Source: Aquabacterium lacunae (GTDB taxonomy: Bacteria > Pseudomonadota > Gammaproteobacteria > Burkholderiales > Burkholderiaceae_C). From it: a stretch of 64,000 nucleotides of DNA. The DNA lies in the NCBI RefSeq assembly GCF_004310865.1, contig NZ_SIXI01000004.1, positions 372,001-436,000 on the forward strand, given 5' to 3'. The notes under the pieces are model-generated. The model was given only the letters and a program-made list of their open reading frames with translations. It did not search any database and had not been told where the DNA came from. Below are positions 1-64,000 of the stretch, one piece after another. The stretch's first letter is position 1, and each line of letters begins with the position of its first letter. The position numbers and the translations under genes are program-made.

Positions 1-90
1 GCCTTTATTGAGGCCGCTCGGCTGTTCTCGACGGATACAAAGCGCATTCAGGACACCGGCAGCGACCCGTGCAAAGCTGGTTTGATGTGA
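1..90 (+). CDS. possible 3' end of an unidentified protein gene
   Basis: A reading frame is open from the first base of the window to a TGA at 88-90, giving the last 29 residues of a protein (begins AFIEAARLFS, ends CKAGLM). The composition is plausible for a real protein, but the fragment is too short to assign and nothing in it is recognisable. It lies just upstream of a tRNA 3' fragment, so it could be the last gene of an integrated element. It could equally be an accidental open frame. Confidence 0.3.
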   Translation, partial: AFIEAARLFSTDTKRIQDTGSDPCKAGLM

Positions 91-164
91 CGGCCGATCC
101 ATAGCACCTGCTTTGCATGAAATCCAGAGCACGCGTCTATGCCTGCCATGGCGCACGATGTGAC

Positions 165-201
165 CCGCAGGTCCGGGGTTCGAATCCCTGAAGCGCCACC
201 A
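165..201 (+). tRNA. 3' fragment of a tRNA (pseudo-tRNA or attachment-site remnant)
   Basis: Positions 174-178 (CGGGG), 179-185 (TTCGAAT) and 186-190 (CCCTG) form a complete T arm. They are followed by a 7-base acceptor strand AAGCGCC (191-197), a discriminator A and an encoded CCA ending at 201. The variable loop before it (AGGTC) is also tRNA-like. No matching 5' acceptor strand (GGCGCTT), D arm or anticodon arm lies upstream. The nearest complement, GGCGC at 150-154, is far too close for a whole tRNA. Only the 3' part is therefore present. This is the usual footprint left when a mobile element integrates at a tRNA 3' end, but decay of a tRNA would look the same. Confidence 0.6.
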
Positions 202-209
202 AAATTCAG

Positions 210-246
210 AAGCCCTGTGAGTCCTCGACTCGCAGGGCTTTTTTCT
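210..246 (+). terminator. intrinsic terminator behind the tRNA fragment
   Basis: AAGCCCTG (210-217) pairs with CAGGGCTT (233-240), with a second short stem GAGT/ACTC inside, and is followed by TTTT at 241-244. It sits 9 bases after the CCA, where a tRNA terminator belongs. Confidence 0.8.
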
Positions 247-495
247 TGCCCTGATTCACGCGCGGCTTTGGCCCGCCTGATGACAGCTGCTTCGGATCCA
301 GTTGGGCCTTGTCAGCTGCAGGGAAGGATTTCTGAGCCCCTGACAACTGGCCTGACCGTCGGCAACAACAACCCGCGCCAGCGTCGTGCAGCACCAGCTG
401 TGCGGAGGACAACCCATCGCACCCTGGTCAACGTCACCAGCACGAACCGCATGTTTGCAAAGAGCATTGCCTTTCAGGGTATCACCCATTCGGGT

Positions 496-591
496 GTCGT
501 TATTTTTTACACACCGAAATCGAATGCCCACAAAAAGCATCGCAAGCCCTTGATTTTAAATATAAATATGCATATGGCATGCTTTGTGCTT
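496..591 (+). promoter_or_regulatory. sigma-54 promoter with IHF site and upstream activator motif (PEP-CTERM gene 1)
   Basis: A -24/-12 element TGGCATG-N4-GTGCTT lies at 575-591, with the GG and GC correctly spaced. A perfect IHF consensus (reverse orientation YAANNNNTTGATW) lies at 543-555. A T-rich motif beginning GTCG with TTTACA in it starts at 496. The same three elements, at almost the same distances, precede the second PEP-CTERM gene (1376-1470). Sigma-54 control of PEP-CTERM genes through the PrsK/PrsR system is known from related bacteria. That these sites serve PrsR is inference. The predicted transcription start is near 601. The rest of 246-653 holds a weak hairpin (483-496) and no gene that I can support. 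Confidence 0.7.
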
Positions 592-653
592 TTTGAATCC
601 AGGGCAGCCCCCTCTCCCCCCTATTCATCAACAGCCTTCAGGATGTCATCGAA

Positions 654-1223
654 ATGTTTGTCACACAACTTTTCCGCCCGAGCCAACTCGCAGCTGCCGC
701 AGTGCTGGCGCTTGCTTCCGTCTGTGCGCACGCAGGCCCGATCAGCTTCACCATCGCAGGCCCCGGCACCACTTCCGCCACCTCGTCCGGTGGTGTGAGC
801 ACACTGAGCTACGCGTTGAACCCCGCAGGCTTCGGCACGCAAACTTGGCAGGTGCAAGGCATTGCCGACGCGGCTGGCGACTACTCCTTCAACTGGGACT
901 ACTCGGGCTTCCACGCCTACTTTTCGGTCACTGCATTCCTGAACACTTCGTCAGGCCAAACGCTGGTCAACGCGGGCCCGAACAACTGCTGCACCACGCC
1001 CTCGGCTGGCTTCAACTACACGGGCAGCTACACGTTCACTGGCCTCCAGGCCGGTGACACCTTCGGCTTCAACCTGGGTGGCGGAAACTTTGACTCCAAC
1101 AACCAGTTGAACGGCACCCTGACCCTGACCCAGACCTCGCAAGTGCCCGAACCCGGCACCCTGGCGCTGGTGGGCCTGACGCTCGCCGGCCTGGCCGCCG
1201 CAGGTCGCCGCAAGAAGGCCTGA
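654..1223 (+). CDS. PEP-CTERM sorting domain protein
   Basis: A 189-residue secreted protein. Residues 1-28 are a signal peptide (hydrophobic AAAAVLALASVCAHA, likely cut near AHA-GP). The C-terminal tail from about residue 164 is a PEP-CTERM anchor: VPEP, a hydrophobic helix, then the basic end GRRKKA. In this family an exosortase recognises the tail in the inner membrane and the protein usually goes to the surface or matrix alongside exopolysaccharide. The middle is rich in Gly, Ser, Thr and Asn with one NNCC pair, like many PEP-CTERM beta-rich proteins; no catalytic motif is seen. A GGA at 641-643 precedes the start. No exosortase gene lies in the window. It is one of two such genes with matching promoters. 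Confidence 0.9.
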   Translation: MFVTQLFRPSQLAAAAVLALASVCAHAGPISFTIAGPGTTSATSSGGVSTLSYALNPAGFGTQTWQVQGIADAAGDYSFNWDYSGFHAYFSVTAFLNTSSGQTLVNAGPNNCCTTPSAGFNYTGSYTFTGLQAGDTFGFNLGGGNFDSNNQLNGTLTLTQTSQVPEPGTLALVGLTLAGLAAAGRRKKA

Positions 1224-1283
1224 CGCCACCGCATCGCGCTGGCTCCATGCAGCCCTGCTCAGGCTGCAAGGACACTCGCATCT

Positions 1284-1317
1284 GGGCCCCAAGCGTTTGC
1301 CTGGGGCCCTTTTCTTT
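1284..1317 (+). terminator. intrinsic terminator after PEP-CTERM gene 1
   Basis: GGGCCCC (1284-1290) pairs with the GGGGCCC ending near 1309, and TTTTCTTT follows. It lies 61 bases after the stop codon. Confidence 0.85.
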
Positions 1318-1375
1318 CCAGGCCATGCCGCTCGGACGCCTGGCGCGGTTGAATCTCAAAGCGCGGCTACAAAGC

Positions 1376-1470
1376 GTCGATTTTCTTTACAAAAGCTTAC
1401 CAAGAGGGCAGTGAAATACTCGCAAGCAATTGATTTGATTGAATAATTTTCTGTGGCATGGAAGGTGCTT
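1376..1470 (+). promoter_or_regulatory. sigma-54 promoter with IHF site and upstream activator motif (PEP-CTERM gene 2)
   Basis: TGGCATG-N4-GTGCTT at 1454-1470 matches the -24/-12 consensus with correct spacing. A perfect IHF site sits at 1423-1435. A GTCG...TTTACA motif at 1376-1394 agrees with the one at 496-514 in most positions. Distances from that motif to the IHF site (47) and to the -24 box (78) equal those of the first promoter (47 and 79). Predicted transcription start is near 1480. Nothing else is seen in 1318-1548. Confidence 0.75.
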
Positions 1471-1548
1471 AAATTTTATGACGGTCATGCAGGGACTCAC
1501 ACGCCCAGCAAAGCCCGATCACCCCACCAAATCAAGCAGTTGTCCACC

Positions 1549-2124
1549 ATGAAAAAAATTCTCAATTCGTTGCTCGTCTCTGCCGCCGTGTTGTTGCCTG
1601 CCGCACAAGCCGATGCCGCAGTGGTCACCTGGGACATCGTCACGACTTTCCAGGACTTGAAGGGCACCGTCACCTTCGACAATGCACCCATCGCCGGGTT
1701 GCAAGACGGTGCATACGACGGCAATGACACGCACATCTACAACGCCGTGTTGACACTGACCAGCGCCAGCCTGGGCATCAACTACGTCAACAACAGCGCG
1801 TATTTCCAGCCGCTGACCAACACATTCGACAACAAACACATCGACACCTGCTATCCCTGCGGAGTTTCCAGCAACGCGGGGAACATCAGCCTGACTTTCA
1901 GTCCTTACTCTGACCAAGGTAGCCCGGCCGTCGGCGCGTCGTCGTACTACCTGTACGTCAACGGTGCCGGCTTCCAGAACGCCGCCTACCGCTGGGCATT
2001 CAGTGACACGGGTGGCCAAAACAACACCAACCTCAGCAACGTGCCGGAACCCTCGGCATTGGCCCTGGCAGCCCTGACATTGGTGGGTGTGGCCGTGGCA
2101 GGCCGCAAGCGCGTGGCCGCTTGA
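1549..2124 (+). CDS. PEP-CTERM sorting domain protein
   Basis: A 191-residue secreted protein. The start at 1549 is chosen because it gives a clean signal peptide (MKKILNSLLVSAAVLLPAAQ, cut near ADA-AV); an earlier in-frame ATG at 1453 lies inside the sigma-54 promoter and is unlikely. The C-terminus from about residue 165 is VPEP, a hydrophobic helix and GRKRVAA, a typical exosortase target. The body contains a CYPC pair and many Asn, Thr and Tyr residues; no enzyme motif is visible. It resembles the upstream gene in design but not closely in sequence, so it is a member of the same regulon rather than a recent duplicate. The ribosome-binding site is weak. Confidence 0.9.
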   Translation: MKKILNSLLVSAAVLLPAAQADAAVVTWDIVTTFQDLKGTVTFDNAPIAGLQDGAYDGNDTHIYNAVLTLTSASLGINYVNNSAYFQPLTNTFDNKHIDTCYPCGVSSNAGNISLTFSPYSDQGSPAVGASSYYLYVNGAGFQNAAYRWAFSDTGGQNNTNLSNVPEPSALALAALTLVGVAVAGRKRVAA

Positions 2125-2188
2125 TTTTCGGCCATGGTTTGATGTCCGAGCGCTGACAAGGCGCCACAGAGACAGCCCGTGAGAAAAA

Positions 2189-2220
2189 GGCTCAGGCGTT
2201 GCCGCCTGAGCCTTTTTTCT
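2189..2220 (+). terminator. intrinsic terminator after PEP-CTERM gene 2
   Basis: GGCTCAGGC (2189-2197) pairs with GCCTGAGCC ending at 2212 around a short loop, followed by TTTTTTCTTT. It lies 64 bases after the stop. Confidence 0.9.
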
Positions 2221-2428
2221 TTACCCCAAGACTCATGACCCAGCGCGGGCGCTTCTCCAGCATGACGCTGATCGCGTCAATGACCTGCGCATCCTTGGCT
2301 GCCCGATCCGTCGTGGGCTTGTACAACGCCGACTGCGGACATCCCACGGCCTGACAGGCGCGCACACGGGACAGATGATGTTTGTCGACCATGATCTGCA
2401 CCGCAGCTCGCCTGGCGATCAGCGTCAC
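2192..2428 (-). pseudogene. IS3-family transposase OrfB, N-terminal fragment
   Basis: The frame starts with GTG overlapping the OrfA stop (GTGA), the normal OrfA/OrfB arrangement. The N-terminal helix region (ARRAAVQIMVDKHHLSRVRA, then a VGCPQSALYKP turn) matches the part of IS3 OrfB before the integrase core. After residue 60 (EKRPRW) homology ends and the frame runs through foreign sequence and the terminator hairpin. The DDE catalytic core is completely missing. Confidence 0.65.
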
Positions 2429-2717
2429 AATTTTCGCGACAGCACGTCCTTGATCGCGGCGTTCTCCGCTTCGAGCTCCTTGACGCGCTTGAGCTCATCA
2501 GCCGACATGCCCGCGCACTTGCTCTTCCATTGGCGGCGCGTCGCCGCGCTGATGCCATGCTTGCGGCAAACCTCCGCCGCGGCCAGGTCCGTCTCGCCCT
2601 CGCTCAGGATCGCCAGGATCTGGCTCTCTGTGAATCTCGACCTCCTCATCGCATCTTCCTTGAAGATGCGGAAGTCTCTATTCTCAGCTCGTCTACTCAG
2701 AGGGGGCGCTTACGCTA
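2238..2717 (-). mobile_element. truncated IS3-family insertion sequence
   Basis: This remnant carries a complete but shortened OrfA (2425-2649) and only the beginning of OrfB (below 2428) on the minus strand. The OrfB end is cut off where the sequence meets the PEP-CTERM terminator region at about 2238. The upstream end is near 2715, where minus-strand sequence reads GTAAGCGCCCCCT, which may be the terminal repeat. No matching repeat is found at the other end, so the element is dead. It lies between the PEP-CTERM genes and the histidine kinase. Confidence 0.7.
2425..2649 (-). CDS. IS3-family transposase OrfA, internally shortened
   Basis: A 74-residue DNA-binding subunit. MRRSRFTESQILAIL and RKHGISAATRRQWKSK are the helix-turn-helix of IS3-family OrfA proteins of the IS407-like group. 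The following leucine-zipper stretch normally reads ELEEEN, about 13 more residues, then a second EN...LKD. Here KELEAEN runs straight into AAIKDVLSRKL, so about 13-14 residues of the zipper appear to be missing in frame. With OrfB broken, the protein could at most bind DNA. Likely residual rather than functional. Confidence 0.65.
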   Translation of the reverse strand: MRRSRFTESQILAILSEGETDLAAAEVCRKHGISAATRRQWKSKCAGMSADELKRVKELEAENAAIKDVLSRKL

Positions 2718-4646
2718 TGGACTGGTTGCGCCGAGTGTGGCCGGCACCTGGGCTGAGCGCTCTCGCCGACGCACCCGCTGCTGCAGGTGGCGACGCAGCA
2801 CCCGGTTCATGTCGCGCGGCACAAAGGGTTTGCTGATGTAGTCGTTCATGCCCACTTCCAGGCAGCGCCGGTGATCGTCGAACTGGTCGCCGGCGCTCAT
2901 GGCCACGATCGGCATGGGCACCCAGCCACGGCTGGTCTCCATGGCACGGATGCGCCGCGTGGCCTCGATGCCGCCCATCTCCGGCATGTGAAAGTCCATC
3001 AGCACCAGGTCTGGCTCGTTCGTGTCCAGCCATTCGAGGGCGCGCCGGCCGTTCTCGGCCACCACCACATCCAGGCCCAGGTTGGCCAGCGCGGCCTGCG
3101 CCACCAGGGCGTTGACCGGGTTGTCTTCGACCACCAGCACGCGCCCGCTCAGGCGCAGGCCCAGGTCTTCAGCCGAGTGTTCGCTCGGTTGCTCGCTGGC
3201 GTGGGCCGGAGCACCTGCATCGGGGCGACTGCTCCGCGGCAGTTCGAGGGCGAACGAGAAGTTGGTGCCCACGCCCACCTGGCTGTCGCAGCGCAGCTTG
3301 CCGCCCATGGCCACGCAGATCTGCTGCGAGATGCTCAGGCCCAGCCCGGTGCCACCCACCAGGGTGTCGTCGCTGGCTTCGACCTGGTGAAAGGCGTCGA
3401 ACACCTTGTCCAGGTGCGTCTCGGGGATGCCCCGGCCGGTGTCCTGCACCTCGAAGACCACGCGGCAGGCGCCGGCATCGTTGGCGTGTGCGCCCTGGCC
3501 GGCCAGCGCCAGCCGCACGACCACATGCCCTTGAGCGGTGAACTTGACGGCATTGCCCACCAGGTTCGTGAGCACCTGACGCAGCCGATCGGGGTCGACC
3601 TCCAGCCACAGGTCGTCGGGCAGATCTGATCGCAGCATCACGACCAGGCCTTTGTCCTGCGCCACGACCTGCGAGAGTTCACACACATGGCGGGCCAGTT
3701 CGTTGAGCAGCACAGGCCGGGCATGCAAGCGCACGCCATGGTCCTTGAGCCGAGAGAAGTCGAGCACGTCGTTGATGACACCCAGCAGGTGCTCGCCCGC
3801 GTTTTGCAGCAGCCCGAGCTGGGACTGGCCTTCACGCGAGGGCGTGTGGGCCTGCAGCATGCGCGACAGGCCGAGGATGCCGTGCAGCGGGGTGCGCATT
3901 TCGTGGCTCATGGTGGCCAGGAAGCGGCCCTTGGCGGCGCTCAGCGACTCGGCCTCGCGCAGGGCGTGAGCGCGGGCTTGCGCCAGCTCTTCGCTCTCGA
4001 AGCGCAGGCGCAACATCTCGCTGATGCGGCGGTGCCCGCGGGTGGCCTCCAGCCACAAGATCACCACGAAGCCGATGAGGCTGACGGCGCCGAACCATCC
4101 CAGCAGCCCGCCAGTGTGCACACCGTACACGGCGCAAGACAGCAGGATGGGCACGGTCCAGGCGCGCACGTTGTCGCGGTCGCTGCTGACCTGCGCAGCG
4201 CCGGTGGCGGCCATGCCGATCAGCACGCCAATCAGCGCGATGGCCAGTTGCTGGTCAGGCCCGGTGGGCAACACCCAAGGCAGCGCGCTCCAGCACAGGC
4301 TGAACACCAGCGTGAGCGCCAGGTAGCTGTGCTGCCAGAAACGGGCCTGCCGGTTGGCCGAGCGAAGGTAGGCCATGGCGTGCAAGGCACGGGTGGCGGC
4401 CAGCACCAGGGCAGCGACCAGCCAGCACAGCGTTGGCAAGCCCAGGGGGCCGGGCTGAACAAAGTGCAGCAGACCGCCGATGAGCAGGGTGAAGCCGGCC
4501 AGCGTCCAGGCGGTGACGGGCATGTGGCCATACAGCATCCGGACGCGCGCATGGGTGATGCGAGCCTCCAGGGCCTGAGCCTGGGCCGACGGCGTGTCGG
4601 TGGATGTGGCGGCTGTCTGAGCAGGGCGGAGACGAGGGGCGTCCAT
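2715..4646 (-). CDS. membrane hybrid sensor histidine kinase / response regulator
   Basis: A 643-residue inner-membrane signalling protein. The N-terminus has about six hydrophobic segments (roughly residues 40-205) with no periplasmic sensor domain. HisKA follows with phosphoacceptor motif SHEMRTPLHG (His near 248). The ATPase domain has the N box (LVGNAVKF), DTGRGIP and GGTGLGLSIS. A receiver domain at the C-terminus has VVEDNPVN, the phosphoacceptor Asp in LVLMDFHMP (near 551) and a Lys in YISKPF. No HPt or output domain is present, so a separate phosphorelay partner is needed. The start is uncertain: a TTG 60 bases upstream (4706) is also open, and neither has a good ribosome-binding site. 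Its stop codon sits at the boundary of the IS3 remnant, so the last few residues may come from the insertion. Confidence 0.85.
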   Translation of the reverse strand: MDAPRLRPAQTAATSTDTPSAQAQALEARITHARVRMLYGHMPVTAWTLAGFTLLIGGLLHFVQPGPLGLPTLCWLVAALVLAATRALHAMAYLRSANRQARFWQHSYLALTLVFSLCWSALPWVLPTGPDQQLAIALIGVLIGMAATGAAQVSSDRDNVRAWTVPILLSCAVYGVHTGGLLGWFGAVSLIGFVVILWLEATRGHRRISEMLRLRFESEELAQARAHALREAESLSAAKGRFLATMSHEMRTPLHGILGLSRMLQAHTPSREGQSQLGLLQNAGEHLLGVINDVLDFSRLKDHGVRLHARPVLLNELARHVCELSQVVAQDKGLVVMLRSDLPDDLWLEVDPDRLRQVLTNLVGNAVKFTAQGHVVVRLALAGQGAHANDAGACRVVFEVQDTGRGIPETHLDKVFDAFHQVEASDDTLVGGTGLGLSISQQICVAMGGKLRCDSQVGVGTNFSFALELPRSSRPDAGAPAHASEQPSEHSAEDLGLRLSGRVLVVEDNPVNALVAQAALANLGLDVVVAENGRRALEWLDTNEPDLVLMDFHMPEMGGIEATRRIRAMETSRGWVPMPIVAMSAGDQFDDHRRCLEVGMNDYISKPFVPRDMNRVLRRHLQQRVRRRERSAQVPATLGATSP

Positions 4647-4903
4647 GGACGGAGGGCAGACCAGGCTGCGAGCCGGGGTGGCTGCGCTGGCTTCAGTGTC
4701 ACGCAAGCCGATGGCGTGCGCATGCGGTTATCCACCATCCAGGGGGCCAGCGGTGTGCACTTTGCACTGGTTCAGCGAGAAGTGGGCGGGGTAAGAGGGC
4801 TTCTGTTTGCGCGCAGCATTTCCTGAACATCCTTCAGCCCCGGGCTGCTGTTTGGTCGACAGGCCATGGGCCACCATGGGTCCATGATGAAAGGAGCTGC
4901 ACC

Positions 4904-5386
4904 ATGCCTTGGCTGATCTGGGGTGTCTTTGCTGCTTTGGTGGGTCTGACGGCCCTGGGCACCTGGGGCCTGACCGCCCTGCTGGAGGCCGCACTGCCCG
5001 CCCTGGGCGATTCGCCTGAGGCCATGCGGCAGGTGCTGGCCCAGTGGCAACCGCCCGAGTGGCTGGGCTGGCTGGTGGACACCGGCTCATGGGCCCAGGT
5101 TCAGCAGGCGGGCCTGTGGGTGCTGGAGATGTTGTCGCATGCAGGCCCCTACGTCGGCGGCGTGGCCAGCTGGCTCGGCCCGCTGATGTGGGTGTTGTGG
5201 GCGCTGTTCAGCGTGGTGCTGCTGGTGGTGGCCGGCGGGTTGCATGCGCTGGTGACACGGCCCCAATCGGTGCTGACCCCGCGCGTGGTGGGTGGCCTGG
5301 CTGCAGCAGGCCGGGCCCGCGTGCTCGGCGGGCCCAAGATGTGGCTGGCCCTGGCGCTGTGGCAACGCTGGCGGCGTCAGCGCTGA
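4904..5386 (+). CDS. hypothetical membrane protein
   Basis: 160 residues, unrecognised. There is a hydrophobic segment at residues 1-27 (MPWLIWGVFAALVGLTALG) and a strong one near 100-125 (WVLWALFSVVLLVVAGGLHA), with an amphipathic middle and a basic C-terminal end (QRWRRQR). AAGGAG lies 8 bases before the ATG, so the start is good. It overlaps the convergent gene on the other strand by 10 bases at the 3' end. Probably a two-pass inner-membrane protein; no function can be inferred from the neighbours. The upstream gap 4647-4903 holds no other gene I can support. Confidence 0.75.
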   Translation: MPWLIWGVFAALVGLTALGTWGLTALLEAALPALGDSPEAMRQVLAQWQPPEWLGWLVDTGSWAQVQQAGLWVLEMLSHAGPYVGGVASWLGPLMWVLWALFSVVLLVVAGGLHALVTRPQSVLTPRVVGGLAAAGRARVLGGPKMWLALALWQRWRRQR

Positions 5387-6447
5387 GGCACTGCAACGTC
5401 CATCACCAGCCGGATGCCCACCAGCGTGTACCGGGTGGTGGCGCTGTTCCAGTTCCGGTAGCTGCAACGTGCATACAAAGGCCAGGTGTGCCACGAGCCG
5501 CCACGGCGCACGCGCACGCTGCCCTCTGCGGGGCCGGTGGGGTTGTGCACGGTCTGGCCTGCAGGCTGGCCCGGCCGGGCGTAAGTGTCGTCGGCGTGGA
5601 AGTCGGCCGTCCACTCCCACACATTGCCATGCAGGTCATGCAAGCCAAAGGCATTCGGCGTGAACCGCCCCACAGGGGCCGTGAAGGCAAAGCCGTCATT
5701 CACCGGCAAGGCCTGCTCGCGCCACAAGGGCCAGTGCTCGGCGGCGTCACGGTCGAACACATTGGCCGAGCCCTGAAGGCTGTCGGGTGCATCACCCGTG
5801 TGGAACTGCGTGCTGCTGCCGGCGCGGCAAGCGTATTCCCACTCGGCCTCGGTGGGCAGGCGATAGCGCCGCCCCTCCTGCTGGCTGAGCCATTGGGCCA
5901 GGGCCTGCGCGTCATGCCAGGTCACGTTCACGACGGGGTGTGAGTCGGTCTGGGCAAATCCGGGGTTGGCCCATGAAAATCGTGGCGCACGGCCAGCAAA
6001 GGCATCGCCCTTGCCCTGCACGCCGGGGTGCTGCGGGTCGTATCCATAGCCACCCGTGCCGTCGGCCACCGATTCGGGCAGATGGCCCGAGGCCGCCAGG
6101 AAGGCACGCCACTGGCCCACGGTCACCTCATGGCGGGCCATGTAGAAGCTGCTCAGGCGCACCCGGTGTGCAGGCTGCTCGTCTTTCAGGTCCAGCAGGC
6201 GCTCGCGTGGCAGGCCGGGGAACCACCGCGCCATGTCGTCTACCGAAGCCGGGTTGCCCATGGTGAACTCGCCCGCAGGCAGGCGCACCATCTGCATGCC
6301 CAGGCGGTTGGTCACGATGGGCTCGGGCGGAGGAACTGGACCATCGGGCGGCTGCGCCCCGGCCTGCAGGGCCACCAACGAGACCAGCGCGCAGGCCAGT
6401 CGGCCCGCCCCGCACGCAGGCAAACGGTCATGGATCAAGGTGTGCAT
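5377..6447 (-). CDS. exported formylglycine-generating-enzyme family protein (SUMF1-like)
   Basis: 356 residues: a signal peptide (hydrophobic LACALVSLVALQAGAQ near residues 18-33), a short proline-rich linker, then one complete FGE-sulfatase domain. Family marks are EFTMGN, ARHEVTVGQWRAFL, VVNVTWHDAQALAQWLS, RLPTEAEWEYACRAG, HDLHGNVWEW, RRGGSWHT and VGIRLV. True formylglycine-generating enzymes use two cysteines in the segment after RRGGSW; here only one (ARCSYRNW) is present, so sulfatase activation is doubtful. Members like this often bind or modify other substrates. ATG at 6447 is chosen; a GTG six bases upstream is possible. The gene overlaps the 3' end of the convergent membrane-protein gene by 10 bases. 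Confidence 0.85.
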   Translation of the reverse strand: MHTLIHDRLPACGAGRLACALVSLVALQAGAQPPDGPVPPPEPIVTNRLGMQMVRLPAGEFTMGNPASVDDMARWFPGLPRERLLDLKDEQPAHRVRLSSFYMARHEVTVGQWRAFLAASGHLPESVADGTGGYGYDPQHPGVQGKGDAFAGRAPRFSWANPGFAQTDSHPVVNVTWHDAQALAQWLSQQEGRRYRLPTEAEWEYACRAGSSTQFHTGDAPDSLQGSANVFDRDAAEHWPLWREQALPVNDGFAFTAPVGRFTPNAFGLHDLHGNVWEWTADFHADDTYARPGQPAGQTVHNPTGPAEGSVRVRRGGSWHTWPLYARCSYRNWNSATTRYTLVGIRLVMDVAVPQR

Positions 6448-6489
6448 GGGCACAGGTTAACGCAGCGTGCCGGGCTTGATAATCCGGGC

Positions 6490-7188
6490 ATGAACCTGCC
6501 TGCCCTGATCCTGGCCGCCGGACGCGGCGAACGCATGCGCCCCCTGACCGACCACACCCCCAAGCCGCTGCTGGCGGTGCGGGGCAAGGCCCTGATCGAA
6601 TGGCACCTGGAGGCCCTGGCCCGCGACGGCGTGCGCGAGGTGGTGATCAACACCGCCCACCTCGAAGAACAGTTCGCGCCCCGCCTGGGTGACGGCAGCC
6701 GCTGGGGCCTGCGCATCCGCTATTCGAACGAGGGTCAGGACCATGGCGGCGCCCTGGAAACCGCCGGCGGCATGGCCAAGGCCCTGCCCCTGCTAGGCGA
6801 CGCCTTCTGGGTGCTGGCCGGTGACGTGTTCGTGCCGGGCTTCCGGTTCGACCCGGAGGCTGCCGCGGTGTTTGCCGCAGGCGACGACTGGGGCCAGCTG
6901 TGGCTGGTGGACAACCCGCCTCACAACCCCCTGGGTGATTTCGTGCTGGATGACGAAGGCCGGATCCAGCGCCGCACCGAAGGCGGCTGTGCAGGCCTGA
7001 CCTACTCCACCATCGGGCTGTACCGCCCGGTCATGGTCGAGGGCATTGCCGTGGGCGAAAAAGCCGCCTTGCGCCCCTGCCTGGAGCGCGCCATCGACGC
7101 AGGCCGCCTGAGTGGCGAACACCACGGTGGACCGTGGGTGGATGTGGGCACGCCTGAACGGCTGGCGCAGCTGAACCAGACGCACTGA
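6490..7188 (+). CDS. murU: N-acetylmuramate alpha-1-phosphate uridylyltransferase
   Basis: 232 residues, nucleotidyltransferase fold. The N-terminal signature LAAGRGERMRPLTDHTPKPL binds nucleotide and phosphate; VLAGDVFVP carries the metal-binding Asp. In the peptidoglycan recycling pathway of pseudomonads and many betaproteobacteria, MurU turns MurNAc-1-phosphate plus UTP into UDP-MurNAc, bypassing de novo synthesis. The length fits MurU better than longer glucose-1-phosphate thymidylyltransferases. The usual partner amgK is not adjacent, so the assignment rests on sequence only. The gene is 12 bases upstream of speD and divergent from the FGE-like gene. Confidence 0.85.
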   Translation: MNLPALILAAGRGERMRPLTDHTPKPLLAVRGKALIEWHLEALARDGVREVVINTAHLEEQFAPRLGDGSRWGLRIRYSNEGQDHGGALETAGGMAKALPLLGDAFWVLAGDVFVPGFRFDPEAAAVFAAGDDWGQLWLVDNPPHNPLGDFVLDDEGRIQRRTEGGCAGLTYSTIGLYRPVMVEGIAVGEKAALRPCLERAIDAGRLSGEHHGGPWVDVGTPERLAQLNQTH

Positions 7189-7199
7189 GCGCACACCCG

Positions 7200-7586
7200 A
7201 TGACGCAGGGCCTGCACCTGACCGCCGACCTTTATGGGTGTGCCGCCGACCACCCCTGGATGACCTGCGCCGATGCGCTGCGTCAGGCCTGCCTGGACGC
7301 CGTGACGCAATGTGGATTGCATCCGGTGGGGGAATGCTTTCACCGCTTCCCCAGCCCCGCCCAAGGTGGCCCGGGAGGAGTCACCGGCATGGTGTTGCTG
7401 GCGGAATCGCACCTGGCCGTGCACACCTGGCCGGAAAGCGGCCTGGTCACACTGGACGTGTTCGTGTGCAACCAGGGGCAAGACAACCGCAGCAAAGCAT
7501 GGGCACTGCGCGAGGCCTTGATGAAGGACCTGGCCCCAGCACAGGCCAGCCTTCATGCCCTGGAGCGCGGTTTGCCAGAGGCTTGA
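7200..7586 (+). CDS. speD: S-adenosylmethionine decarboxylase proenzyme
   Basis: 128 residues, prokaryotic class 1 type. The self-cleavage site is AESHLAVHTWPESG, where the Ser after Glu would become the pyruvoyl cofactor; DVFVCN follows as expected. The product is decarboxylated SAM, the aminopropyl donor for spermidine synthesis, so it is the natural partner of the membrane spermidine-synthase-like gene at 9304-10875. It is on the opposite strand, convergent with that operon: its last 34 bases overlap the end of the flavoprotein gene. Probably co-transcribed with murU. Confidence 0.9.
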   Translation: MTQGLHLTADLYGCAADHPWMTCADALRQACLDAVTQCGLHPVGECFHRFPSPAQGGPGGVTGMVLLAESHLAVHTWPESGLVTLDVFVCNQGQDNRSKAWALREALMKDLAPAQASLHALERGLPEA

Positions 7587-9307
7587 AGCACCTGATCGGC
7601 CGCACGCTGGCCGTGCGCAAAAGCCTCTTCGAGCACCGAAAATGCCGAAAGATCGCTGTGGGCCCAATGCAGGCGGGGTGCCTCGGGCACACCTGACACC
7701 AGCGCGCGCAAGGCCGCATGCCCGCGCAGACCGGGCACCGGAATCACCATGCCGTGCCCCCAGCGCATCAGGTCCATCTGCAGAACCTGCTCGGGCAATT
7801 CAGGATGCACCTGCACCAGATCGGCCAGCACGCGGGCAGCCCATTCGGCCCACCCCGCCTGGGCCAGGGCCTGCCTGGCCTGCCGCGCCTGCTGGGGGCT
7901 GTCGCCCCCCAAGGCCCAGTAATGCGTCAGCAGCGTCGGGCCGGTGGGCGGTGCCAGGGCTTGGTGCCGGGCGTTCACGTAGCCCAAGGACGGCATGCGC
8001 TGATCGGCCGCACCCTGGTCGCTGTAGAACACGTTGTCCCACGACAGAGGGGCTCCGGCACGGGCCACAGGCGCCTGCGCCAGCAGCACTTGGGTGACCA
8101 ACCAGGGTGCCTGGTGCAACCAGGGTTGTACCGCCTGCAAGGCAGACACGGGGTTGCGCACCATGCGGGCAGCCACCCACAAGGGCACTGCCATCACCAC
8201 CTGCTGTGCCTGCCACGGCTCCAGGGCCTGGCGCTGCGCCGACCACACCCACACCGTCGCCCCATGGCGCTCAGCCTGAACCTGCACCACCGCCTGGCCC
8301 GTGCGCACCCGGTCACCCAAGGGCGCCGCCAGCCGCCGCACCAGCTCGGCGTTACCGTCGGGCCAGGTCAGCACGCCATCGCCTTCGTGGCTGTCACCGT
8401 CGATGCGCATGTGCCGGCTGGCCACATACTGAATGCCCGCCCAGGCCGACACGGCCTGCAAGCTGGCGCCATAGTCGTCGCGGCAGGCGTAATCGAGCCA
8501 CCAGCGCAGGGCTGGCGCGGTGAAACCCTGCGCATCGAGCCACTGCGCAAAGCTCAGGCCATCGAGCGCCGCGTGTCCGGTTGTCCAGGGCTGCTGATGC
8601 GTGGGCATGGCAAAGCCCAGCGATGCACCCAGGGCCTGCACAGTCGATTCAAACCGCCGGACCTGGCCTTGTTCGGCCGCTGACAGCCCCTCAAAAGGCA
8701 ACAGGCCTTCTTGCCAGTGCCCCCGCCAGGCACCAGAGGGCAAAGCCCCATCGGGCAGAAACAAGCGTTCTTGCGGGCTGTGGCACAGGTGGCGCTCATC
8801 GCCCACCCAGCGCCCATGGCGCCAGTGGATCAGGCCCTGGGCCTGCAGCCAGGCACTCAGGCCTGCGTGCGCTCCGCCTGAAGCTGCGGGCACAGGCAGG
8901 TAATGGGCGCCCAGGGGGCAGGGCAAGCCTTGCACCACATGGCCTTTGGCATTGCCGCCGGGGCGATCGTCCAGATCGAGCACGACCACGTCGTCCAGCC
9001 CCTGCGACACCAAACGTTGTGCCGCGGCCAGGCCGGCCACGCCCGCGCCCACCACCAGGGTGTGCACGGTGCGAACCGGTGCGCCGACCGCTGGAGGCGA
9101 GCGAAGGGATGCCTGATCTCGCCACGCGTGGCCTCGGGCCATGGACCCGCCCACCCAGGCGCCGGTGATGTGTGGCGGCAAGGCCTGTCCCCAGCGCCAT
9201 GGCGCACCCGCGCCGCACCCTGAAAGCCAGGGCCAGGCGGTGGCAGCAGCGGTCGCCAGGCCAGCACGCGCACCCGTGCCCAGAAGCTCACGCCTGGACG
9301 GGTTCAT
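7553..9307 (-). CDS. Tat-signal lipoprotein-like FAD/NAD(P)-binding oxidoreductase
   Basis: 584 residues. The N-terminus has a twin-arginine motif (PSRRELLG), a hydrophobic stretch and a possible lipobox ending in Cys (WLSGC), so a folded flavoprotein anchored outside the inner membrane is likely. VVGAGVAGLAAAQRL at about 107-121 is the dinucleotide-binding site, with DLDDRPGGNAKG matching the amine-oxidase family; the substrate is unknown. The start at 9307 overlaps the stop of the upstream gene (ATGA), showing translational coupling; an upstream extension in the same frame is antisense-like and rejected. Last gene of the SPFH/DUF4178/DUF350/SpeE operon. A polyamine or polyamine-modified envelope component is a guess for its substrate. 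Confidence 0.8.
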   Translation of the reverse strand: MNPSRRELLGTGARAGLATAAATAWPWLSGCGAGAPWRWGQALPPHITGAWVGGSMARGHAWRDQASLRSPPAVGAPVRTVHTLVVGAGVAGLAAAQRLVSQGLDDVVVLDLDDRPGGNAKGHVVQGLPCPLGAHYLPVPAASGGAHAGLSAWLQAQGLIHWRHGRWVGDERHLCHSPQERLFLPDGALPSGAWRGHWQEGLLPFEGLSAAEQGQVRRFESTVQALGASLGFAMPTHQQPWTTGHAALDGLSFAQWLDAQGFTAPALRWWLDYACRDDYGASLQAVSAWAGIQYVASRHMRIDGDSHEGDGVLTWPDGNAELVRRLAAPLGDRVRTGQAVVQVQAERHGATVWVWSAQRQALEPWQAQQVVMAVPLWVAARMVRNPVSALQAVQPWLHQAPWLVTQVLLAQAPVARAGAPLSWDNVFYSDQGAADQRMPSLGYVNARHQALAPPTGPTLLTHYWALGGDSPQQARQARQALAQAGWAEWAARVLADLVQVHPELPEQVLQMDLMRWGHGMVIPVPGLRGHAALRALVSGVPEAPRLHWAHSDLSAFSVLEEAFAHGQRAADQVLQASGKPRSRA

Positions 9308-10875
9308 TCGTGGATGCGCCCCCACTCGGCCTCGAACGTGTGCACCAGCGTCTGGTTGCTCAGGCGGTTGGGCTCGGCCTGCACCCTGGCCATGTCGGGC
9401 GGGAAATCGAACAGCGCAGGTGCGCCTTGGGGCGTGAGGAACTTCAAGCCCGCCGGTAAGCGTTGAGGCCAGCGGTCGGGCATGGGGCGATGCGACGCCA
9501 CGATGAAGCCCCATTCGCCAAAGCTGGGCACATGCACATGGTAGGGCTGCGTGCGCAGGTCAACCGCCTCCAGCGTGCTGGCCACGGTCCAGAAGCTTTG
9601 GCGGGCGATCAGCGGCGACGTGGTCTGCACCACGGCAAATCCCGACGCACTCAGGTGCTCAGCCACCAGGCTGTAGAAAGTGGTGGTGTACAGCTTGCCG
9701 ATGGCGTGGTTGGTTGGGTCAGGGAAGTCGATGACGATGACGTCGAAGACCTCGTCGTGCTGCTGCAGCCAGGTGAAGGCATCGGCATTGACGACACGCA
9801 CCCTGGGGTCGCGCAGGGCGCCGCGGTTGAGCGCCACCAGGGCGGGCTGCTGGCTGAACAGACGCGTCATGGCCGGGTCCAGCTCGACCAGGGTCACCGC
9901 CTGCACGGAGGGGTGCTTGAGCACCTCGCGCACGGCCATGCCGTCGCCTCCCCCCAGCACCAGCACGCGCTGAGCTGCGCCATGGGCCGACATCGCCGGG
10001 TGCACCAGGGCCTCGTGGTAGCGGTATTCGTCGCGGGCGGCGAACTGCAAATTGCCGTTGAGGTACAGCCGCGTGCTGCCGTTGGCACCGGTCAGCACGA
10101 TACGCTGGTACGGCGTGCTTTCTCGCAGCACCACGCCGTTGCCGTAGAAGCGGTCTTCGGCCCAGGTGGTCAGCGGCTGGGCCCCGACCATGGCCAGCAC
10201 CAGCATCCCCATGATGAGCAGGCATGTAGCGGCATGGCGGCGCACGGCCGCCACCTCGTGTCGGAACATCCAGAGGGCCCACACCGCCACGAGCACATTG
10301 AGCAGCCCGAAGAACACGCCCGTGCGCACCACGCCCAGGTGGGGCACCAGCAACAAGGGAAACGCCAGGGAGACGACGAGCGCGCCCAGGTAGTCGAAGG
10401 TGAGCACGTCCGACACCACGTCCTTGAGTGCGTGCTGACGGGCAAACCTCGCCTGCAGGATGCGCATCACCAGGGGGATCTCCAGACCCACCAGCACACC
10501 GATCAGCCCCACCGCGCCGTACAGCAAGACCCTGAAGCTCCAGAGCTCGCCCACGGGCAGGAAGGCATGGGCCACGAACAGGGCCGCCGGCATGAGGCCG
10601 CCGAACAGGCCCACCATCAGCTCGATGCGCAGGAAGTGTCCGACCAGGCCATCCACCAGGTGCCGCGACAGCCACGAGCCCACGCCCATGGCGAACAGGT
10701 AGGTGCCAATGACCGTCGAAAACTGAAGGATGGAATCGCCCAGCAGGTAGCTGGCCAGGGCCCCGGCGGCGAGCTCGTACACCAGCCCGCATGCGGCCAC
10801 CACGAACACCGAGGCCAGCAGCAGCAACTCGGCCGGTCGAACGCGTGCCGAGGGACTCCGTACCGAATCGGTCAT
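9304..10875 (-). CDS. membrane-embedded spermidine-synthase-like protein
   Basis: 523 residues. The first 230 or so hold seven hydrophobic segments (for example LLLLASVFVVAACGLVYELA and LIGVLVGLEIPLVMRIL). The rest is an aminopropyltransferase domain: VLVLGGGDGMAVREVL (SAM-type site), VTLVELDPAM, VVNADAF and VIVIDFPDP with the catalytic-type Asp residues. Soluble SpeE makes spermidine from putrescine; membrane-fused forms like this are widespread but little characterised. The ATG at 10875 is preferred over a GTG 18 bases upstream. It overlaps the following flavoprotein gene by four bases. With speD convergent nearby, decarboxylated SAM is the likely donor; the acceptor is unknown. Confidence 0.85.
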   Translation of the reverse strand: MTDSVRSPSARVRPAELLLLASVFVVAACGLVYELAAGALASYLLGDSILQFSTVIGTYLFAMGVGSWLSRHLVDGLVGHFLRIELMVGLFGGLMPAALFVAHAFLPVGELWSFRVLLYGAVGLIGVLVGLEIPLVMRILQARFARQHALKDVVSDVLTFDYLGALVVSLAFPLLLVPHLGVVRTGVFFGLLNVLVAVWALWMFRHEVAAVRRHAATCLLIMGMLVLAMVGAQPLTTWAEDRFYGNGVVLRESTPYQRIVLTGANGSTRLYLNGNLQFAARDEYRYHEALVHPAMSAHGAAQRVLVLGGGDGMAVREVLKHPSVQAVTLVELDPAMTRLFSQQPALVALNRGALRDPRVRVVNADAFTWLQQHDEVFDVIVIDFPDPTNHAIGKLYTTTFYSLVAEHLSASGFAVVQTTSPLIARQSFWTVASTLEAVDLRTQPYHVHVPSFGEWGFIVASHRPMPDRWPQRLPAGLKFLTPQGAPALFDFPPDMARVQAEPNRLSNQTLVHTFEAEWGRIHE

Positions 10876-10917
10876 GCCTGAAAGCACCGCCACGCCGTCA
10901 CCACCGGCATCTCCCGA

Positions 10918-11142
10918 TCAACCATGGATGGCCGCCGCCACGATCATGCCGATCGACAGGCACATGGCGGCCACCACGATGGCAAGGGCCACGTTGCGGC
11001 GTTCGACGATCTCGCCCCACAGGTCGTAGGGCGTGAGCTTGTCCACGATGATGAAACACAGCCAGAACAGGACCACCCCGATCAGGGCGAAGGCAATGGA
11101 GCCGACGAACACTCCGGGCTGAAGCCAAGGCAAATCCAACAT
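10918..11142 (-). CDS. DUF350 family small membrane protein
   Basis: 74 residues with two transmembrane segments (VGSIAFALIGVVLFWLCFII and LAIVVAAMCLSIGMIVAAA) separated by the short charged loop DKLTPYDLWGEIVERRN, the typical DUF350 hairpin. AGGAG lies 9 bases before ATG 11142; the GTG at 11148 is too close to it. DUF350 proteins are repeatedly found with spermidine-synthase-like and DUF4178 genes, as here; their role is not established. Overlaps nothing; it lies between the DUF4178 and SpeE-like genes. Confidence 0.85.
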   Translation of the reverse strand: MLDLPWLQPGVFVGSIAFALIGVVLFWLCFIIVDKLTPYDLWGEIVERRNVALAIVVAAMCLSIGMIVAAAIHG

Positions 11143-11154
11143 GATCACGCTCTC

Positions 11155-12810
11155 CTATTTGTGAAAACCACCGCTGCTGTAGCCACCATACGAGCCCCCA
11201 TGACCGCCAGATGAGCCCCCCGAGGAACCGCTGCCCTGCTCAGCCAGACACCGCTGGTGCTCCACGCTTTGGGCGCCATACAGATCGGCGATGCGGTCGC
11301 ACTCGTCAGGCTGCACAAACACATACACGATGAAGCCGATGAACGCGAGGACAATCAACCAGCCACCGACACCCAGGTCGGTGACGTCTTCCCCCATGGC
11401 GGTCTGGGCCTGCTCGCTGAGCTTGTGCAGCACCGACACCTTGCGCTCGGGCAGCCCAAAGGCCTTGCGCACTTCGTCGTCACGCAGTGTGCGCCCGGCC
11501 GACCAGTGCAGCTCCTGGCCCGTGGCTTCGCTGTACAAACGCCGATGGGCCTGCCCGCCGGTGCCCTGGTAATCGACATTCAGGCTGCGCTCTTCGCGCT
11601 GGACACGCCAGTAGAACTCGCCCAGCACCGCAGTGGTGATGGCCTCGTAGGCCTCCATGCGCTTGTACCAGGTGCCCTTGTATTGCGCGCGCTCACCGTC
11701 CACCTTGGGTGCCCCGGTCAGGCTGGCCGACAAGGTCCACTGTTCATCGGCTTCGGTCAGGAAAGCAAAGCCTTCGGTCTGGTTGTAGAGCAGGTATTCG
11801 CGCCAGAAGTACACGGGCTCGCCCTGCACCACCGCCACCTGCCGGCGCTCTCGCACGCCCACCACCTGCCAGGACCTCCGCGTGTCGCCCAGGGACAGCC
11901 GTCCGACGCACCCCAGCGGCAACTGGCTGTCGAGCGTGACCAGGTCCTGGTGGTGCGCCAGGCCTTCGAGCTCCCCATCTTTCAGGGTGATCACGGCATG
12001 GCAATGCCCGCAAGCCACCGACACCGACTGCGAAAGCTTCACCTCGACCGCACTGCCACAGTGAGGACACTCCACCCCGCGGCCAGGGCGCTGAGCCTCC
12101 CGGGCGACCAGGCGCTTTTCACCGCCCTCATCGGCAGCGGTGACGGGGGCACCATCCGCCGCCAGCAAGCCGAGATCGGCCAGCGCCACCGATTGCCCTC
12201 GGTAGGCCTCAGGGCCTTCGGGCGCCCACTCCAGCGCCATGACCTCGCCCGCGGGGTTGCGCAACTCGACCAGGGGCTGGCGGTGGCCGAAATCCGGGCG
12301 CCGCGACAGTTCACCCTGCGCCGCCACGCATTCGGCCTGCACGTTCCAGGTCACGGTCCAGGAAGTGCCCAGCAAAGACACCGAAGCCCCCGGCGTCAGG
12401 GCCTTGGGCTGGGGCACGGGAGGGCAAGGCGTGACCGATTCGGTGACGACACAGGTGCCGTTGTCTTCACTGAGCCAGGCGGTTCGCCCGTCGTCGAACA
12501 GCAGGTTCCATTCGGTCCAGCGACTGCCGTCGGGCCGCCCGGCCTCGTCAGGGGCCGACCATTGCACGCGCCCCACCGCGACGAAACTGCGCGCCTGCCA
12601 GCGACCGGTGCACCCCAGGCTCAAGGGGCTGTGATCATGGAAGACATCGGAGGTCTGGCCCACCCGGCGCAGGCTGTCGCCATCGCGCAGCAGGGTGCTT
12701 TTGCAATAGCTGCACACGGCCATCACCGACGCCGGTGATTTCAGCTCCACCGGCGCGCCACAGAACGAGCACGTCATGCGCCAGACGCGCTGCGGCGTCG
12801 GCTCAGTCAT
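11155..12810 (-). CDS. DUF4178 domain protein with zinc ribbons and C-terminal membrane anchor
   Basis: 551 residues. An N-terminal zinc ribbon (CSFCG...CSYCK) is followed by a DUF4178 repeat with the recurring LGCTGRWQ turn. A second zinc ribbon (CPHCGS...CGHCH, near residue 250) is followed by a second DUF4178 repeat (LGCVGRLSLG). Near the C-terminus is one membrane helix (WLIVLAFIGFIVYVFV) and a tail of Gly, Ser and His repeats (SSGGHGGSYGGYSSGG). The duplication is clear: each half is a ribbon plus a DUF4178 unit. It is probably a cytoplasmic protein held to the membrane. Starts at ATG 12810; GTG 12813 is in frame. It lies 7 bases upstream of the DUF350 start region. Confidence 0.85.
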   Translation of the reverse strand: MTEPTPQRVWRMTCSFCGAPVELKSPASVMAVCSYCKSTLLRDGDSLRRVGQTSDVFHDHSPLSLGCTGRWQARSFVAVGRVQWSAPDEAGRPDGSRWTEWNLLFDDGRTAWLSEDNGTCVVTESVTPCPPVPQPKALTPGASVSLLGTSWTVTWNVQAECVAAQGELSRRPDFGHRQPLVELRNPAGEVMALEWAPEGPEAYRGQSVALADLGLLAADGAPVTAADEGGEKRLVAREAQRPGRGVECPHCGSAVEVKLSQSVSVACGHCHAVITLKDGELEGLAHHQDLVTLDSQLPLGCVGRLSLGDTRRSWQVVGVRERRQVAVVQGEPVYFWREYLLYNQTEGFAFLTEADEQWTLSASLTGAPKVDGERAQYKGTWYKRMEAYEAITTAVLGEFYWRVQREERSLNVDYQGTGGQAHRRLYSEATGQELHWSAGRTLRDDEVRKAFGLPERKVSVLHKLSEQAQTAMGEDVTDLGVGGWLIVLAFIGFIVYVFVQPDECDRIADLYGAQSVEHQRCLAEQGSGSSGGSSGGHGGSYGGYSSGGFHK

Positions 12811-12838
12811 CACCGACCTTCATCTGCCAGCGCCGGGC

Positions 12839-13870
12839 TCAGACCAGCTTGCGCAGCAGTTCGGCCTTTTTGGCTGAGAACTCGTCGTCGGTCAGGATGC
12901 CCTTGGCCTTGAGATCACCCAGCTTCTCCAATGTGGCCAGGATCTCGTCGGGCTGCAGGGCCACCACAGCCGGGGCGGGGGCCGCAGTGGCCTGTCCCTG
13001 CAAACCTTGCTGAAGCGTCTGCGCCATCATCTGGCCCATGGCCAGACCGGCCCCCAGGCCCGCAGCGTCACCGGCCAGACTGCCCTGCCCTCCGGCTGCG
13101 GCGAGCGACGGCACGGCTTGAGCGGTCTGGTACTGCATGAAGCGGCCCATGTCCTGACCGACCATGCCCATGCCGATCTTCTGGTCCAGCACCTTTTGCA
13201 GTTCTTCTGGCAACGACACGTTCTGCATGGTCAGGCCATCCAGCTGCAAGCCCATGGCCTCCACGGCAGGGCGCGCAGCCTCGGACAGCACCTTGGCGAA
13301 GGCCACCTGGTTGGCGGCCAGGTCCAGGAAGGGCACGCCGCTGTTGGCCACGGCGTCGCTGAGGTGCTGCAGCAGCACGGCGCGCAATTGCCCGTCGAGG
13401 TCGGCCACGCCATAGCTGGCCCGGGTGCCCGAGATCTGCGTGTGGAACTTGCGCGCATCGACCAGGCGCACACTGTAGTTGCCAAAAGCACGCAGGCGCA
13501 CAGCACCGAAATCCCGGTCACGCAAGGTGATGGGCTGACTGGTGCCCCAGCGCAGGTCCATCTGCTGTCGGGTGCTGAAGAAGTAGACGTCGCTCTTGAA
13601 GGGCGAATCGAACAGCTTGTCCCAGTTTTTGAGGTTCGTCAGCACGGGCAAGGTGCGGGTGGTCAGCGTGTGCGTTCCCGGGCCGAACAGGTCGGCAATC
13701 TGCCCTTCATTGACGAACAGGGCCAACTGGGTTTCTCGCACCACAAGTTGTGCGCCATTCTGGATTTCGCGGTCCTGGAAGGGATAGCGCCAGGCCAGCA
13801 CGCCATCGGCCTCTTCGTTCCATTCGATGACATCGACAAACTGCTTCTTGATGAAATCCATCAGTGCCAT
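12839..13870 (-). CDS. SPFH-domain protein with C-terminal SHOCT motif
   Basis: 343 residues. The SPFH/band-7-like domain occupies about 25-240 (starts VIEWNEEADGVLAWRYP; ends near LQKVLDQKIGMGMVGQDM). An Ala/Gly/Gln-rich linker follows, then a SHOCT module (LGDLKAKGILTDDEFSAKKA), a short oligomerisation or targeting motif. There is no N-terminal membrane helix. Proteins of this kind form membrane-associated scaffolds. GGAGG lies 6 bases before the ATG. First gene of the minus-strand operon with DUF4178, DUF350, SpeE-like and flavoprotein genes, suggesting a membrane-surface complex. Confidence 0.9.
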   Translation of the reverse strand: MALMDFIKKQFVDVIEWNEEADGVLAWRYPFQDREIQNGAQLVVRETQLALFVNEGQIADLFGPGTHTLTTRTLPVLTNLKNWDKLFDSPFKSDVYFFSTRQQMDLRWGTSQPITLRDRDFGAVRLRAFGNYSVRLVDARKFHTQISGTRASYGVADLDGQLRAVLLQHLSDAVANSGVPFLDLAANQVAFAKVLSEAARPAVEAMGLQLDGLTMQNVSLPEELQKVLDQKIGMGMVGQDMGRFMQYQTAQAVPSLAAAGGQGSLAGDAAGLGAGLAMGQMMAQTLQQGLQGQATAAPAPAVVALQPDEILATLEKLGDLKAKGILTDDEFSAKKAELLRKLV

Positions 13871-13959
13871 GACCGTCCTCCAGCAACTCGTTGGGTTGTT
13901 TGTCTCGAGTATAGGGCTCGGCTTAAAATGCGCGTTTTCACAGCCTCTGGATCTACACC

Positions 13960-14373
13960 ATGAACCGCTGTTTCACAGCGCCCCTGACGCGGCGGGGTGC
14001 CTGGGCCTGCGTGGCCCTTGTGCTGCTGGCCGCCCACGGCCTGGCCTCTGCGGCCACCTACCTGCCACGCGAGCTGCCCAAAGGTTCGCTGCGCGGCGAA
14101 CTCACCCTCGGCAACTGGCCTGAAGCCCAACTGGGCAAGCAGGGTGTGCGCATGGCACCCGGCGCGCGCATCAAGGCGGCCGACAACACCCTGGTCATGC
14201 CCAACCTGATTGCCGGCACCAAGCTGAAGGTGAATTACACGGTCGATCTGTATGGCCTGGTGCACGAGGTCTGGGTCTTGCGCCCCGACGAGCTGGCCAA
14301 GCTGTGGCCCGAAACCCCTGAACAGGCGTCGAAGTGGACCTTCGACCCCGTGACCCGCACCTGGACGAAGTGA
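13960..14373 (+). CDS. hypothetical exported protein upstream of miaB
   Basis: 137 residues. A signal peptide ([18 protein letters not shown], cut near SAA-TY) is followed by a small compact domain ending [10 protein letters not shown]. No known motif is recognised. It has no membrane helix after the signal and no cysteines in the mature part, so it is probably periplasmic. It ends one base before the miaB start, so the two are likely co-transcribed and translationally coupled. Confidence 0.75.
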
Positions 14374-14374
14374 C

Positions 14375-15835
14375 ATGAATGCCCCCCTGCCCGGTCAGGC
14401 GACCGTGAACCTGAACGACCTGCCCGCCCCCGCTGATGCGGCTGACGCGGCTGCCAACACCGCCGACACCCATGCGACCGCCGCCGCTGCGTCAGGTAAG
14501 AAGGTCTACATCAAGACCTACGGCTGCCAGATGAACGAGTACGACTCGTCCAAGATGTCGGACGTGATGAACGCGGCCCAGGGCTACACGCCCACCGACA
14601 ACCCGGAAGAGGCTGACCTGATCCTGTTCAACACCTGCTCGATCCGCGAGAAGGCGCAGGAAAAGGTGTTCTCCGACCTGGGCCGTGTCAAACACCTCAA
14701 AGAAAAGGGCGTGATGATCGGCGTGGGCGGTTGCGTGGCCAGCCAGGAAGGCGCCGCCATCATCGAACGGGCGCCTTATGTGGACGTGGTCTTCGGCCCG
14801 CAAACGTTGCACCGCCTGCCCCAGATGCTGGCGCAGCGCCAGGCCAGCAAGCGCCAGCAGGTCGACATCTCCTTCCCCGAGATCGAGAAGTTCGACCACC
14901 TGCCGCCACCGCGCAAGGAAGGCGCCTCAGCCTTCGTGTCGATCATGGAAGGCTGCTCGAAGTACTGCAGCTACTGCGTGGTGCCCTACACCCGCGGTGA
15001 AGAGGTGTCGCGCCCCTTTGAAGACGTGCTGACCGAAGTGGCCGACCTGGCCGACCAGGGCGTCAAGGAAGTGACGCTGCTGGGCCAGAACGTGAACGGC
15101 TACCGCGGCCTGATCGGCGAGGGCCCGGACATCGCCGATTTCGCCATGCTGATCGAGTACGTGGCCGAGATCCCCGGCATCGAACGCATCCGCTTCACCA
15201 CCAGCCACCCCAACGAATTCAGCCAGCGCCTGATCGACGTGTATGGCAAGACCAGCAAGCTGGTGAACCACGTGCACCTGCCTGTGCAGCACGGCTCGGA
15301 CCGCATCCTGATGGCCATGAAGCGCGGCTACACGGCCCTGGAGTTCAAGAGCACCATCCGCAAGCTGCGCGCCGTGCGCCCGGACATCCGCATCTCGTCG
15401 GACTTCATCGTGGGCTTCCCCGGTGAAACCGACGAAGACTTCGACAAGCTCATGAAGCTGGCCACCGACATCGAGTTCGACGCCTCGTTCAGCTTCATCT
15501 TCAGCGCACGCCCGGGCACACCGGCCGCCGCCCTGGAAGACAGCACGCCGCACGAGGTCAAGCTCAAGCGACTGCAAACCCTGCAGGCCTACCTGGAAAG
15601 CAATGTGCAGCGCTACAGCCAGATGCTGGTGGGCACCACGCAGAAGATCCTGGTGGAAGGCCCCAGCCGCAAGGACCCGTCCGAGCTGATGGGCCGCACC
15701 GAGTGCAACCGCATCGTCAACTTCCCCGCAGGCCCTACCCAGACCCTGCGCGACCGACTGGTGGGCCAGCTGATCGACGTGAAGATCGTGCACGCCTACC
15801 CGCACTCGCTGCGTGCCGAGGTCGTGACCGCCTGA
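14375..15835 (+). CDS. miaB: tRNA-2-methylthio-N6-dimethylallyladenosine synthase
   Basis: 486 residues. MiaB adds the methylthio group to i6A37 of tRNAs that read codons beginning with U. The methylthiotransferase domain has its three iron-sulfur cysteines in [21 protein letters not shown] and GGCVAS. The radical-SAM motif is [21 protein letters not shown] domain ends the protein ([20 protein letters not shown] onward). It carries about 38 extra N-terminal residues rich in Ala, Asp and Pro before [10 protein letters not shown]; a later start is possible but no better ribosome-binding site is seen. The frame overlaps no neighbour. Confidence 0.97.
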
Positions 15836-15857
15836 TTCAGGGGGTGGCGCCTGAGGC

Positions 15858-15920
15858 TTTCCCTGCTGTTCTAAGGCTCGGCGTGCGCCGAAGATGAACG
15901 CTTTGCGTTCAACAGGGAAA
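15858..15920 (+). promoter_or_regulatory. folded leader covering the ribosome-binding site of the flavin amine oxidase gene
   Basis: TTTCCCTG (15858-15865) pairs perfectly with CAGGGAAA (15913-15920). Inside lie two further perfect hairpins, CGGC/GCCG (15879-15890) and TGAACGC/GCGTTCA (15895-15911). Together they form a three-way junction. The likely Shine-Dalgarno AGGGA (15914-15918) is inside the outer stem, 6 bases before the ATG. This could shut off translation when folded. There is no U run, so it is not a simple terminator for miaB. Confidence 0.5.
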
Positions 15921-15924
15921 GACC

Positions 15925-17421
15925 ATGAGCGAATCGAAAGTGTCGCGCCGCGGCTGGTTGGGCGGCATGGGGGCCTCGGCGGCCGCCGGCCTGCTGGGCG
16001 GCGGTGCTGCCAGCACGGGCACCGAAGCCCAGGCGGCCAGCGTGTCGCCCGGACGCATCGAGGCCGAGGTGCTGGTGATCGGGGCCGGTTATGCCGGTCT
16101 GGCGTGCACCCGAGCCTTACAGCAAGCCGGTCGCGATGTCGTGCTGCTGGAAGCGCGCAGCCGCCCCGGTGGACGCTGCCTGAACCAGGCCATGCCTGCA
16201 CCGTTTCAGCGCTACACCCTGGAAGCTGGCGCTGCCTACCTGGCCCCGCAGCAAACGCGCATGCGCGAGCTCGCCGCAGAGCTGGGCATCGGCCTGTTCC
16301 CCACCTACAACACGGGCAAACTGGTCAGCTACCTCAATGGGCGACGCGGCACCTACAGCGGCGTGGTGCCCACGGCCAACCTGGTGGCCGCGGCCGAACT
16401 GGGCCTGGCCTTGCTGAACCTTGACGGCCTGGCAGCGAAGCTGGACCCCGAAGTTCCGTGGGCGCACCCCAAGGCGGCCGAGTGGGACAGCCAGACTTTC
16501 CAGACCTGGATGGACAAGAACCTGTTGTCGGGCGACGCCAAAGACATGATGCGCCTGGCCGTGTTGAGCCTGCTGTCGTGCGAACCGCGCGAAGTGTCGC
16601 TGCTGTTCGTGCTGTTGTATGTGCGCGCCGCGGGCAGCCTGACCACCTTGCTCAGCACCGAAGGCGGCGGCCAGCAAGACCGTGTGGTGGGTGGCAGCCA
16701 GCGCATTGCCTTGGGGCTGGCACAACAGCTGCAAGGGCGCCTGCTGTACAACATGCCGGTGCACCGCATCACGCAGACCGCACAAGACATCGTCGTGCAA
16801 GGCGATGGCTTCGAGGCCCACGCCCAACGCGTGGTCATGGCGATGTCACCCGGTATGGCAGGCCGGATGCGTTACGACGGCATGCTGGACGCCGCCATGC
16901 AGCAGCGGCGGCAACTCATGCAGCGCATGCCCATGGGCGCCATCTGGAAAGTGCATTGTGTGTACGACCGCCCGTTCTGGCGCGACGATGGACTCAATGG
17001 GCAGGTGACAAGCGACCAGGGGCTGACCAAAGTCACCTTCGACAGCACCCCACCGGAAGCCGGTGCACCCGGCGTGCTGATGGGCTTCATCGACGGGCAG
17101 GACGCGCTGGATGCCTGCGCCATGGCCCCGGCCGAACGCAAGCAGAAAGTGCTCGATGCGCTGGTGGCCTATTTCGGCCCCAAGGCCGCTCAGCCACTGG
17201 CCTACTCGGAACAGAACTGGCAGGCCGAAGACTACTCAGCAGGTGGCCCCACCGCCTACACGGCACCGGGTGTGCTGACCGCACTGGGCCCAGCGTTGCG
17301 CACGCCCTGTGGTCGCCTGCACTGGGCGGGCACCGAAACGGCCACTGTGTGGCTGGGCTACATGGAAGGGGCTGTGCGTTCAGGCGAGCGGGCCGCCCGT
17401 GAGGTGCTGGCCCGCTTGTGA
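15925..17421 (+). CDS. Tat-exported flavin monoamine oxidase family protein
   Basis: 498 residues. A twin-arginine signal (VSRRGWLGGMGASAAAGLLG, then ASTGTEAQA) is followed by the FAD-binding site VLVIGAGYAGLACTRALQ (about 51-68) and LEARSRPGGRC. The C-terminal FAD motif is LHWAGTETATVWLGYMEGA. This matches flavin-containing amine oxidases, which oxidise amines to aldehydes with peroxide release; the substrate is not known. Related in fold to the Tat-type flavoprotein at 7553-9307 but not a close copy. Good ribosome-binding site AGGGA within a hairpin. It stands alone between miaB and the convergent lipoprotein gene. Confidence 0.85.
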   Translation: MSESKVSRRGWLGGMGASAAAGLLGGGAASTGTEAQAASVSPGRIEAEVLVIGAGYAGLACTRALQQAGRDVVLLEARSRPGGRCLNQAMPAPFQRYTLEAGAAYLAPQQTRMRELAAELGIGLFPTYNTGKLVSYLNGRRGTYSGVVPTANLVAAAELGLALLNLDGLAAKLDPEVPWAHPKAAEWDSQTFQTWMDKNLLSGDAKDMMRLAVLSLLSCEPREVSLLFVLLYVRAAGSLTTLLSTEGGGQQDRVVGGSQRIALGLAQQLQGRLLYNMPVHRITQTAQDIVVQGDGFEAHAQRVVMAMSPGMAGRMRYDGMLDAAMQQRRQLMQRMPMGAIWKVHCVYDRPFWRDDGLNGQVTSDQGLTKVTFDSTPPEAGAPGVLMGFIDGQDALDACAMAPAERKQKVLDALVAYFGPKAAQPLAYSEQNWQAEDYSAGGPTAYTAPGVLTALGPALRTPCGRLHWAGTETATVWLGYMEGAVRSGERAAREVLARL

Positions 17422-17430
17422 AACACCGAC

Positions 17431-18843
17431 TCAGCGGCGGCTGATGCGACGGTTGTCCACGCAGCCGCCACCTTCGACCTCCAGCACGCGGGCGGTGAAG
17501 GTGCTGCCACTCAAAGCACCCTTGGCTTCCAGCCGCGCACCATTGACCAGGCAGCTGCTGCGACCCTCCCGGTACAAAGCCCCTGCGGTCTCCACCGAGT
17601 AGGTGGTCGAACCCGTCGAGACCGTCACCAGGGTACCGCTGACGGCCGTGACTGTGCCCTCCACTTCGTCCACGTTCGACGCGCTGCTGCTGGAGTCGTC
17701 ATCAGAGTCGGCCCCCTCCACGTCGACCACGCGAGCGATCACGTCTGAGCTGGCGCTGGCTGCGGTGTTCAGGCTGCCCTTGAAACTGACTTCGGCCCCC
17801 ACCACCAGCAGGTCGGCGGTGCTGCCATGGGCAAAACGGGCATCGCTGACATCGACCACCACCTCGCGACTGTCTGGCAGGAACGAGGCCTCGTTCAAGG
17901 CCACGGTCAGCAGCTTGCTGGTGCTGTTGTAGCTGACCACGGTGCCCTCACCACGGGCGCGGTTGGCGCGGGTGTCGGCAATGCTGCCGGCACTGCTCGA
18001 TTCGATCTTGATCAGGCTGGCCTGCACGGTGGCCGTGGTGCTGTCCGTGCTGCTGACCACAATGCCCTTGGCTTCGATGCGCATGCCGGCGGTCAGGCTG
18101 GCCAGGGTGGTGGTGGTGCGTGTGCTTTCATCGACCACCGCGCCACCCGTGGCCAGGGTGATGACCACACCATTGCCCAGACGGCTGTCATTGACCACCA
18201 CCTGGTTGGCAGTGGCATTGACGCTGACCACCGTGCCATGCACCTCGGCCTGGTTGCGGATGAAATCACGCAGGTCGCTCTTGGGTCGCTTGACGATGAT
18301 CGGGGACACGATGGTCTGCCCGCTGGCATTGAGGCTGGTGGTGAAACGCGCCAGGTCGAAGTCAAGCACCAGGGCGTTTTCCGCGGCAGGGTTGTATTCG
18401 ATCTCGACGCGCAAAGTCTTGGTCGATCCATCGCCTGTGAAGAAGGCGTTCACCGAACTGCCATCACTGGTCTTGACCAGGGTGATCTCGTCGGCCAGCG
18501 TGACACGCACTGCACGGTAGGTGCCCACAGGAATGGTGGATTGAGACATGAGCTGGCCCACCGAATCGAGCGAACTCAGGTTGTAGATCTGAGCGGTGTC
18601 ACTGCTGAACAAGGTGACCTCGTTGCCGCTGGTGTCGATGGCCGTGATCTTGAGCACACCGACCCAGACCTGGCTGTAGTCGTCAGACACGGCGTCGGTG
18701 ATGTAAGTGGACATGGCCACTTGCTGACCACCGGCGCCGGCCGTGCTGCCACCACCGCCCCCGCAAGCCACGAGGGTGGCCAGGGCAGCAGCCGACAAGG
18801 GCCAGGCAATCAGCTGGAAAAGGGGGCGTGACATCAGGTTCAT
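17431..18843 (-). CDS. DUF4382/DUF5666 domain lipoprotein
   Basis: 470 residues. A lipoprotein signal ends in LVACGGGGG (Cys anchor). A DUF4382 domain (about residues 37-175; MSTYITDAVSDDYSQVWVGV) is followed by four or so repeats of the DUF5666 type, each a small beta barrel with the pattern GTV..V......V......Y.V. A Ser/Asp patch lies between repeats (DSDDDSSSSAS). The Gly run after the Cys is a typical flexible tether. GGAG lies 7 bases upstream of ATG 18843, so an upstream in-frame ATG at 18855 is less likely. Probably outer-membrane attached, ligand unknown. It is convergent with the amine oxidase gene. Confidence 0.85.
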   Translation of the reverse strand: MNLMSRPLFQLIAWPLSAAALATLVACGGGGGSTAGAGGQQVAMSTYITDAVSDDYSQVWVGVLKITAIDTSGNEVTLFSSDTAQIYNLSSLDSVGQLMSQSTIPVGTYRAVRVTLADEITLVKTSDGSSVNAFFTGDGSTKTLRVEIEYNPAAENALVLDFDLARFTTSLNASGQTIVSPIIVKRPKSDLRDFIRNQAEVHGTVVSVNATANQVVVNDSRLGNGVVITLATGGAVVDESTRTTTTLASLTAGMRIEAKGIVVSSTDSTTATVQASLIKIESSSAGSIADTRANRARGEGTVVSYNSTSKLLTVALNEASFLPDSREVVVDVSDARFAHGSTADLLVVGAEVSFKGSLNTAASASSDVIARVVDVEGADSDDDSSSSASNVDEVEGTVTAVSGTLVTVSTGSTTYSVETAGALYREGRSSCLVNGARLEAKGALSGSTFTARVLEVEGGGCVDNRRISRR

Positions 18844-18853
18844 GGCGATCTCC

Positions 18854-18895
18854 ATTGCTTCGCTAAATGTGCGATTCACACATTTAAGCAGCAAT
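18854..18895 (-). repeat. inverted repeat in the 5' region of the lipoprotein gene
   Basis: TAAATGTG (18864-18871) pairs with CACATTTA (18879-18886). The outer ATTGCT (18854-18859) pairs with AGCAAT (18890-18895). It sits 11 bases upstream of the start codon, covering the leader. It may be an operator or a leader hairpin. Confidence 0.5.
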
Positions 18896-18976
18896 CGCCA
18901 CCAGTTGTCCAGCGCGCGCTGACAGAAAGTCACAACTTCAGGCTGCCCCATCCACGGGCCATGCAGTACCGAGCCA

Positions 18977-19003
18977 TGAAAAAAGGCCCTGAAGCAGGGC
19001 CTT
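18977..19003 (-). terminator. intrinsic terminator of the diguanylate cyclase pair
   Basis: On the minus strand AAGGCCCTG and CAGGGCCTT (18983-18991 with 18995-19003) form a 9-bp stem with a 3-base loop, followed by a T run (18979-18984 in minus sense). It lies just after the downstream cyclase gene. Confidence 0.9.
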
Positions 19004-19035
19004 GGGTTGTGTGCAAACTGGAAGCTGCCGCAGGC

Positions 19036-20313
19036 TCAGGGTGGCGACGAACCGATGCCTGAGGGTTCTGCGAGCCCGCCGTCGGCCGACATGTGCAGCA
19101 ACTCGGCACTGCTGTCGGGCCACGTCTCCAGTTCGCTGAAGGCACTGGGCGGCAACACCGCGCTCAGCACACGGTCACGGCCCAGGCGCTTGGCTTCGTA
19201 CAAAGCGGTGTCGGCCCGCTCCAGGGTCTGTCCCAGGCTGGCATTGGCCACGTGGATGGCCACGCCCGCCGAGAAGGTCACGCGCAGCTCCGGGCGGCTG
19301 GAAGACACCACCGCCTGGCGCAGCTGAGATTGCAGGCGCCACAGAGGGGCCATGGCCTGCGGGCTGCTGGAGTTGGGAAACAGCATGATGAACTCTTCAC
19401 CACCCCAACGAGCCAGCACATCGGTTTCGCGCAGCACGGCCGCGGCAATGCGTGAGAACGAGATCAGCACTTCGTCGCCCACACGGTGACCATGGGTGTC
19501 GTTGATGCGCTTGAAGTGGTCCAGGTCGATCAGGGCCACCGAGAAGCGCTCACCATAGCGCTCCAGGCGGTCCACACTGGCATCGAGCAGCTCCTGCATG
19601 TGCCGGCGGTTGTACAGCCCAGTCAACCCGTCGCGGGTGGCCAACTCCTGCACCTTGGCCAGGGCCGCCTCCAGCTCTCGCCGTTGCTGGCGCAAGCGGT
19701 TGCGCCATTCGGCCAGCTGCAATGAAGCGTAAATCAGCACCGGCACGGTGCCGCCCAGCAGCTCGAAGCGCAGCAGTTCGTGCCCGCCAGGGTAGTAGAC
19801 CGGATCGAGCCGACTCAGCACCGCCATGCAAGGCCCCAGCACAGCCATCGTGGCGATGCCCGTCACCAGGGTGTGGGTGGGGCTGTGGGTGTACATGCCG
19901 AACACCATGACCAGGGTGATCAGCCCCAGGACCACACCGCGGTCACCCGGCCGAATGGCGATGTAGGCCAGGCTGATGGCCACCAACGCCACGGTGAACA
20001 AGGGCACCGTGAGCGCTGGATCTTTGAGTCGGCGAGTGCACCCGCTGCGAATAGCGGCCAGCATCAGCAGGTTCAGCGGCACAACAGCCCACAGCAGCAC
20101 ATCGACCATCCAGGGACGGATCATGCCCAACTGCGACACATGGTGAGCCACCACCGAGCAGGCCAGGTAAACCAGCACGCACAGGCCCACGCCCAGCACA
20201 CGCTCGCGAGTGGCCCGGTCAAAGCCCAGCATCCAGTGCAGCAAGGGCCTGACCGCCTGCCGAAAAGTCATGGGGCGGATTTCCGCGGTGCGGAAGTCTG
20301 GCGCAGCGCTCAT
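19036..20313 (-). CDS. membrane diguanylate cyclase (GGDEF)
   Basis: 425 residues. Six or so transmembrane segments occupy about 30-220, then a short coiled coil (EWRNRLRQQRRELEAAL) leads to a GGDEF domain. The active-site loop reads GGEEF in LARWGGEEFIMLFP. The inhibitory I-site RETD lies five residues before it, so product feedback is expected. Also seen: DGLTGLYNRRHMQ and FKRINDTHGH. It makes c-di-GMP from two GTP. The start 20313 overlaps the stop of the upstream cyclase gene (ATGA), so the two are co-translated. A longer upstream frame is a shadow of that gene and is not used. Confidence 0.95.
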   Translation of the reverse strand: MSAAPDFRTAEIRPMTFRQAVRPLLHWMLGFDRATRERVLGVGLCVLVYLACSVVAHHVSQLGMIRPWMVDVLLWAVVPLNLLMLAAIRSGCTRRLKDPALTVPLFTVALVAISLAYIAIRPGDRGVVLGLITLVMVFGMYTHSPTHTLVTGIATMAVLGPCMAVLSRLDPVYYPGGHELLRFELLGGTVPVLIYASLQLAEWRNRLRQQRRELEAALAKVQELATRDGLTGLYNRRHMQELLDASVDRLERYGERFSVALIDLDHFKRINDTHGHRVGDEVLISFSRIAAAVLRETDVLARWGGEEFIMLFPNSSSPQAMAPLWRLQSQLRQAVVSSSRPELRVTFSAGVAIHVANASLGQTLERADTALYEAKRLGRDRVLSAVLPPSAFSELETWPDSSAELLHMSADGGLAEPSGIGSSPP

Positions 20314-21503
20314 GCGGCCCCCCCTTGCGGCCAGGGCCGCTGCGCCCACACAGGGGATGCAGCCCCCGCCTGCCCGGGCACCGACGGGCTGGGCGCGGCC
20401 AATGCCACCCGGTTGCGTCCTGCATGCTTGGCCTCGTACAAGGCCAGATCGGCACGTTCGATCACCTGCTCCAGGCTTTCGCCCACCTGCCACACGGCCA
20501 AGCCGGCCGACAGGGTCACGCGCAAGGACTCGTGTTCGCTCATGGGCAGTTCCGACAACTTCTGGCGGATGCGCTCCAGCGCCACCAGGGCTTGATCTCC
20601 CTCGACATGAGGCATCAGCACCAGGAACTCTTCGCCCCCCCATCGGGCCGAATGGTCCAACGCGCGCAATTCCGCCTTGATCAGGCCAGCAAAACGACGC
20701 AGCACCTCATCGCCCATGCGATGACCGTACAGGTCATTGATCCGCTTGAAGTGGTCCAGGTCCAGCACGGCCACGCTCAGGGGTGTGCCAGCGCGTGCGG
20801 CACGGGCCATCTCGTCGGCCATGACCTGCTCGATCTGCCGGCGGTTGAGCAAGCCCGTCAGCATGTCGGTGGTGGCCAGGGCCTGCACCTGCCCCAGCGT
20901 GTCCTGCAGACGCTGAGCCTGAGCGGCGATCTTCTCGCGCAGCTCGGCGACCCACATGGCCACCAGGGCCAGGGCCCACAAGGTCACGCCGCCCACCACC
21001 GCGTGAGACACCAGCACCACCGGATCGACCACCGGGGTGGCCCACAGGCCCAACCACAGCTGCGCCGCGCCCATCAGGCCGATGGCCCACAGACCCAGCA
21101 ACAGACTCTGCCGGGGGCGCACACGGAACATGGTCAGCGCGATGGACTGGGCCAGCAAGACAAAGATGTCGGCCCGCAACGGGCCCAGCAGCGCATAGGC
21201 CACCACCGTGTTGAAGATGGCGGCCATGGCGTGAGGCATGGTCAGCACCGGGTCGCGGAAACGCCTTGACCAGCCCGACCGCACGAGGGCGAACACGAGG
21301 GTCCAGGTGCACACCATCAGCCAGGTGATGAGGCGAGCCACCTCGGTGGGCATGTAGCCCAGCCAGACGGCATGCCACATCACCGCCAGGGTGAGGACGT
21401 AGAGTTGAGCACTGCCCACGCAAAAGCCGACGTGCCGTCTGAGGACGGGATCTTCGCCGGCGAACCAGTGCCAAAGGGAGGTCAGCCAGGGAGGTGTGTG
21501 CAT
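20310..21503 (-). CDS. membrane diguanylate cyclase (GGDEF)
   Basis: 397 residues with the same design as its downstream neighbour: about six hydrophobic segments (roughly 25-190), a helical linker (REKIAAQAQRLQDTL), then GGDEF with TDMLTGLLNRRQIEQV, FKRINDLYGHRMGDEV, active site GGEEF and I-site RALD. Both enzymes look active and feedback-regulated. The pair is probably an old duplication: layout identical, sequence moderately diverged in the membrane part. First gene of the pair; starts with ATG at 21503. Confidence 0.95.
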   Translation of the reverse strand: MHTPPWLTSLWHWFAGEDPVLRRHVGFCVGSAQLYVLTLAVMWHAVWLGYMPTEVARLITWLMVCTWTLVFALVRSGWSRRFRDPVLTMPHAMAAIFNTVVAYALLGPLRADIFVLLAQSIALTMFRVRPRQSLLLGLWAIGLMGAAQLWLGLWATPVVDPVVLVSHAVVGGVTLWALALVAMWVAELREKIAAQAQRLQDTLGQVQALATTDMLTGLLNRRQIEQVMADEMARAARAGTPLSVAVLDLDHFKRINDLYGHRMGDEVLRRFAGLIKAELRALDHSARWGGEEFLVLMPHVEGDQALVALERIRQKLSELPMSEHESLRVTLSAGLAVWQVGESLEQVIERADLALYEAKHAGRNRVALAAPSPSVPGQAGAASPVWAQRPWPQGGAA

Positions 21504-21574
21504 GGGTTACATACCTGATGTGACCCGTTATCGGCACTCCTTCAGCCGGGTTGAGTCATGATTTGCCGCGCCAT

Positions 21575-21601
21575 GAAAAAACCCTCCCGAAGGAGGGTTT
21601 G
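21575..21601 (-). terminator. intrinsic terminator of the beta-oxidation operon
   Basis: On the minus strand AAACCCTCC pairs with GGAGGGTTT (21592-21600 with 21579-21587) around a 4-base loop, followed by TTTTTT. It lies 26 bases after the CoA-transferase stop. Confidence 0.9.
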
Positions 21602-21626
21602 TCAGCAAGCGTTCCCTGGCCACGGC

Positions 21627-22685
21627 TCAGTCCACCGGGCTCCAGGCCTGCACCGACACCTGCCCGGCGAACAGTGGGTGTTCGCGGGCCTCCTGCCAGG
21701 TCAGCACCGGGGTCACACAGCCATCGGCAGCGTCAAAGCGCGTGGTCCAGTCGGCCAGGGGCCGGCTGCGAACCAGCGCTGCCACCGCCGCCTTCAGCGC
21801 CTGGCTTTCAGGCGAGTGGGGCATGAGCCCACGCTGCCAGTGCTTGTCGGCCCACTGCGGCCGCTCGAAGACGGCGCAGGCGGCCTTCCAGAACTTGTGC
21901 TCCAGAGCGCCCACGGCCAGGTGGCGCCCGTCGGCGCAGGTGTACAGGTTGTAGCAAGGCAGCACGCCATTGAGCAGGTCTTCACCCGCGCCCGGCATGC
22001 GCCCGCCCAGCAGCGGCGCCATGAGCTGCCCCGTGGCCTGGGGCATCACCAGCTGGGCGTGCAGGCCATGGGCCATGCTGACGTCGATGTGGCGCCCTAC
22101 CCCGCCGCGCCGTGCCGCCAGCACCGCCGACAGCACCGCGATCACGGCCAGCGAGCTGCCCGCGGCCAGGTCGCCCCACTGCACATTCGACAAGGCCAGC
22201 TCGCCCGTGGTGGGCGAGCGCATCTGGTCGAGCACCCCCGACAGCGCCAGGAAGTTCAGGTCATGGCCAGCCTTGTTCGCCCAGGGACCTTGCTGGCCGT
22301 AGCCCGTGATGGAGACCATCACCAGCCGCGGGTTCAGGGCCTTCAGGCGCTCATGGTGCAGGCCCATGGCCTGCAGCACGCCGGGGCGGAAGCTGTCGAG
22401 CATCACGTCGGCCTCCATCACCCATTCGCGCAGCCGGTCGAGATCGGCCGGCTGGCGAAAGTCGATGGTGCGACATTCCTTGCCGTGGTTCAGCGCCTCG
22501 AACAAAGGGGCCAGGGGCCGCGCGGGGTCGCCCTCGGGCGGCTCCACCTTGACGATGGTGGCCCCCAGGTCGGCCAGCATGCGCGTGGCATAAGGCCCTG
22601 GCAGGTTGCGCGACAGGTCGAGCACCTGCAGGCCATCGAGCAGGCCCGCCAGGGGCCCCAGCGCGCGCGGCAGGGCCGTGCTCAT
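21627..22685 (-). CDS. CoA transferase family III (alpha-methylacyl-CoA racemase-like)
   Basis: 352 residues. Family III features: LQVLDLSRNLPGPYATRMLADLG, IVKVEPPEGDPAR, and AGHDLNFLALSG, whose Asp lies where the catalytic Asp is expected. GRHIDVSMAHGLHAQLV follows. Members either move CoA between acids or epimerise 2-methylacyl-CoA; the position next to beta-oxidation genes fits the racemase role for methyl-branched acyl chains. The ATG overlaps the stop of the preceding hydratase/dehydrogenase gene (ATGA). Last gene of the operon. Confidence 0.85.
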   Translation of the reverse strand: MSTALPRALGPLAGLLDGLQVLDLSRNLPGPYATRMLADLGATIVKVEPPEGDPARPLAPLFEALNHGKECRTIDFRQPADLDRLREWVMEADVMLDSFRPGVLQAMGLHHERLKALNPRLVMVSITGYGQQGPWANKAGHDLNFLALSGVLDQMRSPTTGELALSNVQWGDLAAGSSLAVIAVLSAVLAARRGGVGRHIDVSMAHGLHAQLVMPQATGQLMAPLLGGRMPGAGEDLLNGVLPCYNLYTCADGRHLAVGALEHKFWKAACAVFERPQWADKHWQRGLMPHSPESQALKAAVAALVRSRPLADWTTRFDAADGCVTPVLTWQEAREHPLFAGQVSVQAWSPVD

Positions 22686-24856
22686 GCGGCCTGGCCTTGC
22701 GCTGCCGTGGCGTCTTCGAAGCGGCCGCCTTCGGCTGCCAGCTTCACCACGATGGCGGCGGGCTCGAAGCGCCGCCCATACAAGGCCGCCAGCTCACGCG
22801 CACGGGCCACGAACTGCCTGGGGCCCACGGCGTTGATGAACTGCAGCGCACCGCCCTGGTGGGGCGCAAAGCCCCAGCCGAAGATCGAGCCGATGTTGGT
22901 GTCGGCCACCGAGCGCACCACGCCTTCTTCAAAACAACGCGCGGCCTCGTTGGCCTGGGCATACAGCAGGCGGTCGACCAGTTCCTGCTGGCTGGGCTGC
23001 TGCGCCACCGGCGGGTAGATGGCCAGCAGGCCGGGCCACAGGCTCTTGTCCTTGCCGTTGTAGTCGTAAAAGCCCTGGGCCGCCTTCTTGCCGATGCGGC
23101 CTTCGGTGCCGCCAATGCGCTGCACCACGGCAAAGCCCGGGTGCACATCCGGCAGGGGCGCGCCTTCATCGATGAGGTCCTTGCGGGTCTGCTCGGCGAT
23201 GTGCAGCGACAGGCTCAGCGAGACCTCATCTTGCAGGGCCAGAGGTGGCATGGGCATGCCTGCCTTCAGACCGGCCATTTCCACCGAACGCGGGTGGATG
23301 CCCTCGCCCAGCATGGCCATGCCTTCCATGATGTAGGTGGTGAACACGCGCGAGGTGTAGAAGCCGCGCTTGTCATTGACGACGATCGGGGTCTTGCCGA
23401 TCTGCAGCACGTAGTCGAAGCCACGGGCCAGGGTTTCGTCCGACGTGTCCTGGCCCACGATGATCTCGACCAGCGGCATTTTGTCGACCGGCGAGAAGAA
23501 GTGCAGGCCGATGAAGTGGGCCGGGCGTGCGCTGGCCTGGGCCAGACCAGTGATCGGCAGCGTGGACGTGTTCGAAGCGTACACGGCCGTGGGCGCGATC
23601 ACGGCCTCGGCCTGCTGTGTGCAGCGGGCCTTGATGCCACGGTCTTCGAACACGGCCTCGATCACCAGGTCACAGCCTTCCAGCGTGGCGTACTCGGTGG
23701 TGGTCTGGATGCGGGCCAGCAGCGCGTCGCGCTTGTCCGGCGTGCTCTTGCCACGGGCAATGGCCTTGTCCAGCAGGCCTTGCGAATAGGCCTTGCCCTT
23801 CTCGGCGTTCTCCAGGCTGGTGTCCAGCAGCACCACATCGATGCCGGCCTTGGCCGACACATAGGCGATGCCCGCGCCCATCATGCCGGCGCCCAGGATG
23901 CCGACCTTGCGCACCTTGCCCTCAGGCACACCCTTGGGCCGCGACTGGCCCTTCTTGATGGCGTTGAGTTGGTGCCACAAGGTGCCGATCATGTTCTTGC
24001 TGACCTGCGAGACCACGCAGGCCGCAAAGTAGCGCGACTCCACCTGCGAGCCGGCGTCGAAGTCGAGCAGGCACCCCTCGAACAGGCAGCTCATGATGTG
24101 GGTGAGCGCCGGGTAGTTGCCATGCGCCTTGGCATTGGCGATGGAAGGCGAAATGGCCAGCACCTGCACCACGGCCGGGCTCTTGCTGTCGCCACCAGGA
24201 ATGCGGAAGCCCTTGGTGTCCCACGGTTGCTGGGGCTTGGGGTTGGCCAGGCACCAGGCCTTGGCCTTGGCCAGCAGCTCGTCGCGGTTGGCGGCCAGAT
24301 CGGTCACCAGGCCCATGGCATGGGCCTTGGCCGCGGTCAGCTCCTTGCCCTGGGTGATCAGCTCCATGGCCTTCTGGATGCCGATCAGGCGCGGCACGCG
24401 CTGCGTGCCACCGCCACCGGGCAGCAGGCCCAGCTTCACTTCAGGCAGGCCGAACTTGGCCTTGGGGTCGTCGATGGCGATGCGCGCATGGCAGGCCAGG
24501 GCCAGCTCCAGGCCACCGCCTAGGGCGGTGCCGTTCAGCGCGGCCACCACGGGCTTGCCGCTCTTTTCCATGCGGCGCAGCAGGCCCTTGAGGTCTTCGC
24601 ACAGCTGGAAGGCCTCTTCGGGCGTGGTGATCTGCGTGAGCTGGTCGATGTCGGCACCCACGATGAAGCTGGGCTTGCCCGAGGTGATCACCAGGCCCTT
24701 GAGGCTGGCGTCGGTTTCCAGCTGCTGCACCAGGCCGGCGAAAGGCTCGATCAGCGTGGGGTTGAGCACGTTCATGGCGCGCCCGGGCATGTCGATGATG
24801 GCCAGGCCGATGCCGTCGGCATCGATGTCGAAGGTGAAGGCTTGAGGTTGAGTCAT
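22682..24856 (-). CDS. bifunctional enoyl-CoA hydratase / 3-hydroxyacyl-CoA dehydrogenase
   Basis: 724 residues, the alpha subunit of a fatty-acid oxidation complex. The hydratase domain is N-terminal (about 1-190): [27 protein letters not shown] and [16 protein letters not shown] with the catalytic Glu. The dehydrogenase domain begins near 300: [18 protein letters not shown] (NAD site) and [15 protein letters not shown] with the catalytic His. A C-terminal domain completes a FadJ/FadB-like protein. ATG 24856 follows GGAGG by 9 bases; longer upstream frames are not used. It catalyses steps two and three of beta-oxidation and should pair with the thiolase just upstream. Confidence 0.93.
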
Positions 24857-24873
24857 GGTGTGGGCCTCCCGGG

Positions 24874-26079
24874 TCAGACGCGTTCGATGATGGTGGCGAT
24901 GCCCATGCCGGCACCGATGCACAAGGTGGCCAGGGCCGTGGCTTTGCCCGTGCGCTCGAGTTCATCGAGGGCCGTGCCCAGGATGATGGCGCCCGTGGCA
25001 CCCAGAGGGTGGCCCAGCGCGATGGCGCCGCCGTTCACGTTCACACGGTCCATCGGCACACCCAGGTCTTTCGCGGTCTTCATGGGCACGGTGGCGAAGG
25101 CCTCGTTGATCTCCCACAGGTCGATGTCACCCGGCGTCATGCCCAGCTTGTTCAGTGCCTTGTGGCAGGCCGGCGTGGGGCCGGTCAGCATGATGGTGGG
25201 CTCGGAGCCGCACTCCACCGCCATGCGCACGCGGGCACGGGGCTTGAGGCCGGCCTTGAGGCCTGCTTCCTTGCTGCCCAGCAGCAGCAGCGCAGCGCCA
25301 TCCACAATGCCCGACGAATTGCCGGCATGGTGCGCGTGCAGCACCTTCTCGATGGTGGTGTACTTGGACAGCGCGGTGGCGTCAAAGCCCATGGTGCCCA
25401 TCATCTCGAACGAAGGGCTGAGCTTGGACAGCGTCTCCACGCTGGTGCCGGGGCGCACGGTTTCATCGCGGTCGAGCATGAGCATGCCGTTGATGTCGCG
25501 CACGGGCACGACCGACTTGCTGAAGCGGCCTTCGGCCTGGGCGGCCGCGGCACGGCGGTGCGATTCGGCCGCGTAGGCATCGAGGTCGGTGCGCGAGAAG
25601 CCTTCCAGCGTGGCGATCAGGTCGGCGCTGATGCCCTGGGGCACGAAGGCCGTGCCCGTGTTGATGCGCGGGTCCATCACCCAGGCGCCCCCGTCAGAAC
25701 CCATGGGCCAGCGGCTCATGCTTTCCACGCCACCGGCCACGACCATGTCGTCCAGGCCCGCGCGGATCTTGGCCGCGGCCATGTTGATGGCCTCCAGGCC
25801 CGAAGCACAAAAGCGGGACAAGGTCACACCGGCGACCGATTGCGACCAGCCCGCGTCCAGCACGGCGGTGCGGGCAATGTCGGCGCCCTGCTCACCCACG
25901 GGTGTCACGCAACCCAGGATCACGTCATCGACCAGCGACGTGTCGAGCTGGTTGCGTTGCTGCAGCGCCTGCAACAGCGTGCGCAACAGCCACACCGGCG
26001 TGGCCTGGTGCAGGCTGCCGTCTTTCTTGCCCTTGCCGCGCGGCGTGCGCACGGCGTCGAAAATGTAGGCTTCGATCAT
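24874..26079 (-). CDS. acetyl-CoA C-acyltransferase (thiolase)
   Basis: 401 residues, full-length thiolase. The acylated cysteine is in [10 protein letters not shown] (near residue 90). The catalytic His is in GHPLGATGA and the second Cys in [28 protein letters not shown] is the usual N-terminus. It cleaves 3-ketoacyl-CoA to release acetyl-CoA, closing the beta-oxidation cycle with the hydratase/dehydrogenase encoded 18 bases downstream. It lies in the operon read from the acyl-CoA dehydrogenase toward the CoA transferase. Confidence 0.95.
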
Positions 26080-26123
26080 GGAAGCTCCTCAGAAGATGTT
26101 GGCGTGGCGTGCAAGGTGGTGGA

Positions 26124-27284
26124 TCACAGAAAGCGTGATGCCAGCTCTTTCATGATTTCGTTGGTGCCGCCATAAATGCGCTGCACGCGTGAATCGGCCC
26201 ACAGGCGGGCGATCGGGTACTCCTTCATGTAGCCGTAGCCGCCGAACAGCTGCAGGCATTCGTCGATCAGCTTGCACTGGTTGTCGGTGATCCAGTACTT
26301 GATCAGCGCAGCGCGGTCGACCCCCAGTTCGCCCTTGAGGTGCGACACCATGGCCGCGTCGACCAGCGCATTCGAGGCCATCAGCAAGGCCTGGCATTCG
26401 GCCAGCTTGAATCGGGTGTTCTGGAAGCTGAAGATGGGCTTGCCAAAGGCCTTGCGCTCTTTGGTGTAGGCCAGCGTTTCCTTCATGGCCAGCTCCATGG
26501 CCGCAATGCCGGCCAGGGCCACCAGCAGGCGCTCCTGCGGCAGCTCCTGCATCAGCTGGAAAAAGCCCATGCCCTCTTGTTCACCGATCAGGTTGTGCTT
26601 GCTCACGACCACGTCGTCAAAGAACAGCTCGGAGGTGTCCTGCGCATCCATGCCGATCTTGTCGAGGTTGCGGCCACGGCGGAAGCCCGGGGCCTCGTCG
26701 GTCTCCACCACCATCAGCGAGATGCCCTGGGCGCCCTGGTCCTTGTCGGTCTTGCAGACCACGATGATCAGGTTGGCCAGCTGGCCGTTGGTGATGAAGG
26801 TCTTGCTGCCGTTGATCTTGTAGGTGTGGCCATCCTCCGACTTCTGGGCCAGTGTGCGCACGCCCTGCAGGTCAGAGCCGGTGCCGGGCTCGGTCATGGC
26901 GATGGCGCCGATCAGCTCGCCGGTGGCCAGTTTGGGCAGCCAGCGCTTCTTCTGTTCTTCGGTGCCGTAATGCAGGATGTACGGGGCCACGATGCCCGAG
27001 TGCAGCGAGCCACCGAAACCGCCAATCCCGGCTTCGCCCTGGGCCAGCACCAGCGCGGCCTCGTGCCCGAAATCACCGCCCGCGCCGCCGTACGCTTCCG
27101 GCATCGAGGCACACAGGAAGCCGTTGGCACCGGCCTCGCGCCAGGCTTCGGCCGTCATCACGCCGTCGTGGCGCCATTGCTCGTCCTTGGGGCCCCACTG
27201 TTCCTTGAAGAAACGGGTGGCCGACTCCTTGAGCATGCGGTGCTCGTCGGTCATCCAGGCGGGTGCAAAGCTGTGAATGGGCAT
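26124..27284 (-). CDS. acyl-CoA dehydrogenase
   Basis: 386 residues. Flavoenzyme of the first beta-oxidation step. FAD and substrate motifs: AIAMTEPGTGSDLQGVRT, KTFITNGQLANLIIVV, CLQLFGGYGYMKEYPIAR, IYGGTNEIMKELASR. The usual catalytic Glu of short and medium-chain enzymes (YEGT) is Gly here; instead Glu in the helix MKETLAYTKERKAFG is at the position used by isovaleryl and long-chain enzymes, so a long or branched substrate is likely. ATG 27284 has GGAG 8 bases upstream; a start 36 bases earlier is open but weaker. First gene of the operon, divergent from the TetR gene. Confidence 0.93.
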   Translation of the reverse strand: MPIHSFAPAWMTDEHRMLKESATRFFKEQWGPKDEQWRHDGVMTAEAWREAGANGFLCASMPEAYGGAGGDFGHEAALVLAQGEAGIGGFGGSLHSGIVAPYILHYGTEEQKKRWLPKLATGELIGAIAMTEPGTGSDLQGVRTLAQKSEDGHTYKINGSKTFITNGQLANLIIVVCKTDKDQGAQGISLMVVETDEAPGFRRGRNLDKIGMDAQDTSELFFDDVVVSKHNLIGEQEGMGFFQLMQELPQERLLVALAGIAAMELAMKETLAYTKERKAFGKPIFSFQNTRFKLAECQALLMASNALVDAAMVSHLKGELGVDRAALIKYWITDNQCKLIDECLQLFGGYGYMKEYPIARLWADSRVQRIYGGTNEIMKELASRFL

Positions 27285-27327
27285 GGAAAGTCTCCGAAGG
27301 TCCTGGTGAACAGATGTCAACCACTCA

Positions 27328-27343
27328 GGTAATTTGAATTACC
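27328..27343. promoter_or_regulatory. palindromic operator between the beta-oxidation operon and its TetR regulator
   Basis: GGTAATT-TG-AATTACC is a perfect 7-2-7 inverted repeat, 44 bases upstream of the acyl-CoA dehydrogenase start, in an AT-rich stretch. Half-site-like GGTTTACC (27350-27357) and TTGGTAA (near 27514) occur in the same gap. This is the form expected of a TetR-family dimer site. The rest of 27285-27532 shows nothing else. Confidence 0.6.
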
Positions 27344-27532
27344 GCCAATGGTTTACCCTTGATTGCAGTTGAAAGGATGGCAGCGCAACGGCTTGTTCAC
27401 GCACATCTTCACTGCTCAATGGGCTTTCCACGGGGTGGCTGTGTGGCTTGATCTTGCAATGCAGCCCACCAGACAGCAAGGCCAAAGGAACGTTTTCTGC
27501 CAAAGCAGCATCATTTGGTAAGCTTGATTTCC

Positions 27533-28135
27533 ATGAGCACACCTGCCTCCCTGAACAGCCTGCGCCCCGAAACACGTGAACGGCTGGAGAACGCCGTGCT
27601 GTCACTGTTTTCCAGCCGAGACTTCCATGATGTGGGGTTGATCGACGTGGCGCGCGAGGCCCACGTGTCGCTGCAGACCATCTACAAGTACTTCGGCAGC
27701 AAGGAAGCGCTGGTGTACGCCATGCTCGATGTGATGCTGGGGCGCCTGGCCGAGCGCATGATCGACCACCTGCAAGGCATCGACGACGTGCGCGAGCGCC
27801 TGCGCAAGACCCTGTGGGTCACGCTCGACTTCCTCGACCGCCACCCCGCTGTGCTGCTGTTGCTGTTCACGGCCGTGCCTGTGGTCAAGCACCGCAACAT
27901 CCGCATCTACGAAAGCCCGGAACTGATGGGCGCCTTCCTGGGCGTGTTCGCGGACGGCCAGGCGCGGGGTGTGCTGAACCCTCGTGTGTCCACCAAAGTG
28001 CTGCTGGACGTGTTCATGGGCCTGGTGGGGCGGGTGGCCCTGATGCACATCGTTCGCCGAGAGAAAACCCCGCTGCTGTCGCACTTCGACGAGTGGTTCG
28101 GCATCATCTGGCGGGCCATGGCTCACAGCGAGTGA
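27533..28135 (+). CDS. TetR-family regulator of the beta-oxidation operon
   Basis: 200 residues. The N-terminal helix-turn-helix is LIDVAREAHVSLQTIYKYFG. The ligand domain is helical with an IYESPELMG and FDEWFGIIWR pattern. ATG 27533 is used; a TTG 18 bases earlier would add MVSLIS and is less likely. Divergent orientation and the palindrome between the promoters suggest it represses the operon and its own gene, released by a fatty acyl-CoA or fatty acid, as FadR/PsrA-type TetR proteins do. The ligand is not visible in the sequence. Confidence 0.85.
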   Translation: MSTPASLNSLRPETRERLENAVLSLFSSRDFHDVGLIDVAREAHVSLQTIYKYFGSKEALVYAMLDVMLGRLAERMIDHLQGIDDVRERLRKTLWVTLDFLDRHPAVLLLLFTAVPVVKHRNIRIYESPELMGAFLGVFADGQARGVLNPRVSTKVLLDVFMGLVGRVALMHIVRREKTPLLSHFDEWFGIIWRAMAHSE

Positions 28136-28163
28136 TCACGGCCCGGCGGCCCACAAAGCAAAA

Positions 28164-28187
28164 CCCCGGAGGCTTGCACCTCCGGGG
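28164..28187 (-). terminator. second intrinsic terminator downstream of the small peptide genes
   Basis: CCCCGGAGG (28164-28172) pairs with CCTCCGGGG (28179-28187). Minus-strand TTTTGCTTT follows the stem. It acts on the minus strand behind the terminator at 28206-28230; on the plus strand there is no T run, so help for the TetR gene is uncertain. Confidence 0.7.
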
Positions 28188-28205
28188 CTGTCGGTCTTGA
28201 TCGTC

Positions 28206-28230
28206 AAAAAGCGCCGCCAGTCAGCGGCGC
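28206..28230 (-). terminator. intrinsic terminator after peptide copy 1
   Basis: GCGCCGC (28211-28217) pairs with GCGGCGC (28224-28230) and is followed on the minus strand by TTTTT. It lies 11 bases after the stop of the peptide gene. Confidence 0.9.
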
Positions 28231-28240
28231 TCATTCATGT

Positions 28241-28420
28241 TCAGATCAGCACCTTGAGCAGGGCCGAGCCGGTCTTGACCAGGGGGGTGCCCACGATCAC
28301 GCCGGCGTTGTACAGACCGGAACCCAGGGCCACACCGGCCTGAGCGCCCGTCTTCACGGCCGAAGTCAGGATGCCGGCGCCGGCGACTTGTTGCACTTGC
28401 TTTTGGTTCAGTTGTTGCAT
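28241..28420 (-). CDS. 59-residue double-glycine-leader peptide, copy 1
   Basis: I do not recognise this gene. It encodes 59 residues with no Asp or Glu. Residues 1-15 (MQQLNQKQVQQVAGA) fit the double-glycine leader consensus L-S-x-x-E-L-x-x-V-x-G-G at L4, N5, Q8, V9, V12, G14 and A15, so cleavage after GA would leave a 44-residue core. The core carries K23, K49 and K56, is otherwise hydrophobic, and has glycine-zipper spacing: G25, G29, G33, then G40, G44. There are no cysteines. Such features suit a class II bacteriocin-like or other exported peptide that inserts in membranes. GGAG lies 8 bases before the ATG. An identical protein is encoded at 28585-28764. No peptidase-type exporter or immunity gene lies nearby. 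The product type is inference. Confidence 0.75.
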   Translation of the reverse strand: MQQLNQKQVQQVAGAGILTSAVKTGAQAGVALGSGLYNAGVIVGTPLVKTGSALLKVLI

Positions 28421-28547
28421 GGTACTTCTCCAATCAATATGTATTCAGACCACAGGAATATAAAGAACAGGCAGAAAACCCTTGCGAGAATTCAAGCACC
28501 CATTCTTGGCCGCGACGAAATCAACAGCCCCATATATTCAATGTCAA

Positions 28548-28569
28548 TGGGCTTAAATGAATAAGCCCA
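28548..28569. repeat. hairpin between the two peptide genes
   Basis: TGGGCTTA (28548-28555) and TAAGCCCA (28562-28569) form a perfect 8-bp stem with a 6-base loop, 16 bases after the stop of copy 2. There is no T run after it in either direction, so it may be a weak terminator, attenuator or RNA stabiliser between the two genes. Confidence 0.45.
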
Positions 28570-28584
28570 CGGAGCTCTTGAATA

Positions 28585-28764
28585 TCAGATCAGCACCTTC
28601 AGCAGGGCCGAACCGGTCTTCACCAGCGGGGTGCCGACGATCACGCCAGCGTTGTACAGGCCAGAGCCCAGGGCCACGCCTGCTTGGGCACCCGTCTTCA
28701 CGGCCGAGGTCAGGATGCCAGCGCCGGCGACTTGTTGCACTTGCTTTTGGTTCAGTTGTTGCAT
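28585..28764 (-). CDS. 59-residue double-glycine-leader peptide, copy 2
   Basis: It encodes exactly the same 59 residues as copy 1. Codon-by-codon comparison shows 16 base differences, all silent, and the first 14 codons identical. Such a pattern means the duplication is old and the protein sequence has been held by selection. The ribosome-binding site is weaker (GGA, about 11 bases upstream) than that of copy 1, so expression may differ. It is transcribed in the same direction, with 164 bases and a hairpin between the copies; a tandem unit is likely. The upstream region is unusually AT-rich for this chromosome. Longer frames that read into the leader region are not supported. Confidence 0.75.
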   Translation of the reverse strand: MQQLNQKQVQQVAGAGILTSAVKTGAQAGVALGSGLYNAGVIVGTPLVKTGSALLKVLI

Positions 28765-29317
28765 TTTGCTTGTTCCAGTCAGTGTGAGGTTTTTGGAATC
28801 TGTGGGCCGCTGGCTTGTTGCTTTGCGAATCCACAACTTCACTTTACCCTTTGCAAAACAGCCTCTCCCAGCGGGGAATATCACCCCGCCCCACATTTCC
28901 CCTCAAAAAGGGGGATGGGTTATCACGAAGCTCGGCTTGGCGCGATCTGGTAATTCAAACCGAAAATGGGAATTAATATTTCCGAACACAATTTCACAAT
29001 GCAAAAACGGTAATGTCTGCTTCTGACAGATTGTCGGCAATGTGACCTTTTTCATGCACATGACAGTGTCGAGTCCGTGAACTCCCTCAGACGTGTCACC
29101 TTTTGACAAGGTGCTCGGCGAGGCTCGCCCTCCTCCAGGACAGGCGGCAGGTGCTGGAACAGCCGCACACAGGGTTTACACGATTTGGCGCTTTGTGCCC
29201 CCTGCGTCTTCCGCAACTGAATGCCCGCCGCTGGATGCGCCATGACGTCAAAAACGTCACGCCTGCAGGCAAAAGAGCCCGCCCTCCCTCTGGTGTCCGC
29301 GGCAGAGGCCTGCCAAC
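28765..29317. other. AT-richer intergenic region upstream of the peptide genes
   Basis: 553 bases with no gene I can support. It holds hairpins GCGGGG/CCCCGC (28873-28891), CCCCT/AGGGG (28901-28915) and CACCTT/AAGGTG (29097-29113), an inverted repeat TGACGT/ACGTCA (29243-29259), and a stretch around 28940-29040 that is clearly poorer in GC than its surroundings. It should contain the promoter of the peptide genes (minus) and of the flagellar-like gene (plus), but no clear -35/-10 pair stands out. Confidence 0.5.
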
Positions 29318-29626
29318 ATGGCACGCATGAGCACCACTGGCATTGCCCTGTCTGGCATGAACGCCGCGATGTTGCAGCTCGACGTGAGCGCCAACAACAT
29401 CGCCAATGCACAGACGCCCAACTACCGCAAACAGGCGGTGGCACTCGAGGCTGCGCCTGAAGCTCAGGGCGTCAAGGCCACCATCGTGCAAACGCGCGAG
29501 GCCCAGTCGTCCATCGAAGGCGATGTGGTCGGGCAGATGGCCGCGACCTACTACTTCCGCGCGAACCTGAAAGTGCTTCAGACCGAGGAGCGCATGATGG
29601 GCTCGCTGCTCGACGCCCGCGCCTGA
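29318..29626 (+). CDS. minimal flagellar basal-body-rod-like protein
   Basis: 102 residues made almost only of the two terminal segments of flagellar rod and hook proteins. The N-terminal part is GMNAAMLQLDVSANNIANAQ and TPNYRKQ; the C-terminal part is MAATYYFRANLKVLQTEERM then MGSLLDARA. The middle domain found in FlgB, FlgC, FlgF and FlgG is absent; the linker is only about 25 residues. The two ends pair as helices in the rod (the D0 region), so this could be a D0-only rod-like subunit or a relic. No other flagellar gene lies in the window. Starts at ATG 29318; ATG 29327 is also possible. Confidence 0.75.
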   Translation: MARMSTTGIALSGMNAAMLQLDVSANNIANAQTPNYRKQAVALEAAPEAQGVKATIVQTREAQSSIEGDVVGQMAATYYFRANLKVLQTEERMMGSLLDARA

Positions 29627-29724
29627 CCACCTCGGGTTAGTGCGGGGGGCTGGCTGTCGTCGGTGCTTCCCTGGTGTCGGCTGCATCCCTGTGCAACGGA
29701 AGCGACGGCTTCTACAGTGCTCGC

Positions 29725-30699
29725 ATGGCTGCAGTACACCCCACTTCGCACACACCGGCCGCATGCGCACCTGAATGGGCTGGCACCGAACAGCTCCGGC
29801 GTGGCACGCATGCCATCGCCCTGCAACGCTGGGGAGACCCCCGTAAGCCCGTGCTGGTGCTGGTGCATGGCTATCCAGACGATCGCAGCATCTGGGCTCC
29901 GATGGCACGCCTGCTGGCTGACGAGTTCCATGTCGTCGCCTACGACGTGCGGGGGGCCGGTGCATCAGGCAAACCCTGGCGTCAGCGCCACTACCGGCTG
30001 CAAGAGCTCAGTGCCGACCTGCGGGCTGTGATCGACCATGTCAGCCCCGATCGGGCGGTGCACGTGGTGGCGCACGACTGGGGCTCGGTGCAGAGCTGGG
30101 AAAGCGTCACCGACCCGGGCTTCAAGGGGCGCATCGCCAGCTACACCTCCTGTTCAGGCCCGTGCCTGGACCACATGGGACACTGGATTCAACGCCGTCT
30201 GTCTCAACCCTCGTGGGCCCACAGCCAGGCCCTGCTGGGCCAGCTGCTGAAATCCTGGTACGTGTACCTGTTCCATCTGCCGGTGCTGCCCGAGCTGCTG
30301 TGGATGCTGGTGTTCGGCCCGGCCTTTGCCCCCTTGCTCAGGCTGATGGAGGGCATTCGCACCGAAGGGCGTGCCAATCAGGCCCGCGATGCGGTGCGAG
30401 GTGTCCGCCTGTACCGCGCCAATGTGTTCCCGCGCCTGTGGGCCCCGCGTGAGCGGCATGCCGTGGCGCCCGTGCAGCTGCTGATCCCGCTGCAAGACCG
30501 CTTCATCAGCCCGGCGCTGTACGACGACCTGCACCGCTGGGTGCCCGAACTCACCCGACACACATTTCAGGCCGGACACTGGCTGCCGCTCAGTCACCCC
30601 AGTGAAATGGCTGGGGCCGTGCGCCGCTTTGTGCGACAGCACGGAGGCGGAGACCGCCGCCCCGTCGCCTCACCGCCACCTGGCCCCACCAAGAGTTAG
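29725..30699 (+). CDS. alpha/beta hydrolase, epoxide-hydrolase-like
   Basis: 324 residues, alpha/beta hydrolase fold. The oxyanion-hole segment is VLVHGYPDDRSIW. The nucleophile elbow reads VVAHDWGSVQSW, with Asp as nucleophile, as in epoxide hydrolases and haloalkane dehalogenases. The catalytic His lies in FQAGHWLPLSHPSE. A lid of about 80 residues separates them. The start at 29725 avoids an upstream extension without homologous character. The tail after PSEMAGAVRRFV is proline-rich. No co-operon partner is evident. Confidence 0.8.
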   Translation: MAAVHPTSHTPAACAPEWAGTEQLRRGTHAIALQRWGDPRKPVLVLVHGYPDDRSIWAPMARLLADEFHVVAYDVRGAGASGKPWRQRHYRLQELSADLRAVIDHVSPDRAVHVVAHDWGSVQSWESVTDPGFKGRIASYTSCSGPCLDHMGHWIQRRLSQPSWAHSQALLGQLLKSWYVYLFHLPVLPELLWMLVFGPAFAPLLRLMEGIRTEGRANQARDAVRGVRLYRANVFPRLWAPRERHAVAPVQLLIPLQDRFISPALYDDLHRWVPELTRHTFQAGHWLPLSHPSEMAGAVRRFVRQHGGGDRRPVASPPPGPTKS

Positions 30700-30735
30700 G
30701 GGGGAAGAGGGGTACGGCGCTTGCATGCATCCAGG

Positions 30736-30843
30736 CAGTGTCATTAACCTGACACTGTAGGCCCATGTCATGCACCAACGTGGGCCAGCCCGGCAGTCAA
30801 GGGCAAGCGAGGTGTTTCCCTTGACAGCCCCACGGGCTGGGGA
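30736..30843 (+). promoter_or_regulatory. operator-like palindrome and folded leader of the exopolysaccharide operon
   Basis: CAGTGTC (30736-30742) pairs with GACACTG (30751-30757), an 8-base spacer between, typical of a dimer binding site. Downstream, CCAGCCC (30785-30791) pairs with GGGCTGG (30834-30840) around a second perfect stem GTCAAGGG/CCCTTGAC (30796-30803 with 30818-30825). This long hairpin ends 11 bases before the first ATG and takes in part of the GGGGAG ribosome-binding site. A -24/-12-like GG-N10-GC also lies near 30760, but the match is weak. Confidence 0.55.
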
Positions 30844-30851
30844 GAAGCTGC

Positions 30852-31952
30852 ATGTCGCACATCGTGATCACGGGTGGCGCCGGATTCGCTGGCTCCCACA
30901 TCGTCGATGAGGTCTGTCGCGCCTATCCAGACGACCGGGTTCTGATCCTGGACAAGATGACCTACGCCGGTGATGTCCGCAACGTGTCCCACCACGTGTT
31001 TTCCAACCGCGCGCAACTGATGGTCGGTGATGTGGCCGATCTGGACGTGTGCAGGCGCGCTGTCCAGGGTGCACGCTTGGTGATCCATGCTGCAGCGGAA
31101 AGCCACGTCGACAACTCCTTCGGCAACTCGCTGGAGTTCACCCGCACCAACGTGGTGGGCACTCACAGCCTGATGGAGGCTTGCCGGCAACAAGGCGTCC
31201 AGCGCATCGTCCATGTGAGCACAGACGAGGTGTATGGCGAGGTGCACAGCGGCAGCGTCGATGAACACACGGTGCTGCGACCCACGAACCCCTATTCGTC
31301 GTCCAAAGCCGCTGCAGAAATGATCCTGCGCGGGTATGTGCAGTCTTACCACCTGCCCATCGTCACCGTCCGCGCCAACAACCTGTTTGGCTCGAGACAA
31401 TTCCCTGAAAAGATCATCCCGCGGTTCATCTGTCACATGCTGCTGGAACGACCGCTGCCCTTGCATGGCAACGGTCAGAACCGACGCCACTACCTCAGCG
31501 CCATCGACTTCGCCAAGGCGGTGGTCTTTGTCTGTGAGAAAGGCCAGGAGGGGGAGGTCTACAACATCGGCACGACCGACGAATTCACCAACCTGCAGGT
31601 TGCCGAAATGATTGCTGCGCATTTCGGCCCTTTGCGATCGGAGCTCTTCGAGTTCGTCCCAGATCGGCCCTTCAACGATGCCCGATACGCGATCTCATGG
31701 GAGCGGCTGTCCTCCATGGGGTGGACCCCCACGCGCCACCTGCACAGCGAACTGCCAGCGCTGATCGCCTGGTACCGTGCACACCTGGCCCGATACGTCG
31801 AGCTGTTCGGCGTGGAAGCACTGGACAGAGCATGCCCGGAGTTCCCCACCGTCGATCTGTCAGACCTGCCCGTCCCCGCAGCCCTGCGATCCGATCGATG
31901 GCCATTGGCCGACAAGGAACTGGCGGTAACGGCTGCGTCTGACGTGCAGTGA
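30852..31952 (+). CDS. NDP-sugar 4,6-dehydratase (dTDP-glucose dehydratase-like)
   Basis: 366 residues, extended short-chain dehydrogenase. NAD site TGGAGFAGSHIVDEV; active-site STDEVYG; Tyr-Lys pair in YSSSKAAAEM; RANNLFG and RRHYLSAIDFAKAV follow, all as in RmlB. The product would be a 4-keto-6-deoxy nucleotide sugar for the exopolysaccharide. The last 40 residues are an unusual low-complexity extension. First gene of the 13-gene exopolysaccharide operon, with a GGGGAG ribosome-binding site partly inside a leader hairpin. Confidence 0.9.
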   Translation: MSHIVITGGAGFAGSHIVDEVCRAYPDDRVLILDKMTYAGDVRNVSHHVFSNRAQLMVGDVADLDVCRRAVQGARLVIHAAAESHVDNSFGNSLEFTRTNVVGTHSLMEACRQQGVQRIVHVSTDEVYGEVHSGSVDEHTVLRPTNPYSSSKAAAEMILRGYVQSYHLPIVTVRANNLFGSRQFPEKIIPRFICHMLLERPLPLHGNGQNRRHYLSAIDFAKAVVFVCEKGQEGEVYNIGTTDEFTNLQVAEMIAAHFGPLRSELFEFVPDRPFNDARYAISWERLSSMGWTPTRHLHSELPALIAWYRAHLARYVELFGVEALDRACPEFPTVDLSDLPVPAALRSDRWPLADKELAVTAASDVQ

Positions 31953-31962
31953 GGGCTCGCAC

Positions 31963-33393
31963 ATGGGCGCTGTCAAAGAACCCCTGTCGGATCGGTGGGA
32001 ACGTCCGCCCGTCACACCGGGCAAGACGCTGCACCGCCCTGTCGACCTGCGCTGGCGTGCTGACCTGGACGATCTGGCGCTGCGCGGCCTGTTGGCACTG
32101 GCTGCCGCGGTCTCTGTGCCTCTGGTCTGGTGGTTGCTGGGGCCCGATGACTGGAGTACACGACACGCGGATTTCAGGTGCTGGTGGATGGGTTTGCCCA
32201 CGCTGAGCATGCTGGGAAGCACCAGCACGCAGCGCTGGACAGGCGGACGACTGCCCGTGGGGCTGGCATGGGTGCATTCGGCATGGCACAGCACCTGGTC
32301 ATGCATGGCGCTTTACGCACTGGGCGCGGCGCTGCACTTGCAAGGGCCCGGTCCATGGCTGCTGCTGTCGCTCTGGCTGCTGCCACCCACACTGGCCATG
32401 ACGGGTTTCAGAGCTTGGAGCGCTTGGCGCAAACGCTGGGCCCCACGCATGAATGTGGTGCTTGCAGGCACCGCCCAAGGCTTGCAAGGACTGAGGGTGC
32501 AAGCGCAACAGCACCGGGGACTCAACGTGATCGGCGAAGCATTGTTGTCACAGAGGTCCCCGCTGTCAGCAGCCCACCCTGCCGCGGAACCTGCAGCCAC
32601 CTGTGATGGCGTGCTCATATCGCCCGAAGGCATGTCGGGCACCGACTGGCAACGCCATGCCCAGATGTGGCGCCAACTCACGCCCAACGTGTACGTGTGC
32701 ACCGACGCCTTCTGGGCGACTCACACCCTGGCGCAACCCAGCCGCCGAGGGCCAGAAGGCACCTGGTCACTGGGCCCGGAGTCACTCCCGCTGTCGGGAA
32801 GACTGGGCAAGCGGCTCTTCGACATCGTGTTCTCCGGACTGGCACTGACCGCCTTCTTGCCAGCAGGCCTGGTGATCGCCCTGGCGATCCAGCTCGAATC
32901 ACCCGGGCCAGTCTTCTTTGTCCAGCCGCGCTGCGGGCGCCATGGACGCATCTTCCCCCTGGTCAAGTTCCGCAGCATGCGCCACGACCCGAGCCCCCAG
33001 GAGATCCGCCTGACCGAACGAGGTGATGCCCGGGTCACACGCGTGGGTGACTTCCTTCGCCGAACCAGCCTGGATGAGTTCCCGCAATTTGTGAATGTGC
33101 TGCTGGGCCACATGTCGGTGGTGGGCCCACGCCCACATCCGCCTGGCGTGAAGGCCGGGCAACGCACCTATGAAGAAGTCATCCCACACTTCATGGCGCG
33201 CTACCAAGTGCGTCCTGGCCTGACCGGCTGGGCGCAGGTGCATGGACTTCGCGGCAACACCTTCACCGAGCAGGACATCGTCGAGCGTTTCGAAAAAGAC
33301 ATCGAATACATCCAACGCTGGTCGTGGCCACTGGATCTGCTGATCATCCTGCGCACGGTGCTGGGTGGCTTCGGAGGGCGCAATGCATTCTGA
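31963..33393 (+). CDS. polyprenyl-phosphate sugar-1-phosphate transferase (initiating)
   Basis: 476 residues. Three to four membrane helices in the first 160 residues, then a soluble stretch, then from about 277 the catalytic domain: KRLFDIVFSGLALTAFLPAG, LVKFRSMRHD, TSLDEFPQFVNVLLGHMSVV and GPRPHPPG. This matches WbaP/WcaJ-type enzymes, which place the first sugar phosphate on undecaprenyl phosphate and start repeat-unit assembly. Ten bases after the dehydratase gene; its end overlaps the next start by 11 bases. Confidence 0.93.
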   Translation: MGAVKEPLSDRWERPPVTPGKTLHRPVDLRWRADLDDLALRGLLALAAAVSVPLVWWLLGPDDWSTRHADFRCWWMGLPTLSMLGSTSTQRWTGGRLPVGLAWVHSAWHSTWSCMALYALGAALHLQGPGPWLLLSLWLLPPTLAMTGFRAWSAWRKRWAPRMNVVLAGTAQGLQGLRVQAQQHRGLNVIGEALLSQRSPLSAAHPAAEPAATCDGVLISPEGMSGTDWQRHAQMWRQLTPNVYVCTDAFWATHTLAQPSRRGPEGTWSLGPESLPLSGRLGKRLFDIVFSGLALTAFLPAGLVIALAIQLESPGPVFFVQPRCGRHGRIFPLVKFRSMRHDPSPQEIRLTERGDARVTRVGDFLRRTSLDEFPQFVNVLLGHMSVVGPRPHPPGVKAGQRTYEEVIPHFMARYQVRPGLTGWAQVHGLRGNTFTEQDIVERFEKDIEYIQRWSWPLDLLIILRTVLGGFGGRNAF

Positions 33394-34336
33394 CTCGAAC
33401 ACCAAGGGCCAGGCACACGTCAGCCTCATCGTGCCCACCTGGAATGCCGAACGTCACATTCCTGATCTGCTCAGGGCGTTGTCCAGCAGTCGCAGACCGC
33501 CTGATCAGGTGCTGTGGATTGATTCTTCCTCGGTCGACCAGACCGTCCCCCTTCTGAAGCGTCATGGTCAGAGGGTGCTGGTGATAAGGCAGGAAGAATT
33601 CGGGCACGGCTGCACACGCAACCTGGCGCTTGAACACTGCATGCCCACCGACATCGTGATCTACCTGACCCAGGATGCGGTTCCTCAGGGCACCGACTGG
33701 CTCTCACAACTGATCGCTCCCTTCGACGATGCCGCGGTGGCAGTGAGCTACGGACGGCAGACACCCAGACCGGACGCCCATTTGCTGGAACGCCACGCCA
33801 GACATTTCAACTACCCATCGCAAGGCCAGCGCAGCCAATGGAGTGACCTCGACCGACTCGGCATCAAGGGGGTGTTCTGCTCCAACTCGTTCGCGGCGTA
33901 CCGAGTGAGTGCCTTGCGCAGCATCGGCGGCTTTCCCGAGCAACTGCCCCTGGGAGAGGACATGGCCGCAGCGATTCGCCTGCTGGCGCAAGGCTGGGTT
34001 CGCGTCTACCAGGCAGAGGCCCAGGCCGTGCACAGCCACAATCACCCGCTGCCTGTAGAGTTTCGACGCTATTTCGACATTGGGGCGCTGCTCGCGATGG
34101 ACCCGGCGCTGCAACGCGCTCACCTCGCCGCGTCGGGTGAAGGCCTTCGGTACGTGCTCACTGAATGGCGGGCTGCCTGGCAAGCACGATCTGCCAGCAC
34201 GCTGTGTCAGATTCCACTGCGCGCCATCGCCAAACTCGGCGGGTTTCACCTGGGACGAAGGTTCCGCCATCTGCCGCCGTCTTGGTTGCCCTGGTTGGGC
34301 TTGCACCGCCAGTTCTGGAGACAGGCATGCAAGTGA
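33383..34336 (+). CDS. glycosyltransferase family 2
   Basis: 317 residues, GT-A fold. VSLIVPTWNAERHIPDLLRA and QVLWIDSSSVDQTV form the nucleotide-sugar site; YLTQDAVPQGTDWLSQLIAP contains the DxD-like metal site (TQDAVP); GEDMAAAIRLLAQGW the base region. Resembles rhamnosyltransferases, fitting the deoxysugar enzymes here, but the donor cannot be told from sequence. Start 33383 has GGAGGG 5 bases upstream and overlaps the preceding stop. Confidence 0.85.
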   Translation: MHSDSNTKGQAHVSLIVPTWNAERHIPDLLRALSSSRRPPDQVLWIDSSSVDQTVPLLKRHGQRVLVIRQEEFGHGCTRNLALEHCMPTDIVIYLTQDAVPQGTDWLSQLIAPFDDAAVAVSYGRQTPRPDAHLLERHARHFNYPSQGQRSQWSDLDRLGIKGVFCSNSFAAYRVSALRSIGGFPEQLPLGEDMAAAIRLLAQGWVRVYQAEAQAVHSHNHPLPVEFRRYFDIGALLAMDPALQRAHLAASGEGLRYVLTEWRAAWQARSASTLCQIPLRAIAKLGGFHLGRRFRHLPPSWLPWLGLHRQFWRQACK

Positions 34337-35166
34337 CGGTGGTGGGCACTCACAGCATGATCGCGCAAGCGCTCAGCACCTTGCCGGCCACAGCCGGGTG
34401 GCGTTGGCTGACACATGCGCAAGCCGCTGATCCAGTCGAGACTTTCGACAACACCGATGTGGTGCTGAACTGTGCATTCGCGCCAGCCCTGCGCACGGGC
34501 GCCTTGGACCCCGCCGATGACATCGACATGAAGCTGGCGCTTCGCTTGATGCCACACCCTCGCGCTCACCTGATCACCCTGAGCACCCGCATGGTCTATG
34601 GCCTGTCCGTGGATGGCACCCCGTGGCGAGAGTCGATGCCTTGCAACCCTCACACCCCTTATGGGCGCAACAAGCTCCAAATCGAAGCACAACTCCACTC
34701 CCTGCTGGGCCCACGCCTGACCGTGCTTCGACTGAGCAATGTGTTCGGCCTGGAGCTGGCCAACGGTCGCCGCAGTTTCATGGCCCAGGCCCAACAGGCG
34801 CTGCTGTCACGCGGCTGCATCTCGCTTGACGTCAGTCCCTTCGTGGCGCGTGACTTCATTCCGCTCGATCACCTGGCCGCATCACTGCTGAAGGTCATCC
34901 ACGGGGTCCAGCCAGGCTGCTACAACCTGGGGGCCGGGGTGGCAGTGCCCGTCGGCCGTGTCATGCAGCGGCTCACCATGGGCCTGGGTCGTGGTCAGAT
35001 GCTGGTCACCGACTGGCGCGAACACGACCCCTTCGCGCTGGACATCGGCCGAGCTGTCCAGACCTTCAGCATCAGGCCACTGTCAGCCGACGAAGTACTG
35101 GCTGCTTGCGACACCTTGGGCGCCACATTGCGCGAACGATCGGAGGCCATGTCATGCAGCACCTGA
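34327..35166 (+). CDS. NAD-dependent epimerase/dehydratase family protein (RmlD-like)
   Basis: 279 residues, atypical SDR. The N-terminal nucleotide site VVGTHSMIAQALST is degenerate compared with GxxGxxG. STRMVYG and YGRNKLQIEAQL supply the Ser and Tyr/Lys of the active site; DFIPLDHLAASLLKVI is the C-terminal substrate region. It resembles dTDP-4-dehydrorhamnose reductases and may reduce the keto sugar made by the upstream dehydratase. The start overlaps the preceding gene by 10 bases and has GGAG 8 bases upstream. Confidence 0.75.
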   Translation: MQVTVVGTHSMIAQALSTLPATAGWRWLTHAQAADPVETFDNTDVVLNCAFAPALRTGALDPADDIDMKLALRLMPHPRAHLITLSTRMVYGLSVDGTPWRESMPCNPHTPYGRNKLQIEAQLHSLLGPRLTVLRLSNVFGLELANGRRSFMAQAQQALLSRGCISLDVSPFVARDFIPLDHLAASLLKVIHGVQPGCYNLGAGVAVPVGRVMQRLTMGLGRGQMLVTDWREHDPFALDIGRAVQTFSIRPLSADEVLAACDTLGATLRERSEAMSCST

Positions 35167-36122
35167 CCATCTCCATCGTCAATTACAAGACGCCAGCGTT
35201 GGTGATCCGCGCAATCGATTCGATCAAACGCCACCCGCCGCAACGCGCCACGGTGTCGGTACAGGTGGTTGACAACGGATCAGCAGATGGCAGCCTGACA
35301 CTGATCGGCCAGGCACACCCCGACGTGACGCTCATCGATGCCGGCGGCAATCTGGGCTTTGCGGCTGGCAACAACCTGGTCTTGCGCTCGCTGTCCGCAG
35401 GGCATGCCCTGCTGTTGAACAGCGACGCCGAAGTCGAAGCCGGCACACTGGATGCTTTGCTGGCTGCATTGGATGACGACACCCTAGCAGGTGCCGTCAG
35501 TGCCCGGGTGGTCAATGCCGATGATGGCGCCGATCAAGACTACCCCAGCCACTTTCCAAGCCTGGGTCAGATGCTCAAACGCGCACTGCTTGGGCCCGAC
35601 TTTCCTGCCAGTGGCGAGACTTGCCCGGTGCCCATGGAAAGGCTGCATGGCGCCTGCATGCTGATCCGTGATCGGGCCCTGATGGCCGTGGGCTGCCTGG
35701 ACGAAGGCTTCTTCATGTACGACGAAGATGTGGACTGGTGCCTGAGGGCGCGTCATGCAGGCTGGCGCCTCCTGCTGGTGCCAAAGGCCCGCGTGCTTCA
35801 CCGAGGCGGTGCATCGTCGGGCAGATCGCCACATGGTGCTCGCGCCAGGCTGGAGGCGTCGCCCACGGCACTGCGCATGCGCTTTGAACTGCGTCGCAGC
35901 CGCTACCTGCTGTATCGCAAGCACCGCACGGCTGTCGAGATCCTGGCCTTGAAGCTGCTGACGGATCTGACCTTGCTGGCGCACAGTTTGCGTGTGCTGA
36001 CCACCGCAGCGACCGATCCCTCGGGCCGAGGAGCGGCCATGGCCATGGTGCGGACCGATCTGCGGATCATGGGACTGAACCCTTTTGATCTGAATGCTGG
36101 TGCGCGGAGAACGCCATCATGA
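35154..36122 (+). CDS. glycosyltransferase family 2
   Basis: 322 residues. TISIVNYKTPALVIRAIDSI, VVDNGSADGSLTLIG, DAGGNLGFAAGNNLVLR and LLLNSDAEVEAGTLDALL are the hallmarks of rhamnosyltransferase-type GT2 enzymes (WbbL-like), with the DxD-like motif in NSDAEV. FFMYDEDVDWCLRARHAGWR is the acceptor-side motif. A C-terminal helical tail continues about 60 residues. Starts inside the end of the previous gene (13-base overlap). Confidence 0.88.
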   Translation: MQHLTISIVNYKTPALVIRAIDSIKRHPPQRATVSVQVVDNGSADGSLTLIGQAHPDVTLIDAGGNLGFAAGNNLVLRSLSAGHALLLNSDAEVEAGTLDALLAALDDDTLAGAVSARVVNADDGADQDYPSHFPSLGQMLKRALLGPDFPASGETCPVPMERLHGACMLIRDRALMAVGCLDEGFFMYDEDVDWCLRARHAGWRLLLVPKARVLHRGGASSGRSPHGARARLEASPTALRMRFELRRSRYLLYRKHRTAVEILALKLLTDLTLLAHSLRVLTTAATDPSGRGAAMAMVRTDLRIMGLNPFDLNAGARRTPS

Positions 36123-37564
36123 GCCCTGTACTGGCCGTCTCCACAGGCTTGCTGATGGCCATGCTGATCGTGTGGTGGCCCTGGGCTGGCGTGGCGGCGC
36201 CCGTGGTGCTTTGCGCACTGCTGCTGGTGTGCCGGCACCCCTTGTGGATGTTGCCGGTGTGGTTCATCTCCCTGGGCATCCCCGTGCAGAAGAGCCTGGC
36301 CGGCCTGCCGTTGACCCTGAGCGACGCTCTGCTGGTGGGGTGGTGGATGCTGCTCCCCTTCCTGAAATGGCCTGGCAGCGAACGCGCTCAACCCAGCAGA
36401 TGGCGACTGCCCGACATCACCCGCGCCATGCTTCCATTTCTGGTGGCTGCCGCGTTGTCCCAGTGGGGATCGATCAATCCGTCAGCAAGCTTCAAACAAC
36501 TGTTGCGCCTTGTTGAATGGTTTGTGCTGTTGCCATGGGTGCTGACCAGCTTGCGCTGGGACCTTCAAACCCGTCGCTTTGCTGCGCTGGTGCTGATGGT
36601 GGCGCCTTGCGCCTTCGCGCTGGACGGCGTGGTCGAGTACATCACCCACGGTCGGTCAGTCAGCGGCATGCTGGGCATCGGAGTGCCTGTCCCGGAGGGA
36701 ACACAGACCATCCGGCACACCTTCGATGTCTCGGGGCGTGCTGGGAGCACCTTCGGCGGCGCACAGGGCTTGGCCATGTTCCTGGCCATGTCGGGCAGTG
36801 TGGCTTGGGCCCATTGCCTGCGCCCCACCGCGTCATGGCATCGCCCTCTGGCGCTGCTGAGCCTGCTGGTGAGTGCGGCTGGGTTGGCCGTTTCGCAATC
36901 ACGGGGGGGCATGCTAGGAGCGGCGGTCATGCTGACTGTGATCGCGCTGTCTTGCCATGCCGGTCTGCGACGTGGCAGCCGTTGGGGCCTGCTGCTGGTC
37001 GCACTGGCTGCGTGGCTGGGGCTTTCGCTTTGGCCGCAATGGGACGGCAGCGTAGAGGGCCTCGTGCCCGGTCGTCCGGAGGCGGTACTTGATCGCCTCA
37101 TCATCTGGGGCAAAGCCCTCCAGGTGGCCAGCGAATCGCCGTGGTTCGGGGTGGGGCTGAGCAACTTCCGTGACGCCTTCTATGGCCAGGAACCATGGCT
37201 GCATGTGCCGCTGGGCTACGCATCGACCCATGCGCACAACACGTACCTCGAGATCCTGGCCGATACGGGTGGCGTCGGTCTGGCGTGCTACCTGCTTTTT
37301 CTGTTCTGGATGGGTCGTGGCCTGTGGCTGCGCTGGCAGGCACGGGGTGACACCTTCACCCTCGCCGCCCTGGGCGCCCTGGGCGCCTACCTGGTGTTCG
37401 CTACGGTCGACATGCTGCTGCTGCAGAACATGCACATGCTGCTGGTGACCCTGCTGACCTTGGGTCTCAACCAGGAGGATGGGCGGCGCCTGGGCATGGG
37501 ACGTGAGTCCAAGCACCACAGGGTGCCCGGCAGCGTGTACACAACAGGAGGACGATGGGCATGA
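36119..37564 (+). CDS. O-antigen ligase/polymerase family membrane protein (Wzy-like)
   Basis: 481 residues with about 10-12 transmembrane helices. The long periplasmic loop holds the family pattern, with Arg in RPEAVLDRLIIWGKALQ and THAHNTYLEILADTGGVGL. In Wzx/Wzy clusters this protein joins repeat units in the periplasm; being the only such protein here, it is the likely polymerase. Four-base overlap (ATGA) with the preceding gene and again with the next gene. Confidence 0.85.
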   Translation: MSPVLAVSTGLLMAMLIVWWPWAGVAAPVVLCALLLVCRHPLWMLPVWFISLGIPVQKSLAGLPLTLSDALLVGWWMLLPFLKWPGSERAQPSRWRLPDITRAMLPFLVAAALSQWGSINPSASFKQLLRLVEWFVLLPWVLTSLRWDLQTRRFAALVLMVAPCAFALDGVVEYITHGRSVSGMLGIGVPVPEGTQTIRHTFDVSGRAGSTFGGAQGLAMFLAMSGSVAWAHCLRPTASWHRPLALLSLLVSAAGLAVSQSRGGMLGAAVMLTVIALSCHAGLRRGSRWGLLLVALAAWLGLSLWPQWDGSVEGLVPGRPEAVLDRLIIWGKALQVASESPWFGVGLSNFRDAFYGQEPWLHVPLGYASTHAHNTYLEILADTGGVGLACYLLFLFWMGRGLWLRWQARGDTFTLAALGALGAYLVFATVDMLLLQNMHMLLVTLLTLGLNQEDGRRLGMGRESKHHRVPGSVYTTGGRWA

Positions 37565-38775
37565 AGGTGATGATGCTGGTCGAAAGCCTGACCCTGGGAG
37601 GGCTCCCCAACCATGTGCTGACTGTCAGCCGCGCCTTGCAGGATGCGGGCGATGACATGGTCCTGGTTCACGCGACACCTGTGGTGCCCGACCATCTTGA
37701 AACCCATGGCCTGACGCTGGTGGACCTCAGCGGCCCATTGGCCAGCGGCCACGCTGACGTGCTCGTGGACGCCATGCAGGCCCTGCAGCCTGATGTGCTG
37801 CATGTGCACCTGTGCAGTCATCCCGCCTGGTTGGAAGCGATCACCCGCATGCCGCAACCCAAGGTCAGGTCGTTCCACGACTACACCTCCATGTGCCTGC
37901 GCATGGGACGTCGCCGCTACCCTGGAGACCGCTGCCACCGACCACTGGGCGCCAGTTGTCTGATGTTCGGTTGCTGGCTGGGTGCGCCCGAGCAAGGTGA
38001 ACTGTTGCCACGCCTGATCCCGGTACGACAGAAGCTGGCGGAGGCCCGCCAGTACCGCGACTTTGATGCGGCCGTGGTGGGCAGTCAGCACATGCTGCGC
38101 ATGCTGAAGGTCAATGGCTACCAGGACACGCAATGTCATCTCATCCCGTACTTCAATCGATTTGATGCCACTGCTCGGGTCGATGACGCAGCCCTGCCAC
38201 ACCGCCCCGGTCGCCCGGGCAGCGACCGCCCTGTGGAGATGCTGTTCACGGGGCAGGCGATTGCCGGCAAGGGCCTGCTCGTGCTGTTGGACGCCTTGAG
38301 AGACCTGCCTGGCACCTGGCGATTCACGGCCGTGACGGCGGGGCCCCAGCTCAATCTGGCAAGGGACAAAGCTGCCCAGCTGACGATGACCGATCGTGTT
38401 CGTTTCCTGGACTGGCTGCCGCAAAGCCAGCTGGCCGAGCTCTACAGCCAATCAGACCTGCTGGTGGTGCCCTCCGTATGGGACGACCCGGGGCCCCTTG
38501 TCGGCCTGGAAGCCATGTCGCACGGAACACCCGTGGTGGCCTTTCCTGTTGGCGGGTTGACCGACTATGTGCGCAATGGTCAGACCGGCTGGCTGGCTGA
38601 ACAGGTCAGTGTCACAGCACTGCAGGGAGCGCTCATGCGGGCCATGGCCGACCTGACAGAGCCCGAGAGGTGGCGCCATCGCGCCCGTCAGCATGTGGCA
38701 AAGCACCACAGCAAACATGTGCACATCGACAGCCTGCGCCGACTCCATCAACAGCTTCTGGAGGTGACCCCATGA
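37561..38775 (+). CDS. glycosyltransferase family 4
   Basis: 404 residues, GT-B fold. VESLTLGGLPNHVLTVSRAL is the N-terminal acceptor side; LLVVPSVWDDPGPLVGLEAM and SHGTPVVAFPVGG carry the E(x7)E nucleotide-sugar motif. A CHRPLGASCLMFGCW stretch has three cysteines of unknown purpose. ATG 37561 overlaps the polymerase stop (ATGA) and is 9 bases after AGGAGG; the ATG at 37555 is too close. Confidence 0.9.
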   Translation: MKVMMLVESLTLGGLPNHVLTVSRALQDAGDDMVLVHATPVVPDHLETHGLTLVDLSGPLASGHADVLVDAMQALQPDVLHVHLCSHPAWLEAITRMPQPKVRSFHDYTSMCLRMGRRRYPGDRCHRPLGASCLMFGCWLGAPEQGELLPRLIPVRQKLAEARQYRDFDAAVVGSQHMLRMLKVNGYQDTQCHLIPYFNRFDATARVDDAALPHRPGRPGSDRPVEMLFTGQAIAGKGLLVLLDALRDLPGTWRFTAVTAGPQLNLARDKAAQLTMTDRVRFLDWLPQSQLAELYSQSDLLVVPSVWDDPGPLVGLEAMSHGTPVVAFPVGGLTDYVRNGQTGWLAEQVSVTALQGALMRAMADLTEPERWRHRARQHVAKHHSKHVHIDSLRRLHQQLLEVTP

Positions 38776-39920
38776 AGGCGTTGTCCACCACACTGCCTTG
38801 GCTGGTCTTGAGCCAACGCCTGCAGGCTGCATCCTCTGTCCACCGAGACGAATTGCTGTCTGTGCAAAGACTTCGTGGCCTGGCGGTCCTCATGGTGCTG
38901 ATCGTCCACATCGAAGACATCGCGATGAAGATGCCCGGCTGGGGGAACGTGCACGGAACGTACGCTCGGGCGTTCGGCTATTCAGCGCCAGACCTCTTCT
39001 TCGTGATCAGCGGCTTCATCATGAGCCACATCACCTTCAGTCAGCCGTTCGAGCCTCGTCGCTGGCTGCTCAGCCGCTTCATCCGCATCTACCCGCTTTT
39101 CTTTCTGTTTTGCCTTCTGGCCACCGTTCTGTGGCTGATCAATCCGGCAATGACCATGGGCAGCGGCAACCACACCTGGTCATCGGTGCTGTTGTCATGG
39201 CTGGCCTGGCCCCAGGCGGGCCTGCCATTGCTGTTCATTGGCTGGACGCTCGAGCACGAAATCGTTTTCTACGCCACCGTGTTCTTCACCGCCAGCGTAC
39301 TGGGCCGCGAGCGTCTGCTGCCCGTCATGCTCACCCTCAGCGCACTGGCCGCTGTGCGTTGGTGGTGGACCCATCAAGGCGGCGCGCCCTGGTGGGACTG
39401 GCACCTCACTTCGCTGTTCATCTGGCAATTCACTCTGGGTGTCCTCGTGCATCACACCCTCGATCGGCTGGCCCGCTGGCCTGCGTGGGCATGGTGCGTG
39501 CTGGCCGTGCTGTGCGGCGCTTCGGCTGTGCTGTGGGCGCATCCAGGCGCCATCAATGAAGAACATCCGGTGAGGGTGATCACCTTCGGCCTGACTTATG
39601 CGTGCGTGCTCATTGCATGGCTGGTCCATGAACGCAAACAGCGCCTGCAGGGCACTTTTCGAGCTCAACGGGATGCCTGGGTCTGGGCTGGCGATGCATC
39701 CTATTCGCTGTACCTGACCCACCCCTTCGTTCTGGCCACTGTCGGCAAGGCCTTGGCATTGATGCACCTCGCGCCTTGGGCCCAGTGGCTGTGTGTGCTG
39801 GTGGTCACGGGACTGGTGCTGTCAACCGGCATGCTGGTCCATCTTCTGCTTGAGCGTCCGATCATCGACTTCGGCCGTCGCTTGACCCGCAGGCCCATCC
39901 AACGCGCACAGACACCATGA
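38772..39920 (+). CDS. acyltransferase family 3 membrane protein
   Basis: 382 residues with about ten transmembrane helices. Family marks: RLRGLAVLMVLIVHIEDIAM with the essential His, FFVISGFIMSHITF, and the Arg in RFIRIYPLFF. Such proteins acetylate or otherwise acylate sugars of surface polysaccharides from the membrane. Starts in a four-base overlap with the glycosyltransferase gene. Acyl donor and target are not known. Confidence 0.9.
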   Translation: MKALSTTLPWLVLSQRLQAASSVHRDELLSVQRLRGLAVLMVLIVHIEDIAMKMPGWGNVHGTYARAFGYSAPDLFFVISGFIMSHITFSQPFEPRRWLLSRFIRIYPLFFLFCLLATVLWLINPAMTMGSGNHTWSSVLLSWLAWPQAGLPLLFIGWTLEHEIVFYATVFFTASVLGRERLLPVMLTLSALAAVRWWWTHQGGAPWWDWHLTSLFIWQFTLGVLVHHTLDRLARWPAWAWCVLAVLCGASAVLWAHPGAINEEHPVRVITFGLTYACVLIAWLVHERKQRLQGTFRAQRDAWVWAGDASYSLYLTHPFVLATVGKALALMHLAPWAQWLCVLVVTGLVLSTGMLVHLLLERPIIDFGRRLTRRPIQRAQTP

Positions 39921-40537
39921 GTGCATTGCCACACCCCCGGCTGCAGCCCCGGATCGAACCTCCCGTCCCGGCGACGGCTGCAGGTGAACTCGATGGCCCT
40001 CTGCAAGGGCTGGCTGCACAGCTCCTGCGTCAGTGCACGGCGTCGTCATCGCCCCACCTCATGCTGGTGGGGGTCGATGCAGGCGCTGGCTGCAGCACCG
40101 TGGCAGCTCATGCCACCCGGCAGCTGGCCCCAGGGCATGGCGGTGCCACCTGGGTCCGCGTGGATGACACTGCAACTGCAGACTTTGATCCGCAAGTGCC
40201 GCCGCACGCAGACACCCAAGGCGTTCGCCGCACCCGCATGCGGATTGCAGATTGCATGGCCCTTTTCCGGAGTCCGCAGGGGGGCATGCCCCCCCGCTGG
40301 TTGCAGGCAGAACCGCTGGTTCTTTGGGATCTGCCTCCCATCAGCCGATCCCCCGCTGCGTTGTTGATGGCGCCGCACAGCCAGGGCGTGATCCTTGTGG
40401 CCCGGGCCGGCCACACACGCAAAGCAGTGCTCCGCCACACAGCCCGACAGTTCGAACAGGCTGGCACCCAAGTCCTGGGTGTCGTGCTGAATCGAACGCA
40501 CAACTGGATTCCCGAATGGCTTTACCGATTGATCTGA
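39917..40537 (+). CDS. CpsD/CapB-like tyrosine-kinase-family protein with broken P-loop
   Basis: 206 residues. It looks like the cytoplasmic BY-kinase that partners chain-length proteins: LMLVGVDAGAGCSTVAAHAT at about 48-67 is where Walker A belongs, LVLWDLPPIS matches Walker A' with its Asp, and VILVARAGHTRKAVLRHTA and VLGVVLNRTHNW are typical. But the Walker A Lys is Cys (GAGCST instead of GEGKST) and the C-terminus lacks a tyrosine cluster. It should not phosphorylate in the normal way. ATGA overlap with the acyltransferase gene; the next gene starts at its stop. Probably a non-catalytic partner of the polysaccharide co-polymerase. Confidence 0.75.
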   Translation: MSALPHPRLQPRIEPPVPATAAGELDGPLQGLAAQLLRQCTASSSPHLMLVGVDAGAGCSTVAAHATRQLAPGHGGATWVRVDDTATADFDPQVPPHADTQGVRRTRMRIADCMALFRSPQGGMPPRWLQAEPLVLWDLPPISRSPAALLMAPHSQGVILVARAGHTRKAVLRHTARQFEQAGTQVLGVVLNRTHNWIPEWLYRLI

Positions 40538-41292
40538 TGCGACAGCAACACCGAAACACTCGACGGCTGCCCCTGGTGCGGTGGTGTACAGCCTTGGCTG
40601 CCCTGTGGATGTCTGGGTGCACGACCGTGTATGTGGCCGAACTGCCTGGCGCTGAAGGTCTGCCGCTGGGAGACACGCCAGGCGCCTTGCTGCCCGCCTA
40701 TCGCCTGCAACCTGGCGACGATCTGGACGTGAAGTTCGCCTACACCAGCGAGCTCAATGAAAGCCAGAAGATCCGACCCGACGGGTTCATCACCCTGCAA
40801 TTGATCGATGACGTGAAGGCCGCGGGCCTGACCCCGCTGGAACTCGACGCAGATCTGACACAACGGCTTTCTGCCAAGGTGAAAAATCCCACACTTTCGG
40901 TCATTGTTCGTTCATTCGCCGGCCACCGAGCGTACGTCGGCGGCGAAGTTGGCACCCCGCAGGTGGTGCCACTGGATGGCGGGATCACCGCTCTGCAGGC
41001 CATCCAGCGCGCGGGCGGCCAGCGTGCTGCTGCCCAGATGGAATCGGTGATCCTGATCCGCAAGGGCCCTGAAGGGCAACCCATGCCCTACCGACTGAAC
41101 CTGACCGAAGACGCACTCGCTGAAGGCAAGCCAGACACACGGGTGGCACTGATGCCGTCGGATGTGATCTACCTGCCCCGCACGCGGGTGGCCAACGCCA
41201 ACCGGTTCGTGCAGCAATACATCACTGACTTGCTGTTGCTGCGCGGTGTGAACTTCGGCTTCAACGTCAACCAGGAACACCTGAAGGACTGA
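40537..41292 (+). CDS. outer-membrane polysaccharide export lipoprotein (Wza-like)
   Basis: 251 residues. Lipoprotein signal with lipobox WMSGC. A polysaccharide-export domain (PAYRLQPGDDLDVKFAYTSE) is followed by one SLBB-like region (AYVGGEVGTPQVVPLDGG). Shorter than E. coli Wza (about 380), lacking the extra domains and probably the terminal barrel helix, so it may work with another outer-membrane component. ATG at 40537 overlaps the preceding stop (TGATG); an ATG 21 bases earlier is less likely. Confidence 0.88.
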   Translation: MRQQHRNTRRLPLVRWCTALAALWMSGCTTVYVAELPGAEGLPLGDTPGALLPAYRLQPGDDLDVKFAYTSELNESQKIRPDGFITLQLIDDVKAAGLTPLELDADLTQRLSAKVKNPTLSVIVRSFAGHRAYVGGEVGTPQVVPLDGGITALQAIQRAGGQRAAAQMESVILIRKGPEGQPMPYRLNLTEDALAEGKPDTRVALMPSDVIYLPRTRVANANRFVQQYITDLLLLRGVNFGFNVNQEHLKD

Positions 41293-41294
41293 GC

Positions 41295-42467
41295 ATGCGT
41301 GTGAGCAGGGTGCTGTGCTGGCTGGTGCTGGGGTTGAGCCTGTGGCAGGCCCAGGCTGCCGCATCAGCAGGTCGCATGCCTGCCTTGGGCATCAATGTGC
41401 TCTGGGGGCCGGGAGACGACGCCACACTGCAGCAACGATTTCAGAAGGTACGGCGACTCGGTCTGCAGGAAGTTCGGATCGACTGGGAATGGCGCATCGT
41501 CGAGAAGCAAAAGGGCAAGTACGACTGGCGCGCCCTGGATCGTCTGGTCAACACAGCACACAAGGAAGGGGTGCGGCTGCTGCCCATCGTGCACTACGCG
41601 CCTGCCTGGGCGCTGCCCGATCTGCACAAGGCCGACGACGTCTATGAATTGGCCCCCTCACCCGATCACCTGGGCGACTATGCCCGTTTCCTGAAGGCCT
41701 CCATTGAACGGTATGGGCCTCAGGGCAATGCACCCATCACGTGGACACCGATCACACACTGGCAGGTGTGGAACGAGCCCAACGTCAAGATGTTTTGGGG
41801 GCCCAAGCCGGACGCGAGGGCATTCACGGCCTTGTACAAGGTTGTCCACGAACACCTTCGCCCCGTGCGGGCGCGCATCCAGCTGGTGCACGCCGGCCTG
41901 GCCAAACCCGACATCGAGTTCATGTGGCAGTTGTGGGAGGCGAACCCTGCACATGGCGAGACCTTCGACGTGATGGCTGTACACAGCTACCTGTTTCACT
42001 GGTGGGACGGCATTCGAGAAGCGGAGGCCATGGACAAGGACGATCGAAAAGCCAGCGCCATGGGCTTTGTCGGCAGCATCGATGACCCGGGCTTCCTGGG
42101 CAAGGTGTTCAACATCCAGCTGTTCATGACATTGCGAAAATCGGGGGGCAAACCGATCTGGATCACCGAGATGGGCTACTTCGTGAGCAACAAGCGCCTG
42201 GGCGTTGACGAGGCTGGGCAAGCCCGCCGTCTTCAGCAGGATCTGAGCTTTGTGACGCAGCGCCTGACCGATCGCCCTTACGGCACAGGTGCACGCAGCA
42301 TCCCCACCGGCGTGCAACGCGTGTACTGGTTCGCCCTGGAAGACTACCCTTCACCCGATGGCATGGGCAGCTTCGGTGTCTACCGACCCGACGGCAGCCT
42401 GCGTCCTGCTGGGGATGCCCTTCGACGACTGACACAGCGCCCGCCCTCAGACAGGAGTCCCCCATGA
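41295..42467 (+). CDS. exported glycosyl hydrolase (clan A, GH39/GH5-like)
   Basis: 390 residues. Signal peptide (LCWLVLGLSLWQAQAAASAG). A TIM-barrel glycosidase with the acid/base Glu in HWQVWNEPNVKM (near 158) and the nucleophile Glu in PIWITEMGYFVSN (near 292). Also EVRIDWEWRIVEKQKGKYDW. Comparable in place to PslG-type enzymes within exopolysaccharide operons, which trim or release polymer. It follows the export lipoprotein gene by two bases and overlaps the next gene by four. Substrate is presumably the operon's own polymer. Confidence 0.85.
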   Translation: MRVSRVLCWLVLGLSLWQAQAAASAGRMPALGINVLWGPGDDATLQQRFQKVRRLGLQEVRIDWEWRIVEKQKGKYDWRALDRLVNTAHKEGVRLLPIVHYAPAWALPDLHKADDVYELAPSPDHLGDYARFLKASIERYGPQGNAPITWTPITHWQVWNEPNVKMFWGPKPDARAFTALYKVVHEHLRPVRARIQLVHAGLAKPDIEFMWQLWEANPAHGETFDVMAVHSYLFHWWDGIREAEAMDKDDRKASAMGFVGSIDDPGFLGKVFNIQLFMTLRKSGGKPIWITEMGYFVSNKRLGVDEAGQARRLQQDLSFVTQRLTDRPYGTGARSIPTGVQRVYWFALEDYPSPDGMGSFGVYRPDGSLRPAGDALRRLTQRPPSDRSPP

Positions 42468-43984
42468 CAGCCCGTGACCTGCTGCAGGTGGTGTTTCGCC
42501 GCCGAGCCGCCATCCTGACCTTCATGGCAGCGGTGGTGGTCGGCGTGTACGCCAGCCTGCGCCTGATCTCACCCACCTACGAGGCACAAGCCTCGCTGCT
42601 GGTCAAGCTTGGACAGGAAGACATCTACATGCCAGCCCTGCCGTCCAGCCAGTTCAGAACACCTGTGATGTCCGTGATTCGGGAAGAGCAGCTGCGTTCA
42701 GAAGCCAGCATCCTGACCGACCCCGCGCTGGCTCGTCAGGTGATCCGCACCCTCGGCCCTTCCGCGGTCTTTCCTGGCATTGACGTGGTACACCCCTGGT
42801 ACACCCCCAAGGGCGTCCTGCAGCGCCTGACCTGGATGTACAACGCCCTTGAAGATCATTTTTTTCCTCTGTCCAGCCAACGCAGCCTGGAAGACAAGGC
42901 CGTGAGCGCCTTCCAAAGAGCCGTCAAGGCAGAAGCACTGAAAAGCTCGAACACCCTGGAAGTGAGCATGCGCAACAAGTCACCTGACGCTGCTGCCCTG
43001 ACCGTCAACACCCTGGTCAACCTGTACCTGCAAGAGCGTGTGCGCATCCACCAACGAGAGCAAAGCGACTTTTTTGCCCGCCAACTGGCGCAACTCGATC
43101 GCCAGCTCAAGGGCACCGAAGAGGCCGTGGAAAGCTACCGCAGCACGCACCACGTGTCTGATCTCGACCAGCAACGCTCTGCACAGATTGCCGCGCTCAA
43201 TGACGCGGGCAAGCGTCTGGATGACACGCTGGTGGCCATGGCTCAGCAGGAGAGTCGTGCCGCAGTGCTCAAGCAGCAGCTCCAGCAGATGCCGGCCACC
43301 ATGCAGCTGGCCGGTGGAGAAAGCGCCAACAACCTCGCGCTGAGTGAACTGAACAAGCAACTGGCCGACGTCGCCCGTCGAGAAGCCGACATCCGCCAAC
43401 GATTTTCGGACCTCGACCCCAGGCTGGAAGGCTTGGCTGAAGAACGCAAGGCCCTGATGCAACTGCTGCAGGACCAGCAGGCACAACGGGTGCGGAGCAG
43501 TGAGACCGGACTGAACCCAGCCCATGCCCGCATCCGCGATGACCTGCTGCAGACTGAGGCGCAACTGGCGGGCTTGCGTCGCAGTGCTGCGAGCCTGAAG
43601 GCACTGCAGCAAGAAATCGAAGGGCGTCTGGAGCGATTCAACCGGCAAGATGCGCAAGACAAACAACTGACGCAGCAACTGGACGTGCTTCGGTCCTCCC
43701 GACAGCTTTACCTGGAGAAGCAGGAAGAAGCCCGGCTGGCTCAAGCGCAGGCCGCAGCACGGCTGGGCAATGTGTCGATCATCAGTGCTGCCGCTCGGCC
43801 CACTCAACCGGTGAGCCCCAAGTTGTGGATGGTGCTGGTGGGTGCGCTGGCGGGAGCGCTGCTTGGCGGTCTGGGGCTGGCCTTCCTGCTCGACCATGTC
43901 GACGACAGGATCCACCAGGCGCACGACATCGTCGGTACGCTGGGACTGCCACTGTTGGCCAAAGTGCCCGAACTGGCAGCCTGA
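42464..43984 (+). CDS. polysaccharide chain-length determinant (GumC/Wzz-type)
   Basis: 506 residues. An N-terminal membrane helix (AAILTFMAAVVVGVYASL), a Wzz domain (ISPTYEAQASLLVKLGQED), a long periplasmic coiled coil (about 180-420, rich in Gln, Leu, Glu), and a C-terminal helix (MVLVGALAGALLGGLGLAFL). No cytoplasmic kinase domain is attached; the separate kinase-like protein at 39917-40537 has a broken P-loop. It controls polymer length and bridges the two membranes with the export lipoprotein. ATGA overlap with the glycosidase gene. Confidence 0.9.
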   Translation: MTARDLLQVVFRRRAAILTFMAAVVVGVYASLRLISPTYEAQASLLVKLGQEDIYMPALPSSQFRTPVMSVIREEQLRSEASILTDPALARQVIRTLGPSAVFPGIDVVHPWYTPKGVLQRLTWMYNALEDHFFPLSSQRSLEDKAVSAFQRAVKAEALKSSNTLEVSMRNKSPDAAALTVNTLVNLYLQERVRIHQREQSDFFARQLAQLDRQLKGTEEAVESYRSTHHVSDLDQQRSAQIAALNDAGKRLDDTLVAMAQQESRAAVLKQQLQQMPATMQLAGGESANNLALSELNKQLADVARREADIRQRFSDLDPRLEGLAEERKALMQLLQDQQAQRVRSSETGLNPAHARIRDDLLQTEAQLAGLRRSAASLKALQQEIEGRLERFNRQDAQDKQLTQQLDVLRSSRQLYLEKQEEARLAQAQAAARLGNVSIISAAARPTQPVSPKLWMVLVGALAGALLGGLGLAFLLDHVDDRIHQAHDIVGTLGLPLLAKVPELAA

Positions 43985-43987
43985 CCG

Positions 43988-45259
43988 ATGAACACCAGCC
44001 GTCGATGGGCCAGGCCGCAGCCAGTGCTGTGGGTGGTGGCGGGGCAGGCCTGTCTGAGCCTGGCCGGCTTCCTGTTGCTGGTGGCCCTGGGCCGCTGGGG
44101 ATCGCCCGAAGCCCTGGGTTTGTTCTCCTTGGGATGGTCGGTGTGTTTCCTGAGCCTTTCCATCGCAGACACCCTGGTCTACACACCCGGTGCGTGGCTC
44201 CAGACACAACACCACCATGCGAACGACACTGACCATTCACTGGCAGCTCGCACCCTGGCTGTTCTGTTGGTTGGCCTGCTGCCCATCAGCGCCCTGATCG
44301 GTGTGCTGCAGCTGGTGCTGCCAGAGACACTGGGCCGCCTCGATGGCAGCTTGGCCTGCGCAGTTACCGCCCTGTGCCTTCGAGATTTCGCCCGCCGGCA
44401 CTGGATCCAGACCCGGCGGCCCCAATTGAGTTTCGCTGCAGAAGGCAGCAGCGCGCTCATCTTGCTCACAGGTCTGCTGTCGCTGCACATGACCCTGGGG
44501 TTGAGCGCAACTGGGGCGATGTGGATGCTCGCACTCAGCGGCATCGGCCCGTTGCTGCCTGCTGTGCGAGCCCGTCATCTGGTCGCACTGTGCAGAGCCT
44601 TCGCTCACCTGGGCAACACGGCACGCGCATGCTGGGCCTATGGGCGGTGGCTGCTGATGGGCGGGCTCTTTCATGTGGGCACGCAGCAGGCCTTGCCATG
44701 GCTGGCAGCCCATGTCGGTGGCACCACCATGGCGGGGTGGTGGGCGGCTGGCATGTCGGTGTCGAATGCGATGTCGCCACTGCTGACAGCACTGACCAAT
44801 CACCATCGCCCGCGGTTCATGGTGGCTCAAAGCACTGCGGGCAGGCAAGGTCTGCAACAAGCCGTCCGAGACAGTTTGTCAGGCTATCTGATTGCCCCCT
44901 GGGGGATGTGCCTCGCGGCCTGGGTGGCTTCACCGATCATGGTGCAGGGCATCTACGGACCATCGTTCGACCCCACCGCACATGCACTGCCATGGCTGTG
45001 CGCGGTGGTGGGCTTGACTGCAGCGGCAGCCCCCGCACAGCTGGCCTTGCTGGCCCGAGGCCAGTCGCACAGCAACCCGGTGTTTCACGGCGTGACCCTG
45101 ATGGGACTTGGCGTGGGCGGGTTGCTGTGGGTCAGCACGACCGCGCCCACGGTCGAGGGTCTCGCCCAAGCCTATCTGGGTGCCAGCCTACTGGGCACCA
45201 CCGTCTTGTGGCAGATGTATGGCCGGAGCTGGGCCCTGATCAAAACAGCTGCAGGCTGA
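43988..45259 (+). CDS. lipid-linked oligosaccharide flippase (Wzx-like)
   Basis: 423 residues with about 12 transmembrane helices and few charges inside them. N-terminal LSLAGFLLLVALGRWGSPEA and SLGWSVCFLSLSIADTLV resemble polysaccharide flippases of the MOP/MATE group. It moves the undecaprenyl-linked repeat unit across the inner membrane. Last gene of the operon; its final 20 bases overlap the convergent Pit gene. Confidence 0.8.
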   Translation: MNTSRRWARPQPVLWVVAGQACLSLAGFLLLVALGRWGSPEALGLFSLGWSVCFLSLSIADTLVYTPGAWLQTQHHHANDTDHSLAARTLAVLLVGLLPISALIGVLQLVLPETLGRLDGSLACAVTALCLRDFARRHWIQTRRPQLSFAAEGSSALILLTGLLSLHMTLGLSATGAMWMLALSGIGPLLPAVRARHLVALCRAFAHLGNTARACWAYGRWLLMGGLFHVGTQQALPWLAAHVGGTTMAGWWAAGMSVSNAMSPLLTALTNHHRPRFMVAQSTAGRQGLQQAVRDSLSGYLIAPWGMCLAAWVASPIMVQGIYGPSFDPTAHALPWLCAVVGLTAAAAPAQLALLARGQSHSNPVFHGVTLMGLGVGGLLWVSTTAPTVEGLAQAYLGASLLGTTVLWQMYGRSWALIKTAAG

Positions 45260-46250
45260 TCCAGTAGGCGACACCGGCGACAAACGCCGACGCCGGGATG
45301 GTGAGCACCCACGCCCACACGATGTTGCCGGCCACCCCCCAGCGCACGGCGCTGGCCCGCTGCACCGAGCCCACCCCCACGATGGCACCGGTGATGGTGT
45401 GCGTGGTCGAGACCGGCACACCGATGGCCGTGGCCAGGAACAGCGTCATGGCGCCGCCGGTCTCGGCGCAGAAGCCGCCCACAGGCTTGAGCTTGGTGAT
45501 CTTCTGCCCCATGGTCTTGACGATGCGCCAACCACCGAACATGGTGCCAATGCCAATGGCGGCATAGCAGGACACGATCACCCAGGTGGGCGGTGCCTTG
45601 TCGGCACTGGCGGCATAGCCGGTCGAGATCAGCAGCATCCAGATGATGCCGATGGTCTTCTGCGCGTCATTGCCGCCATGGCCCAGGCTGTAAGCCCCGG
45701 CCGAAACCAGCTGCAAGCGACGGAACCAGCGATCGACCTTGGAAGGTGGCGTGCGACGGCACACCCAGGCCACGAGCACCATCATGAGCGAGCCCAGTGT
45801 GAAACCCAGCGCGGGCGACACGAAGATGAAGGTGACGGTGCGCAAGATGCCCGTGCCGATCAGGGCACTGGCGCCAGCCTTGGCCAGCACCGCGCCCACG
45901 ATGCCGCCGATCAGGGCATGCGACGAGCTGCTGGGGATGCCGTAGTACCAGGTGATCACGTTCCAGGTGATGGCGCCCGTGAGGGCCCCGAACACCACGT
46001 GCACATCGACCACCCCGGGTTGGGCAATGCCCTTGCCCACGGTGGCGGCCACACTGAGGTGGAAGACGAAAATGGCGACGAAATTGAAGAACGCCGCGAA
46101 CAGCACGGCCTGCGTCGGGCGCAACACGCCCGTCGAGACCACCGTGGCGATCGAATTGGCCGCGTCGTGAAAGCCGTTCATGAAATCGAACAGCAGCGCC
46201 AGCACGACCAGCGCGGCGATGACCCACAGGGCCACCTGCATGGTTTCCAT
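45240..46250 (-). CDS. pit: inorganic phosphate transporter of the Pit family
   Basis: 336 residues, about ten membrane helices. The two family repeats are NGFHDAANSIATVVSTGVL near the N-terminus and GHGGNDAQKTIGIIWMLL in the second half. VPVSTTHTITGAIVGVGS is also characteristic. Imports phosphate (as metal-phosphate in E. coli Pit) using a proton gradient. Encoded just after a DUF47 protein, a common pairing; its start follows that stop by 15 bases. Convergent overlap of 20 bases with the flippase gene. Confidence 0.95.
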   Translation of the reverse strand: METMQVALWVIAALVVLALLFDFMNGFHDAANSIATVVSTGVLRPTQAVLFAAFFNFVAIFVFHLSVAATVGKGIAQPGVVDVHVVFGALTGAITWNVITWYYGIPSSSSHALIGGIVGAVLAKAGASALIGTGILRTVTFIFVSPALGFTLGSLMMVLVAWVCRRTPPSKVDRWFRRLQLVSAGAYSLGHGGNDAQKTIGIIWMLLISTGYAASADKAPPTWVIVSCYAAIGIGTMFGGWRIVKTMGQKITKLKPVGGFCAETGGAMTLFLATAIGVPVSTTHTITGAIVGVGSVQRASAVRWGVAGNIVWAWVLTIPASAFVAGVAYWISLQLF

Positions 46251-46265
46251 CAGAGCCTCCCGGGA

Positions 46266-46913
46266 TCAGGAGTTTTCGAGGATCACACCCTCGATCAGCT
46301 TGGCCACGTCCTCGCACTTGTCGGTGACGGTTTCCAGCAGTTCGTAGATGGCCTTGAGCTTGATGACTTCGCGCACATCGGGCTCGTCACGGAACAGCTT
46401 GCTCATGGCCGCGCGCATGACACGGTCGGCATCGCTTTCCAGCTGGTCGATTTCTTCGCAGGTCTTGAGCGCGGCCTGGGCCACCTTCTGGTCACCAATG
46501 TCGTGCAGCAGGCCCACGGCATCTTTCAGGCGCTCGACGCTGCGCACGCACAGATCGGTCAGGCGCTCGATCTCTTCGGTCATGCGGCGCACGTCGTACA
46601 GCGCCATGGTTTCGGCCGAGTCCTGCAGCAGGTCGGCCACGTCGTCCATGGTGTTGATCAGCGAGTGGATCTGCTCACGGTCCAGCGGGGTGATGAAGGT
46701 CAGGTGCAGCAGCCGGTTGACCTCGCGGGTGACCGAGTCGGCCGCGTTCTCGGCGTTGTCCACCTGCTTGTTGTACTTCTCGCGCAGGGCGGGGTCGTTG
46801 TAGTTCTTGACCAGCGCCGCAAAGGCGTGCGCGGCTTCGACCACGTGTTGAGCGTGCTGGTTGAACAGCTCAAAAAAATTGCCCTCACGGGGCAGCAGCT
46901 TGCCAAAGATCAT
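46266..46913 (-). CDS. DUF47 family PhoU-like protein
   Basis: 215 residues, all helical. MIFGKLLPREGNFFELFNQH is the usual start; DNAENAADSVTREVNRLLH and NTMDDVADLLQDSAETMALY carry the acidic metal-binding repeats (E/DxxxD), as in PhoU. Probably regulates the Pit transporter encoded just downstream. Upstream extension of the frame is not supported. A palindrome TGTCAC/GTGACA lies 15 bases before the start. Confidence 0.92.
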   Translation of the reverse strand: MIFGKLLPREGNFFELFNQHAQHVVEAAHAFAALVKNYNDPALREKYNKQVDNAENAADSVTREVNRLLHLTFITPLDREQIHSLINTMDDVADLLQDSAETMALYDVRRMTEEIERLTDLCVRSVERLKDAVGLLHDIGDQKVAQAALKTCEEIDQLESDADRVMRAAMSKLFRDEPDVREVIKLKAIYELLETVTDKCEDVAKLIEGVILENS

Positions 46914-46927
46914 GGTGGACTGGGGTG

Positions 46928-46943
46928 TGTCACTGGCGTGACA
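46928..46943. promoter_or_regulatory. palindrome upstream of the DUF47-pit operon
   Basis: TGTCAC-TGGC-GTGACA is a 6-4-6 inverted repeat in a short promoter region. It contains TGTCA half-sites reminiscent of Pho boxes but in inverted rather than direct orientation, so the regulator is unknown. Confidence 0.4.
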
Positions 46944-47010
46944 TTGACTTGTGTTATGTCGCCATTCTACCGAGGGCGCCCCGAAGGGCTGCCCCACCCC
47001 GCGGCCCACC

Positions 47011-47691
47011 TCACACGGTCAGGCTGCGCTCCTTGGCCCAGCGCGCCATGCTGGGCTTGAGGCCCTTCTTGATGGCCGCGTAAGTGGCGCGGTCACGGGT
47101 GGCCAGGTCTTGTGCCAGGTTGATGGCTGCAGGCAGCACGGCTTCACCCGGCAACGCCTGGCTGACCACCTCGCGCCGGGCGCACTCTTCGCCGCCCCAG
47201 GCGTTGCCGGTCAGGGCCAGCTCGAAGCCCGCCCCCTGGCTGGGCAGCAGGCGCACGATGTCAAGCAGGGCCGGCGTGAACGCCATCTTCACCTTCACTT
47301 CCGAATAGCAGAAGCGGCCCTTGTCGGCACGCATCAGGCGGAAGTCGCACACCGTGGCCAGCAAAGCGCCGCCCGCATAGGCATTGCCGTTGATGGCCGC
47401 GATCACGGGCACGTTCAGCAGGCTCAGGCGCACCAGCATGTCTTCCATGCGCTGAACGAAGCCCATGAGGTCACCACTCTGCATCAGCCAGGGCAGGTCG
47501 ATGCCATTGCTGAAGCACTTGGGGTCGTCGCTGGTGATCACCAGGGCGGCCTCGCCTTTGTGTGCCTGGATCTGGTCCATCACGGCGTGGTACTCGGCCA
47601 GCACCGCGTCGTTCAGCGTGTTGCCGTTGGCGCCATTGCGCAAGGTGAGAACGAAAACGGAGCCTTGTTGCTCCAGGGTCATGGTGCTCAT
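47011..47691 (-). CDS. enoyl-CoA hydratase/isomerase family protein
   Basis: 226 residues, crotonase fold. CFSNGIDLPWLMQ and NGNAYAGGALLATVCDFRLM supply the oxyanion hole; GRFCYSEVKVKMAFTPALLD covers the catalytic region and resembles the delta3,delta2-enoyl-CoA isomerases of peroxisome type more than classical hydratases. It probably handles unsaturated fatty-acid intermediates. Not in the main beta-oxidation operon; near an acyl-CoA ligase gene on the other strand. Confidence 0.85.
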   Translation of the reverse strand: MSTMTLEQQGSVFVLTLRNGANGNTLNDAVLAEYHAVMDQIQAHKGEAALVITSDDPKCFSNGIDLPWLMQSGDLMGFVQRMEDMLVRLSLLNVPVIAAINGNAYAGGALLATVCDFRLMRADKGRFCYSEVKVKMAFTPALLDIVRLLPSQGAGFELALTGNAWGGEECARREVVSQALPGEAVLPAAINLAQDLATRDRATYAAIKKGLKPSMARWAKERSLTV

Positions 47692-47774
47692 GCAGCAGTC
47701 CTTGAGGGTGGTTCAGCGCCGTGGCCGGCGAACCCCGCAGTATGGCAAAAAGCCATGCCGACAGGCACTGCGAT

Positions 47775-48035
47775 TCAGCCCTGGCCGTTGGCCAGATCAG
47801 GGCAGTGGCGGAACCTGGGCACGTCCTGCCCATTGATGTGCACGGTCTCGCAGAACATGGCCGCAGGCCGCACCCACAGGCCCTGCTGGCCGTACAGCGC
47901 GCGGTAGAGCACCAGCGGTTCGAGGGTCTCGCTGTGGCGCACCACGCCCAGAACCTCGTAGGGCAGTTGCTTGTAGTGCTCGTAGCGGCCCAATGGCACA
48001 TGCGGCAGTGGGGGCAGGTCGTCGTCTGAAGCCAT
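47775..48035 (-). CDS. DUF1653 domain protein
   Basis: 86 residues, DUF1653: LGRYEHYKQLPYEVLGVVRH, PLVLYRALYGQQGLWVRP, then MFCETVHINGQDVPRF. Small cytoplasmic protein of unknown role; members often sit beside unrelated enzymes. Start 48035 chosen because the frame above it loses family resemblance. Confidence 0.85.
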   Translation of the reverse strand: MASDDDLPPLPHVPLGRYEHYKQLPYEVLGVVRHSETLEPLVLYRALYGQQGLWVRPAAMFCETVHINGQDVPRFRHCPDLANGQG

Positions 48036-48261
48036 GTTGGGGTGTTGGCCCGTGTGGGCTGATTGCAAAAGTGTGTGCCGAAGCCCGCATTCGCGGACAA
48101 ACCGGCCCGCAGCGCAGAACCGGGCCCCAAGGGTAACCGCAAGCCCCGGGGCAACCCGGATGCCCACCCCGCCAACACGGGGTAGAACCTGAGCAGCGCC
48201 CAGGCCCACACGGCTGCAGCGCCCCCTGAAGTCTTCCTTCCACCACCCCCACGGAGACCGC

Positions 48262-49980
48262 ATGGCCCCGCACGCCACAGCCCCACATCACGCCTTCTGG
48301 CCCGCCCGCTTGCCTCGCACCCTCACGGTGCCCGAGACCCCGCTGTGGCACAACCTGACCACCAGTGCCGCGCGCTACCCGCACAAGGCGGCTTACCTGT
48401 TTGCAGGCGCCAGCCTGAGCTACACCGAGCTGCTGCAGCAGGCCGAAGCCCTGGCCGGCTGGCTGCAACAGGTGGCGCGGGTTGAGCCCGGCGAACGCGT
48501 GCTGCTGTTCATGCAGAACTGCCCGCAGTACGTGGTGAGCTGCTACGCCATCTTGCGCGCCCGCGCCGTGGTGGTGCCGGTGAACCCGATGAACAAGGCC
48601 GACGAATTCGGCCATTACATCAGCGATGCCGACGCCCGCGTGGCCCTGTGCACGGCGGAGCTGGCGCAGGTCGTGCACAGCGCCAACGAGGCCCAGCCAG
48701 CCCACCAGCGCCTGCAGCACCTGCTGGTGACACGCTACGCCGACGCCATGCCGCCCACCGACGCGCCCGACAGCCCCATGCCGTCGGCCATGCAGGCCTG
48801 GCTGCGCGCCGAACACCCGCTGCCCGCGGGGGCCACCGCCTGGGCCCAGGCCCTGCAGGCCGAACACACACCGGCGCCGTATGAGGGCCAGTCCGACGAC
48901 CTCGCCCTGCTGCCCTACACCTCGGGCACCACCGGCTTGCCCAAGGGCTGCATGCATTCGCACCGATCGCTGATGCACAACGCCGTGGGCAGTGGCCTGT
49001 GGGGCCATGTGGGCGCCGATTCGGTCACGCTGGGCGTGGTGCCGCTGTTCCACATCACCGGCATGCTGTATGGCGTGCTGACCCCGGTGCTGTACGGCTC
49101 GACCGTGGTGCTGATGCCGCGCTGGGACCGCGAACTGGCCGCGGCCCTGATCGCACAGCATCAGGTCAGCCACTGGACCTGCATCCCCACCATGATCATG
49201 GACCTCTTTGGCAGCCCGAACTACCCGCAGTTCAATCTGAGCAGCCTGCGCTTTCTGAGTGGCGGCGGCGCGGCCATGCCCGAGGCCGTGGCCCAGCGAC
49301 TGAAAGACGAGTTCGGCATCAGCTTTGCCGAAGGCTACGGCCTGACCGAAACCTCGGCACCTTCGCACGCCAACCCGCCCGAGCGCGCCAAGCTGCAATG
49401 CCTGGGCATGCCCATGTTCGGCACCGACTCGCGCGTGGTCGACCCGGTCACGCTGCAGGATGTGCCCACCGGCGAAGTGGGCGAGATCATCACCAGCGGG
49501 CCCATGGTGTTCCAGGGCTACTGGAAGCACCCCGAGGCCACTGCCGCAGCCTTCATCGAGCGGGAGGGTCGCCGCTACTTCCGCACGGGTGACCTGGGCC
49601 GCGTGGACGATGAAGGCTACTTCTTCATCACCGACCGCCTCAAGCGCATGATCAATGCCAGCGGCTTCAAGGTGTGGCCTTCCGAAGTGGAAATGCTGCT
49701 GTACCGGCACCCGGCAGTGCTGGAGGCCTGCGTGATCGCCAGCCGGGACGCCTACCGCGGCGAAACGGTGAAAGCCGTGCTGGTGTTGCGCCCCGAGGCC
49801 CGTGGCACCACACAGCCCGACGACATCATCGGCTGGGCCAAGGACCACATGGCCGCCTACAAGTACCCGCGCATCGTCGAGTTTGCCGACGGCCTGCCCA
49901 AATCGGGCGCCGGCAAGGTGCTGTGGCGGGTGTTGCAGGCCGAGGAAGACCGAAAGGCTCAGGCCGCCGAAGCCACCTGA
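48262..49980 (+). CDS. long-chain fatty-acid-CoA ligase-like AMP-binding protein
   Basis: 572 residues, adenylate-forming enzyme. Phosphate-binding loop LPYTSGTTGLPKGCMHSHRS; FAEGYGLTETSAP; TGDLGRVDDEGYFFITDRLK; the C-terminal catalytic Lys is in LPKSGAGKVLWR. It activates a carboxylic acid to acyl-AMP and then acyl-CoA. GGAG lies 6 bases before the ATG. Substrate chain length is not evident. Divergent from the DUF1653 gene. Confidence 0.92.
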   Translation: MAPHATAPHHAFWPARLPRTLTVPETPLWHNLTTSAARYPHKAAYLFAGASLSYTELLQQAEALAGWLQQVARVEPGERVLLFMQNCPQYVVSCYAILRARAVVVPVNPMNKADEFGHYISDADARVALCTAELAQVVHSANEAQPAHQRLQHLLVTRYADAMPPTDAPDSPMPSAMQAWLRAEHPLPAGATAWAQALQAEHTPAPYEGQSDDLALLPYTSGTTGLPKGCMHSHRSLMHNAVGSGLWGHVGADSVTLGVVPLFHITGMLYGVLTPVLYGSTVVLMPRWDRELAAALIAQHQVSHWTCIPTMIMDLFGSPNYPQFNLSSLRFLSGGGAAMPEAVAQRLKDEFGISFAEGYGLTETSAPSHANPPERAKLQCLGMPMFGTDSRVVDPVTLQDVPTGEVGEIITSGPMVFQGYWKHPEATAAAFIEREGRRYFRTGDLGRVDDEGYFFITDRLKRMINASGFKVWPSEVEMLLYRHPAVLEACVIASRDAYRGETVKAVLVLRPEARGTTQPDDIIGWAKDHMAAYKYPRIVEFADGLPKSGAGKVLWRVLQAEEDRKAQAAEAT

Positions 49981-50013
49981 GCCTGGTGATCTGCCCGAAC
50001 CGGGCCGCTCAGA

Positions 50014-51834
50014 TCAACGGGCCACGCCCAGGGTGTAGGTACCGGTGCTGCCCGACAGCCCGCTGACCCGATTCACCCCGAGCACCACCGGCACGGCGGT
50101 GCCGCCCGAATTGGTCACGTAAATGGTCTCGGTCAGTCCACTGCCATTGCGGCTGGCCACGAGCAGCTTGCCATTGCTCATGTACACGGCCAGGTCGTAG
50201 TTCGACGCACTGTTGGGCTTGAGCGTGAGGGTCACCCGCGTGCCCGCCGGGATGCTGAGCTTGAAGTAGTCGACATCGCTGGTGCTGCCGATGGTGCCGC
50301 TGACCGTCATGGGGATGCTGGCGATGTTATTGCCCGCAGAAAAGCTGTTGTTGCTCTCGGTTTCCTTCATGCCGGTGCTGGGCGCAGGCGCCGGGGCAGG
50401 TGCTGGAGCAGGTGCGGGAGCGGGGGCCGTGCTGGTGGTGCCCGCCGCTGCATTGACTGCGGCCTGCGCATTGACGATGCCCGAGCCGCAACCACTGCAG
50501 GCCGCAGGGAAGGCCCTGGAAGTGGACTTCAAGGTGCTGGCCACGGTGTCGGGCGACAGGCTGCTGTTGACCGACAGCATCAGGGCCACCACGCCGCTCA
50601 CATGCGGTGTGGCCATCGAAGTGCCCATGTACTGGGCGTAGTTGTCGCTGCCTGGTGTGGTGGTGCCGCTGTTGAGGGTCGACAAGATGCCGAAGCTGCC
50701 GTCGCCACCGGGCGCGGCCAGCGCCACCTTGCTGCCGAAGTTCGAGTAGGAAGCCTTGCCACCGGTCTTGCCCACGGCTGCCACGGTGATCACCCCAGCG
50801 CAGCTGGCCGGGGTCTTGTTGGCCACGTCGGCATTCTCATTGCCGGCCGCCACCACCACCACGGCCCCGCGGCTGCGGGCCGCGTTGATGGCGTTTTGTG
50901 TGGTGGTGTCGCAGGTGCCATTGCCGCCCAGCGACAGGTTGATCACCTTGGCTGGCGTGGCATTGGCCGGCACGCCGGCGACGGTGCCACCCGAGGCCCA
51001 CACGATGCCATCGGCAATGTCCGAGGTGTAGCCCCCGCAGCGCCCCAGCACACGCACGGGTTGCACCTTGGCACCATGGGCCACACCGGCCACACCGATG
51101 CCGTTGTTGGCGGCTGCGCCCACCGAGCCCGCTACGTGCGTGCCGTGCCAGGTGCTGTTGCTGGCGGGCGAGCCTGAATAACAGAAGCCCGAAGCCACGG
51201 CATCACCCGGGTCGGTCGGGTCGGCGTCTCGGCCCGTGCCGTCGTTCGACACCTTGGTGTCGGCGATGAAGTCATAGCCCGCGACCAGGTTGGCCTTGAG
51301 GTCGGCATGGGCACGCACACCCGTGTCCAGCACGGCCACCACCACGTTCCTGCCGGTGCTGCGGTCCCAGGCCGTGGGCAGGTTCATGCCAGCAGCGGCG
51401 TCGAAGTAGGCCCATTGCTGCGCGTACATCGGGTCAGAGGGCGTGGCCTGCGGGTGCAGGATGCGGTCGGGTTCTGCGTATTCGACATTGGCATCGCCGC
51501 TTCGCAGGTCGGCCGCCAGGGCCTTGAGCTGGGTGACGGGCATCGCGCGGCTGACCTGGATCACATCCGAGCCCGAGGCCATGCGCCGCAGGTGCGACAG
51601 GCGCACACCTTGCCGGTTGCCCGCCACCTGCGCGATCCTCAGCGCCGAACTGCTCGGGGCCGTGACCACCAGCGAGGCGTTGCGGTACTTCACGATGAGG
51701 CGATCGGTGACCGGCTCTGTTGAAGCCGCCTTGAGCAGCAAGGTGGGCTGGGCCTGGGCGGGGGCGTGGCTCAGACAGGCCAGCGCGATCACACTGCAAG
51801 CCAGGGGCGAAACGAACAAGAGGGCGACGTGCAT
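50014..51834 (-). CDS. secreted subtilisin-like serine protease (S8) with PPC domain
   Basis: 606 residues. Signal peptide (SVIALACLSHAPAQAQ). Inhibitor-like propeptide about 30-130. S8 catalytic triad: Asp in VVAVLDTGVRAHADL, His in TWHGTHVAGSVGAAA, Ser in YMGTSMATPHVSGVVALM. Cysteine pairs (GFCYSG, LGRCGGY, NGTCDTT, CSGCGSG) suggest disulfides outside the cell. A run of Ala-Pro repeats leads to a C-terminal PPC domain (GTIGSTSDVDYFKLSIP), common in secreted proteases. A c-di-GMP riboswitch lies in its leader. Likely degrades external or matrix proteins. Confidence 0.95.
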   Translation of the reverse strand: MHVALLFVSPLACSVIALACLSHAPAQAQPTLLLKAASTEPVTDRLIVKYRNASLVVTAPSSSALRIAQVAGNRQGVRLSHLRRMASGSDVIQVSRAMPVTQLKALAADLRSGDANVEYAEPDRILHPQATPSDPMYAQQWAYFDAAAGMNLPTAWDRSTGRNVVVAVLDTGVRAHADLKANLVAGYDFIADTKVSNDGTGRDADPTDPGDAVASGFCYSGSPASNSTWHGTHVAGSVGAAANNGIGVAGVAHGAKVQPVRVLGRCGGYTSDIADGIVWASGGTVAGVPANATPAKVINLSLGGNGTCDTTTQNAINAARSRGAVVVVAAGNENADVANKTPASCAGVITVAAVGKTGGKASYSNFGSKVALAAPGGDGSFGILSTLNSGTTTPGSDNYAQYMGTSMATPHVSGVVALMLSVNSSLSPDTVASTLKSTSRAFPAACSGCGSGIVNAQAAVNAAAGTTSTAPAPAPAPAPAPAPAPSTGMKETESNNSFSAGNNIASIPMTVSGTIGSTSDVDYFKLSIPAGTRVTLTLKPNSASNYDLAVYMSNGKLLVASRNGSGLTETIYVTNSGGTAVPVVLGVNRVSGLSGSTGTYTLGVAR

Positions 51835-51875
51835 AGGGCCTCAACAACAGACAGCCCGGCGGGACGTGACGGCGC

Positions 51876-51966
51876 CCGACCGGCAGCCCCGCTGCCATGG
51901 CAGCGAAGCTGCGTTAGGCCGGTGGCTTTGCGTCCCGGGCTTTCACCCGGTTTGCGATGCGTGAAT
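51876..51966 (-). ncRNA. c-di-GMP-I (GEMM) riboswitch
   Basis: Read on the minus strand, the leader contains GCAAACCGGGTGAAAGCCCG (P1b hairpin with GAAA tetraloop), then GGGACGCAAAGCC, CCGGCCTAACGCAGC, and CCATGGCAGCGGGGCTGCCG. These are the conserved segments of class I c-di-GMP riboswitches in the right order, including the GAAA tetraloop and the receptor side in the second stem. It ends about 42 bases upstream of the S8 protease start, so c-di-GMP would set protease expression. Whether it is an on or off switch cannot be told; the expression platform is GC-rich without a clear terminator. Confidence 0.9.
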
Positions 51967-52071
51967 GCTAGCGAGGACCCGGTAGCGGGCCTAGGTGGAC
52001 AAGCGATCGGCGCCCCGCAAAGGCGCCCGCAGTGCGCAATAGCGCACGCATGTCAGGGCTGCACAGCGTGT

Positions 52072-52407
52072 TCAGCCAGGCAGGGTTTCATCCGGGAAAA
52101 ACAGCTCGGCCCCCGGCACCCTCAGCACCACATGGCTTTCGGCCACGGCCACACAGGGCAGGATGCAGCCTTGGGCCTTTTCATCCAGCGACAGGCTGGG
52201 CCACTCGATGGTGTGCCGCACCTGGCCAGACACCTTCACGCACAGGCAGGTGCGGCAAGTGCCGTTCTGGCACGAGCGCGGCAGCCACACGCCCACGGCC
52301 TGGGCCGCCTTGAGCAGGCTGACGTGCCCGCTGGCATGGAACACCCAGCCCTGGGGCTCGATGCGCACCTCGAACTCGGCGGTGGGGGAAGCGTCGACCG
52401 GGGACAT
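52072..52407 (-). CDS. [2Fe-2S] ferredoxin (plant type)
   Basis: 111 residues. The cluster ligands are in PRSCQNGTCRTC (C-x4-C-x2-C) and a later Cys in QGCILPC, as in chloroplast-type ferredoxins. Start 52407 gives a clean 2Fe-2S domain; upstream residues look unrelated. Lies 11 bases after the DUF1854 gene on the same strand, so it is probably in the cyanophycin-associated operon; its electron partner is unknown. Confidence 0.88.
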   Translation of the reverse strand: MSPVDASPTAEFEVRIEPQGWVFHASGHVSLLKAAQAVGVWLPRSCQNGTCRTCLCVKVSGQVRHTIEWPSLSLDEKAQGCILPCVAVAESHVVLRVPGAELFFPDETLPG

Positions 52408-52418
52408 GCCTGCCAGCG

Positions 52419-52889
52419 TCAGAGGAAGCGCTCCAGCAACTTGCGGGAATGCTTGTCCATGCCCATGCGATCCGGGATGGACCACACCACGCCATGGCTG
52501 CTGTTGATCAGCAGGGCCGAGCCCGGCAGGCGGCGGATGTCGTCTTCCGACTTCAGAATGAAACTGGTGGGCCCTCGGTCGGTTTCGACCGTCCAGGTGC
52601 TGGGCGTGGCGAACGTGGACACATCGAGCAGCGCACGGATCACCGGCACGAAATCACGGCTGGCCAGCTCTTCACGGATCAGCTCGGCCATGGCGGCCGG
52701 CACCTGCGACAGGCGATCGATCCACAGCAGCTCGTGGCCGTCGCTGCCCACCAGCGACACACCCTCGTCGGGCGCACTCAAAGGAAAGGCCCGCACAGGC
52801 ACGACGCCCTCGTGGCGCTGCCCCTGGGCATCGGTGTAGACCAGCAGGCCGTGGGCATCGCGCTGCAGGCTGAGGTTCTGGAAGGTCAT
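52419..52889 (-). CDS. DUF1854 family protein, cyanophycin-associated
   Basis: 156 residues, DUF1854: GVVPVRAFPLSAPDEGVSLV, ELLWIDRLSQVPAAMAELI, and FILKSEDDIRRLPGSALLIN. The family is found next to cyanophycin genes in many proteobacteria and is so named; its function is unknown. Follows the ABC-transporter gene and precedes the ferredoxin gene. ATG 52889 is used; an ATG 30 bases upstream is also open. Confidence 0.85.
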   Translation of the reverse strand: MTFQNLSLQRDAHGLLVYTDAQGQRHEGVVPVRAFPLSAPDEGVSLVGSDGHELLWIDRLSQVPAAMAELIREELASRDFVPVIRALLDVSTFATPSTWTVETDRGPTSFILKSEDDIRRLPGSALLINSSHGVVWSIPDRMGMDKHSRKLLERFL

Positions 52890-52931
52890 GGGTTCAGGGT
52901 TCCGGCGAAGGCCATTCAAGGGTCACCAGGC

Positions 52932-55190
52932 TCATTCGGCATCCAGGGCCGCGTCCTGCTCGGCCTTGCGGGCCTGGGCTTCGTACAGGCGCCAGTAGGC
53001 GCCCTGGCGGGCCATCAGTTCGTCGTGCGGGCCCACCTCCACCACCTGGCCGCGGTCCATCACCACCAGGCGATCGGCCTTGCGCAGCGTGGACAGGCGG
53101 TGCGCAATGGCGATGGTGGTGCGGCCTTGCACCAGGTTGTCGAGCGCGCGCTGGATTTCCTTTTCGGTCTCGGTGTCGACCGCCGAAGTGGCCTCGTCCA
53201 GGATCAGGATGCGCGGGTTGATCAGCAGCGCGCGGGCAATGCTGATGCGCTGGCGCTCGCCGCCCGACAGGCCCTGGCCACGTTCACCCACCAGCGAGTC
53301 ATAGCCCTGCGGCAGGCGCAGGATGAACTCGTGCGCGTGGGCTGCACGGGCCGCGGCCACGATCTCTTCGCGGGTGGCGTCGGGCTTGCCGTAGGCGATG
53401 TTCTCGGCGATGGTGCCAAAGAACAGGAAGGGTTCCTGCAGCACCAGGCCGATGTGGCGGCGGAAATCCGACACGCCGATGCGGCGGATGTCGACGCCGT
53501 CGAGCTTGATGGCGCCATCGGTCACGTCGTAGAAGCGGCAGATCAGGTTGACCAGCGTGCTCTTGCCCGAGCCGCTGTGGCCCACCAGGCCGATCATCTC
53601 GCCCGGCTTGATCTCCAGGTTCAGGCTGCGGATGACCGAACGGCTGCCATAACGGAAGCCCACCGACTCCATCTGCAGGCCGCCCTGCACCGTCTTGAGC
53701 GGCACCGGGTGGGCCGGCTCGGGCACGCTGCTGACGTGGTCGAGGATGTCGAAGATGCGCTTGGCGCCGGCCGCAGCCTTCTGCGTGACCGACACGATGC
53801 GGCTCATGGAATCGAGGCGCCCGTAAAAGCGCCCGATGTAGGCCAGGAAGGCGGTCAGCACACCCACGGTGATGTCGTGGTGCGAGATCAGCCAGATGCC
53901 GAAGGCCCAGACCACCAGCAAGCCGATCTCTGTCATCAGGGCCACGGTGGGCGAAAACAGCGACCAGGTCTTGTTCAGGCGGTCGTTGATCTCGAGGTTG
54001 TGCTGGTTGGCATCCTTGAAGCGCTGGGCTTCTCGGGCCTCCTGGGCAAAGGCCTTGACCACGCGGATGCCCGGGATGGTGTCGGCCAGCACGTTGGTGA
54101 CCTCGCCCCACACGCGGTCGATCTTTTCAAAGCCGGTGCGCAATCGGTCACGCACCAGGTGGATCAGCCAGGCGATGAAAGGCAGCGGGATCAGGGTGAC
54201 CAGCGCCAGCCAGGGGTTGATCGACAGCAGGATGCCGGCGGTCATGGTGATCATGAGCACGTCGGTGGCGAAATCGAGCGCATGCAGCGACAGGAACACG
54301 CTGAGGCGGTCGGTTTCCGAACCGATGCGGGCCATCAGGTCACCTGTGCGCTTGGAGCCGAAATAATCGAGCGACAGGCCCAGCAGGTGGTCGAAGGTGG
54401 CGGTGCGCAGGTCGGCACTGATGCGCTCGGACACCAGGGCCAGCAGGTAGGTGCGCGCCCAGCTCAAGGCCCAGGCCACCACGGCCGAGCCCAGCAGCCC
54501 GCTGAGCAGCCAGGCCACCAGGTGCGGGTCGATGGCCTGCCCGTTCTGGAACGGGATCAGCACCTTGTCCATCAGGGGAATGGTGAGGTAAGGCGCCACC
54601 AGGGTGGCCGCAGTGGAGGCCAAGGTCAGCAGAAAGCCGGCCAGCAGCTGCCCTTGGTAAGGTTTGGCGAAGCGCCACAGGCGCAGCAACACCCAGGTCG
54701 ACGGTGGGGTTTCCAGCTCGCGGCTGCAAACCGGGCAATCGTCGGCATCGGGCGGCAACTGAGCCTTGCAGCTCGGGCACTGGGTCAGGTCCTCGTCCGA
54801 CACCTGGGGGCCGTGGGCCATGTCGTGCAGTCGGCGCTCGAACTGTTCCACCAGACGCAAAACGGGCACCTGGCTGCCCAGGGTGAAACGCCAGACGTGC
54901 AAGCGACTGGCCGCGTCGTGCAGGGCCAGGGTGCCCACCCCGGCATGGTCGTGGTGCTGAAGGCGCAGACCCGGGTTCAGGGGCCAGGCACGCCACTGCC
55001 CACCCTCTTCCAGGGTCAACAGGCGCTGATCTGTGAGGATAATCGGGGCTTTTGTGAAGCGAAGTTTCGCATTCAGGTCAACCTCGGCATTGGCCAGGAC
55101 GTTTTCATTCACTGCAAGAGGCGCTTGCAGGGCCGCCCGTTCGGGGCCAACATGAACGCCAGAGGCATCCGCGTGAGCGTGTTGGTGCAT
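52932..55190 (-). CDS. ABC transporter with N-terminal zinc ribbon, cyanophycin-associated
   Basis: 752 residues: membrane and ATPase domains in one chain. The first 145 residues are a soluble domain ending in a zinc ribbon (CPSCKAQLPPDADDCPVCSR). Six membrane helices follow (about 160-440), then an ATPase: GHSGSGKSTLVNLI (Walker A), LSGGERQRISIARAL (signature), ILDEATSAVD (Walker B). No C39 peptidase domain, so it is not a bacteriocin exporter. Divergent from the CphA genes, in the gene order known for cyanophycin clusters; a transport role for cyanophycin precursors or dipeptides is inference. ATG 55190 is used; a GTG 24 bases earlier is possible. Confidence 0.9.
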   Translation of the reverse strand: MHQHAHADASGVHVGPERAALQAPLAVNENVLANAEVDLNAKLRFTKAPIILTDQRLLTLEEGGQWRAWPLNPGLRLQHHDHAGVGTLALHDAASRLHVWRFTLGSQVPVLRLVEQFERRLHDMAHGPQVSDEDLTQCPSCKAQLPPDADDCPVCSRELETPPSTWVLLRLWRFAKPYQGQLLAGFLLTLASTAATLVAPYLTIPLMDKVLIPFQNGQAIDPHLVAWLLSGLLGSAVVAWALSWARTYLLALVSERISADLRTATFDHLLGLSLDYFGSKRTGDLMARIGSETDRLSVFLSLHALDFATDVLMITMTAGILLSINPWLALVTLIPLPFIAWLIHLVRDRLRTGFEKIDRVWGEVTNVLADTIPGIRVVKAFAQEAREAQRFKDANQHNLEINDRLNKTWSLFSPTVALMTEIGLLVVWAFGIWLISHHDITVGVLTAFLAYIGRFYGRLDSMSRIVSVTQKAAAGAKRIFDILDHVSSVPEPAHPVPLKTVQGGLQMESVGFRYGSRSVIRSLNLEIKPGEMIGLVGHSGSGKSTLVNLICRFYDVTDGAIKLDGVDIRRIGVSDFRRHIGLVLQEPFLFFGTIAENIAYGKPDATREEIVAAARAAHAHEFILRLPQGYDSLVGERGQGLSGGERQRISIARALLINPRILILDEATSAVDTETEKEIQRALDNLVQGRTTIAIAHRLSTLRKADRLVVMDRGQVVEVGPHDELMARQGAYWRLYEAQARKAEQDAALDAE

Positions 55191-55293
55191 GGTGGTGATG
55201 GTTGGACGAGGCACTCGGACAACGCCTCAAGAACCTCCGCAAGGTTGGCATTCTCGCGCAAGCCGGCCACCCCGCAACCCAGACTTGCAGCCC

Positions 55294-57495
55294 ATGAGCA
55301 AGAAGAACGACATCCAACTGCTTCGCATCACCCACCTGCGAGGTCCGAACATCTGGACCTACCGCCCCGCGCTGGAAGTCTGGCTCGACCTCGGTGAACT
55401 GGAAGATTTCCCCAGCAACCTGCTGCCCGGCCTGACCGAGCGCCTGACCGGCTGGCTGCCGGCCCTGGTCGAGCACCACTGCGGTGTGGGTGAGCGTGGC
55501 GGCTTCCTGCAGCGCCTGGAAGAAGGCACCTGGATGGGCCACGTGCTGGAACACGTGGTGATCGAGTTGCTGAACCTGGCCGGCATGCCCACCGGCTTTG
55601 GTCAGACCCGCAGCACCAGCCAGCGCGGCGTGTACCGCATGGTGTTCCGGGCCCGCGACGAACAGGTGGCCCGTTGTGCACTGCAGCAAGGCCACGCCCT
55701 GCTGATGGCAGCCATCAACGACGAACCCTTTGACGTGAAAGCGGCCGTCGAACTGGTGCGCGAACAGATCGACGACTGCTACCTGGGACCATCCACCGCC
55801 GCCATCGTGGGGGCCGCCACCGACCGCGGCATCCCGCACATCCGCCTGAACGACGGCAACCTGGTGCAGCTGGGCTACGGCGCGGCGCAGCGGCGCATCT
55901 GGACGGCCGAGACCGACAAGACCAGCGCCATTGCCGAAAACATCGCCAGCAACAAGGACCTGACCAAGTCGCTGCTCAAATCGTGCGGCGTGCCGGTGCC
56001 CGAAGGCGAAGTAGTCGACAGCCCCGAGGCCGCCTGGGAAGCCGCACAAGACATCGGCCTGCCCGTGGTGCTCAAGCCGCTGGACGGCAACCATGGCCGT
56101 GGCGTGTCGCTGGAGCTGACCGAGCGCGCCGACATCGAAGCGGCCTTCAAGGTGGCCGAGGCCGAGGGCAGCGACGTGATCGTGGAGCGTTATGTGCCCG
56201 GCGACGAGCACCGCCTGCTGGTGGTGGGCGGTCAGGTGGTGGCCGCCGCCCGCGGTGAAAGCCTGTGGATCACGGGCAATGGCCGCGACAGCGTGCGCCG
56301 CCTGATCGACGACCAGCTCAATTCCGACCCGCGCCGCGGCGAGGCCGAAGAATTCCCGCTGGAAACCATCATCCTGGAGCGCGAGCCGGCCATGTGCCTG
56401 CTGCTGGAACGGCAAGGCCTGAACCCCGAATCGGTGCCTGCCGCCGGGCAGCGCGTGCTGGTGCAGCGCAACGGCAACGTGGCCATCGACTGCACCGACG
56501 ACGTGCACCCCGACGTGGCCTTTGCCGCCTCGCTGGCCGCGCGCGTGGTGGGCCTGGACATCGCCGGCATCGACCTGGTGGTGAGCGACATCTCCAAGCC
56601 GCTGGCCCCGCAACGTGGCGCCATCGTGGAAGTGAACGCGGGACCCGGCCTGCTGATGCACCTCAAGCCCGCAGAAGGCCTGCCCCGCCCGGTGGGCCAG
56701 GCCATTGCCGACCACCTGTTCAGCGCCGACGAAACCGGCCGCATCCCCCTGATCGGCATTGGCGGCACGCAAGGCGGCGCCACCATCGCCCGCCTGACCG
56801 CCTGGTTCCTGCACCTGAGCGGCAAGCACGTGGGCCTGGCCTGCGGCGACGGTCTGTTTCTGGCCAACCGCCGCGTGGAAACACGCCCCAGCGCCACGTT
56901 CGATGCAGGCCAGCGCCTGCTGATGAACCGCGACGTGAACGCCGTGGTGATCGAAAACGGCCCGGCCAGCATCCTGGGGCACGGCCTGGCCTACGACCGC
57001 TGCCAGGTGGGCGTGGTGACCGATGCAGCCAGCATCGACGGCCTGGTCCACCACGACGTGCACGAGCACGCGCAGCTGTTCAAGGTGCTTCGCACCCAGA
57101 TCGACGTGGTGCTGGACCAGGGCACCGGCGTGCTCAATGCCGATGACGCCCTGCTGGCCGACATGGCCGAGCTGTGCGATGGCAGCGTGCTGCTGTACAC
57201 CACGAACCCCGAGCACCCGGCGGTGCAGGCCCACCGTGCCAGGGACGGCCGGGCCCTGATCGGCCTGCCCGAACACATTCAGATCTTCCAGGGCCAGCAG
57301 CCCGCAGGCCGCGTGCCTTTGCAGGGCGCTGCCGCACAGCGCGTGCTGGCCACTCTGCAGGAGCGCCATGGCCTGAACGCTGACGATGCCCGACGCGCCC
57401 TGATGGCCGCCGTCGGCGCCGCCTGGTCGCTGGGTGTGGCGCCCGAGCTGGTCAATGCCGGCCTGGAAACCTTTGCCACCACGCTGCCCGCCTGA
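55294..57495 (+). CDS. cyanophycin synthetase-like protein lacking the Mur-ligase P-loop
   Basis: 733 residues, close to CphA in the first two thirds. N-terminal domain and ATP-grasp region (GLPVVLKPLDGNHGRGVSLE, IVERYVPGDEHRLLVVGGQV, IVEVNAGPGLLMHL) are intact. The third, Mur-ligase-like domain is degenerate: the ATP loop reads GGTQGGATIARL (about residues 489-500) where active CphA has GTNGKTTTARL, and the NTDG motif is changed. It should therefore run only one of the two ligase reactions, as CphA2 proteins do when they polymerise aspartyl-arginine dipeptides; that role is inference. Located 29 bases upstream of cphA. Start 55294 precedes a good SKKNDIQLLRI domain; upstream frame rejected. 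Confidence 0.85.
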   Translation: MSKKNDIQLLRITHLRGPNIWTYRPALEVWLDLGELEDFPSNLLPGLTERLTGWLPALVEHHCGVGERGGFLQRLEEGTWMGHVLEHVVIELLNLAGMPTGFGQTRSTSQRGVYRMVFRARDEQVARCALQQGHALLMAAINDEPFDVKAAVELVREQIDDCYLGPSTAAIVGAATDRGIPHIRLNDGNLVQLGYGAAQRRIWTAETDKTSAIAENIASNKDLTKSLLKSCGVPVPEGEVVDSPEAAWEAAQDIGLPVVLKPLDGNHGRGVSLELTERADIEAAFKVAEAEGSDVIVERYVPGDEHRLLVVGGQVVAAARGESLWITGNGRDSVRRLIDDQLNSDPRRGEAEEFPLETIILEREPAMCLLLERQGLNPESVPAAGQRVLVQRNGNVAIDCTDDVHPDVAFAASLAARVVGLDIAGIDLVVSDISKPLAPQRGAIVEVNAGPGLLMHLKPAEGLPRPVGQAIADHLFSADETGRIPLIGIGGTQGGATIARLTAWFLHLSGKHVGLACGDGLFLANRRVETRPSATFDAGQRLLMNRDVNAVVIENGPASILGHGLAYDRCQVGVVTDAASIDGLVHHDVHEHAQLFKVLRTQIDVVLDQGTGVLNADDALLADMAELCDGSVLLYTTNPEHPAVQAHRARDGRALIGLPEHIQIFQGQQPAGRVPLQGAAAQRVLATLQERHGLNADDARRALMAAVGAAWSLGVAPELVNAGLETFATTLPA

Positions 57496-57524
57496 ACGAA
57501 AGCGCACGACCGAGAAAGACACGC

Positions 57525-60095
57525 ATGGACGTTTCACGCATCCGAGCCCTGCGCGGCCCCAACCTCTGGAGCCGTCACACTTCCATCGAAGCCGTCGTCA
57601 GCTGCAACGACAACGAACGCGACGTGGCCCAGTTGCCCGGCTTCGAAGCCCGCCTGCGCGAGCTGTTCCCGGCCCTGGGGCCGCTGCGCCCGGCCGGCCG
57701 GCCGGACGCCATCTCGATGGCCCACGTGCTGGAAACCACCGCCCTGGCCTTGCAGGCCCAGGCCGGCTGTCCGGTCACCTTCAGCCGCACCACGCAGACC
57801 GTGGAAGAAGGCACCTACCAGGTGGTGGTCGAGTACAGCCAGGAGGCCGTGGGCCGCAAGGCGTTCGCCCTCGCCGAGGACCTGGTGGGCATGGCGCAGC
57901 AGGCTGGCAGTTTCGACATCGACACGGCCATCGCCGAATTGCGCGACCTCGACGAAGACATCCGCCTGGGCCCCAGCACCGGCAGCATCGTGGATGCGGC
58001 CGTGGCGCGTGGCATTCCCTACCGCCGCCTGACCGAAGGCTCGCTGGTGCAGTTCGGCTGGGGCAGCAAGCAGCGCCGCATCTGGGCCGCCGAGGTCGAT
58101 TCCACCTCGGCCGTGGCCGAATCGATCGCCCAAGACAAAGACCTGACCAAGCGCCTGCTGGCCTCGGCCGGCGTGCCCGTGCCCATCGGCCGGCCGGTCA
58201 CCGACGTGGACGACGCCTGGGCCGTGGCGCAAGAAATTGGGCTGCCCGTGGTGGTCAAGCCGCAAGATGGCAACCAGGGCAAGGGCGTGACGGTCAACAT
58301 CGTCTCGCGCGAACACCTCGAAATCGCCTACCGGGTGGCTGAAGACATCGGCCAGGTCATGGTCGAGAAGTACCTGCCCGGCAGCGACTACCGCCTGCTG
58401 GTGGTGGGCGACAAGATGGTGGCAGCGGCTCGCCGTGACCCGCCCCACGTGATCGGCGACGGTGCGCACACCGTGCGCGAACTGGTCGAACGCGTGAATG
58501 CCGACCCGCGCCGTGGTGATGGCCACGCCACCTCGCTGACCAAGATCCGCTTCGACGACATCGCCGTGGCCCGCCTGAAGGTGCAGGGCCTGACGCCCGA
58601 GTCGGTGCCCGACAAGGGGCAGCGCGTGATCCTGCGCAACAACGCCAACCTGTCGACCGGTGGCACCGCCACCGACGTGACCGACGACGTGCACCCCGAC
58701 GTGGCGGCCCGTGCCGTGGCGGCAGCCCGCACCATCGGCCTGGACATCTGCGGTGTGGACGTGCTGGCCGAAAGCGTGCACAAGCCACTGGAAGCCCAAA
58801 GTGGCGGCATCGTGGAGGTGAACGCCGCCCCTGGCCTGCGCATGCACCTGTCGCCTTCGTACGGCAAGGGCCGTCAGGTGGGCGAAGCCATGATCCAGCA
58901 CCTGTACAAGGCCGGTGACGACGGCCGCATCCCGGTGGTGGCCGTGACCGGCACCAACGGCAAGACCACCACCGCGCGCCTGGCGGCCCACCTGTTTGCA
59001 GCCACCGGTCTGCGCGTGGGCATGACCAACACCGATGGCGTGTACGTCAACGGTCGCCAGATCGACAGCGGTGACTGCTCGGGCCCGCGCAGCGCACGCA
59101 ATGTGCTGATGCACCCCGATGTCGATGCCGCCGTGTTCGAGACCGCCCGCGGAGGCATCCTGCGCGAAGGCCTGGGCTTCGACCGCTGCCAGGTGGCCGT
59201 GGTGACCAACCTGGGCGCCGGTGACCACCTGGGCCTGAACTACATCACCACGGTGGAAGACCTGGCCGTGCTCAAGCGCGTGATCGTCATGAACGTGGCC
59301 GAGACCGGCTACGCCGTGCTGAACGCCGCCGACCCGTTGGTGGCCGCCATGGCGCCCAAGTGTCCGGGCCAGGTCATCTTCTTCGCGCAAGACCACCACG
59401 ACCCCGTGCTCACGGCCCACCGTGCACAAGGCAAGCGCACCATCAGCGTCGATGGCGACCACATCGTGGTCAGCGAAGGCGCCTGGCGCGAGACCATCGC
59501 CCTGCGCGACATCCCGCTGACCCGTGGCGGCCGCATCGGCTTCCAGGTGGACAACGCCATGGCCGCCATCGGCGCGGCCTGGGGCTGCGGCCTCGATTGG
59601 GACGCCATTCGCCACGGCCTGCGCAGCTTCGCCAACGACGCCGACAACGCGCCCGGCCGCTTCAATGTGATGGAGTTCCGCGGCGCCACCGTGATCGCCG
59701 ACTACGGCCACAACCCGGACGCCATGCGCGCCCTGGTGCAGGCCGTGGACGCCCTGCCCGCCAAGCGCCGCTCGGTGGTGATCTCGGGCGCCGGTGACCG
59801 CCGCGACGAAGACATCCGCGAGCAGACCCAGATCCTGGGGGCGGCCTTCGACGACGTGGTGCTGTACCAGGACGCCTGCCAGCGTGGCCGGGCCGACGGC
59901 GAAGTGCTGGCCCTGCTGCGCGAAGGCCTGCAGGGCGCCAGCCGCACCCGCCAGGTCGACGAGATCACGGGTGAGTTCAAGGCCATCGACCTGGCCCTGG
60001 AACGCCTGCAACCGGGCGATCTGTGCCTGGTGCTGGTCGACCAGGTGGAAGAAGCCCTGGCCCACCTGCGCGCCCGCGTGGCGGGCACGGCCTGA
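57525..60095 (+). CDS. cphA: cyanophycin synthetase
   Basis: 856 residues, full CphA. N-terminal domain; ATP-grasp (PVVVKPQDGNQGKGVTVN, MVEKYLPGSDYRLLVVGDKM, GGIVEVNAAPGL) adds Asp to the backbone; Mur-ligase-like domain (VVAVTGTNGKTTTARLAAHL, GMTNTDGVYVNG, VISGAGDRRDEDIREQT) adds Arg to each Asp side chain. Product is the nitrogen storage polymer multi-L-arginyl-poly-L-aspartate. Both ligase sites look intact. It is co-transcribed with the P-loop-deficient paralogue. No cyanophycinase gene lies in the window. Confidence 0.96.
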   Translation: MDVSRIRALRGPNLWSRHTSIEAVVSCNDNERDVAQLPGFEARLRELFPALGPLRPAGRPDAISMAHVLETTALALQAQAGCPVTFSRTTQTVEEGTYQVVVEYSQEAVGRKAFALAEDLVGMAQQAGSFDIDTAIAELRDLDEDIRLGPSTGSIVDAAVARGIPYRRLTEGSLVQFGWGSKQRRIWAAEVDSTSAVAESIAQDKDLTKRLLASAGVPVPIGRPVTDVDDAWAVAQEIGLPVVVKPQDGNQGKGVTVNIVSREHLEIAYRVAEDIGQVMVEKYLPGSDYRLLVVGDKMVAAARRDPPHVIGDGAHTVRELVERVNADPRRGDGHATSLTKIRFDDIAVARLKVQGLTPESVPDKGQRVILRNNANLSTGGTATDVTDDVHPDVAARAVAAARTIGLDICGVDVLAESVHKPLEAQSGGIVEVNAAPGLRMHLSPSYGKGRQVGEAMIQHLYKAGDDGRIPVVAVTGTNGKTTTARLAAHLFAATGLRVGMTNTDGVYVNGRQIDSGDCSGPRSARNVLMHPDVDAAVFETARGGILREGLGFDRCQVAVVTNLGAGDHLGLNYITTVEDLAVLKRVIVMNVAETGYAVLNAADPLVAAMAPKCPGQVIFFAQDHHDPVLTAHRAQGKRTISVDGDHIVVSEGAWRETIALRDIPLTRGGRIGFQVDNAMAAIGAAWGCGLDWDAIRHGLRSFANDADNAPGRFNVMEFRGATVIADYGHNPDAMRALVQAVDALPAKRRSVVISGAGDRRDEDIREQTQILGAAFDDVVLYQDACQRGRADGEVLALLREGLQGASRTRQVDEITGEFKAIDLALERLQPGDLCLVLVDQVEEALAHLRARVAGTA

Positions 60096-60104
60096 GTTTC
60101 AGGC

Positions 60105-63100
60105 TCAGGACGGGTGCTGTGGCACCGGTGACGCCTGCTGCCACTGGCGCAGGGCCTCGTCCCAACGGGGCAGCACCTGCGCCAGGGCCCGGGCCTTCAC
60201 CGGCCCGAAGCCCTTGATGCCGTCGGGCATCTGCAACAGCGCCTGCGCCTGTTTCAGCGTCGCGGCGGTTGCTGCGTCTGCCCCATCTGCCCCACCTGCG
60301 CCACCTGCGCCTGCCGCAGTGGGTGACAGGCGCCCGACCACGGCCTGCAGCGTGGCTTCGTAGCGCGTGATCAGGGCCCGCTCGGTGCGGCGCTCCTCGG
60401 TGTGGCCCAACGGGTCCAGCACCGTGCCCCGCAACACCTTGCCACAGGCCAGCAGGCTCAGGGCCCAGCGCCACCCCGGCCCGAAGGCCCGCTTGCGCTC
60501 GCCCAGCACGGGCGGAGCCAGGTGAAAGCGCAGCTGCACCGACCCCTCGTATTGCGCAGCCACCTGCGCGTGGAACGTGCGGTCGCTCAGCAGGCGCGCC
60601 ACTTCGTACTCGTCCTTGTAGGCCATCAGGCGGAACAGCTGCTGCGCCGCGGTGCGGCACAAGGCTTCGTGGGCCGACAAGGCCAGCAGCGGCTGCAAGC
60701 TGGCCTCATAACGTCGGGCCCAGGCCGCGTTCTGGTACTGCGTCAGGAAGGCCATGTGGCGGGCCATCAAGGCCTGCAGCGGTTCCGCGGGGTGGCCCGG
60801 CTCTGCTCCGTGGGCACGGGGCACCCAGGTCACGGGCCTGGCCGGCAGCGCCTGGCGCATCACGCCCGGCAGGTCAAGGGCGGCACGCCGCCCCCAGTCG
60901 AAGGCCGACAGGTTCTGCGCCACTTGCGAGGCGTTCAGCTCCATGGCGCGACACAAGGCTTCGCGGCTCAGTGGAATCCAGCCCTTCTGCCAACAATAGC
61001 CCAGCATCAGCGGGTTGGTGAACAGCGCATCGCCCAGCAGGCCTTCGGCCAGCGCCTGGGCATCGAAGCGGACCAGGCGCTGGCCGCTGCCGTCGTCGCC
61101 CACGGCCGTCTGGAGCACCGTGTCGCAGGCCTGCTCGGGGTAGCGCCAGCTCGGCTGGTGCACCACGGCGGCCGTGGGGGCGCCGTGCGTGTTCAAGGCC
61201 ACGTGCGTGCGGCCGGCCGCCATCACGCTCAGGGTGGTGGGCTGGGCTGCCACGATGGCGTCGCAGGCCATGACCAGGTCGGCCTCGGCCGTGGGCACGC
61301 GCGTGGTGTGCAGGCAGGCCGGGTCGTCGGCGATCTGGATGTGGCTCCAGGTGGCACCGCCCTTTTGGGCCAGCCCCGCTGCGTCTTGCGTGATCACGCC
61401 CTTGCCGTCGATGTGCGCGGCCACGCCCAGCAGCTGCCCGATGGTGATCACACCCGTGCCGCCCACGCCGGCCACCACGATGCCCCAGGGGCGGGGTGCA
61501 GCGGGCACCTCAGGTTCAGGCAGGTCAGACAGCGCGTGCCCGCGGGCGGGCGCGAACGACCTGGCGGGAGCGGCTTCTGCGGCGGGGGTTGCAGTGGACG
61601 TTGTGGTGGACGTTGCGCCCGCCTGGGCCTGCGGCGCCTTCAGGCGCGGGGCCTGGCCATCGGCGCCCTCCACCGTCAACAGGCTGGGGCAAAAGCCTTT
61701 CAGGCACGAGAGGTCCTGGTTGCAGCTGCTGGGGTTGATGCGGCGCTTGCGGCCCAGGGGCGTGTCCACCGGCTCCACGCTCAGGCAGTTCGATTGCACC
61801 GAGCAGTCGCCGCAGCCTTCGCACACGGTTTCATGGATCACCACGTGCGAGCGGGCCATTGGCGCCTTGCCACGCTTGCGGCGGCGGCGCAATTCGGTGG
61901 CGCAGGTCTGGTCGTAGACCAGGACGGTACAACCCGGTGTGGCACGCAGCTCGCGCTGCAAGGCATCGAGCTCATCGCGGTGGTGCACGGTCACGCCCGG
62001 GGCCAGGTCATCGACCTCGTCGTACTTGCTTGGGTCGTCGGTCACCACCACGGTGCGCACCACGCCTTCGGCCTGCAGCTCGCGCGTGATGGCGGGCACC
62101 GACAGGTTGCCGTCGAGCGGCTGGCCGCCGGTCATGGCCACCGCGTCGTTGTAGAGAATCTTGTAGGTGATGTCCACACGGGCTGCGATCGATTGCCGCA
62201 CGGCCAGCAGGCCCGAGTGGAAGTAGGTGCCATCGCCCAGGTTGGCGAACACATGGGCCTCGTTCGTGAACGGGGCCTGGCCCACCCAGCCCACGCCCTC
62301 ACCGCCCATGGCCGTGAAGGTGCTGGTGCGGCGGTCCATCCAGTTGACCATGTAGTGGCAACCGATGCCGGCCATGGCACGCGAGCCCTCGGGCACACGG
62401 GTGGAGGTGTTGTGCGGGCAGCCACTGCAGAACCAGGGCGGCCGCTCGGCGCTGCCGGTGGTGGCCAGCAAGGCCTCGGCCTCGCGCTCCTTGGCCTCGA
62501 TCACGGCCAGGCGCTCGGCCACATGGCGGCGCACATCCGCATCCACGCGGGCCAGCAGGCCGGTGGCCTCCAGGCGTTGCGCAATGGCCTTGGCGATGAG
62601 CGCAGGGTTCAGGTCGGCCTTGGCGCGCAGCAGCCAGTGGCCACTGGGGTTGGGGCGGCTCCACTCGCCACCCGAGCGGTCGGCATGGTCGGGCCCGAAC
62701 TTGCCCAGCACCTGCGGGCGCACGTCTTCGCGCCAGTTGTACAGCTCCTCCTTGAGCTGGTACTCGATCATCTGGCGCTTTTCTTCGATCACCAGGATCT
62801 CTTGCAGACCGGTGGCGAACTCGCGCGTGATGCTGGCCTCCAGCGGCCACACCACACCCACCTTGTGCACACGCAGGCCCAGACGCGCGGCCAGGTCATC
62901 GTCAATGCCCAGGTCGACCAGGGCCTGGCGCGTGTCGTTGTAGGCCTTGCCACTGGCGATCAGGCCCAGGCGGGCCTCGGGGCTGTCGATCACGGTGTGG
63001 TTCAGCCGGTTGGCGCGCACATAGGCCAGGGCGGCATACCACTTGTGGTCCATCAGCCGGGCCTCTTGCGCCAGGGCCGTGTCAGGCCAGCGGATGTGCA

Positions 63101-63830
63101 GGCCGCCTTCGGGCATGTCGAACTCGGGCAGCACGATGTGCACGCGGTCGGGGTCGACCCACACGCTGGTTGAGGATTCGACCACCTCCTGGATGGTCTT
63201 GAGCCCGGCCCACAGGCCCGAGAAACGGCTCAGGGCCCAGGCGTGCAGGCCCAGGTCCAGGATCTCCTGCACATTGGCCGGGAAGAACACCGGGATGCCG
63301 CAGGCCTTGAACACGTGGTCGCTCTGGTGGGCCAGCGACGAACTCTTGGCCACGTGGTCGTCACCGGCCACCGCGATCACGCCGCCATGCCGCGCCGTGC
63401 CGGCCATGTTGGCGTGCTTGAACACGTCCACGCTGCGGTCCACCCCCGGGCCCTTTCCGTACCAGAGGCTGAACACGCCATCGAAGCGGCGCTGCTCGGG
63501 GTACAGATCGAGTTGCTGCGAGCCCCACACGGCCGTGGCCGCGAGCTCTTCGTTCACCCCGGGCTGGAACACCACCTGGTGCTGCTGCAGGTGCGCACGC
63601 GCCTTCCACAGCGACTGGTCATAAGCGCCCAGGGGCGAGCCCCGGTAGCCGCTGACGAAGCCGGCAGTGTTGAGGCCCGCAGCCACATCGCGTGTGCGCT
63701 GCAGCATGGGCAATCGCACCAGGGCCTGTACGCCGCTCATGAAGGCGCGGCCATGGTCGAGGGCGTACTTGTCGTCCAGCGTGAGCGACGCCAGCGCACG
63801 GCGCACCGAATCGGGCAAGGGAGCGTTCAT
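60105..63830 (-). CDS. fused indolepyruvate ferredoxin oxidoreductase
   Basis: 1241 residues, alpha and beta parts in one chain. N-terminal TPP/pyrimidine-binding region (GFVSGYRGSPLGAYDQ); TPP-binding pyrophosphate region (FANLGDGTYFHSG); two [4Fe-4S]-type cysteine clusters (CEGCGDCSVQSNC and CNQDLSCLKGFC); a gamma domain (VVAGVGGTGVITIGQLLGVA) and a C-terminal DUF6537 helical domain. It oxidises aryl-pyruvates to aryl-acetyl-CoA with ferredoxin reduction. ATG 63830 has AAAGGAGG 5 bases upstream. An Ala/Gly/Asp-rich insertion near residue 1175 is probably a flexible linker. The upstream 63831-64000 shows nothing further. Confidence 0.94.
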   Translation of the reverse strand: MNAPLPDSVRRALASLTLDDKYALDHGRAFMSGVQALVRLPMLQRTRDVAAGLNTAGFVSGYRGSPLGAYDQSLWKARAHLQQHQVVFQPGVNEELAATAVWGSQQLDLYPEQRRFDGVFSLWYGKGPGVDRSVDVFKHANMAGTARHGGVIAVAGDDHVAKSSSLAHQSDHVFKACGIPVFFPANVQEILDLGLHAWALSRFSGLWAGLKTIQEVVESSTSVWVDPDRVHIVLPEFDMPEGGLHIRWPDTALAQEARLMDHKWYAALAYVRANRLNHTVIDSPEARLGLIASGKAYNDTRQALVDLGIDDDLAARLGLRVHKVGVVWPLEASITREFATGLQEILVIEEKRQMIEYQLKEELYNWREDVRPQVLGKFGPDHADRSGGEWSRPNPSGHWLLRAKADLNPALIAKAIAQRLEATGLLARVDADVRRHVAERLAVIEAKEREAEALLATTGSAERPPWFCSGCPHNTSTRVPEGSRAMAGIGCHYMVNWMDRRTSTFTAMGGEGVGWVGQAPFTNEAHVFANLGDGTYFHSGLLAVRQSIAARVDITYKILYNDAVAMTGGQPLDGNLSVPAITRELQAEGVVRTVVVTDDPSKYDEVDDLAPGVTVHHRDELDALQRELRATPGCTVLVYDQTCATELRRRRKRGKAPMARSHVVIHETVCEGCGDCSVQSNCLSVEPVDTPLGRKRRINPSSCNQDLSCLKGFCPSLLTVEGADGQAPRLKAPQAQAGATSTTTSTATPAAEAAPARSFAPARGHALSDLPEPEVPAAPRPWGIVVAGVGGTGVITIGQLLGVAAHIDGKGVITQDAAGLAQKGGATWSHIQIADDPACLHTTRVPTAEADLVMACDAIVAAQPTTLSVMAAGRTHVALNTHGAPTAAVVHQPSWRYPEQACDTVLQTAVGDDGSGQRLVRFDAQALAEGLLGDALFTNPLMLGYCWQKGWIPLSREALCRAMELNASQVAQNLSAFDWGRRAALDLPGVMRQALPARPVTWVPRAHGAEPGHPAEPLQALMARHMAFLTQYQNAAWARRYEASLQPLLALSAHEALCRTAAQQLFRLMAYKDEYEVARLLSDRTFHAQVAAQYEGSVQLRFHLAPPVLGERKRAFGPGWRWALSLLACGKVLRGTVLDPLGHTEERRTERALITRYEATLQAVVGRLSPTAAGAGGAGGADGADAATAATLKQAQALLQMPDGIKGFGPVKARALAQVLPRWDEALRQWQQASPVPQHPS

Positions 63831-64000
63831 CACGACCTCCTTTGCGGTGGGAACCACCTCGCGGGCTTGACCACCGCGCTTTCAGTGTAGGCAGCATGCG
63901 CGCCTTGTGCACGCCCTTAAGGGTCAATACCGGGGTGCTGGCGCGGCAATTTGTCGCACCATGAATTCGCCGCTCGGTCCCATACTGGCTTCAAGAGGTC

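Follow-up and report, generated by a model that had tools for sequence, protein, structure and literature searches.

Two identical double-glycine-leader peptide genes in Aquabacterium lacunae and a predicted link to a C39 exporter encoded elsewhere in the genome

Two neighbouring genes of Aquabacterium lacunae encode one and the same 59-residue peptide with a double-glycine-type leader, and comparison across the genus ties this peptide to a C39-peptidase ABC exporter encoded on another contig, C64. The window analysed here is the whole stretch of 64,000 nucleotides that contains the pair. Our reading, to which we give a probability of roughly 55%, is that the peptide is exported and cleaved by the C64 exporter and acts as a membrane-active, microcin- or Cdz-like peptide. 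Its parts differ in strength. Export and cleavage by the C64 exporter are very likely on comparative grounds. Membrane-active antibacterial action of the microcin or Cdz type, suggested by charge, a small-residue helix, lineage-specific cores and resemblance to known peptides, has about an even chance. Genome comparison supports the leader assignment, the connection to the exporter and selection acting on both genes.

Copy 1 lies at 28241..28420 on the minus strand, with an ATG start and a ribosome-site-like GGAGAAG upstream, and copy 2 lies at 28585..28764 on the same strand. The first-pass annotation had claimed a single 59-residue product for both genes, and the translations of the two frames are indeed identical. 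In copy 1, the leader (residues 1–15, MQQLNQKQVQQVAGA) occupies 28376..28420 on the minus strand, with a predicted cut after A15, and the predicted mature core of 44 residues, cationic and rich in small residues of the glycine-zipper kind, occupies 28244..28375 (minus strand). The corresponding positions in copy 2 are 28720..28764 for leader residues 1–15 and 28588..28719 for the same predicted core, both on the minus strand. At the DNA level there are 16 differences between them over 180 bases, ~0.32 per synonymous site. All 16 differences are at synonymous third positions, implying purifying selection on both coding sequences. The flanks of the two copies are unrelated both upstream and downstream. 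Silent-only differences together with unrelated flanks make it probable that both copies have been kept for the same product over considerable time, and they rule out an assembly duplicate or very recent copying. As to why there are two, we infer that the second copy, with its unrelated upstream DNA, probably raises the dose of this product or allows it to be expressed under a second condition. The DNA pattern of the leader start matches twice in the window, both times at these genes (expected 0.00), and none of the other window frames of 30–159 amino acids fits the general leader expression.

The first 15 residues end in VAGA, with GA at the cut site, and the double-glycine leader proposed by the first-pass annotation is strongly supported. 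Position −8 is Gln in the window peptide and Glu in 57 of 62 aligned rows. The core has 44 residues with three Lys and no acidic residue, as had been described. The two proposed glycine zippers stand in part: G25, G29 and G40 are conserved in the family, whereas G33 (37/62 rows) and G44 (28/62) are not. The best-conserved small residues are instead G25, A28, G29, A31, G35, A39 and G40, each present in 56–61 of the 62 rows, and the nearly or fully invariant core positions also include G16, L18, T24, I42, V43, P46 and K56. Read by eye, G25-G29-G33 and G40-G44 sit between K23 and P46. The peptide ends in LLKVLI, and the last three alignment columns are hydrophobic in 62 of 62 rows. An AlphaFold model gives a single helix over residues 6–58, at low confidence (mean pLDDT 66.1, pTM 0.29). 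The best 19-residue hydropathy mean of the window core is 1.6, a value that 29 of the 62 rows reach, and its other stretches are lower. Helical periodicity of conservation reached p 0.026 in one of four segments (0.12, 0.12 and 0.84 in the others) and is not relied on here.

A single-sequence protein search with the window peptide returned 4 relatives. A profile search returned 66 matches, 64 of them at E < 1e-6 and none with a precomputed Pfam domain. The relatives are small proteins, unnamed or ‘hypothetical’; 2 of the 66 are labelled Aquabacterium sp., and 55 of the 64 are known solely from contigs shorter than 10 kb. The first-pass annotation had named homologues that are structural or cytoplasmic proteins, or a lack of any, as outcomes against its interpretation; with these 64 relatives, neither was seen. 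The alignment of 62 rows comprises 61 of the 66 profile matches plus the window peptide, leaving out P0052, P0053, P0063, P0065 and P0066, which are extended, seemingly frame-broken, truncated or weak. Whole-precursor identity to the window peptide ranges from 44% to 93%. Core net charge lies between +1 and +5 across the rows, with 3 acidic residues in all cores combined. Counted from the leader Met, 48 rows are 59 residues long, 6 have 66 residues, 7 have 70 and 1 has 48. These steps of 7 and 11 residues lie near whole helix turns and would be compatible with a helix.

The family is rare among the sampled genomes. Within the genus it occurs in the own genome and in one other, G019, of 42 genomes. 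Scoring the best candidates per genome, up to 16, revealed no convincing relative beyond the own genome, either among 399 family-level or among 399 order-level genomes. Weak matches in 22 other genomes of the 399 at family level (E 2e-4 to 0.01) were partial and mostly within long frames, and were judged to reflect chance or composition. The same judgement applies to weak matches in 12 other genus genomes (E 0.0055 to 0.044), with one exception: in G029 (E 0.04) the match covers the leader alone and belongs to a different peptide type. The genome contig collection yielded no relative by single sequence and, by profile, the G019 contig only; the viral contigs and plasmids searched yielded none. 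No Pfam or NCBIfam model, including the curated microcin and bacteriocin models, matched the window peptide, and PHROGs and PADLOC gave nothing for it. Sister peptide types of the genus gave sub-cut-off matches only, to models for E492 microcin (E 0.075), cerein-type IIb (E 0.087) and an rSAM-modified RiPP (E 0.006). In a literature search of open-licence papers, none of the listed titles and abstract openings described the family, and double-glycine combined with Burkholderiales gave no match.

The own genome (3.9 Mb, 64 contigs) was searched for Peptidase_C39 at E up to 0.01, which identified three places, none of them on the window's contig. The place on C64 is a full C39-peptidase ABC exporter whose operon also encodes a TolC-family protein and an HlyD-type fusion protein. 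The exporter's peptidase domain aligns with that of the double-glycine protease 6mpz (E 1.8e-20), with Cys, His and Asp all matched. The structure is probably the LahT150 named in PMC6363468; in CvaB, according to PMC9746304, the catalytic triad is made up of three residues of this kind. By eye, no Cys was seen at the catalytic place of the other two C39-like proteins, which look like the non-cutting C39-like kind. C64 apparently encodes the genome's one intact peptidase-containing ABC exporter. The earlier statement that no peptidase-type exporter lies near the pair holds for the window, but the genome search recovered a complete TolC/fusion-protein/C39 system on another contig. The ABC transporter at 52932, described earlier as lacking a C39 domain, is not among the C39 places of the genome. 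That gene (52932-55214) stands head to head with 55189-57495, whose product resembles a cyanophycin synthetase. The C64 exporter has a leader peptide of its own just upstream of tolC (locus L013, 4583-4825), Cys- and Pro-rich with the cut site VTGA, which escaped the leader profile described below.

Across the genus, the exporter is present in 26 of 42 genomes (E up to 1e-120), counting those of G032 and G038, which contain an in-frame TGA. In 22 of the 25 exporter loci where tolC could be placed, the start of a double-glycine-leader frame lies no more than 1 kb from the edge of the tolC match. This count covers 25 of 27 exporter places, leaving out G020, where the contig ends in the ABC gene, and G002, where the exporter is 43% identical; tolC positions are tblastn match edges and not starts from an annotation. 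Two peptides spotted by eye led us to widen the leader expression, the narrower version giving 20/25 and the wider 22/25. In 444 kb of loci, its matches number 23 near tolC versus 1 elsewhere. Among the three loci without a nearby leader peptide, L086 and L101 are cut by a contig end, and the genome of L096 (G039) has such a peptide on another contig. A leader profile of 22 positions found peptides in 26 of the 42 genomes, and exporter and peptide co-occur: 25 genomes have both, 1 the exporter only, 1 the peptide only and 15 neither (Fisher 2.5e-9). The exporter-only genome is G002, with its 43% identical exporter, and the peptide-only genome, G015, is 53% complete. With the nine genomes that supplied profile rows set aside, the counts become 16/1/1/15 (Fisher 2.5e-7).

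The peptides fall into nine types that share a leader and little else. Between types, leader identity is 51% and core identity 16%, against 13% for shuffled cores. We had taken all nine core types to be unrelated, and corrected this: of 36 type pairs, B–C alone scores above shuffled cores at p < 0.02. Types B and C are therefore related, leaving eight dissimilar core groups, most of them encoded beside a C39 exporter. Within type B, the cores of different species show strong conservation (eight cores; lowest pair 80%, mean 92%). The own genome carries an orphan type B peptide (ALDPELGLF...; locus L016 on contig C33, start 8301, minus strand) whose counterparts are exporter-adjacent in seven other genus genomes. 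The relative of the window peptide in G019, 46% identical to it, is encoded on the strand opposite to tolC and divergently from it, with 209 nt between its start and the predicted start of tolC. Two different leader peptides, the first with a core ending VLVNVIWGKK and the second with a core containing DWSK, also lie in tandem, always in this order, in three genomes: the own genome (L091, 9773-9934 and 9937-10101, corresponding to 150272-150600 of contig C11), G019 (L197, contig C91) and G003 (L183, contig C7).

The window pair sits between a fatty-acid-oxidation cluster, named by eye, and a surface-polysaccharide cluster. The TetR gene next to it occurs in 37 of the 42 genomes of the genus, and at this gene 29 other genus genomes have no leader-fitting frame within ~1.5 kb, for which reason the pair looks like a lineage-specific gain at the junction of the two clusters. 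Near the polysaccharide genes, 29318-29626 encodes a stand-alone 102-residue protein whose sole domain is the flagellar basal-body rod N-terminal domain. The earlier remark that no immunity protein lies near agrees with our own inspection, in which none of the frames next to the window copies was recognised as a candidate; those that are small and hydrophobic overlap or run antisense to other genes. Clustering the small frames around 24 peptide loci likewise gave no conserved frame recognisable as an immunity gene.

Candidate regulatory elements were also examined. A hairpin of 12 pairs resembling an intrinsic terminator lies downstream of copy 1 (28162..28189, minus strand), and further terminator-like hairpins lie just past its stop (28212..28229, minus strand), all as consensus matches only; the scanned stretch has 6 such sites versus a mean of 1.9 in shuffles. 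A sigma-70 promoter scan gave 0 matches. An inverted repeat, CCCCCTTTTTGAGGGG, lies ~150 nt upstream of copy 2 (28899..28914, minus strand) and is a weak candidate operator. The pattern CCCCCTTTTN{1,3}GGGG occurs at 3 places in the own genome: 28899-28914 of the window, 150171-150184 of contig C11 and 204658-204671 of contig C44. The first two are upstream of leader-peptide genes, in the C11 case those of two other leader peptides, and the third is upstream of a glycosyltransferase near an apparent exosortase (names by eye). In other genomes of the genus, the 16 places listed (two of them overlapping) all lack a leader-fitting frame within ~1.5 kb, and we rejected the pattern as a shared operator; as an operator in the own genome the repeat is a weak lead.

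These results suggest the following mechanism. Each gene would yield a 59-residue precursor, whose 15-residue leader would be recognised by the C39 domain of the C64 exporter and cut after Gly14-Ala15. The exporter, with its own membrane-fusion protein and TolC-family channel, would then carry the cationic core of 44 residues through both membranes. In or on membranes this core is most likely helical, packed via G25, A28, G29, A31, G35, A39 and G40, and its action outside the cell would be that of a membrane-active peptide of the microcin or Cdz kind, either released or kept on the producer surface. Cleavage in this organism, helix packing and antibacterial action are the steps that we infer. 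The leader and secretion are strongly supported because the same leader precedes eight dissimilar core groups, the leader peptides co-occur with the exporter and the own genome has an apparently intact exporter; to this extent the first-pass interpretation is upheld. A class II bacteriocin-like or membrane-active peptide, as then suggested, remains the best guess, and no immunity gene was recognised.

Several observations count against an antibacterial role: none of the frames was recognised as an immunity gene, the window core scores low on hydropathy, and the cores of type B show strong conservation, a pattern compatible with signalling or housekeeping as well as with toxicity. The cut peptide might be a pheromone read by a receptor, with leader and exporter used as in Gram-positive quorum peptides. 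Such a role would fit the lack of a recognised immunity gene at the window copies and the type B conservation, and exact recognition would fit the silent-only divergence of the two copies. However, a long, hydrophobic, zipper-rich core such as that of the window peptide is unusual for a soluble pheromone, the family varies (44–93% identity, as above), and a non-systematic look beside the window copies and in the exporter loci with frames listed recognised no sensor kinase. Although PCAT exporters also carry Gram-positive quorum peptides, according to the part of PMC6363468 consulted, we consider a secreted signal unlikely. We are a little more doubtful still of a surface or matrix component, in which the zipper peptide would assemble on the cell surface as a fibre, surfactant or biofilm constituent and not act as a toxin. 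The adjoining surface-polysaccharide cluster speaks for it, as do the surface aggregates that CdzC forms in the account of PMC5380434, but the arrangement is particular to the own genome, the 29 other TetR loci having no leader-fitting frame in that range.

A peptide that acts on its producer, in stationary-phase autolysis or programmed death, would need no immunity partner at the gene, and none was recognised at the window copies. The Neisseria Nap peptides provide a model, as PMC11798529 describes them as cationic peptides with a GG motif that promote autolysis of gonococci without killing competitors; the nap island, however, has the immunity-like napI, a C39 peptidase and a FapF-like channel, unlike the window locus, and we hold this reading to be improbable, to much the same degree as a surface role. 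That the peptide is not exported at all, but is a small cytoplasmic membrane peptide with a merely leader-like N-terminus, is very improbable: the exporter is unlinked to the peptide genes in the own genome, but the leader is common to dissimilar exporter-adjacent cores, and exporter and leader co-occur genus-wide. A broader scheme, which we put forward as rather unlikely, would make the genus host to a cargo-swapping secretion cassette: one exporter and one leader would serve at least eight dissimilar core groups, some exporter-adjacent and others scattered satellites borrowing the exporter. The window pair would then be an immunity-free satellite, whose helical zipper core would change in length by whole turns (7 or 11 residues) and assemble on the surface for kin recognition or contact-dependent antagonism.

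Membrane-active, microcin- or Cdz-like action outside the cell, the reading that we prefer, can be set against known systems. Class IIb bacteriocins combine cationic GxxxG-rich cores with a double-glycine leader and require two different peptides. The window peptide shares the GxxxG-rich cationic core and the leader, but a two-different-peptide bacteriocin is ruled out for the window pair because its products are identical; the C11 pair is the better candidate for a true two-peptide system. GxxxG motifs are also mentioned in PMC5380434. The likeness to Nap, compared by description, lies in a cationic GG-motif peptide with predicted C39 processing. Unlike the window locus, the nap island described in the part of PMC11798529 consulted has its own C39 peptidase NapP, the FapF-like channel NapF and an immunity-like gene.

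The resemblance to the Cdz system of Caulobacter (CdzC/CdzD), taken from the portion of PMC5380434 consulted, is closer in some respects. The window leader ends in G[GAS], the glycine zippers are flanked, not interrupted, by Lys and Pro, secretion is predicted to be of type I, and a strongly variable peptide goes with a conserved exporter. By contrast, the window peptide has 59 residues against the 60–151 given for Cdz (13 of the 62 rows have 66 or 70), lacks a polar or charged C-terminal tail and comes as two identical, not two different, peptides, and no CdzI-like gene was recognised. Type I secretion within 10 kb, part of the definition in that source (PMC5380434), is found for the G019 relative but not for the window pair.

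Class II microcin systems consist of a precursor, an immunity protein, a PCAT, a fusion protein and TolC, as outlined in PMC9746304, and four of these five parts are found here, the exception being the immunity protein, a component that is hard to detect by sequence according to the same outline (PMC9746304). Like microcin V and E492, the window peptide is a small precursor with a GG/GA-type leader, its genome has a C39 ABC exporter with Cys, His and Asp, a membrane-fusion protein and a TolC-type channel, and in the genus the core is variable and the exporter conserved. It differs in that the window locus has no recognised immunity gene, the exporter is on another contig and no NCBIfam microcin model matches the peptide. 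The comparison suggests that such peptides need not be encoded near their exporter or next to a recognisable immunity gene, and that searches demanding both adjacent would therefore miss them. An unnamed peptide family is now tied to a specific exporter, so its export, cleavage and activity are directly testable. We regard it as a new family that works like these known systems, and claim no membership for it in the microcins or Cdz.
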